Shown one piece after another: positions 1-35,250 of a stretch of DNA of 35,250 bases. Below the pieces are notes generated by a model, which did not search any database, had not been told where the DNA came from, and saw nothing but the letters and a program-made list of their open reading frames with translations. Numbering within the stretch: the stretch's first letter is position 1; every line of letters starts with the position of its first letter. The translations under genes and the position numbers were made by a program. Origin of the DNA: Chloroflexota bacterium (GTDB taxonomy: Bacteria > Chloroflexota > Anaerolineae > JAAEKA01); the NCBI GenBank assembly GCA_029558955.1, contig JAKQCW010000130.1, forward strand, positions 1 to 35,250. The letters run 5' to 3'.

Positions 1-141
1 GCGGCCGGCATTCTGGTGCCCTTTTTCGGCCCTGAGTACCAGCTCAACCCCATGATCGCGGCTGGCGCCATGGCCTTCAGCTCCATCTTCGTGGTCAGCA
101 ACTCGCTGCGACTGCGGCGGATGAAACTGCAAGAGGAGTGA
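1..141 (+). CDS. copA: Heavy-metal (probably copper) P-type ATPase, C-terminal fragment
   Basis: The window opens inside a reading frame that ends at a TGA at 139-141; 46 residues are visible. They contain [20 protein letters not shown] followed by a basic tail (LRLRRMK). This is the usual last transmembrane helix and C-terminus of P1B-type metal ATPases, where an M-I-A-A-A-M-A-x-S-S-x-x-V-x-x-N-S-L-R-L pattern is typical. The protein would pump a monovalent or divalent metal across the cytoplasmic membrane. The catalytic DKTGT and CPC motifs lie outside the window, so the metal cannot be judged. A strong terminator-like hairpin follows 80 bases downstream. Confidence 0.72.
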
Positions 142-222
142 GAGGGAAGGGGAGAAGGCTTCGGTCGGATGGCGGGCCACCGCTCAACCCGCTGTCCTGC
201 CCCAGCACGACCTGGCAGGCCT

Positions 223-253
223 AAGGCGAGGTGCATCAGCACCTCGCCTTTTT
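223..253 (+). terminator. Rho-independent terminator after the P-type ATPase gene
   Basis: Perfect 12-bp stem (AAGGCGAGGTGC at 223-234 with its complement at 239-250), ATCA loop, and a run of five T at 249-253. It fits termination of the gene ending at 141. Because the stem is symmetric it may also stop minus-strand transcripts from the acetyltransferase gene ending at 437. Confidence 0.8.
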
Positions 254-299
254 GAGCACACAACAGCGCCCGTTGAAACGGACTGGCGCACCGGTGCAG

Positions 300-420
300 C
301 TCAAAGCCCCGTTGACGGGGCACCGTAATGTAGCCCGGTCGATTGACACTTGCACCTGCGGTGCAAGTGCAGGTGTCGCCGGGCGGGCACGCATGGGGGG
401 ACAACCCCCCGCCAGCGGCA
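300..420. other. Hairpin-rich intergenic stretch between two convergent genes
   Basis: The 142-436 gap holds no gene that I can support. Besides the terminator it contains a 6-bp stem GCCCCG/CGGGGC (306-311 and 316-321), two mutually exclusive hairpins around 345-377 (ACTTGCAC 348-355 with GTGCAAGT 361-368, or CACCTGC 353-359 with GCAGGTG 369-375), and a G6/C6 stem (395-400 with 405-410). This could be the 3' UTR structure of the minus-strand gene or a decayed repeat element. Confidence 0.45.
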
Positions 421-436
421 ACCAAAGGGGCTTGGC

Positions 437-1657
437 TCAAAACCAATCCGCCTGAAGCATGCCCCACGGCGCGGCGGCGAAGGCGGCGGTCAGCGCGGCG
501 CAGATGGCGTCGTCCCCCTCCAATGCACCCACGGTGCGCGCCTGCTCGGCCGTCATGGCCCCCGCGTAGAGCTGACTCCACACGTCCATGGCGCAGCGCA
601 CCTGCGGACTGGCCGCGCTTGACGTTACCCTGGCCTCGCCGTTGGCGATCCTGACGTGCAGCGGCCTTCCGTTGGCCGGCAGTTGGCGATCCTCCACCTG
701 CACCACGAATTCCGCCTCGACGCCCGCGGGGTAGCGCCGGCCTGCCAGCGCGGCCGGCAGATGCACGACGCGCAGCATGAAGCCGTTCACCAGCCGCGCG
801 GCCGGGTAGAAGGTGAACTCGGCGGCCGGGCCCTGGCCGCGCTGGTAGGGCTCCGCCAGGCTCCAGAGCAGCGGGCTGCCCTGCGGCGCGTTGACGATCA
901 GCGTGGTGACCTGTTCCCCCAGCGCGGCCAGGAAACCGGCCAGCCCGCGCCAGGCCCGGTCGGTCGTCCACACCCACTCCACGACCTTGGCCGGCGTCTC
1001 CTCCGTGCTCCAGGCCAGCGTGTAGACCAGATAGCCTTCCACCTGCCCATCGACCACGAACAGGGCCTTCTCGTGCTCCGGCTTGGCCACCTTGTTGTGC
1101 CATTCCCAGTCGCCGCGGCTCGGCCAGCCGTTGTTATGGGGCAGGCGGCGCGCCCGGTCGTGACAGGCCCGGATTGCCGCCTCATCCTCTGGCCCTGCCC
1201 GCCGCACGTGCAGCCGCTCGGCGTAGTCGGCCAACAGGTGCGGGGTCAGCTCCATGAACCAGGTGAAGTTGGCCAGGCCATAGCCCAGGGTGCGGTAGAA
1301 GCCGACCGAAAAGGGGAAGAGCAGCGAGAGCGGCGTCTCCTGCGCGTGCAGCTCCTCCAGCAGGCCGGCCATCAGTTGCCGGGCATAGCCGCGGCGGCGC
1401 TCCTCCGGCGGCACGGCCACGCCGGCCACCAGGCCGGCGTCGAGCTCGCCCCCCAGCAGGCTGACCGGCCGGCGGAAGATGTTCAGCGCGGCCACCGCCT
1501 GGCCCTGGTCCTGCTCCAGCAGCCGCAGCGCCCCGTAGTCAACGCGGCCGTGGCCGTTGTATGCCTCCAGATAGCGCTCAGCCGGAAAGCGGAAGGCGCG
1601 CGCCTGAATATCAGCGACGATAGGTATCTCGTGGGGTGAAACAGGTCGGTAGATCAT
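437..1657 (-). CDS. GNAT acetyltransferase of the Eis type with SCP2-like C-terminus
   Basis: The predicted 406-residue product matches the usual length (about 400) of Eis-family N-acetyltransferases: an N-terminal GNAT domain, a second GNAT-like domain and a C-terminal sterol-carrier-like domain. The acetyl-CoA binding loop is visible as VPPEERRRGYARQLM near residues 82-96, with the R-R-x-G-Y/A signature. The start MIYRPVSPHEIPIVADI is typical of the family. Eis proteins acetylate amines, including aminoglycosides or peptides, in the cytoplasm; the substrate here cannot be told. It is the last gene of a minus-strand run behind a GH31 gene and is separated from it by 87-bp tandem repeats (1684-1944). 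No good ribosome-binding site is visible at the ATG, only an AAGG about 15 bases upstream. Confidence 0.82.
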   Translation of the reverse strand: MIYRPVSPHEIPIVADIQARAFRFPAERYLEAYNGHGRVDYGALRLLEQDQGQAVAALNIFRRPVSLLGGELDAGLVAGVAVPPEERRRGYARQLMAGLLEELHAQETPLSLLFPFSVGFYRTLGYGLANFTWFMELTPHLLADYAERLHVRRAGPEDEAAIRACHDRARRLPHNNGWPSRGDWEWHNKVAKPEHEKALFVVDGQVEGYLVYTLAWSTEETPAKVVEWVWTTDRAWRGLAGFLAALGEQVTTLIVNAPQGSPLLWSLAEPYQRGQGPAAEFTFYPAARLVNGFMLRVVHLPAALAGRRYPAGVEAEFVVQVEDRQLPANGRPLHVRIANGEARVTSSAASPQVRCAMDVWSQLYAGAMTAEQARTVGALEGDDAICAALTAAFAAAPWGMLQADWF

Positions 1658-1683
1658 AGAATTTCAGAAACCTTGTAGCCCGC

Positions 1684-1944
1684 ACCAACCGCGCCGGTCG
1701 AGTAGCGGGTTGAGGGCGAGCCCCTCACATGCGGCCAGCCACGTCCAGCGTATCGAGACCGCCCACCCGCACCAACCGCGCCGGTCGAGTAGCGGGTTGA
1801 GGGCGAACCTCTCACATGCGGCCAGCCACGGCCAGCGTATCGAGACCGCCCACCCGCACCAACCGCGCCGGTCGAGTAGCGGGTTGAGGGCGAGCCCCTC
1901 ACATGCGGCCAGCCACGTCCAGCGTATCGAGATTGCCCACCCGC
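1684..1944. repeat. Three 87-bp direct repeats spanning the GH31 stop codon
   Basis: Three head-to-tail copies start at 1684, 1771 and 1858, near-identical over 87 bp. Each contains GGTCGAGTAGCGGG near its start and GCGTATCGAGA near its end, i.e. a GGTCTCGATACGC...CTACTCGACC element when read on the minus strand. The third copy includes the stop codon (1899-1901) and last codons of the GH31 gene. The period is a multiple of three, so the minus strand stays open through the array. The same end sequences recur inside mutS (31636-31664). Confidence 0.93.
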
Positions 1945-4322
1945 ACCGCCAGCCGCTGGCAGGGCGCACTCTCCAGGTGCAGCACGCGGCCAGCGGCGTC
2001 GTAGCGCCAGCCGGCCGCCTCCTCGCCGTCCACCTCCACCATGTCCGGCGCGCCGGACAGGCCATAGACCTGCCAGGCCCAGCGCCGCCGCGGCGAGGGG
2101 TAGGGGCCTTCGCTGCTGACCGCGACGTGCAGCCAGGTGTCGTCGCCGCGCAGGGCGAAGCGGGTCAGCCGGAACTGGCCCTGCTGATAGGCCAGCGTCG
2201 CGCCGTCGTCCTCGTACCACAGGCTCTCGCCGATGCCCGGATAGACCCGCAGGGTGATGGTCTCAGCCGGCGGCTCGCCGGTGTGTTGCTGCACCGGCTG
2301 CATGGGCAGCACCGTGCCCGCCTTGACAAAGAGGGGGATGACATCCAGCGGCGCAGCGACCCACAGATCGCGCTCGCCGGCCAGCCGTGCGCCGCGCCAG
2401 AAATCGTACCACGCGCCCGAGGGCAGGTAGACGCTGCGGCCCGACACCCCCGGCTCCAGCACCGGCGCAACCAGCAGGTCGCTGCCCAGCTTGAACTGAT
2501 CGTCCAGGTCGGCCACGCGCGGGTCGGACTGATGCGCCAGCACCAGCGGCCGCATGATGGGCGCGCCGCTCTGGGCACTTTCCCAGAACGCGGTGTAGAT
2601 CGCCGGCAACAGCTCATAGCGCAGCTCGATGGCCCGGCGGCAGATGGCCTCGATCTCCGGGCCAAAGGCCCACGGCTCCTGGTCGGCCGTGCCCATGGCC
2701 GCGTGGTTGCGGAAGAAGGGGGTCAGGCTGCCCAGTTGTGTCCAGCGGGCCAGCAGCTCCCCCGTGCAGTCGCCGGCGAAGCCGCCCACGTCCGCGCCGT
2801 GGAAAGGAATGCCCGACAGCCCCAGGCTCAGCCCCATGGTCACCGTCAGACGCAGGTGCTCCCAGGTGCTGAAGTTGTCGCCGGTCCAGACCATGGCGTG
2901 CCTCTGATGGCCGGCATAGGCCGAGCGGCTGATCACCAACTGGCGCTGGCCGGGGCGCAGCCGGGCCAGCCCCTCGGCCGTGGCGCGCGCCATCTGCGTG
3001 CCATAGGCGTTGTGCATCTGGCGATGGCTGGCGCCGTGGCCCTCCAGGTGGAAGGGGACATCGTCGGGCAGGATCACATCGTCGAAGAGCGACGGCTCGT
3101 TCATGTCGTTCCAGAAGCCGGCCACCCCATCCGCCAGCAGCCCGGCGTAGAGCTCGCCCCACCAGGCGCGCACGGCCGGGTTGGTGAAGTCGGGAAAATA
3201 GCAGTCGCCCGGCCAGACCGGCCCCACGAAGAGCTTGCCATCGGCGGTGCGCAGAAAGGCGTCGGCCGCCAGTCCATCGTCATGCACCGCGTAGCCGGGA
3301 TCGACCTTGACGCCGGCGTCGATGATGGCCACGGTCTTGATCCCCTCCGCGGCCAGGTCGGCGATCATCTGGCGATAGCTGGGGAAGGCCTCCTGGTTCC
3401 AGGTGAAGCAGCGGAAGCCATCCATGTAGTCGATGTCCAGGTAGAGGGCGTCCAACGGGATGCGACGCTGGCGAAACTGGGCGGCCAGCCCGCGCACCGT
3501 CTCCTCGTCGGGGTAGCTCCAGCGGGCCTGATGAAAGCCCAGCGCCCAGAGCGGGGGCAGCGCCATGCGCCCAGTCAGCTCGGCGTAGCTTTCCAGCACC
3601 CCCGACAGCCGGGGCGCGGCCATGAAATAGTAGCGCAGCTCGCCGGCCGCCGCCTCGAAGCTGAGCTGATCCCCCTGGCTGTGGCCAAAATCGAAGAAGC
3701 TGCGCGCCGGGTTGTCCAGCAGCAGGCCGTAGGCCACGCTGGCGCTCCCGCGCTGTTCCCCTGAGCCGTGGGCCGTCGCCGGAACCAGCCCCAGGAAGAA
3801 GGGGATGCTCTGGTAGATGGGGTCGTCGCCCAGTTCATAGCAGGCTGGGTCGGTGTTGTAGAGCTCGAAGCGCCGGCCGCGGCGCGCCATGGGAAAGGCC
3901 TTCTCACCCAGGCCGTAGAAATGCGCGCCGGGCAACAGCTTCTGACGACAGCTCACCGGCCGGTCGCCGGCCGCCGGCTCGCCCCAGCCCAGCCCCTCGT
4001 CATCCGCGGCCAGCAGCCGGCCCAGCGGGTCATAGAAGCTCAGCCGGCAGGGGGCGCGCTGCACCCGGCAGGTCAGGGCCGCGCTGCGCAGCTCCAGCAC
4101 ATCCTCCCCGACCTGGAAAGTCGCCTCGGTCGCCGGCCAGTCAGTGCGCGCCACGGCGTAGGAGAAGCCATGGTCGAACTGTCCATCGGGCGCCAGCCGC
4201 ACCCGCGCCAGCGCCGGCGCCAGCAGCTCGATGCGCACGGCCGCCTGGTCGCAACGCAGCTCCAGTCGCCGGCCGTCGAAATCGAACGATGTTATGTCAC
4301 CTAGAAACTGATAGTCTGTCAT
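1899..4322 (-). CDS. Glycoside hydrolase family 31 (alpha-glucosidase / alpha-xylosidase type)
   Basis: The product is 807 residues. The order of parts is that of GH31: an N-terminal beta-sandwich, a TIM barrel starting near LPPLWALGFHQARWSY, and C-terminal beta domains. The barrel carries LYLDIDYMDGFRCFTW, the nucleophile motif FWNDMNEPSLF (Asp of WNDMNEP), and the acid/base region VWTGDNFSTWEHL (Asp of GDN), followed by GADVGGF. These enzymes release alpha-linked glucose or xylose from oligosaccharides with retention. No signal peptide is seen, so the enzyme is probably cytoplasmic. An AGGA lies a few bases before the ATG. Upstream on the same strand is fmdB and downstream an Eis-like gene. 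The last dozen residues (NLDTLDVAGRM) are encoded inside repeat DNA, so the original C-terminus may have been altered. Confidence 0.92.
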   Translation of the reverse strand: MTDYQFLGDITSFDFDGRRLELRCDQAAVRIELLAPALARVRLAPDGQFDHGFSYAVARTDWPATEATFQVGEDVLELRSAALTCRVQRAPCRLSFYDPLGRLLAADDEGLGWGEPAAGDRPVSCRQKLLPGAHFYGLGEKAFPMARRGRRFELYNTDPACYELGDDPIYQSIPFFLGLVPATAHGSGEQRGSASVAYGLLLDNPARSFFDFGHSQGDQLSFEAAAGELRYYFMAAPRLSGVLESYAELTGRMALPPLWALGFHQARWSYPDEETVRGLAAQFRQRRIPLDALYLDIDYMDGFRCFTWNQEAFPSYRQMIADLAAEGIKTVAIIDAGVKVDPGYAVHDDGLAADAFLRTADGKLFVGPVWPGDCYFPDFTNPAVRAWWGELYAGLLADGVAGFWNDMNEPSLFDDVILPDDVPFHLEGHGASHRQMHNAYGTQMARATAEGLARLRPGQRQLVISRSAYAGHQRHAMVWTGDNFSTWEHLRLTVTMGLSLGLSGIPFHGADVGGFAGDCTGELLARWTQLGSLTPFFRNHAAMGTADQEPWAFGPEIEAICRRAIELRYELLPAIYTAFWESAQSGAPIMRPLVLAHQSDPRVADLDDQFKLGSDLLVAPVLEPGVSGRSVYLPSGAWYDFWRGARLAGERDLWVAAPLDVIPLFVKAGTVLPMQPVQQHTGEPPAETITLRVYPGIGESLWYEDDGATLAYQQGQFRLTRFALRGDDTWLHVAVSSEGPYPSPRRRWAWQVYGLSGAPDMVEVDGEEAAGWRYDAAGRVLHLESAPCQRLAVRVGNLDTLDVAGRM

Positions 4323-4383
4323 GGGATGTCCTGTATCACGTGATGCACGATGCGTGACCGGAACAACAGGAATCGTCTCCGGC

Positions 4384-4402
4384 TTACGGGTTACGGGTTA
4401 CG
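4384..4402. repeat. Short heptad tract (TTACGGG)
   Basis: Two exact TTACGGG heptads (4384-4397) followed by TTACGTG lie between fmdB and the GH31 gene. The heptad resembles the TTACGCA/GTAATGC heptads at 20021-20239. Confidence 0.6.
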
Positions 4403-4418
4403 TGGTACCAGTCAGCTC

Positions 4419-4682
4419 TCACGCCCCCCGCAGCCGGTCGATCTGTTCTTTCGGGGTGATGCTGGCCAGGCGCGCCTCCTGGGCGCCGGCCGCGGCCTGC
4501 TCGCCGGGGGTCAGCCCGCCCATGCCGCCCAGCACCGTGACCCGCGACAGGACGCGCTGGGTCTGCGGGCTGGCGCAGGTGGGGCAGGCGGGCGCCGGCG
4601 CGTCGCTGGCCGTCTGGATGGAGCGCCACAGGTGGGAGAAGGTCGCGCCGCAGGCAGCGCAGGTGTATTCGTAGATGGGCAT
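4419..4682 (-). CDS. FmdB-type zinc-ribbon regulatory protein
   Basis: Small protein of 87 residues starting MPIYEYTCAACG, the hallmark N-terminus of the FmdB / CxxC_CxxC_SSSS family. Two Cys pairs (C8/C11 and C33/C36, the latter in CPTC) should bind one zinc; the tail is Gly/Ala-rich and charged. I chose the ATG at 4682 rather than an in-frame upstream start (4712) because the family begins exactly with MPIYEY. There is no clear Shine-Dalgarno. A promoter-like pair lies about 60 bases upstream (4743-4772), making this the first gene of the fmdB / GH31 / eis-like run. Molecular role in the family is poorly defined; a regulatory role is assumed from the name only. Confidence 0.88.
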   Translation of the reverse strand: MPIYEYTCAACGATFSHLWRSIQTASDAPAPACPTCASPQTQRVLSRVTVLGGMGGLTPGEQAAAGAQEARLASITPKEQIDRLRGA

Positions 4683-4742
4683 GGATATGATCACCGCACA
4701 GAGAGGGAGCATGGGCTACAGACATGGGGTCTGGCCGGTGCG

Positions 4743-4772
4743 ATCATACCACCGAGGCGCCTGTCGCGTCAA
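4743..4772 (-). promoter_or_regulatory. Sigma-70-type promoter for the fmdB/GH31/eis-like run
   Basis: Reading the minus strand: TTGACG (-35; 4772-4767), 18-bp spacer, TATGAT (-10; 4748-4743). Both boxes match consensus at five of six bases. The predicted start near 4736 gives a 5' UTR of roughly 50 bases before the fmdB ATG. Confidence 0.6.
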
Positions 4773-4792
4773 ACCGCGGCGGGCCAGCAATT

Positions 4793-4932
4793 CCCAATCC
4801 AACAAGGAATCGAGGCTTCAGCCGGGTCCCAATCCAACAGGGAGTCGAGGCTTCAGCCGGGTCCCAATCCAACAGGGAGTCGTGGCTTCAGCCGGGTCCC
4901 AATCCAACAAGGAGTCGAGGCTTCAGCCGGGT
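4793..4932. repeat. Four 35-bp tandem repeats
   Basis: Units start at 4793, 4828, 4863 and 4898; each runs from CCCAATCCAACA to GGCTTCAGCCGGGT with one or two substitutions. A single diverged copy of the second half (GGAGTCGAGCCTTCAGGCGGGT) forms the 3' end of tyrS at 16924-16945, so this is an interspersed family, not only a local tandem duplication. Confidence 0.93.
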
Positions 4933-4995
4933 CCGGGCCGATGCGAGTCGCTGGCAGCCGTCATAACTGGAACCGCCAGTTCACCGTCATCGTCT

Positions 4996-5024
4996 TTGAC
5001 AAACGCCCCATCCCTGTGTAGGAT
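4996..5024 (+). promoter_or_regulatory. Sigma-70-type promoter for the lipoprotein gene
   Basis: Perfect TTGACA (4996-5001), 17-bp spacer, TAGGAT (5019-5024). It lies just after the 35-bp repeat block and about 64 bases before the lipoprotein ATG. Confidence 0.6.
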
Positions 5025-5087
5025 AGCATCTTCGTGCCAGTTGGACGACACACTGGCCTGAGCTTGTTCTCAAGGAGAAAAGAGACC

Positions 5088-6263
5088 ATGAAACGCATCG
5101 TATCGCTCGCCATCCTGATGATCGTGCTGCTGATGGCAGCAGCCTGCGGCGGCGACAAGGAGCCGGCCGCCTCAGCCACTCAAGCCCCGGCCGCGGCCGC
5201 CGACGCCGGCGCGCAGCAGCAACAGCAACAGCCGGCCGCGGCCACCCAGGCCCCGGCCACCGCCACGCCGATCCCGCCCACGGCCACCCCGGAGCCGGAG
5301 GAAGAGGAGGAGGTCCAGCTCAGTGAGGATCAGTTGGCCGCCCTGGAGAAGCTGGAAAGCTACCGCCTGGTGATCAACTTCAGCAGCAAGGGCGAGGATG
5401 CCGAAGGCAACGCCATCGACGACCATGGAGAGATCATCACCGAATTCAACCGCGCCGACGACGCGCGGCACATGATGATGACCTTCGTGGACAACACCGA
5501 CCCCACCGCGTCGCAACCGCCGGTCGAGGTTTTCCAGATCGGCACGGAGATGCTCATGTTCGCGGGCGAAGATGTGGGCTGGATGCGCATCTCGACCGAA
5601 GATTCCCCCTTCTCCGATCCTGACCTGACCATGATGACCAGCGGCGATGTCTTCAGCGATCTGGAGAACATGCGCCGGGTGCGGCCTGACGAGAAGATCA
5701 GCGGCATCGACAGCCGCCACTACCAGTTCGACGAGGCGTCGGTGCTGGCCAAGCTGTTCGAAGAGGATATGGAGAACGTCAAGGCCAGCGGCGATGTTTG
5801 GATCGCCAAGGATGGCGGCTTCGTCACCAAGTACACCATGGTCATCGAGGTCGATGGCGGCTCCGGCGGCATGTTCGACCCCACCATGACCAAGGGAACC
5901 ATGACCATGGACTTCGAGCTGCAAGATGTCAACAGCGACATCGCCATCGAATTGCCGGAAGAGGCCTTGGCCGGCGCCACCATGACCGGATTCGACGGCG
6001 CCTTCCCCATGCCGGAGGATGCCAGCATCCAGGCCTCCAGCGCCAACTTCGCCATCCTCAGCAGCGCCCTGCCGGTGGCCGAGGTGGTCGCCTTCTACGA
6101 CGAAGCGCTGACCGAACTGGGCTGGACCAAGGACGAGTCGGGATCCATGAGCATGGGCGACATGGCATCCCTCTCCTTCAGCAAGGATGGCGTCACCCTC
6201 TCGCTGATCGTTTCCCTCGATTCGAGCACCGGCAAGACGCAGATCATGGCCAACGTCGAATAG
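5088..6263 (+). CDS. Secreted lipoprotein, LppX/LolA-like fold suspected
   Basis: 391 residues. The start at 5088 has a good AAGGAG at 5072-5077 and gives a lipoprotein signal peptide: MKR, a hydrophobic stretch, then AAAC with the lipidated Cys at residue 20. A low-complexity Gln/Ala/Pro/Thr linker follows (about 25-75), then an acidic patch EEEEE. The body, from LEKLESYRLVINFSSKG, resembles bacterial LppX/LprG or LolA-like beta proteins, with a TDENISGI-like segment (RPDEKISGIDSRHYQF). The last 80 residues contain VAEVVAFYDEALTELGWTKD, a motif common in uncharacterised Chloroflexota lipoproteins. It would be anchored on the outer face of the membrane. Function is unknown; lipid or hydrophobic-ligand handling is only a guess. 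The gene stands alone, with its own promoter and terminator. Confidence 0.82.
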   Translation: MKRIVSLAILMIVLLMAAACGGDKEPAASATQAPAAAADAGAQQQQQQPAAATQAPATATPIPPTATPEPEEEEEVQLSEDQLAALEKLESYRLVINFSSKGEDAEGNAIDDHGEIITEFNRADDARHMMMTFVDNTDPTASQPPVEVFQIGTEMLMFAGEDVGWMRISTEDSPFSDPDLTMMTSGDVFSDLENMRRVRPDEKISGIDSRHYQFDEASVLAKLFEEDMENVKASGDVWIAKDGGFVTKYTMVIEVDGGSGGMFDPTMTKGTMTMDFELQDVNSDIAIELPEEALAGATMTGFDGAFPMPEDASIQASSANFAILSSALPVAEVVAFYDEALTELGWTKDESGSMSMGDMASLSFSKDGVTLSLIVSLDSSTGKTQIMANVE

Positions 6264-6287
6264 CGTCGGCCAATCAGCACCCCCAAG

Positions 6288-6315
6288 TCAACGATCACCG
6301 GCCGGTGATCGTTGA
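6288..6315. other. 28-bp perfect palindrome
   Basis: The half-site TCAACGATCACCGG (6288-6301) is followed directly by its exact complement (6302-6315) with no loop. It lies 24 bases after the lipoprotein stop and before the terminator. It could be a protein-binding site, an mRNA 3' structure, or a repeat remnant. Confidence 0.8.
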
Positions 6316-6331
6316 TCGCAACCAACGTGAA

Positions 6332-6366
6332 AAACCGGCGGGCCGCATAGCAGCCCGCCGGTTTGC
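6332..6366 (+). terminator. Terminator hairpin after the lipoprotein gene
   Basis: Perfect 12-bp stem AAACCGGCGGGC (6332-6343) with GCCCGCCGGTTT (6353-6364), 9-base loop. The A-rich 5' flank and T-rich 3' flank suggest it can work in both directions, also for the GT4 gene that converges from the right. Confidence 0.75.
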
Positions 6367-6388
6367 TTTCATCCCAAACCACCCCCTC

Positions 6389-6568
6389 GCTCAGGCCGGT
6401 CTTTCGCTCAGGCCGGTCTCCTGACCTCGCTCAGGCCGGTCTCCGACCGAGCCTGCACCCGCTCACGGCGCGCCCCGCTCAGGCCGGTCTCCTGACCGAG
6501 CCTGCACCCGCTCACGGCGCGCCCCGCTCAGGCCGGTCTCCTGACCGAGCCTGCACCCGCTCACGGCG
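6389..6568. repeat. REP-like hairpin repeats, cluster 1
   Basis: Five copies of GCTCAGGCCGGT start at 6389, 6406, 6429, 6477 and 6526; the last three are in 48-49-bp units that also contain GAGCCTGCACCCGCTCACGG. The core GGC-CGGTC-TCCT-GACCG-A-GCC folds as a hairpin with one bulged base, as in classical REP elements. The stop codon of the GT4 gene (6561-6563) is inside the last unit. Same family as the arrays around the RAYT gene at 22.1-23.6 kb. Confidence 0.9.
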
Positions 6569-7754
6569 GGACGCCAAGCCGCACATCCTCATAGACCTGC
6601 AACGTCATACAGGCGATCACATCCCAGTTCAGATGCTCCTTCACATGCGCACTGGCCCGCGCCGCCCGCTCCTGCGCGGCCTCGGGATGATCCAACACCT
6701 CCTGGATGGCCCAGGCCAGCGACCGCACATCCTCCGGGTAGGTGGTCAGGCCGGTCAGCCCATGCTGCACCACCGTGCCCAGACCGCCCACATCGCTGAC
6801 CACCACCGGCGTGCCGGCCGCCATTGCCTCCAGCGCGACGATGCCAAAGGGCTCGTAGCGGCTGGGAAAGACGCACACATCGGCCACCACATACAGCCGG
6901 TCGCGCTCGTCGTCAGTCAGAAAGCCGCTGAGCAGGACATGCTCGGTCAGGCGCAGATCGGCGATCCGCTGGCGCAGCGCGTCGAAAAGCGGGCCCCGTC
7001 CACCGATCACGAACTTGACATCGGCTGTCCGGCTGAGCACCAGCGGGGCAGCTTCCACCAGCAGATCAGCCCCCTTCTCATAGACCATGCGCCCGACGTT
7101 GAAGACAATGCGCTGATGGGGCTGGGCATAGCGGCTGCGGAAATCGCTGAGGTCCCGGCCGCGCAGACGGCGCAGATGGCGGCCATCGATGCCGTTGGGG
7201 ACCACGACGATCTGCCCCGACGGCACATGGTAGAAGCTGTGTACCTCCATCTGCATGGCCTGGCTGCACGTGATCACCCGCGTGGCCTCCTGGGCCAGCC
7301 GCTCCTCCGCCGCGTCGATGGCGCGTGACATCTCGCTGTAGAGCGCGCCGCGGTAGCGCCCCCGCTCGGTGGCGTGGATCGTGACCACCAGCGGCAGGCC
7401 AAAGGTCGCTTGCAGCTCGCGGGCCGCAAAGCTGGGCAGCCAGTCATGGACGTGGATCAGGTCGAAGGGGCCATACGCTCTGATCACCTCGGCCGCGGCC
7501 TTGGCCAGGGCCGGGTTGTCGGCGACCACGTCGGCGTAGATGGTGGCCGCGGCCGGCGCTGGAACGGCCACCCGATGGATCGTCAGCCGGCCCAGCGTCT
7601 CATGGCTGGTTGCCCCGCTGAAGACTGGGGTGACCACATGCAACTCCAGGGCTGGCGAGTTGCGCAACAGGGCGGGGGTCAGCTCCTTGACGTGCTGGCC
7701 AAGGCCCCCCTCAAGGTGCGGGGGATATTCCCAGGTAAGGCATAAGATCTTCAT
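6561..7754 (-). CDS. Glycosyltransferase family 4 (GT-B, glycogen-synthase-like)
   Basis: 397 residues from the ATG at 7754. An upstream in-frame TTG exists, but MKILCLTWEYPPHLEGGLGQ is the typical beginning of this subgroup, with the GGLGQH donor/acceptor loop. The C-terminal Rossmann domain has FNVGRMVYEKGADLL and the E-x7-E donor-binding motif in YEPFGIVALEAMAAGTPVV. Such retaining enzymes transfer sugars from NDP- or ADP-sugars, in glycogen-like polymers, glycolipids or surface polysaccharides; the acceptor is not predictable. It follows a substrate-binding lipoprotein gene by 34 bases on the same strand, so the two are probably cotranscribed. The 3' end and stop codon lie in a REP-like repeat unit. 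Confidence 0.9.
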   Translation of the reverse strand: MKILCLTWEYPPHLEGGLGQHVKELTPALLRNSPALELHVVTPVFSGATSHETLGRLTIHRVAVPAPAAATIYADVVADNPALAKAAAEVIRAYGPFDLIHVHDWLPSFAARELQATFGLPLVVTIHATERGRYRGALYSEMSRAIDAAEERLAQEATRVITCSQAMQMEVHSFYHVPSGQIVVVPNGIDGRHLRRLRGRDLSDFRSRYAQPHQRIVFNVGRMVYEKGADLLVEAAPLVLSRTADVKFVIGGRGPLFDALRQRIADLRLTEHVLLSGFLTDDERDRLYVVADVCVFPSRYEPFGIVALEAMAAGTPVVVSDVGGLGTVVQHGLTGLTTYPEDVRSLAWAIQEVLDHPEAAQERAARASAHVKEHLNWDVIACMTLQVYEDVRLGVPP

Positions 7755-7788
7755 GGCACTTGCAAGACGCCTCAACGATCCATCGACA

Positions 7789-8844
7789 TCACCATTGATG
7801 CACGACCAGCGGCGAGTCGAGACGCGGCCAGCAGGGCTGCGACGCCGGGCAGGCGGCGGGCTGCCAATAGACTGCCCCGGACAGCCCTTGCCAGCCCGCG
7901 TCGCCCAACTGGGCCACGGCCTGGAGCACGGTCGTCCGGTTGACAGGTGTGCCGGCCTGGCCAGCCAGCGCGATGGCGTCCAACAGCAGGTTGGTCGCGT
8001 CGTAGGCCAGCACGGCCTGCGGAGAAGGGGGCGCGCCGGCCAGCTCCTGGTAGGCGGCCACGAACTGCGCCGGCAGCGCGCTGGCCGCTGGGCCGGCGCT
8101 CAGCCAGCGCACGCCGGCGGCCGCGGCGGCGGCCCGGCCGGCGAAAACGTCGGATCCCAGCTCAGGCCCGCCGATCAGCGTGCGCGCCGGGCCAAGCTGA
8201 CCGGCCAATGCGGCCCCGCCGGCTGCATCGCCCAGCCAGATGACGCCGCGCGCTGCATCCCAAGCCGCCGGCGCGCCAGCCGCGGCGGCCTCGCCGCCAT
8301 TCCCGGCCGCGCCAGCCAGACCGGCGCCCCGGCCAAGGATGACCGGCTCGGCCACCCCCTCGGCGCGCAGGATCTCCTCAGCCAGCGCGGCCGCCTCGGC
8401 CGGCGGCGCTTCCAGCGCAAAGCCAGCCGGCTGCTGCTCCGGCGCCAGGCTGGCCAGCGCGATCCAGGGCAGGCCGGCCTCGGCCAGCACAGGCCCGGCC
8501 GCGGCCGCCGTGGCGCCGTGCAGGGGGCCGATCACCGCCAGCAGGTCCTGATCCACCACCAGATTGGCGGCCTGGCGCTGCGCCTCCTGCGGCCGGCCGT
8601 TGTCGTTCAGCGCGATCAGCGCCACCTGGCGGCCAGCCACGCCGCCGGCCGCGTTGCGCTGGCTGATGGCCAGTTGAACGGCCGGCAGCGCCGCGTAGCC
8701 GTCGCTGCGATAGAGCTCCTCGAAGGGCGCCAGCAGGCCCAACTTGACCACCGGCGGCGTGTTGCCGCGCCCAGATGCACAGCCGGCCAGCAGCAGCAGT
8801 AGCGTCAACAGCGACGGGATGAACCGATGGGAGAAGGCGTTCAC
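7789..8844 (-). CDS. Branched-chain-amino-acid-type ABC substrate-binding lipoprotein
   Basis: About 351 residues from a GTG at 8844, giving VNAFSHRF followed by a Leu-rich signal and the lipobox LLAGC (Cys 22). A TTG start at 8868 would extend it by 8 residues but falls inside a 15-bp hairpin, so I prefer the GTG. The mature part begins VVKLGLLAPFEELYRSDGYA and contains AISQRNAAGGVAGRQVALIALND and VIGPLHGATAAAAGPVLAEAG. These are typical of type I periplasmic-binding (Leu/Ile/Val-binding) proteins. No permease or ATPase genes are adjacent, so it is either an orphan binding protein or a sensor-type protein. The sequence is extremely Ala-rich. Confidence 0.82.
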   Translation of the reverse strand: MNAFSHRFIPSLLTLLLLLAGCASGRGNTPPVVKLGLLAPFEELYRSDGYAALPAVQLAISQRNAAGGVAGRQVALIALNDNGRPQEAQRQAANLVVDQDLLAVIGPLHGATAAAAGPVLAEAGLPWIALASLAPEQQPAGFALEAPPAEAAALAEEILRAEGVAEPVILGRGAGLAGAAGNGGEAAAAGAPAAWDAARGVIWLGDAAGGAALAGQLGPARTLIGGPELGSDVFAGRAAAAAAGVRWLSAGPAASALPAQFVAAYQELAGAPPSPQAVLAYDATNLLLDAIALAGQAGTPVNRTTVLQAVAQLGDAGWQGLSGAVYWQPAACPASQPCWPRLDSPLVVHQW

Positions 8845-8865
8845 GGAAGTGTGGGGATAAACGAC

Positions 8866-8905
8866 CAACGCTGAACGATGACTTCGGATGCATCGTTCAG
8901 CGTTG
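8866..8905 (-). terminator. Strong hairpin downstream of mltG
   Basis: Perfect 15-bp inverted repeat (CAACGCTGAACGATG at 8866-8880, complement at 8891-8905) with a 10-base loop, just past the mltG stop. The sequence after it on the minus strand (GTCGTTTATCC) is only modestly T-rich, so termination is likely but not certain; it could also be an mRNA-stabilising 3' hairpin. Confidence 0.6.
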
Positions 8906-8913
8906 TGATGGTG

Positions 8914-10278
8914 CTATTGACCGCCGTAGATGGCCACGTTGGCCTGGTGTTCGGCGTAGGTGCGGGCGAAGACGTGACGGCCATCCTCGCCGGTGGCGAC
9001 GAAGAAGCAGTATTGCGTCTCGGCCGGCTGCACGGCCGCCTCCAGCGCGGAGAGCCCGGCGCTGGCGATGGGCCCCGGGGGCAGGCCAGGGTGCAGGTAG
9101 GTGTTGTAGGGGCTCTGCACGAACTGATATTCCTCCACCGACTGCGGCTTCCACCACCAATCGCCGGCGCGGCCGCGCGCGTACTGCACCGTGGGGTCGG
9201 CCTGGAGATAGCGCCCGCCCACTTCCGCGTCGCAGAGGCCCGCCAGACGGTTGCGGTAGACGCTGGCGATCAGCGGCCGCTCGTCGGCCTGCACCGCCTC
9301 ACGCTCGACGATGGAGGCCAGCGTCACTGCATCGGACAGGCTCAGGCCAGAGGAGGAGGCGGCCGCGCTCAGGCTGAGCGGCGCCTTCTCCTGGAAATTG
9401 TCCAGCATCGCGCCCAGCAGATCAGCCGGCTTGGCGCGCGCCGGAATGCGGTAGGTGTCGGGGAAGAGGTAGCCCTCCAGGCTGGCGCCGGCCGGCCGGC
9501 CGCGCAGAAAATCGTAGCTGCCCAGGCCCAGGGCCACCGGATCCCCCAGGCGCACGGCGGCCATGAAGCTCTCGGCGTCCATGATCCCTTCATCTTGCAG
9601 CAGCTCGGCCACCTGTTCGGCGCGCCAGCCTTCGGGGATCGAAACGGTGACCTCTCGCACCAGCGCGTTTTGCAGCGCCTGGGCGACCTCCGGCATGGTC
9701 ATGGTGTAGGCCAGCTCGAAATCGCCGGCCTCGATGCGCTGGTCGATGCCGTTGTAGCGCATGTAGAGACGGAAGAGCCCGGCGTCGCTGATCAGCCCCA
9801 TGGCCTGCAGACGTTCGGCCACGCTGGTGGCGGTCTCGCCCACTTCGATGGCAAAGGGCACCGGCTGGGTGCTGCTGCCCGCGGCGGCGGCCAGCGCCGG
9901 CTGCTGCAACCGCAGATAGAGGCCGATCAGCGAGTCCTCCAGGTTGTCCAGGCTCAGCGCCTGGCCGGCCACCTGGCCCGAACGCACCAGCCCCTCGGTG
10001 GACTCAGGGCGGGCCTGCCACTGCCGGATCAGATGCTGGCGGCTCAGCAGCAAACTGGCCGCGACCGCGCCCACCACCACCAGGGTGATGGCCAGGCGCA
10101 GGTAAAGGCGCGGGTCAAGCAGGCGCAGGTACCAGGGCGCGGGGGGGCGATCGGCCGGCCGCGGCTTCTGGCCGGCAAAGAGCGGCTTGCGCGCCCGGCG
10201 GGGCAGCGCCCGCGGCGGCGGGGCCGCGCCGACGGTGCGGCGCTTGACGGAGGGGGTCGGTTGGGTCTGGTCAGTCAT
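8914..10278 (-). CDS. mltG: Endolytic murein transglycosylase MltG
   Basis: 454 residues. The N-terminal 57 residues are Pro/Arg-rich and cytoplasmic; one membrane helix spans about 58-78 (LYLRLAITLVVVGAVAASLL). The extracytoplasmic part has the YceG/MltG signatures: a LysM-like region (VSIPEGWRAEQVAELLQ), LASIVEREA with the expected catalytic Glu near residue 325, then YRNRL, LQADPTVQYA and SPYNTYLHPGLPPGPIASAG. MltG cleaves nascent glycan strands in the cell wall and sets their length. The start codon overlaps the end of ruvX by 8 bases, indicating translational coupling. This is the last gene of the alaS operon. Confidence 0.95.
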   Translation of the reverse strand: MTDQTQPTPSVKRRTVGAAPPPRALPRRARKPLFAGQKPRPADRPPAPWYLRLLDPRLYLRLAITLVVVGAVAASLLLSRQHLIRQWQARPESTEGLVRSGQVAGQALSLDNLEDSLIGLYLRLQQPALAAAAGSSTQPVPFAIEVGETATSVAERLQAMGLISDAGLFRLYMRYNGIDQRIEAGDFELAYTMTMPEVAQALQNALVREVTVSIPEGWRAEQVAELLQDEGIMDAESFMAAVRLGDPVALGLGSYDFLRGRPAGASLEGYLFPDTYRIPARAKPADLLGAMLDNFQEKAPLSLSAAASSSGLSLSDAVTLASIVEREAVQADERPLIASVYRNRLAGLCDAEVGGRYLQADPTVQYARGRAGDWWWKPQSVEEYQFVQSPYNTYLHPGLPPGPIASAGLSALEAAVQPAETQYCFFVATGEDGRHVFARTYAEHQANVAIYGGQ

Positions 10279-10738
10279 AACTGGGTGACAGCATCTGGCG
10301 GTTTCGGTCCAGATAGCTCTGCAAGATCACCGCTGCGGCCTCGGCGTCCAGCGCCACGCGGCGGCGCTGTTTCGGCGCATGGGCCAGGCGGGCGGCCGCC
10401 TCCTGGCTGGAGCCGTATTCGTCCCACAGCGCCAGCGGCAGGGCCAAGCTGCCCGCCACGCGACGGGCGTAGCGCTCGGCCTGCTGCGCCTGCGGCCCCG
10501 CGCTGCCATCGGCGTTGAGCGGATGCCCGGCCACCAGGCCGACGATGCGCTGCTCACCGGCCAGGCGGGCCAGCCGCTCCAGGTCTTCCGCCTTGGAACG
10601 GCGCTGCAGCACGGTCAGCGGCGTCGCCAGCGTCTGCATCTCATCGCACACGGCCACGCCGACGCGCTTCTCGCCCACGTCCAGCGCCAGCAGACGGCCG
10701 GCGGGCGGCAGGGCAACGGTCGGCCTGGCGTCGCTCAT
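10271..10738 (-). CDS. ruvX: Putative pre-16S rRNA nuclease / Holliday junction resolvase-like RuvX (YqgF)
   Basis: 155 residues from the ATG at 10738; the open frame continues far upstream, but that part is a shadow of the preceding gene. RNase H-fold motifs are present: LLALDVGEKRVGVAV (Asp 20), LVAGHPLNADGSAG, LWDEYGSSQEA and ALDAEAAAVILQSYL (acidic metal ligands). Family proteins mature the 5' end of 16S rRNA. The ATG overlaps the stop codon of the previous gene as ATGA, and its own end overlaps mltG by 8 bases. In many bacteria the second acidic motif reads DERLTT; here it is DEYGSS, a mild deviation. Confidence 0.93.
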   Translation of the reverse strand: MSDARPTVALPPAGRLLALDVGEKRVGVAVCDEMQTLATPLTVLQRRSKAEDLERLARLAGEQRIVGLVAGHPLNADGSAGPQAQQAERYARRVAGSLALPLALWDEYGSSQEAAARLAHAPKQRRRVALDAEAAAVILQSYLDRNRQMLSPSYD

Positions 10739-12507
10739 GGCGTTTCGGCCGTGTCTGAGCTGACGCCGGCGAACTGCACATCGACGTGGGTGCGGAAGGG
10801 AAGCCAGGGCACGCGGTCGGCGACCTGCATGGGCAGCCAGTCGAAATCCAGCCGGCGCAGCAGCGGCTCGATCCAGTCCGGCCCCAGCGTCAGCTCCGGC
10901 GTCTCTTGCAGACGCCAGGTGCGCTGCAAGGTGGCCACCGCCTCGGCCGGGGTCATGCCGCGGATGGCGGCCCGCACCGCGGCCGGGTCCACATCCAGTA
11001 CCACCACGCTGCTGGCCGTGTTGGGGAAGCTGATCGTCACCACGTCGCCCTCCTGGCTGACCGTGGCGACGCCGCGGTTGAAGCGCAGCGAGTCGGTCAA
11101 CATCTGGGCGCGGCGGGGGATCTTCTGGCCCAGGGCCTGCAAGGCCATCTCGTCGGCCGCTGTTCCATCGACGGCCAGCGCGGTGGCCAGCAGCCGCAGC
11201 CGCAACGTCACCTCGTCCGCGGCCTCGTCGGTGAAACGGTCGAAGGTTTCGTCGAGCACCAGCGTGCCCACCGTTTCCGACGGCACAAATTCGCCCTCGC
11301 GCAGCAGCTTGCCCAGCGCGACATAGGCCTTCTGGCGCGCTTCCTGTTCCAGTTGAGCGCGCAACGCGTCCTTGTCGGCCTGCTTGACCACCGGCACCTG
11401 CTTCACCGTGCCGCCGGACGTGCCCGAGGGATTGATCACATTGGCGGTGACGGCCAGCGAACCCTCGATGGTGTTGATGGTGAAGGCGCGCACGTTGCCG
11501 GCCAGCCCCGGCTGCAAGGCCTGGATCGGCACAGTCACCTGGGAGCCGACGCCGGGGGGCAGCGTGGCCGGCTGGATGGTCTCGAAGCTGACATTGCTGC
11601 CGGTGGCGGTGGCCACCACGGTGCCCACGGGGATCTCCTGCGGCTCGGCCCGGCGGTTGGTGAAGACCACCGCGCCCTGCGCCGGCTGGTCGGGGGCATA
11701 TTCCAGGCCGGTGGCCAGCACTGTACCCTCCACCTCGACCCGCTCGCCGATGCGCCGGGCGGGCAACAGCAGTTGACTGGCGCTGGCTGTCTCCACGTCG
11801 GAACGCGCGGTCAGGGTGATGGTCTCGGTCAACGGCTCCTGGGCGGGGACCAGCCGGACCTCGGCCGAGGGGACGATGAAGGCGGCCATGGCCGACAGGG
11901 CCGCGATGGCGCCCACCAACACCGCCAGCAACAGCGCCGTCTCCAGCCACCAGGGCGTGGGGCGCCGATCGCCCGCGGCCAGCCGGACGGTGCGAAAACG
12001 GGCCGCCAGCCGGCCGCGACGCTGGACGCTGACCGGCTGATGCAGGTCGCGGCCGGGGTTGGGCGGGGTGTAGTCCAGGTGCGAGGGGGCCAGGGTCCAG
12101 GGGCGCTCCTGCGCGCCCTGCACCGTGCCAAAGGCCGGGATGCCCACGTCGGCCGCCTGGGCGCGCAGCCGTTCATTGCGCGTCACCAGCGCCACCTCCA
12201 GCCCTTGGGCGTCGGCCTGGCGGCGCAGGCTTTGCAGCAGCACCAGGCCGCTCTCGGCCGGGGCGCGGTCGCCGCGCCGACGCCTGGGCGCGCCGCGGCC
12301 AATGAGGACGATGGCCCGGCCGCCGTCACACTGGCGCAACGCCTGGCGCAGCCCTGCGGCCGTGACCTCGGCCGGAACCTGAACCACGTGGGTCGCGACG
12401 GCGTCGTAGGTCTGGCCGTCGGACGTATGGGTCTCAACCTCGACCGACGCGCCGTCGGCCACGCTCATCGCCAGCTCGGCCGGCGGAGTTGGGGAGTCTT
12501 GTGTCAT
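10735..12507 (-). CDS. Membrane protein with baseplate-J-like domain (conserved, unknown function)
   Basis: 590 residues. Residues 35-130 look like a small Rossmann-type alpha/beta domain (RAIVLIGRG, LEVALVTRNERLRAQAADVG). A basic Pro-rich linker precedes one membrane helix at about 187-211. The outer part has a stretch (about 265-370: AQGAVVFTNRRAEPQEIPVGTVV, LPPGVGSQVTVPIQALQPG, AGNVRAF) resembling the baseplate J/gp47 beta fold, followed by an alpha/beta tail. Proteins of this design are found in Chloroflexota genomes next to ruvX and are usually named after baseplate J, but there is no other phage gene here. It lies 18 bases after alaS and shares ATGA with ruvX. A role in cell envelope work together with MltG is inferred only from operon position. 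Confidence 0.72.
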   Translation of the reverse strand: MTQDSPTPPAELAMSVADGASVEVETHTSDGQTYDAVATHVVQVPAEVTAAGLRQALRQCDGGRAIVLIGRGAPRRRRGDRAPAESGLVLLQSLRRQADAQGLEVALVTRNERLRAQAADVGIPAFGTVQGAQERPWTLAPSHLDYTPPNPGRDLHQPVSVQRRGRLAARFRTVRLAAGDRRPTPWWLETALLLAVLVGAIAALSAMAAFIVPSAEVRLVPAQEPLTETITLTARSDVETASASQLLLPARRIGERVEVEGTVLATGLEYAPDQPAQGAVVFTNRRAEPQEIPVGTVVATATGSNVSFETIQPATLPPGVGSQVTVPIQALQPGLAGNVRAFTINTIEGSLAVTANVINPSGTSGGTVKQVPVVKQADKDALRAQLEQEARQKAYVALGKLLREGEFVPSETVGTLVLDETFDRFTDEAADEVTLRLRLLATALAVDGTAADEMALQALGQKIPRRAQMLTDSLRFNRGVATVSQEGDVVTISFPNTASSVVVLDVDPAAVRAAIRGMTPAEAVATLQRTWRLQETPELTLGPDWIEPLLRRLDFDWLPMQVADRVPWLPFRTHVDVQFAGVSSDTAETP

Positions 12508-12525
12508 AGAATGTGTCGAAGAAGT

Positions 12526-15267
<2,742 letters not shown>

Positions 15268-15300
15268 GCCGCACCGTGTTCCTTGCGTCCTAAAACGATA

Positions 15301-15357
15301 TGCTGCCCAAAGGGCAGCAGCAAGGGGCATTTTATGCCATGTGGGGGCAAATGTCAA
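15301..15357 (-). promoter_or_regulatory. alaS promoter and 5' leader hairpin
   Basis: On the minus strand: perfect TTGACA (15357-15352), 17-bp spacer, TAAAAT (15334-15329). Predicted start near 15322. The transcript would begin with an 8-bp hairpin TGCTGCCC/GGGCAGCA with an AAA loop (15301-15319 in plus coordinates), then about 30 bases to the alaS ATG. The hairpin at the very 5' end may stabilise the mRNA or be a control site. Confidence 0.7.
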
Positions 15358-15360
15358 AGA

Positions 15361-15373
15361 CCTGCGGCGCAGG
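15361..15373. promoter_or_regulatory. Palindrome between the divergent alaS and tyrS promoters
   Basis: CCTGCG-G-CGCAGG, a perfect 6-bp dyad centred between the two -35 boxes (15352-15357 and 15389-15394). Its position would suit an operator acting on both promoters, but no regulator is known. Confidence 0.4.
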
Positions 15374-15388
15374 TGGCGCGATTTCAGT

Positions 15389-15417
15389 TTGACACCACGC
15401 CCCGTCCGTGCTACTAT
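15389..15417 (+). promoter_or_regulatory. Sigma-70-type promoter upstream of the tyrS leader
   Basis: Perfect TTGACA (15389-15394), 17-bp spacer, TACTAT (15412-15417). The predicted start near 15424 is only 2-3 bases before an ATG at 15427, so the first ORF would be translated nearly leaderless. The tyrS coding sequence begins about 220 bases further on. Confidence 0.68.
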
Positions 15418-15426
15418 TGCGCCGCG

Positions 15427-15501
15427 ATGAACACCGTGGACACCTTCGAGCTCACCTACTCGTACCTGGGGGGCGGCTACGCCCCGACCCCAGCCCGTTG
15501 A
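15427..15501 (+). CDS. Candidate tyrS leader peptide (24 codons, three Tyr)
   Basis: ATG directly at the predicted transcription start, 24 sense codons and TGA. The peptide contains LTYSYLGGGY, i.e. three TAC codons within eight positions, followed by APTPAR. No Shine-Dalgarno is possible because the predicted 5' UTR is 2-3 bases. Position (between promoter and a terminator-like hairpin, upstream of tyrosyl-tRNA synthetase) and Tyr content suggest ribosome-mediated attenuation. It could equally be a chance ORF: three Tyr in 24 codons is suggestive, not decisive. Confidence 0.35.
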   Translation: MNTVDTFELTYSYLGGGYAPTPAR

Positions 15502-15541
15502 ACGCGTCCACGATTCGAGAGTAACACGATTTGTTTATGTT

Positions 15542-15566
15542 AACGTGGCGCGCTGCGCCACGTTTT
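15542..15566 (+). terminator. Terminator-like hairpin in the tyrS leader
   Basis: Perfect 10-bp stem AACGTGGCGC (15542-15551) with GCGCCACGTT (15555-15564), loop GCT, four T at 15563-15566. It lies 40 bases after the small leader ORF and 77 bases before the tyrS ATG. Confidence 0.65.
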
Positions 15567-15584
15567 GATTCATGCCCACGCCGC

Positions 15585-15616
15585 GACCATGCGGGTTTTC
15601 GGCAACCCGCATGGTC
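15585..15616 (+). promoter_or_regulatory. Second leader hairpin just before the tyrS ribosome-binding site
   Basis: Perfect 13-bp stem GACCATGCGGGTT (15585-15597) with its complement (15604-15616) and the loop TTCGGC. It ends 13 bases before GGAGA (15630-15634), the tyrS Shine-Dalgarno. May insulate the ribosome-binding site or form part of an attenuator. Confidence 0.5.
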
Positions 15617-15643
15617 TGGCGAGAGACCCGGAGACACACCGCC

Positions 15644-16948
15644 ATGATCACCCCCATCCAAGACCCCACCAGTTTGTCCATCGACGAGCAGGTCGCCTGG
15701 CTGATGCAAGGGACCAACTACGGCGACGAGGAGATGAAGCAGAAGATGACGGTCGAGCTGCGCCAGCGGCTGGCCGAAGCCCAACAGACCGGCCGCCCCC
15801 TGCGCATCTACTGCGGCTACGACCCGCGCAAGCCCGACCTGCACCTGGGCCACACCATCACCATGCGCAAGCTGCGCCAGTTCCAGGACCTGGGCCATGA
15901 CGTCACCTTCCTGATCGGCTCCTACACCAGCCTGGTGGGCGACCCCAGCGACAAGGACAAGACGCGGCCGGTGCTGACCGAGGCCGAGGTCGAGGAAAAC
16001 GCCCGCACCTACGTCGAGCAGGCCTACAAGATCCTGGATCGCGAGAAGACCATCGTGCGCCACAACGGCGAATGGCTGGCCGGCCTGCGCCTGCTGGACC
16101 TGATCCAGATCGCCCAGAACTTCACCGTGCAGCAGTTCCTGCAGCGCGAGAACTTTGCCAAGCGCTTCGACAAGGGCGAGCCGATCTTCCTGCAAGAGAC
16201 CTTCTACGCGCTGATGCAGGCCTACGACGCGGTGGCGCAGGAGACCGACGTGCAGGTGGGCGGCACCGACCAGCTTTTCAACATCCTGATCGCCGGCCGC
16301 AAGCTGCAACAGGCCCTGGGCCAGAAGCCCCAGGTGGCGCTGATCGTCGACATCCTGCCGGGCACCGATGGCGAGATCAAGATGAGCAAGAGCCTGGGCA
16401 ACGACATCCCCATCCTGGCCGCGCCGGCCGACATGTACGGCAAGGTGATGTCAGTCCCCGACCACGCCATGCCGCTCTACTTCAAGCTGGCCACCCGCTG
16501 GCTGCCGGCGCAAGTGGCTGAGATCGAGCAGGCGCTGCTGGACGGCAGCCGCCACCCGCGCGATCTGAAGATGGAGCTGGCCAGGGAGATCGTCAGCATC
16601 TTCCACGGCGACGAGGCGGCCGCGGCGGCCGAGGAGCACTTCCGCACCGTGTTCCAGCAGCGCGAGCTGCCCGACGACATGCCAGAAGTGGCGCTGACCG
16701 GCCCGATGGGCCTGCTGACCCTGCTCAAGGAGGCCGGGCTGGTCAGCAGCAGCAGCGAAGGCCGCCGGCTGGTGGAGCAAGGCGGCGTCAAGCTGAACGG
16801 CCAAACCGTCAGCGACATCAAGCTGGAGCTGGCCCCGCTGGAGGGCGAACAGGTGGTGCAGGTGGGCCGGCGCAAGTTCGTGCGCCTGGTTGCGGCTGCT
16901 GCCAATGCCAACCGGGCCAACACGGAGTCGAGCCTTCAGGCGGGTTAG
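15644..16948 (+). CDS. tyrS: Tyrosine-tRNA ligase
   Basis: 434 residues from the ATG at 15644, preceded by GGAGA at 15630-15634. Class I signatures: YCGYDPRKPDLHLGH with the HIGH-type HLGH at 67-70, VGGTDQLFN for tyrosine/ATP binding and KMSKS at 246-250. An S4 RNA-binding domain follows near 365-425 (SSSEGRRLVEQGGVKLNG). The enzyme charges tRNA-Tyr in the cytoplasm. The natural end is probably near RRKFVRLV. The remaining tail (AAAANANRANTESSLQAG) is Ala/Asn-rich and its last part is encoded by an interspersed 35-bp-type repeat. The gene has a long structured leader and is divergent from alaS. Confidence 0.96.
   Translation: MITPIQDPTSLSIDEQVAWLMQGTNYGDEEMKQKMTVELRQRLAEAQQTGRPLRIYCGYDPRKPDLHLGHTITMRKLRQFQDLGHDVTFLIGSYTSLVGDPSDKDKTRPVLTEAEVEENARTYVEQAYKILDREKTIVRHNGEWLAGLRLLDLIQIAQNFTVQQFLQRENFAKRFDKGEPIFLQETFYALMQAYDAVAQETDVQVGGTDQLFNILIAGRKLQQALGQKPQVALIVDILPGTDGEIKMSKSLGNDIPILAAPADMYGKVMSVPDHAMPLYFKLATRWLPAQVAEIEQALLDGSRHPRDLKMELAREIVSIFHGDEAAAAAEEHFRTVFQQRELPDDMPEVALTGPMGLLTLLKEAGLVSSSSEGRRLVEQGGVKLNGQTVSDIKLELAPLEGEQVVQVGRRKFVRLVAAAANANRANTESSLQAG
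16921..16945 (+). repeat. Single copy of the 35-bp repeat family forming the tyrS 3' end
   Basis: GGAGTCGAGCCTTCAGGCGGGT here compares with GGAGTCGAGGCTTCAGCCGGGT in the four-copy array at 4793-4932. The two differences are compensating (G to C and C to G), which keeps the small CCTTCAGG / GCTTCAGC hairpin paired. The tyrS stop codon TAG starts inside or just at the end of the element. Confidence 0.78.
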
Positions 16949-17002
16949 CGCACCGGATCCCCGTGACCTGCACCGGGATAATGCCTCAACACCGCGCCAA
17001 AT

Positions 17003-17030
17003 TTGGAAATATTGGATTACGGATTACAAT
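17003..17030 (+). promoter_or_regulatory. Promoter for the helix-hairpin-helix membrane protein
   Basis: TTGGAA (17003-17008), 16-bp spacer, TACAAT (17025-17030). The region is locally AT-rich. Predicted start about 48 bases before the ATG at 17085. Confidence 0.5.
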
Positions 17031-17084
17031 AACGGCCATGCACGCATCCCTGTTCCATCAGCCTTTGCCAGGAGTTCTCCTGTC

Positions 17085-17807
17085 ATGAAGCGTCTGCTGA
17101 TCAACCTGACACTGCTGGCTGCGGCCGCGTTGGCGGCTGGCAGCTTCGTGGCCGGCGCGGCGGCCGTCTGGCTGCTGCTGGGCCGGCGCGGCCGGCGTCG
17201 CCAGGCGCAGATGGCCCGGGTCGAACGCGAGCTGGCCAGCCAGCGGGCGCGGGCTGTGGCGGCTGAGCGCCAACTGGCCCAGCAGGCTGCTGCGCCGGTC
17301 GCGCCAGGCCGCGGCGTCATGGCCAGCGGCAACTTTGTCAGCGTCGAGGCTCTGCGCGCCGAGGCGGATGCCGCGGCCGGCAGCTTGGATGCTGTCGCCG
17401 ATGTGCAGGCGCTGGATGAGCTGTTGATCGAGACGGAATTGCCCCTGGCCGAGGTAGAAGTGCTGCAGGCCAGCCTGGAAACCAGTGAAACCGACGAAGA
17501 GCCGGCCGAGATCGATATGGCGGCTCTGTCCCGGCTGTCCGGCGCAGTGGAGCTGCCGGTCAACGGCGCTGGGCCGGGCGAGGATGATCTGACCGTGGTC
17601 GATGGCATCGGCCCGGTCTTTGCCGCCCGCCTGCGCCAGCATGGCATCCTGACCTTCGCCGACCTGGCCGCCAGCGACGAGGCCGCGCTGGATTCTATCA
17701 TCCAGGCGCCGACCTGGCGCCGGCCTGACTTCGCCGCCTGGGTTGCCGAGGCCGCCCAGCTCGCCGCCCAACCTATCACCACCCCTGACGGAGAAAACCT
17801 GCCCTGA
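17085..17807 (+). CDS. Membrane-anchored helix-hairpin-helix protein of unknown function
   Basis: 240 residues from an ATG with AGGAG 10 bases upstream. One N-terminal membrane helix (about 6-31), then a basic stop-transfer patch (GRRGRRRQAQ), a probable coiled coil (VERELASQRARAVAAERQLA), an acidic low-complexity spacer, and from about residue 167 DDLTVVDGIGPVFAARLRQ with HGILTFADLA. The latter is a helix-hairpin-helix fold like that at the end of many DUF4332-type or NuoE-related proteins; such domains bind DNA or other proteins. The C-terminal domain would be cytoplasmic. It has its own promoter and a strong terminator, so it is monocistronic. Confidence 0.75.
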   Translation: MKRLLINLTLLAAAALAAGSFVAGAAAVWLLLGRRGRRRQAQMARVERELASQRARAVAAERQLAQQAAAPVAPGRGVMASGNFVSVEALRAEADAAAGSLDAVADVQALDELLIETELPLAEVEVLQASLETSETDEEPAEIDMAALSRLSGAVELPVNGAGPGEDDLTVVDGIGPVFAARLRQHGILTFADLAASDEAALDSIIQAPTWRRPDFAAWVAEAAQLAAQPITTPDGENLP

Positions 17808-17831
17808 TCGGCGTCTTGCTGCGCTGAACAC

Positions 17832-17861
17832 AGGCGGGCCGCAGGGCCCGCCTCTTTTTTT
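17832..17861 (+). terminator. Rho-independent terminator
   Basis: 9-bp perfect stem AGGCGGGCC (17832-17840) with GGCCCGCCT (17845-17853), GCAG loop, then C and seven T (17855-17861). The best textbook terminator in the window. The rest of the gap to 18010 holds no other feature that I can support. Confidence 0.9.
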
Positions 17862-18010
17862 GCCCAGCGACCGCCCAGGTCGCCCCATCAGATGCTTCCG
17901 CCGATCCGCGGAACCGGTGCAAGCAGCAACTGAGCATCGATTCGGTCGATCCATCCGTTCAACCTATAGCCGTTTCCTGCGTTTCTATTTCTGACCTATT
18001 GAGGTGTTCT

Positions 18011-20029
18011 ATGGCTTCTGCCTCGTCCCAACCAACCTCACCGCTGAACGATGTGCTGGCGTCCTATGACCTGAAACAGGCGGTGGACGACAACCGGCTG
18101 GCCGGGCTATGGCGCATGATCAGCGGCTTCCACCGGACTTTCATCGCTGCAACGCTGGCGCTGGGCATGGCCGCGCTGGCCAAGACCGCGGTTTACTTTG
18201 TCTTTCGCGACTTCGTGGACAACGTCCTGGGCCAGCCGGACAAGGCCAACCTGGTGCCGCTGATCGCGCTGAGCTTTATCGGCCTGGCGCTGCTGGAGGG
18301 CGGTTTCACCTACCTCAGCGGCCGCTGGGCCGCGCGCACAGCCGAAGGCACCGCCTACCGCCTGCGCAACTACCTGCTTGACCAGATCCAGCGCCTGCCC
18401 TTCACCTACCACGACCGCACCTCCACCGGCGAGCTGATCCAGCGCGCCACCTCGGACGTGGATCATATCCGCCGCTTCCTGGCCGACCAGGCCACGGCGG
18501 TGGGGCGCGTGGCCATGCTCTTTCTGGTCAACTTCATCGCCATTCTGCTGCTCAACTGGCAGTTGGCGCTGGCCTCGGTGGTGGTCATCCCACTGGTGCT
18601 GCTGGTCTCGGTCTGGTTCTTCCGGCGCATCTCCACGGCCTACGAGGCCTATCAGGAGCAGGAGGCGGCGCTGTCCACCACCTTGCAGGAGAATCTGACC
18701 GGCGTGCGGGTGGTGCGCGCCTTCGCCCGCCAGGACTATGAGCGCGCCAAGTTCGAGAAGGACAACTGGGAGAAATATCGCCGCGGCCGCTGGCTGTTGA
18801 TCAACCACGCGCTCTACTGGCCGACCACCGATATCATCTCCGGCCTGCAGATGCTGTTCGGCTTCACCTTCGCCGCGCTGCTGGCCATCGACGGAACGAT
18901 CAGCTTGGGCACCTACCTGGCCTACCATCAGTTGGTGATCTGGATCATCTGGCCGATGCGCAACCTGGGCCGGCTGATCGTGGAGATGTCCACCGGCCTG
19001 GTCTCTTACCAGCGCGTCTCGAAGGTGATCGCTGAGGAGCGGGAGCCGCTGGACGCGGGCGAGGTGCGGCCGACCGGCCCGCCGCAGGGCCACATCATCT
19101 ACGACCGCGTCGCCTTTGCCTATGAGCGGCCGGCCGATGCCGGCGATGGGCCGTCCGATGCCGCGCAGTCGGAGACCGCCGACGGCGATCACCTTCCCTT
19201 TGTCCACGAATCGTTGGCCAGCACGGCCATCGAGGTGGACATCCCTGAGCCGGGCCTCGCCCAGCCGCAGCAGGAGGCCAAGCCGGCCGACGCCAAGCCG
19301 CATGTGCTGCACGACATCAGCTTCGAATGCCAGCCGGGCCAGGTGATCGCGCTGATGGGCGGCGCCGGCTCAGGCAAGACCAGCCTGGTCAACCTGCTGC
19401 CCCGCTTCTACGAGGCCACAGGCGGGCAGATCATGCTGGATGGCCAGCCGCTGACCAGCTACCCGCGGCGCTATCTGCGGCAAAACGTGGGCATCGTGGA
19501 GCAGGAGCCCTTCCTCTTCTCGCGCTCGATTCGTGACAACATCACCTTCGGCGTGGGACGGTCGGTGTCCGACGAGGAGGTCTTCGCTGCGGCGCGCGCC
19601 GCGGCCATCCATGACGGCATCCTGAGCTTTCCCGAGGGCTACAGCACCCTGGTGGGAGAGAAGGGGGTGACGCTGTCGGGCGGCCAGAAGCAGCGGGTGG
19701 CCATCGCCCGCACCCTGCTCAAGAACCCGCGCATTCTGATCCTGGATGACGCCACCTCGTCGGTGGACAGCGAGACCGAGGCTGAGATCCGTCAGGCCTT
19801 GCAGCGCCTGATGGAGAACCGCACGACCTTCATCATCGCACACCGCATCCAGAGCGTCATGGACGCCGATCAGATCCTGGTGCTCAAGGATGGCCACGTG
19901 CTGCAACAGGGCCGGCACGACGAACTGATGGCCCAGCCCGGCTTTTACCGGCAGATCTACGAGCTGCAAGCGAAGATGGAAGATGAGCTGCAGCGCGAGA
20001 TTGCGGGCGATGGCAGGAATAATGCGTAA
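18011..20029 (+). CDS. ABC exporter half-transporter, degenerate Walker B partner
   Basis: 672 residues: an exporter-type membrane domain with six helices (about 45-340) followed by a nucleotide-binding domain. Walker A is GGAGSGKTS (K456), Q-loop VEQEP, signature LSGGQ (555-559), H-loop AHR. The residue after the Walker B Asp, normally the catalytic Glu, is Asp (ILILDDATSSVD, D579-D580). An insertion of about 50 residues (PADAGDGPSDAAQSE and onward) splits the start of the ATPase domain. ATG at 18011 has GAGGTG 5 bases upstream. With the next gene it should form a heterodimeric exporter of lipids, drugs or peptides. The stop codon lies in a heptad repeat (GCGTAACG). Confidence 0.93.
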   Translation: MASASSQPTSPLNDVLASYDLKQAVDDNRLAGLWRMISGFHRTFIAATLALGMAALAKTAVYFVFRDFVDNVLGQPDKANLVPLIALSFIGLALLEGGFTYLSGRWAARTAEGTAYRLRNYLLDQIQRLPFTYHDRTSTGELIQRATSDVDHIRRFLADQATAVGRVAMLFLVNFIAILLLNWQLALASVVVIPLVLLVSVWFFRRISTAYEAYQEQEAALSTTLQENLTGVRVVRAFARQDYERAKFEKDNWEKYRRGRWLLINHALYWPTTDIISGLQMLFGFTFAALLAIDGTISLGTYLAYHQLVIWIIWPMRNLGRLIVEMSTGLVSYQRVSKVIAEEREPLDAGEVRPTGPPQGHIIYDRVAFAYERPADAGDGPSDAAQSETADGDHLPFVHESLASTAIEVDIPEPGLAQPQQEAKPADAKPHVLHDISFECQPGQVIALMGGAGSGKTSLVNLLPRFYEATGGQIMLDGQPLTSYPRRYLRQNVGIVEQEPFLFSRSIRDNITFGVGRSVSDEEVFAAARAAAIHDGILSFPEGYSTLVGEKGVTLSGGQKQRVAIARTLLKNPRILILDDATSSVDSETEAEIRQALQRLMENRTTFIIAHRIQSVMDADQILVLKDGHVLQQGRHDELMAQPGFYRQIYELQAKMEDELQREIAGDGRNNA

Positions 20030-20239
20030 CGAGTAATGCGTAACCCGGAGGATGATGGGATGCGCGTGCTCGGATGAGCGTCAAGCGTAATGCGTAACGA
20101 GTAATGCGTAACCCGGAGGATGATGGGGTGCGTGTGCTCGGATGAGCGTAATGCGTGACGAGTAATCCGTAACTGACTGGCATAGAACAGCCAAGACACA
20201 TTACAGAGACCTCCTCCGGGTTACGCATTACGCATTACG
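20021..20239. repeat. Heptad (GTAATGC/GTAACCC) repeat block between the two ABC genes
   Basis: A 68-bp unit starting AATGCGTAACGAGTAATGCG occurs at 20021 and 20089, with a third partial copy at 20150. Within it, GTAAYGC-type heptads give a 7-bp rhythm. At 20213-20239 the same sequence is present inverted (CCTCCGGGTTACGCATTACG), so the transcript between the two ABC cistrons can fold into a long stem with 20101-20119. The stop codon of the first ABC gene is in the first unit. Confidence 0.9.
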
Positions 20240-20269
20240 TCAACCAACTCACACCAAGAGACAAATCTC

Positions 20270-22105
20270 ATGGCAGACTACGAAGACATCGAACTGGAAG
20301 AAGAAGAATTTCAAGGTCAGATGACCGGACGCACGCTGCGGCGGATCCTGGGTCTGACCCGTCCTCACTGGCGCTGGGTGGTCGGCTTCCTGCTGCTGAT
20401 CGCGCTGGTCTCGACGCTGGACGCCCTGTTCACCTTTCTGAGCAAACAGATGGTGGACCAGGGCATCGTGCCGGGCGATCGCGCGCGGCTGCTGGAGCTG
20501 GTGCGCATCTACTGTGCGCTGATCTTCGTGCAGGCCGGCGCGGTTTTCGGCTTCATCTACCTGGCTGGCATCCTGGGCGAGCGCATCCAGTACGACCTGC
20601 GCAAGCGCATGTTCGACCACCTGCAGGCGCTCTCCTTTGCCTACTACAGCCGCACGCCCATCGGCTGGCTGATGTCGCGCGTCACCTCCGACTCGGAGCG
20701 GGTCGCGCAACTGGTGACCTGGGGCATCCTGGACATCACGTGGGCCATCATGAACATCACCACCTCGCTGGTCTTCATGATGTTGATCAACTGGCAGTTG
20801 GCGCTGATCGTCATGGGCGTCATCCCGGTGCTCTTCCTGGTGGCCCTCTACTTCCAGCGCCGCATTCTGACCCAGTACCGCAACGTGCGCCGCGTCAACT
20901 CCAGAATCACCGCGGCCTACAATGAGACCATCACCGGCGTGAAGGTGATCAAGGCGCTCAACCGCGAGGAGGAAAACCTGGCCGAGTTCGACCGGCTGAC
21001 CAGCGACATGTACCGGGCTGGCTATCGCGCGGCCGTGCTGTCGGCCATGTTCCTGCCGGCCGTGCAGTTGGTCGCCTCCTTTGCGGTGGCCGCGGTCGTC
21101 TGGTATGCCGGCCTCGAGGCGCTGAACCCCAACGGCGCGCTGGCCGGGCTGACCATCGGCGGCATCGCCGCCTTCGTCTCCTACATCACCTTCATGATCT
21201 GGCCGATCCAGGACCTGGCACGCGTCTTCGCCGAGCTGCAGAACGCCTTGGCCTCCGCCGAGCGCATCTTCTCGCTGGAGGACACGCCGCCCGACATCGT
21301 GGACCAGCCAGGCGCAATCGACCCCGGCACCGTGCGCGGCGACATCGAGTTCGAGCACGTCAGCTTCTTCTACGAGCCGGGCAAGCTGGTGCTGGATGAC
21401 TTCTCGCTGACCATCCGTCAGGGTGAGACCATCGCCCTGGTTGGTCCTACCGGCGGCGGCAAATCGACCATCGTCAACCTGCTCTGCCGCTTCTACGAGC
21501 CGCGCATGGGCGTGGTGCGCGTCAACGGCCGCGACTACCGCGAGCTGACCCAGCATGCGCTGCAATCGCGGCTGGGCATCGTCCTGCAGACCCCCTACCT
21601 CTTCTCCGGCCCCATCCGCGAGAACATCCGCTATGGACGGCTGGACGCCAGCGATGAAGAGGTCGAGGCTGCGGCGCGCATGGCCGGGGCGCATGCCTTC
21701 ATCGCCACCCTGCCCAAAGGCTACGAGCAGGAAGTGGGCGAAGGCGGTACGCTGCTCTCGGTAGGCCAGAAGCAGTTGCTCAGCCTGGCGCGTGCGGTGC
21801 TGGCCCGGCCGGAGATCTTCATCATGGACGAGGCCACCAGCTCGGTGGATACCCTGACCGAGGCGCTGATCCAGCAAGGCATGGAGACGCTGATGGCAGG
21901 GCGCACCAGCGTGGTCATCGCCCACCGGCTCTCGACCATCCGCCGGGCCGACCGCATCCTGGTGATCGAAGGAGGCCGCATCGCCGAGATCGGCAGCCAC
22001 AGCGAGCTGCTGCGCGCCCGCGGCCACTACTACAACCTCTACACCCAGCAGTTCCGCCAGGAAACCACGGTGGAAGAGGTAGCCCGGGAGATGGCGTTCG
22101 CGTGA
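20270..22105 (+). CDS. ABC exporter half-transporter, catalytic Walker B partner
   Basis: 611 residues. An acidic N-terminus (ADYEDIELEEEEF) precedes six membrane helices (about 35-320) and an ATPase domain. Walker A is GPTGGGKST (K398), Q-loop VLQTP, Walker B IFIMDEATSSVD with a normal catalytic Glu (E521), H-loop AHR. The signature reads LSVGQ (496-500) instead of LSGGQ. In a heterodimer this bad signature pairs with the Asp-bearing Walker B of the upstream protein, giving one dead and one active ATP site, as known for TM287/288- and BmrCD-type exporters. No clear Shine-Dalgarno is visible. It follows the first subunit after a 240-base repeat-filled gap. Confidence 0.94.
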   Translation: MADYEDIELEEEEFQGQMTGRTLRRILGLTRPHWRWVVGFLLLIALVSTLDALFTFLSKQMVDQGIVPGDRARLLELVRIYCALIFVQAGAVFGFIYLAGILGERIQYDLRKRMFDHLQALSFAYYSRTPIGWLMSRVTSDSERVAQLVTWGILDITWAIMNITTSLVFMMLINWQLALIVMGVIPVLFLVALYFQRRILTQYRNVRRVNSRITAAYNETITGVKVIKALNREEENLAEFDRLTSDMYRAGYRAAVLSAMFLPAVQLVASFAVAAVVWYAGLEALNPNGALAGLTIGGIAAFVSYITFMIWPIQDLARVFAELQNALASAERIFSLEDTPPDIVDQPGAIDPGTVRGDIEFEHVSFFYEPGKLVLDDFSLTIRQGETIALVGPTGGGKSTIVNLLCRFYEPRMGVVRVNGRDYRELTQHALQSRLGIVLQTPYLFSGPIRENIRYGRLDASDEEVEAAARMAGAHAFIATLPKGYEQEVGEGGTLLSVGQKQLLSLARAVLARPEIFIMDEATSSVDTLTEALIQQGMETLMAGRTSVVIAHRLSTIRRADRILVIEGGRIAEIGSHSELLRARGHYYNLYTQQFRQETTVEEVAREMAFA

Positions 22106-22140
22106 CAACCGCACGCAACACCTTCGCCCCGCCCAAACAC

Positions 22141-22496
22141 CCCGCTCGGGCCGGTCTCCTGACCGTGCCCGCCCAAGCAACCCGCTCGGGCCGGTCTCCT
22201 GACCGTGCCCGCCCAAGCAACCCGCTCGGGCCGGTCTCCTGACCGTGCCCGCCCAATCAACCCGCTCGGGCCGGTCTCCTGACCGTGCCCGTCCAACTCA
22301 ACCCGCTCGGGCCGGTCTCCTGACCGTGCCCGTCCAACTCAACCCGCTCGGGCCGGTCTCCTGACCGTGCCCGCCCAACTCAACCCGCTCAGGCCGGTCT
22401 CCTGACCGTGCCCGCCCAAACAACCCGCTCGGGCCGGTCTCCTGACCGTGCCCGCCCAAGCAACCCGCTCGGGCCGGTCTCCTGACCGTGCCCGTC
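22141..22496. repeat. Left REP-like array next to the RAYT gene (9 units)
   Basis: Nine units of 40-41 bp start at 22141, 22181, 22221, 22261, 22302, 22343, 22384, 22424 and 22464. Each has CCGCTCGGGCCGGTC, TCCT, GACCGTGCCCG, then a short variable linker (CCCAAGCAA, TCCAACTCAA, CCCAAACAA). GGGC-CGGTC pairs with GACCG-GCCC leaving a bulged T. The linkers are too short and too alike to be CRISPR spacers. Confidence 0.93.
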
Positions 22497-22513
22497 AAAC
22501 TCCTTGACGGCGC

Positions 22514-22533
22514 GATCAGAGACCGGCCTGAGC
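22514..22533 (-). repeat. Lone inverted REP-like half copy 5' of the RAYT gene
   Basis: GATCAGAGACCGGCCTGAGC, the reverse orientation of the left array and the same orientation as the right array, 34 bases before the RAYT ATG. Together with the last left unit it makes an inverted pair. Confidence 0.7.
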
Positions 22534-22566
22534 ATCACGAGCAACACGACACACCGCAAGGATCTT

Positions 22567-23112
22567 ATGGAAACCTACCGCCTGTACCAGGATTATGCCC
22601 TCTACTACCTGACCTTCTCGATCCTCGAATGGCTGCCGGTTTTCATCGCTGAAGAGCCATGTCTGATTATCACTGACAGCCTCAACTTCTGCCACCGCGA
22701 TAAGCACCTGCGCACCAACGCCTTCGTCATCATGCCGACGCACATCCACTGGATCGGCTTCGATGCCGATTTTGACACCGCACGCCTGGGCAAGACCATC
22801 ACAGCCTTCCGCAAATTCACCGGCCAACGGCTGAGCGATTATGTCGATCACCATATGCCAAGAGCGTTTTCCGAAACGCTTCGGCGCGCTGGGCGCTCGG
22901 ATCGTGAACGTCAGTTCTGGCAGCAAAGCCGACATCCAGAGGCGATCTTCAAGCGTGATTTCTGGCAGACGAAGCTCGATTATCTGCATGACAATCCACG
23001 CCGCAAAGGGCTGGTGCTGGATCCGCTGTGCTGGCGCTTTTCGTCAGCGTCATTTTGGTTGAGGGAGCCGCGCGGGGAGTCGGATGTGATTCTGAGCGCC
23101 GTGGAGTGGTGA
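22567..23112 (+). CDS. REP-associated tyrosine transposase (RAYT, Y1/HUH nuclease)
   Basis: 181 residues from the ATG at 22567 (AAGGA at 22558-22562). The HUH motif is in VIMPTHIHWIG (H59, H61) and the single catalytic Tyr in LDYLHDNPRRKGLV (Y139), matching the Y-x-H-x-N-P-x-R-x-G pattern of RAYTs. These IS200/IS605-related enzymes cut and join single-stranded REP hairpins; they are normally single-copy, domesticated genes and not flanked by their own insertion ends. Here the gene is flanked by two arrays of one hairpin family in opposite orientation. Its stop codon runs into the first right unit (TGAGGCTGGCTCGG). The linker between HUH and Tyr carries an acidic/basic helix (SDRERQFWQQ). The gene is complete, with no frameshift. 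Confidence 0.9.
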   Translation: METYRLYQDYALYYLTFSILEWLPVFIAEEPCLIITDSLNFCHRDKHLRTNAFVIMPTHIHWIGFDADFDTARLGKTITAFRKFTGQRLSDYVDHHMPRAFSETLRRAGRSDRERQFWQQSRHPEAIFKRDFWQTKLDYLHDNPRRKGLVLDPLCWRFSSASFWLREPRGESDVILSAVEW

Positions 23113-23590
23113 GGCTGGCTCGGTCGGAGACCGGCCAGAGCGGTGTGGCGGGGTGGCGAGGCTGGCTCGGTCGGAGACCGGCCAGAGCGGGGTGGCGGGG
23201 GTAGCGATGCTGGCTCGGTCGGAGACCGGCCAGAACGGGGTGGCGGGGGTGCGAGGCTGGCTCGGTCGGAGACCGGCCAGAACGGGGTGGCGGGGGTGGC
23301 GAGGCTGGCTCGGTCGGAGATTGGCCAGAGCGGTGTAGCGGGGGTGGCGAGGCTGGCTCGGTCGGAGACCGGCCAGAGCGAGGTCGTGGGGTGGCGAGGC
23401 TGGCTCGGTCGGAGACCGGCCAGAGCGGGGTCGTGGGGTGGCGAGGCTGGCTCGGTCGGAGACCGGCCAGAGCGGGGTGGCGGGGTGGCGAGACTGGCTC
23501 GGTCGGAGACCGGCCAGAGCGGCGTCGCGGGGTGGCGAGGCTGGCTCGGTCGGAGACCGGCCAGAGCAGGGTGGAAGGAGACCGGCCAAG
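23111..23590. repeat. Right REP-like array next to the RAYT gene (10 units)
   Basis: Units of 47-48 bp start at 23111, 23158, 23206, 23253, 23301, 23349, 23396, 23443, 23490 and 23537, with a partial unit at about 23577-23590. Each contains GGCTCGGTCGGAGACCGGCC, then AGAGCGG and a G/T-rich linker (GGTGGCGGGGTGGC). GGC-CGGTC pairs with GACCG-GCC with a bulged T. It is the reverse complement of the left-array element with GGA instead of the AGGA loop. Nothing else is seen in 23113-23600. Confidence 0.93.
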
Positions 23591-23614
23591 GCAAGGTGAA
23601 TCCACACTGTGCAA

Positions 23615-23643
23615 TTGGGGCTCGGGGCGCGTTGTGGTATACT
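23615..23643 (+). promoter_or_regulatory. Promoter for the ygfZ - CHAT gene run
   Basis: TTGGGG (23615-23620), 17-bp spacer, TATACT (23638-23643, five of six consensus bases), just after the right repeat array. Predicted start about 65 bases before the GTG at 23716. Confidence 0.5.
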
Positions 23644-23715
23644 TGCCGACATTGACTCGCGCCCGATCTGTGACCGGACGCGAACACGGATAGCCACCCA
23701 CCTGCGAGGTCCACC

Positions 23716-24717
23716 GTGCTTTCAGAGCAGACCCCCACTTCCACCGGCTACTGGGCAGGGCGCACCGGTGCGGCGCTGCGCGACGAGGGAGATCACGCCC
23801 GGCTCTGGCTGGGAGGCGAGGACCGCATCCCCTTCTTGCAACGCATCAGCACCAACGATATGCGTCTGCTGCCAGGCCAGGGCACGGCAACGGTGCTGAC
23901 CTCCCCCACGGCCCGCATCCAGGCGCTGTTGACGGTGCTGGCCATGCCCACCGGCCTGCTGCTGCTGGCCGGGCCAGGCCAGGGGCCGGCCATCTTCAAC
24001 ACCCTGCGCACCCAGATCTTCTTCAACGACCAGGTCACCCTGGAGGGCCGCGGCGGCGCGCTGGCTCAGTTCAACCTGCTGGGACCGCAGGCGGCCAGCC
24101 TGCTGGCCGGAATCGCCGGCGCGGTGGATGACCTGCCCCTCTTCGGCTGGCGCACACTCGCCGTGGCTGGCGTCGATCTGACCGTGCAGCGTCACGAGGG
24201 GCTGGGCAGCGCCGGCTTCACCCTGCTGGCGCCCGCGCCGGCCGGCCTGGCAGTCAAGGCCGCGCTGCTGCAGGCCGGCGCGGCCCTGCTCGACGAGGGG
24301 GCCTACCACACGCTGCGGGTCGAGGCCGGCGTCCCTGCGCCTGGCTTCGAGCTGACCGAACAGGTCAGCCCGCTGGAGGCTGGCCTGCGCCGCTTCTGCC
24401 ATGAGGGCAAGGGCTGCTACACCGGTCAGGAGATCATCGCCCGCCAGATCACCTACGACAAGGTGACCACCCATCTGGTCGGCCTGTTGCCCGACGCCAT
24501 GCCCGCGGTCGAGGCCAAGCTGATGGCGGAAGGCAAGCAGGTGGGCTGGGTCAGCAGCGCGGTGCAGAGCATCGCCTTGCAGCGCCCCATCGCCCTGGCC
24601 TTGGTCCGTCGCCCCCACCACCAGCCCGGCGCCCAACTGACCATCCAATCGGGCGACCAGGCCATCCCCGCCGCGGTCGTCCCGCTGCCCTTCACATCCG
24701 AAACACCGCCGTCCTAA
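23716..24717 (+). CDS. ygfZ: YgfZ/GcvT-like folate-binding protein
   Basis: 333 residues from a GTG with GAGGT 7 bases upstream. It has the GcvT-type fold with LGGEDRIPFLQRISTNDM near the start, and the diagnostic KGCYTGQEIIAR (K232, C234), which separates YgfZ from glycine-cleavage T proteins. YgfZ uses tetrahydrofolate and supports certain iron-sulfur enzymes such as MiaB-type tRNA modification proteins. The next gene, 24 bases away, codes for a cysteine-desulfurase-like enzyme, which fits an Fe-S or sulfur-related pairing. The gene begins just after the RAYT/REP region and has its own promoter. Confidence 0.9.
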   Translation: MLSEQTPTSTGYWAGRTGAALRDEGDHARLWLGGEDRIPFLQRISTNDMRLLPGQGTATVLTSPTARIQALLTVLAMPTGLLLLAGPGQGPAIFNTLRTQIFFNDQVTLEGRGGALAQFNLLGPQAASLLAGIAGAVDDLPLFGWRTLAVAGVDLTVQRHEGLGSAGFTLLAPAPAGLAVKAALLQAGAALLDEGAYHTLRVEAGVPAPGFELTEQVSPLEAGLRRFCHEGKGCYTGQEIIARQITYDKVTTHLVGLLPDAMPAVEAKLMAEGKQVGWVSSAVQSIALQRPIALALVRRPHHQPGAQLTIQSGDQAIPAAVVPLPFTSETPPS

Positions 24718-24741
24718 CTCCTCAACCTTCCGAGTCGCCCC

Positions 24742-26148
24742 ATGAACCACACCACCTTGAACTTACGCCAGCGCATCGTCGGCCACGACCAGCTCACGCC
24801 GCTGCTGAACGGCAGCATGGTTCCTTACGTCAACCTGGACAACGCGGCCAGCACGCCGGCATTGCAGGACGCCATGGACGCGGTCCAGCGCCTGATGCCC
24901 TACTACGCCAGCGTACACCGCGGCGCCGGCTTCAAATCGCGCCTGAGCACCGTAGCCTATGACCAGGCCCACGAGATTGTCGGCCATTTCGTCGGCGCGG
25001 ACCTGCGCAGCAACACGGTGATCTTCGGCAAGAACACCACCGAGGCCATCAACAAGCTCTCCTTTCGCCTGCCAGCGGGGCCGGATCAGGTGGTGATCAG
25101 CACCCAGCTCGAACACCATTCCAACGACCTGCCCTGGCGGGCGCGCTTTGCCAACCGCGTGCTGCACGTGCATGCGCTGCCCGATGGCCGGCTGGACGAG
25201 GCGCATTTCGATCGCCTGCTGGCCGACTATGCCGGCCGGGTCGCGCTGGTGGCCGTCACCGGCGCATCCAACGTCAGCGGCTTCATCCAGCCGATCCACC
25301 GCCTGGCAGGGAAGGCCCACGCGGCCGGCGCGCTGATTCTGGTGGATGCCGCCCAGCTCGCGCCCCATCGCGCGGTGAACATGCGGCCCGACGACGACCC
25401 GGAACACCTGGACTTCGTGGTGCTCTCGGCCCACAAGATGTATGCCCCCTTCGGCGCCGGCGCGCTGATCGGCCCCAAGGAGATTTTTCTGCACAGCGCG
25501 CCGGAGTACACCGGCGGCGGCACCGTGGATGTGGTGACGCTGGACGAGGTGCACTGGGCCGGCGTGCCCGACCGCGAGGAGGCTGGCAGCCCCAACGTGA
25601 TCGGCGCGGTGGCCATGGCCGCGGCCGCCCAGGCGCTGATGGCCGTGGGCATGGACGCGGTCGCGGCCCACGAGCAGGAGCTGCTGGCCTACGCCATCGA
25701 GCAGATGCAGGCTGTGCCCGGCATGCACATCTACGGCGAGACGAATCTGGCCCGGCTGGATGAAAAAGTGGGCGTCATCCCGTTTAACCTTGCAAATGTC
25801 TCCCATTTCCTGACCGCGGCGATCCTGGGCTACGAAGGCGGCATCGGCGTGCGCAGCGGCTGTTTCTGCGCCCACCCCTATGTGGTGCACCTGTTGCAGT
25901 TGGATGAACAGCACGCCGAAAGCTGGCGCAGCCAACTGCTCGGCGGCGACAAGTCCAACATGCCTGGCATGGTGCGCGCCAGCTTCGGCTGTTACAGCGA
26001 CACCCACGACATCGACCGCCTGGTGCAGATGCTGCAGCGCATCGCCCGCGGCGACTATCAGGGCGACTATCAACTGAACCGGGCCACCGGCGAATACCTG
26101 CCCAAAGGCTACGCCGACTCGCTGGCCGATCATTTCCTGCTGGCCTGA
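24742..26148 (+). CDS. Class V aminotransferase / cysteine desulfurase-like PLP enzyme
   Basis: 468 residues. Fold-type I signatures: YVNLDNAASTPAL, HRGAGFKSRLST, STQLEHHSNDLPWR, ILVDAAQLAPH, and the PLP Lys in LSAHKMYAPFGAGAL (K232). The C-terminal active-site loop reads GVRSGCFCAHP; its second Cys (C376) aligns with the catalytic Cys of SufS (R-x-G-x-x-C-A-x-P). It would take sulfur from cysteine to make a persulfide. The chain is about 60 residues longer than SufS, with an extra segment near EQHAESWRSQLLGGDK. No scaffold gene (sufU/sufB) is adjacent. It is 24 bases from ygfZ and 16 from the C11 peptidase gene, so it is probably cotranscribed with both. Confidence 0.9.
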   Translation: MNHTTLNLRQRIVGHDQLTPLLNGSMVPYVNLDNAASTPALQDAMDAVQRLMPYYASVHRGAGFKSRLSTVAYDQAHEIVGHFVGADLRSNTVIFGKNTTEAINKLSFRLPAGPDQVVISTQLEHHSNDLPWRARFANRVLHVHALPDGRLDEAHFDRLLADYAGRVALVAVTGASNVSGFIQPIHRLAGKAHAAGALILVDAAQLAPHRAVNMRPDDDPEHLDFVVLSAHKMYAPFGAGALIGPKEIFLHSAPEYTGGGTVDVVTLDEVHWAGVPDREEAGSPNVIGAVAMAAAAQALMAVGMDAVAAHEQELLAYAIEQMQAVPGMHIYGETNLARLDEKVGVIPFNLANVSHFLTAAILGYEGGIGVRSGCFCAHPYVVHLLQLDEQHAESWRSQLLGGDKSNMPGMVRASFGCYSDTHDIDRLVQMLQRIARGDYQGDYQLNRATGEYLPKGYADSLADHFLLA

Positions 26149-26164
26149 CCAACGGAGTAGCGCC

Positions 26165-28159
26165 ATGAACCAAGAACCAACCTGGAAGATCCTCTTCTTC
26201 GTCTGCGGCGACGCGTCGGATCGGCTGGCGCCGGGCCAGGGCGGCATCGATCTGGGGCCGCTGCTGGCGCAGGATGGGCTGCCACCCGGCCCGGCCGGCG
26301 CGATCGTGCTGGTGCAGGCGCGGCTCGGCGCCCATCAGCCGGCGCTGCGTCTGGCTCAACTGCCGGGCGAGGAGCTGGCCAGCGCCGTGGCCGCCGCCAA
26401 TACCGCCGGCGACGGCCCGGCCGAACGCGAGGACTTCGTCGCCTGGGCCATGGGCGCCTACCCCACCCGCCACAGCCTGCTGCTTCTGCACGACTGTCCG
26501 CCCGACGCAACCAGCCAGGTGGCCGAGCCGCCGGCCGTGTGGAGCATCGCCGGGCCGGCCAGCGCGCCGCAGTATTCGCCCCTCTCCGGGGCCGGCCTGG
26601 CAGAGATGATCGACCAGTTCGCGACGCGCGGGCTGGGCAGTTGGCTGACCAGCCTGGTCAGCAACATCGCCGGCCGGCTCAATGCGCTGCGACCGGCGCC
26701 GCAGCCGTCGCAGCCGGCCGCTCCCAAGGAGAAACCACCGATGACCGAGAAGCGCGATTGGACGATCTTGCTCTACATGGCCGGCGACAACGGCGCGACC
26801 TTCCAGAGCAAATATGGCAAGTATTCGCTGATGGCCGAGATGACCAGCGCGGGCGAACATGACATCGCCGAGATCGAGACCGTGGGCGCCACCGACCAGG
26901 TAGCCGTGCTGGCCCAGTTCGACACTCTGGCCGCCAAAGACCAACTGGCGACCAAAAAGGGCGTCGCGGCCGGCAGCACCTACCGGCTGGAAATCCACAA
27001 GGGCCGGGCGGTGCAGGATAACATCGTCCAGGTCTTGCCCGATGTCAACACCGGCGACCCGGCCGAGCTGGCCAAGTTCATCGTCTGGGGCTTGAACCGC
27101 TGCCCGGCCCGCAACACCATGTTGGTGCTGTGGAACCACGGCCTGGGCTGGAAGGACGATGACATCTACGCCAAGGTGCGCGGCATGTCCCGTTCAGCCA
27201 GCCAGGGGCGCGCGGCGCGCGGCAGCAACGCCGCCATCTTCCGCTCCACAGCCCAGAGCATCAACCGCCGGGCCAGCCGCACCCGCAGCGCCTCCTCGCG
27301 CGCGATCCTGTGCGACGACACCTCCATGGACTTCCTGACCAACAAAGAGCTGAGCCAGGCGCTGCGGGTGGCCGAGTTCGCCGTGGACGAGGCCGACGTG
27401 GCCACGATCTTCAACGACAAGGCGCGGCTGGACCAGATGATGGGCTGGGGCAACGAGGGCGCGCTGCGACACCTGAGCATCATCGGCATGGACGCCTGTC
27501 TGATGGCCATGATCGAGGTGCAGTACCAGGTGCGCCAGTTCGCTGACGTGATGGTGGCCTCGCAGGAGCTGGAGCCGATGCGCGGCTGGCCCTACAACAC
27601 CATCCTGGCCGATCTGACCGCCCGGCCAACCATGGAGGCGCGCGAGCTGGCCACGTTGATCGTCGATCGCTACGTCGAATCCTACACCAGCGACAGCCGC
27701 CGCCAGCCCGACGTCACCCAATCGGCCATCGACCTGAGCCGGCTGGGCGAGGCAGCCGCGGTGATCCAGCCGCTGGCCAGCGCGCTGGGCAAGGAGTACA
27801 AGGATGATCTCTTCCTGGAGAAGGCCTATCGCGACGCGCGCGACAAGGCGCAGCGCGATGGCTACGCCTTCGACGATCCGGAGTACATCGATCTGGTCAG
27901 CCTGCTGGACGCGATGATCAAGGGCTATCGCGGCGACGCCGGCGCCTCCAAGGCCATCGAGGCCGCGGCCCGGCTGCAGGACTGGCTGAAGTCGGACAAC
28001 TCCCCCATTCTGCGCAACGCCACCGCCGGCAAGTTCGACGGCAAGGCGCACGGCATCAGCATCTACGTGCCGCGGGATCAGCCCTCGCCCCTATACGAGG
28101 AGCTGGACTTCAAGGGCGTGGGCTGGTACGGCGCAGTCAACAAGATCTACAAAGCATAG
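26165..28159 (+). CDS. Clostripain-type (C11) cysteine peptidase with degenerate N-terminal half-domain
   Basis: 664 residues from an ATG with GGAG upstream. Residues 193-664 are a clan CD clostripain: RDWTILLYMAGDNG, catalytic His in LVLWNHGLGW (H325) and catalytic Cys in IIGMDACLMAMIE (C445), then ASQELEPMRGWPY. Between them lies a basic linker (about 339-380) with ten Arg and no acidic residue; C11 enzymes cut after Arg/Lys and mature by self-cleavage, so it is a likely processing site. Residues 1-190 look like a decayed copy of the front half of the same domain: AWAMGAYPTRHSLLLLH (93-109) lines up with VWGLNRCPARNTMLVLW (307-323) but has no catalytic HG. An internal ATG (26741) has its own ribosome-binding site. 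No signal peptide. Neighbours are Pepco-like and CHAT genes. Confidence 0.9.
   Translation: MNQEPTWKILFFVCGDASDRLAPGQGGIDLGPLLAQDGLPPGPAGAIVLVQARLGAHQPALRLAQLPGEELASAVAAANTAGDGPAEREDFVAWAMGAYPTRHSLLLLHDCPPDATSQVAEPPAVWSIAGPASAPQYSPLSGAGLAEMIDQFATRGLGSWLTSLVSNIAGRLNALRPAPQPSQPAAPKEKPPMTEKRDWTILLYMAGDNGATFQSKYGKYSLMAEMTSAGEHDIAEIETVGATDQVAVLAQFDTLAAKDQLATKKGVAAGSTYRLEIHKGRAVQDNIVQVLPDVNTGDPAELAKFIVWGLNRCPARNTMLVLWNHGLGWKDDDIYAKVRGMSRSASQGRAARGSNAAIFRSTAQSINRRASRTRSASSRAILCDDTSMDFLTNKELSQALRVAEFAVDEADVATIFNDKARLDQMMGWGNEGALRHLSIIGMDACLMAMIEVQYQVRQFADVMVASQELEPMRGWPYNTILADLTARPTMEARELATLIVDRYVESYTSDSRRQPDVTQSAIDLSRLGEAAAVIQPLASALGKEYKDDLFLEKAYRDARDKAQRDGYAFDDPEYIDLVSLLDAMIKGYRGDAGASKAIEAAARLQDWLKSDNSPILRNATAGKFDGKAHGISIYVPRDQPSPLYEELDFKGVGWYGAVNKIYKA
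26726..26743 (+). promoter_or_regulatory. Internal ribosome-binding site and in-frame ATG within the C11 gene
   Basis: AAGGAG (26726-26731), 9-base spacer, ATG (26741-26743) in frame with the longer gene. It would give a 472-residue protein beginning MTEKRDWTILLYMAGDN, the usual start of a stand-alone clostripain. Either a second start site or a relic of fusion. Confidence 0.6.
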
Positions 28160-28172
28160 CCAGGACTATCCC

Positions 28173-28484
28173 ATGAACGAAGATGGAACCATCACCTTCG
28201 TAGGCGTCGACGAGCGGGCAACCTCGCGCGGTTCGAGCGAGCTGGCCCGCGTCACCGAGAAGATCAGCATCGACGCGCTGCGCGACCAGTTCACCCGCTT
28301 CATGCAGAGTCTGGAGGCCGCCTTTGCCGTGGACCAGGTGCAAACTGCCCAGGGCGTCTTCCAGTTGAGCGAGATCCAGTTCAGCGCCGAGATGTCGGCC
28401 GCTGGCGAGTTCAAGCTGCTGGGCACCGGCGTAGGCGTGGCGGCCGGCGCGGCGCTCACCTTCGTGCTGACCCGCAAGGACTAG
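28173..28484 (+). CDS. Small Pepco-like protein
   Basis: 103 residues; ATG with AGGA 7 bases upstream, 13 bases after the C11 gene. An N-terminal strand (TITFVGVDE), a helical part (IDALRDQFTRFMQSLEAAF) and a C-terminal beta part FQLSEIQFSAEMSAAGEFKL then LLGTGVG and LTFVLTRK. The L-x-E-I-x-x-S-x-E-x-x-A-x-G-x-x-x-L-L-G-T-G pattern resembles the Pepco domain, described as coupled to peptidases in NTP-dependent and caspase-like bacterial conflict systems, and more distantly the trypsin-co-occurring domain. The Gly/Ala stretch GVGVAAGAAL could be a short hydrophobic segment. It probably binds or activates one of the two flanking proteases; this is inferred from context only. Confidence 0.68.
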   Translation: MNEDGTITFVGVDERATSRGSSELARVTEKISIDALRDQFTRFMQSLEAAFAVDQVQTAQGVFQLSEIQFSAEMSAAGEFKLLGTGVGVAAGAALTFVLTRKD

Positions 28485-28512
28485 CCGACGCCGAGACCAC
28501 ACCCGCGCTGCC

Positions 28513-28546
28513 CAGGATTGGCGGCCCCGCAGTGCTGCCAATCCTG
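28513..28546 (+). other. Intercistronic hairpin before the CHAT gene
   Basis: 10-bp perfect arms CAGGATTGGC (28513-28522) and GCCAATCCTG (28537-28546), 14-base loop, in the 92-base gap between the Pepco-like and CHAT genes. No T tract follows, so it more likely affects mRNA processing or the level of CHAT expression than full termination. Confidence 0.6.
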
Positions 28547-28576
28547 CCATGCCTGTCATCAACGAAGAGGACACCG

Positions 28577-31027
<2,451 letters not shown>

Positions 31028-31052
31028 CCCGCAACCAACAACACACAAAAAC

Positions 31053-31088
31053 AGGCGGAGGCGCGGCCATCCCCCACCGCCTCCGCCT
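31053..31088 (+). terminator. GC-rich hairpin after the CHAT gene
   Basis: 11-bp stem AGGCGGAGGCG (31053-31063) with CGCCTCCGCCT (31078-31088), 14-base loop, A-rich on the left, no T tract on the right. A possible 3' end of the ygfZ-CHAT transcript. Confidence 0.5.
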
Positions 31089-31100
31089 CCCGCCTCCCTC

Positions 31101-31193
31101 CCATTCCCCATTCCCCCATTCCCCATTAACCATTAACCATTCCCCATTAACCATTGACCATTAACCATTAACCATTCCCCATTCCCCATCCAT
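31101..31193. repeat. CCATTNN heptad tract in front of mutS
   Basis: About thirteen heptads of CCATTCC, CCATTAA or CCATTGA, with one extra C early on, run up to 8 bases before the mutS ATG. They occupy the place where a ribosome-binding site would be; no Shine-Dalgarno is present. Similar to short tandem heptanucleotide repeats known from cyanobacteria and found in Chloroflexota. Confidence 0.9.
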
Positions 31194-31200
31194 CCCCTTC

Positions 31201-33861
31201 ATGACCACCCCCATGCGCCGCCAGTATCTGGCGATCAAGAAGCAGTTCCCTGACACCATCCTCTTCTTCCGGCTGGGCGATTTCTACGAAACCTTCGACG
31301 GCGACGCCGAGATCGTGGCGCGCGTCTGCGAGGTGGTGCTGACCTCGCGGCCGGTGGGTCTCAACGAGCGCGTGCCGCTGGCCGGCGTGCCCTACCACAG
31401 CGTCGAGCCGCACATCGCCAAACTGGTCAACGCGGGCTACAAGGTGGCCGTCGCCGAACAACTGGGCAGCGAGCCGCCGCCGGGCGAAAAGCTGGTGGAG
31501 CGGGTGGTGCGCCGCGTCGTCACCGCCGGCACCGTGGTCGAGCCGGGCCTGCTGGACCAGGGGCGCAACAACTACCTGGCGGCCGTGGCCTGGAGCGCCG
31601 GTTTCGATACGCCTGCCGCCGCGCCGCGCCGCGCCGGTTTCGATACGCCTGCGGCTACTCAACCGGCGGCGATTGGGCTGGCCTATGCCGACATCACCAC
31701 CGGCGAGTTTGCCGTCACGCAGTTGGAGGGGCCGGAGGCCGAGCATCTGCTGCGCCAGGAACTGGCCCGCGTGCAGCCGGCCGAGGTACTGGTGCGGGAA
31801 ATGGACAAGGGCAAACGGGGCGAGGACGCCGCCTCTCCCTTCCTCGCTCTCTCCCAAACCACCCTCCCCCCCTGGCAGTTCGAGCTGGAGACGGCGCGGC
31901 GGGCGCTGCTGGAGCAGTTCGAGGTGGAGTCGCTGGCCGCGTTCGGCTGCGAACACCTGCCGCAGGCCGTACGCGCGGCCGGCGCGCTGGTGCAGTACTT
32001 GCAGCAGACCCAGCGCGGCAGCTTGCCGCACCTGGAGGGCCTGCGCACCTATAGCACCGGCGAGTTCATGGCGCTGGACGAGGCCACGCGGCGCAACCTG
32101 GAGCTGACCCAGGCCATCCGCAGCGGCGGCAAGAAAGGCTCCCTGCTGGAGGTGCTGGACGTGACCCGCACCCCCATGGGCGCGCGGCTGCTGCGCAAAT
32201 GGCTGCATCAGCCGCTGCTGGACCTGGCCCGGCTGGAGGCGCGCCTGGACGGCGTGCAGAGCTGGCACGACAACCTGCCCGCCCGCGCCGAGCTGCGCGG
32301 CCTGCTGCGTCAGGTGGGCGACCTGGAGCGCTGGACCAACCGCGCCGCGCAGGGCATCGCCCGGCCGCCGGAGCTGGTGGGCATCCGCCAGGCGCTGGAG
32401 CTGGCGCCGGAGCTGGCCAGACTCGCCGAGGGCATGGCCAACGGCGCTGGCCCGACGCCGCTGGCCAGCTGCGCGGACATCCTCGACCTGCTGCACGCCG
32501 CCATCGCCCAGGATCCGCCGGCCACGCTGGAGAAGGGCGGGGTGATCCGCAAGGGCTTCTCGGCCGAGCTGGACGGCATCGAGATCGCCTCGCGCGACGC
32601 GCGCCAGTGGGTGGCCGGGCTGGAACGGGTGGAGCGGGAGCGCACCGGCATCAAATCGCTCAAGGTCGGCTTCAACAAGGTCTTCGGCTACTACATCGAG
32701 GTGACCACCGCCAACGCGGCGCTTGTGCCGGCCGACTACATCCGCAAGCAGACCCTGGTCAACGCCGAACGCTACATCACGCCGGAGCTGAAGGAGTACG
32801 AAAGCCTGATCCTCAACGCCGAGGAGCGGCAACTGGAGCTGGAGCGGCAGATCTACGGGCAGGTGCTGGAGCAGATCGCGGCCGCCGCGCCCCGTCTGCT
32901 GCAACTGGCCCAGGCCATCGCCGAGCTGGACGTGCTGGCCAACCTGGCCGAGGTAGCCGCCAACCACCGCTACGTGCGCCCCATCCTGGCCCACGACGAC
33001 GTGCTGGAGATCAGCGCCGGCCGCCATCCGGTGGTGGAACGCAACCTGGAGGAGGCGGTGTTTCAGCCCAACGACGTGCGTCTGTCGCCGGAGGAGGCGA
33101 TTCTGGTCATCACCGGCCCCAACATGAGCGGAAAGTCGGTCTACCTGCGCCAAACCGCGCTGATCACCCTGATGGCGCAGGTCGGCTCCTTCGTGCCGGC
33201 CGAGCGCGCCCGCATCGGCCTGGTGGACCGCATCTTCACCCGCATCGGCGCGCAGGACGAGATTCACGCCGGCCAGAGCACCTTCATGGTGGAGATGGTG
33301 GAGGCGGCCAACATCCTGCACCACGCCACCCCGCGCAGCTTGATCATCTTCGACGAGCTGGGCCGCGGCACCAGCACCTACGACGGGCTGAGCATCGCCT
33401 GGGCGGTGGTCGAGTACATCCACAACCACCCGCGGCTGCGCGCCAAGACCCTCTTCGCCACCCACTACCACGAGCTGACCGAGCTGGCCCAGCGGCTGCC
33501 GCACGTGGTCAACTACAACGTGGCGGTGGCCGAGCAGGGGGACAGCATCGTCTTCCTGCACCGCATCACCCCCGGCGCGGCCGACAAGTCCTACGGCATC
33601 CACGTGGCGCAGTTGGCCGGCCTGCCCCGCCCCATCATCCACCGCGCCGGGGAGATTCTGGCTGACCTGGAGGCCAGCGGCGACTCGCCCACCCGGCTGG
33701 GGCCGGCTGACCAGGCCGGCGGGCCGGCCGTGGTGCAGCTCAGCCTCTTCGGCGGAACGCACCCCGCCGTGGACGCGCTGAAAAAGCTGGACATCAACGC
33801 CCTCAGCCCGCTGGAGGCGCTCAACAAACTCTACGAACTGCAGAAGATGGCGCAGAAGTAG
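31201..33861 (+). CDS. mutS: DNA mismatch repair protein MutS
   Basis: 886 residues. Mismatch-binding motif GDFYETF (F28-x-E30), connector, lever/clamp, and ATPase domain with Walker A GPNMSGKS (K645), DELGRGTSTYDGLSIAW and ATHYHELTEL; the C-terminal helix-turn-helix ends LSPLEALNKLYELQ. MutS recognises mispairs and starts repair with MutL, which is not in this window. Residues 132-156 (SAGFDTPAAAPRR then AGFDTPAATQPA) are an insertion in the connector region, exactly where repeat DNA lies (31595-31669). The usual family sequence joins directly from LAAVAW to GLAYADITTGEFAV. The insertion keeps the frame and probably forms a surface loop. The start has no Shine-Dalgarno and abuts a heptad tract. 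Confidence 0.97.
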   Translation: MTTPMRRQYLAIKKQFPDTILFFRLGDFYETFDGDAEIVARVCEVVLTSRPVGLNERVPLAGVPYHSVEPHIAKLVNAGYKVAVAEQLGSEPPPGEKLVERVVRRVVTAGTVVEPGLLDQGRNNYLAAVAWSAGFDTPAAAPRRAGFDTPAATQPAAIGLAYADITTGEFAVTQLEGPEAEHLLRQELARVQPAEVLVREMDKGKRGEDAASPFLALSQTTLPPWQFELETARRALLEQFEVESLAAFGCEHLPQAVRAAGALVQYLQQTQRGSLPHLEGLRTYSTGEFMALDEATRRNLELTQAIRSGGKKGSLLEVLDVTRTPMGARLLRKWLHQPLLDLARLEARLDGVQSWHDNLPARAELRGLLRQVGDLERWTNRAAQGIARPPELVGIRQALELAPELARLAEGMANGAGPTPLASCADILDLLHAAIAQDPPATLEKGGVIRKGFSAELDGIEIASRDARQWVAGLERVERERTGIKSLKVGFNKVFGYYIEVTTANAALVPADYIRKQTLVNAERYITPELKEYESLILNAEERQLELERQIYGQVLEQIAAAAPRLLQLAQAIAELDVLANLAEVAANHRYVRPILAHDDVLEISAGRHPVVERNLEEAVFQPNDVRLSPEEAILVITGPNMSGKSVYLRQTALITLMAQVGSFVPAERARIGLVDRIFTRIGAQDEIHAGQSTFMVEMVEAANILHHATPRSLIIFDELGRGTSTYDGLSIAWAVVEYIHNHPRLRAKTLFATHYHELTELAQRLPHVVNYNVAVAEQGDSIVFLHRITPGAADKSYGIHVAQLAGLPRPIIHRAGEILADLEASGDSPTRLGPADQAGGPAVVQLSLFGGTHPAVDALKKLDINALSPLEALNKLYELQKMAQK
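31595..31669. repeat. In-frame repeat insertion inside mutS
   Basis: GCGCCGGTTTCGATACGCCT occurs at 31595 and 31631 (36 bp apart). The second copy continues to CTACTCAACC, completing an imperfect palindromic element GGTTTCGATACGC...CTACTCAACC (31636-31664). This matches the ends of the 87-bp units near GH31 (GGTCTCGATACGC...CTACTCGACC on the minus strand). Confidence 0.85.
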
Positions 33862-33873
33862 GACAGATCAAGC

Positions 33874-33887
33874 CCTGCCATGGCAGG
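33874..33887. other. 14-bp palindrome between mutS and the MFS gene
   Basis: CCTGCCATGGCAGG, perfect dyad, 13 bases after the mutS stop and 18 before the MFS start. Possible operator or small hairpin; no T tract follows. Confidence 0.45.
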
Positions 33888-33904
33888 TCAGAAAGCGCCG
33901 CCCC

Positions 33905-35089
33905 ATGACCACCCTCCCAGCCACCGAATCGACCGCCGCCAGCCTCAAACGCAGCCAGACCAACGCCTTCTTTGTCTCGTTCATCGCCCTGGGTTTCGCT
34001 TTCTCCTCCTTGGGGCCGACGCTGCCCAGCCTGGCCAACAACACCGGCTCCACCCTGAGCCAGATCAGCATCCTTTTCACCGTGCAGTCGCTGGGTCTGC
34101 TGGCCGGCAACTTTTTCAGCGGCCGGCTCTTCGATCGCCGGCCAGCCTTCCCCTTTCTGGCCACGGTGGTGCTGTTGACGGCCGCCATGCTGGCTCTGAT
34201 CCCGCTGATGACCAGTCTGGGGCTGCTGGCGACGCTGCTCTTCATCATGGGACTGGCCACCGGTTCCATCGACGTGGGGGGCAACACCATGCTGGTCTGG
34301 CTGCACGGCAATCAAGCGGGGCCGCGCATGAACGCGCTGCACTTTTTCTTCGGCATCGGCGCGCTGCTGGCGCCCATCTTCGTGGCCCAGGCCATCGGGC
34401 TGACCGGCGGAGTCACGTGGGCCTACTGGCTGCTGGCGTTGCTGGTGCTGCCGGCTGCAGTGCTCTTCCTGCGTTTGCCCAGCCCGGTCGCGCCTGCCCG
34501 CATCGCCCAGGCCCGGCGCGAGCGCATTCCCTGGCTGCCGGTGGGGCTGATGATCGCGGCTTTCTTCCTTTTCGTGGGCGCGGAGGTCAGCTTCGGCGGC
34601 TGGATCTACACCTACGCGCTGTCGCTGGGCCTGGTCACGGTCACCAGCGGGGGCTATCTGACCTCGGTCTTCTGGGGTGCGTTGACGCTGGGGCGGCTGC
34701 TGACCATCCCCATCGCCGGTCGGGTGCGACCGCGCTACCTGCTGCTGGCTGACGTGTTGGGGGGTGCGGCGTCGCTTTCGCTGCTGCTGATGATGCCGGG
34801 CGTGGGCTGGGCGCTGTGGGTTGCCGCGTTTGGCTTCGGCCTCTCCATGGCCAACGTCTATCCCACGCTGGTGCTGCTGGGCCAGCGCCATCTGCACATG
34901 ACCGCGGCCATCACCAGCCTGTTCATGGTGGGAGGCAGTCTGGGCAGCATGGCCATCCCCTGGCTGATCGGCCAGCGTTTCGAGGCCACCGGGCCGCAGG
35001 TGACGATGATGGTCCTGCTGGCGGCTGTGATCATGGCGGGGATGGATGTGGCGGCGTTTTTGTGGGTGACGAGGGGGAAGCGCGGTTAG
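33905..35089 (+). CDS. MFS transporter (FucP/sugar-permease-like)
   Basis: 394 residues with twelve hydrophobic segments in two groups of six, separated by a basic loop around residues 195-210 (PSPVAPARIAQARRERIPW). Family-like motifs are GNFFSGRLFDRRPAFPF (loop 2-3 motif A, G-x-x-x-D-R-x-x) and GLATGSIDVGGNTMLVW in helix 4, the latter typical of fucose-permease-like members. The substrate cannot be told. It lies 43 bases after mutS and may be cotranscribed, but the roles are unrelated. No convincing Shine-Dalgarno precedes the ATG. Confidence 0.88.
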   Translation: MTTLPATESTAASLKRSQTNAFFVSFIALGFAFSSLGPTLPSLANNTGSTLSQISILFTVQSLGLLAGNFFSGRLFDRRPAFPFLATVVLLTAAMLALIPLMTSLGLLATLLFIMGLATGSIDVGGNTMLVWLHGNQAGPRMNALHFFFGIGALLAPIFVAQAIGLTGGVTWAYWLLALLVLPAAVLFLRLPSPVAPARIAQARRERIPWLPVGLMIAAFFLFVGAEVSFGGWIYTYALSLGLVTVTSGGYLTSVFWGALTLGRLLTIPIAGRVRPRYLLLADVLGGAASLSLLLMMPGVGWALWVAAFGFGLSMANVYPTLVLLGQRHLHMTAAITSLFMVGGSLGSMAIPWLIGQRFEATGPQVTMMVLLAAVIMAGMDVAAFLWVTRGKRG

Positions 35090-35135
35090 GACTGACAGTC
35101 CTGACGCAAAGGACTGACACCTTATTTTTGCGCAG

Positions 35136-35186
35136 TAACAGGCCGTTTCTACTCGGCGCAAGCAATAACAGGCCAGTTCTACTCGG
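35136..35186. repeat. Two 21-bp direct repeats
   Basis: TAACAGGCCGTTTCTACTCGG (35136) is nearly repeated as TAACAGGCCAGTTCTACTCGG... starting at 35166, 30 bp apart. They lie after the MFS gene and could be operator-like sites for the next gene outside the window, or another short repeat family. Confidence 0.7.
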
Positions 35187-35197
35187 TTATGGTTAAG

Positions 35198-35221
35198 CTG
35201 AGGGTCAGGATTGACCCTCAG
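35198..35221. terminator. Hairpin near the end of the window
   Basis: Perfect 10-bp stem CTGAGGGTCA (35198-35207) with TGACCCTCAG (35212-35221), 4-base loop; only a distant TTTT follows. A possible terminator for the MFS gene. The remaining bases to 35250 show nothing else. Confidence 0.5.
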
Positions 35222-35250
35222 AACAGTACTTTTCCAAGCACACAGCAAGA

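Follow-up and report, generated by a model that had tools for sequence, protein, structure and literature searches.

A REP/RAYT system with YGCT-footed hairpins in a genus of Anaerolineae

The Anaerolineae MAG under study (Chloroflexota; genome G000) contains a real REP/RAYT system that is new for its lineage, having hairpins with a foot other than GTAG and largely head-to-tail arrays, as in some REP families. The locus is found at positions 22141–23590 of the window, which is the whole stretch of 35,250 nucleotides that was analysed. It is very probably a REPtron, made up of a vertically inherited, single-copy RAYT (TnpAREP) gene and its cognate REP family. The gene is referred to here as RAYT-A and its hairpins as family A; G001, G002, and G003 are congeners of G000. 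To our knowledge, REP/RAYT systems in this phylum have hardly been described in detail, and the biochemistry of repeat choice and cleavage by RAYTs is known to us only from a few Gammaproteobacteria with GTAG feet.

The RAYT-A locus and its hairpin family

The left array (22141..22498, + strand) consists of nine exact hairpins, GGCCGGTCTCCTGACCG, spaced 40–41 bp apart, with a TCCT loop, a CGCT foot, and spacers of the type CCCAAGCAACCC. TRF places it at 22128–22494, with a period of 40 and 9.1 copies. The right array (23106..23574, - strand) has ten units with a TCC loop, spaced 47–48 bp apart, of which nine are exact copies of GGCCGGTCTCCGACCG and one, at about 23316, is degenerate; by TRF it spans 23106–23574, with a period of 47 and 9.9 copies. 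A cut-off final copy on the same strand, of which there is only GGAGACCGGCC, occupies 23575..23590 (partial copy at 23577). Sequence and TRF thus agree with the preliminary description of nine left and ten right units in opposite orientations. The lone inverted copy that it placed before the ATG at 22567 is also present, though degenerate (GCTCAGGCCGGTCTCTGATC, about 22511..22533, - strand). This copy has a complete counterpart at the matching place in G003 and none at the matching place in G002. A further family A array, at 6388..6568 on the + strand, with a period of 49 and its own spacer, had been overlooked.

A complete Y1/HUH gene does lie between the two arrays, as first described. RAYT-A (22567..23112, + strand) encodes 181 aa and scores 83.4 bits against the NCBIfam equivalog REP_Tyr_transpos (NF047646), for which the cut-off is 80. 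The HUH motif is PTHIH, there is a WQ motif, and the catalytic Tyr is within KLDYLHDNP. Pfam returned no match to RAYT-A, PHROGs returned one weak unnamed match and nothing else, and no related loci were found in a search with the protein. The nearest solved structure is that of E. coli TnpAREP (4ER8), matched in weak stretches with a whole-sequence E of 0.11, yet these stretches still span both the HUH and Tyr motifs. The structure predicted from two sequences was uninformative (pLDDT 38.6). When RAYTs are aligned, RAYT-A groups with RAYT-C of G000 and with RAYTs of other Anaerolineae families. WQ is preceded in RAYT-A by an extra segment, and there is an SS motif close to the C-terminal end.

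The CGGTC/GACCG stem of the preliminary description is real, being one part of a longer, bulged stem. This begins with the foot YGCT and continues as C-N-GGC-CGGTC, the loop TCC or TCCT, GACCG, one bulged A or T, and GCC-N'-G. From 41 independent loci the consensus is [CT]GCT, C, N, GGCCGGTC, TCC/TCCT/TCCC, GACCG, A/T, GCC, N', G, C. The GCT of the foot is present in all 41 of these loci and is preceded by a pyrimidine in 40. Folding a family A unit as DNA leaves the first four bases unpaired and one base bulged, and single units are 5–8 kcal/mol more stable than their shuffles (z-scores of -3.2 to -4.7). The stem pair N-N' covaries, with 66 T-A, 39 G-C, and 7 A-T pairs as against 10 A-C and 5 other unpaired combinations. 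Such covariation points to selection acting on the hairpin or, alternatively, to the copying of subtypes that each fold. The unpaired YGCT occupies the position that GT[AG]G has in canonical REPs, and GT[AG]G itself is absent 5' of the family A hairpin foot.

Abundance of family A and the repeats of other RAYT genes

Family A copies were counted by exact matches to GGCCGGTCTCC, 0–1 base, and GACCG. There are 640 in G000, 232 in G001, 90 in G002, and 398 in G003. The reversed control pattern has 0 copies in G000, which together with the folding z-scores argues that the pattern is not due to chance. Beyond the genus, exact copies number two in both of two further genera from the same family and 0–3 in every other genome of the class apart from G035. 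Nine are present in G035, no more than three of them with the GCT foot, and they were therefore rejected as members of family A. The motif is thus not absent from the rest of the genome, and equal abundance is not seen in the other genera that lack the RAYT. The lineage-specific REP system proposed in the preliminary description is upheld, with a motif that is abundant in the genome and the genus and near-absent outside, and a single-copy RAYT flanked by its own repeat.

Placement and spacer statistics come from sampled stretches of G000 rather than from all 640 copies, using for placement a gene caller based on codon usage and trained on 16 genes of the window. Coding sequence makes up 80% of the sampled DNA, yet of its 132 copies 122 fall outside called genes. 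The neighbouring genes are in tandem on the same strand as the repeats in 11 cases and on the opposite strand in 12, convergent in 6, and divergent in 5, showing no preference.

G000 has five RAYT-type genes, and on either side of each are hairpins of a family peculiar to that gene. Counts with exact patterns in G000/G001/G002/G003 are 701/21/2/18 for family B, 80/0/0/1 for family C (one mismatch allowed), 3/5/2/107 for family D, and 62/13/22/11 for family E; the family D count in G000 is a lower bound, because the pattern is too narrow for the copies next to RAYT-D in this genome. No orthologues of RAYT-B and RAYT-C were found in the three congeners, where absence from G002 is weak evidence because this genome is only 72% complete. 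Within the genus, only G000, the genome with RAYT-B and RAYT-C, has families B and C in abundance. RAYT-D is present in G000 and G003 (93%), with the exact D pattern abundant only in G003, and RAYT-E is present in G000 and G001, with hairpins that have drifted. The hairpin of the RAYT-B orthologue in G004 (69%), a genome from another genus, differs slightly from that in G000, with GGACTCGAG in place of GGAGTCGAG; a joint change of enzyme and repeat would be expected to give such a difference. The counts therefore strongly support an own REP family for RAYT-B and RAYT-C, support it in part for RAYT-A, and support it weakly for RAYT-D and RAYT-E.

Repeats of other families are also found in the window. 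A four-unit family B array (GGAGTCGAGGCTTCAGCCGG, period 35) is located at 4792–4934, with RAYT-B itself on contig C82. At 35088–35250, a family E hairpin following an MFS gene runs into a sequence of ~125 bp, which also ends contig C270, mirrored, beside RAYT-E. At least three REP families are thus represented in the window. RAYT-E is next to the MFS gene in G001, which suggests that the E array at the end of the window may be interrupted by an inserted element and that RAYT-E may be just outside it. In G003, a distance of only 0.9 kb separates two different RAYT-type genes on contig C45 (L034/L042), both of which have hairpins of their own alongside.

If the hairpins were spread by another agent, or passively, RAYT-A would merely be surrounded by them. 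In keeping with this, the motif is present in G001, where RAYT-A was not detected, and in G003, where the assembled gene has a single-base frameshift and the genome still has 398 copies. As a refutation, however, G001 was set aside, the locus falling in an assembly gap: contig C186 (7,632 bases) ends inside the ABC gene that adjoins RAYT-A elsewhere and ygfZ was not found, so that absence of RAYT-A cannot be claimed there. Spread by another agent is also at odds with the distinct hairpin family on both sides of all five G000 RAYTs, with the restriction of abundant families B and C to the genome with the matching RAYT, and with the inverted arrangement at RAYT-A that is kept in three species. 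This explanation is accordingly considered unlikely.

A stable gene among changing repeats

In G000, G002, and G003, RAYT-A is located between an ABC gene and ygfZ, with forward copies of the repeat upstream and reverse copies downstream, and the first right-array unit starts at the RAYT-A stop codon. The relatives of this ABC transporter that have names in GTDB records are from Anaerolineae, with isolate CH3 (JACSRL) and clx_CAG2 (JAAEKA) the nearest. The ABC gene and RAYT-A of G003 are on two contigs, both of which break in the left array. Arrays can therefore break MAG contigs at the RAYT locus, and the absence of a RAYT from a draft genome can be an artefact. In G005 the site is occupied by what, by sequence alone, is a sulfatase-like gene. 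Two small ORFs are located between the ABC gene and the left array in G003 (L088, 6907–7280) and were not seen in G000 or G002; the first resembles, by eye, a DUF433-type antitoxin.

Elsewhere the repeats differ between species. The orthologous intergenic sites in G001 and G002 do not have the array found at 6388 in G000. Three family A copies are present at the mltG/ruvX junction in G002 alone, and a cluster upstream of the orthologue of the gene at 7789–8868 is present in G001 alone. Exact insertion junctions were not recovered in these three site comparisons, the intergenic DNA being too diverged, and absence at a site could therefore also be loss. RAYT-A, which has the look of a domesticated transposase, is thus vertically inherited at a fixed site in three species, and the arrays elsewhere are species-specific.

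The inverted flanks of RAYT-A recall the left and right ends of a mobile IS200/IS605-type insertion sequence, and the enzyme is of the Y1/HUH superfamily. The scattered hairpins would then be the remnants of insertions. The RAYT genes of G000 and its congeners show instead a single RAYT-A copy in a genome, with the site shared by three species, against 640 hairpins in G000, and no second RAYT-A, full or partial, was found in that genome. Compared with the G002 orthologue, the gene has a dN/dS of 0.066 (dS 1.18), which indicates strong constraint, with a higher value of 0.22 for ygfZ. The flanking hairpins, moreover, are arrays and not single ends. As a rival to the REPtron, the insertion sequence is largely refuted and is considered very improbable.

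It is scarcely credible that the arrays are kept to serve the host, whether as RNA or DNA signals of the adjoining genes (terminators or mRNA stabilisers) or as a CRISPR-like array. Stable hairpins do lie between genes here, and binding of host proteins and effects on mRNA are known for other REPs (PMC6006769), but there is no T-tract, no terminator-like site in the arrays, no Rfam match, and no preferred gene arrangement, and the sites turn over between species.

The arrays have the features of local duplication. Mean spacer identity is 0.75 within arrays and 0.31 between arrays, and none of 300 permutations reached the observed value. That spacers are alike within but not between arrays suggests growth by duplication of a local unit, rather than repeated insertion; the near-identity of the spacers within an array also led to rejection of a CRISPR array. 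Arrays of 4–9 units with their own local spacers are found at many other loci in G000. The array growth next to the enzyme gene that was noted in the preliminary description is therefore true, but is not special to that place. Large REP clusters that are tandemly reiterated together with flanking DNA were described in 2013 (PMC3733652). Across the species compared, the enzyme gene thus keeps its position, and it is the repeats that turn over, their arrays growing through local duplication.

Other tandem repeats are present in the window. The intergenic region at 1679–1947 contains a tandem unit of 87 bp, present three times and including GGTCGAGTAGCGGG and CGAGACC, which may represent one more REP-like family, not assigned to any RAYT. 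A 68-bp tandem duplication is located at 20020–20156 between two ABC transporter genes, and a 21-bp tandem repeat (CCCATTAACCATTCACCATTC) is located at 31100–31189 ahead of mutS. The gene row at 26165–31024 has Pfam matches to a clostripain-family peptidase C11, Pepco, and a CHAT-domain protein, recalling protease-based conflict systems.

The YGCT foot and relation to known systems

The locus shares its organisation with the REPtrons of E. coli, Pseudomonas, and Stenotrophomonas (PMC2817692, PMC6006769, PMC8266576). These have a single-copy Y1 HUH gene between inverted REPs, one REP at the stop codon, hundreds of intergenic copies, a hairpin that has a tetranucleotide foot on its 5' side and, in the E. 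coli group, a bulge, and several RAYTs per genome, each with its own REP family. Here, unlike in those systems, the foot is YGCT and not GT[AG]G, and the arrays are mostly head-to-tail, not inverted doublets. Of the residues that read GTAG in E. coli, W94 and Q95 are kept, whereas E100, H101, and R104 appear from the alignment to correspond to P, E, and F in RAYT-A.

RAYT-A resembles TnpAY1 subclass 2.6 (Bertels group 5), a placement by motif alone in which the exact HUH and Tyr variants differ. That subclass, which is mostly from Bacteroidetes, is reported to have 'atypical secondary structures' and the motifs NH[LIV]H, WQ, and YIH[QN]NP (PMC6006769). Shared with it are WQ, Y-aliphatic-H-x-NP, the extra segment between the HUH and Tyr motifs, SS, and hairpins without GTAG; the HUH motif of RAYT-A, however, is TH-I-H rather than NH[LIV]H, and the host phylum is another. 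Class 3 TnpAY1 also have a non-GTAG foot and hundreds of genomic copies (PMC6006769), but their Tyr motif is Y----Q and their foot is CnGA, as against YLHDNP and YGCT. A 2013 study had already reported GTAG REPs in Chloroflexi and other phyla (Di Nocera et al., PMC3733652), and over 25% of the species analysed are reported to have tnpAREP-type genes (PMC6006769), which makes the earlier statement that REP/RAYT pairs are known mostly from Gammaproteobacteria a dated one. Family A differs from the GTAG families of Di Nocera et al. in foot and hairpin and belongs to neither the GTAG nor the CGTC superfamily.

By analogy with the enzymes of E. coli, Stenotrophomonas, and Marinomonas (PMC8266576), RAYT-A most likely binds the family A hairpin in single-stranded DNA, cleaves it, and moves it. 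The YGCT foot would be read as the guide in place of GT[AG]G, and cleavage beside the foot and rejoining of REP copies would seed new intergenic sites. Seeded copies would become head-to-tail arrays through local duplication of the hairpin with its neighbouring DNA, by slippage or unequal exchange, possibly aided by nicks. The element as a whole would no longer move. In Marinomonas REPs the guide bases choose the cleavage dinucleotide by cross-complementarity (PMC8266576). Applied to YGCT, this rule predicts cleavage at AG (or AC).

The feet identified by inspection are YGCT for RAYT-A and RAYT-C, GGAG-like for RAYT-B, CCAA for a G003 RAYT, and GTAG for a G004 RAYT. The last of these, on contig C149 (L037), adjoins hairpins with the canonical foot (GTAGTAACGGCTTCAGCCGTTA), and this bacterial family therefore has systems of both the GTAG and the non-GTAG kind. 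It is conceivable, at somewhat less than an even chance, that YGCT serves RAYT-A as a new guide, that the residues reading it are altered, that cleavage consequently occurs at another dinucleotide, AG, and that Anaerolineae genomes provide a natural series of RAYTs and guides. If this is true, the guide code of RAYTs would be readable from the Anaerolineae series. With its several RAYTs, its different feet, and over 1000 private hairpins, the genus provides independent pairs of enzyme and substrate for the guide rule.
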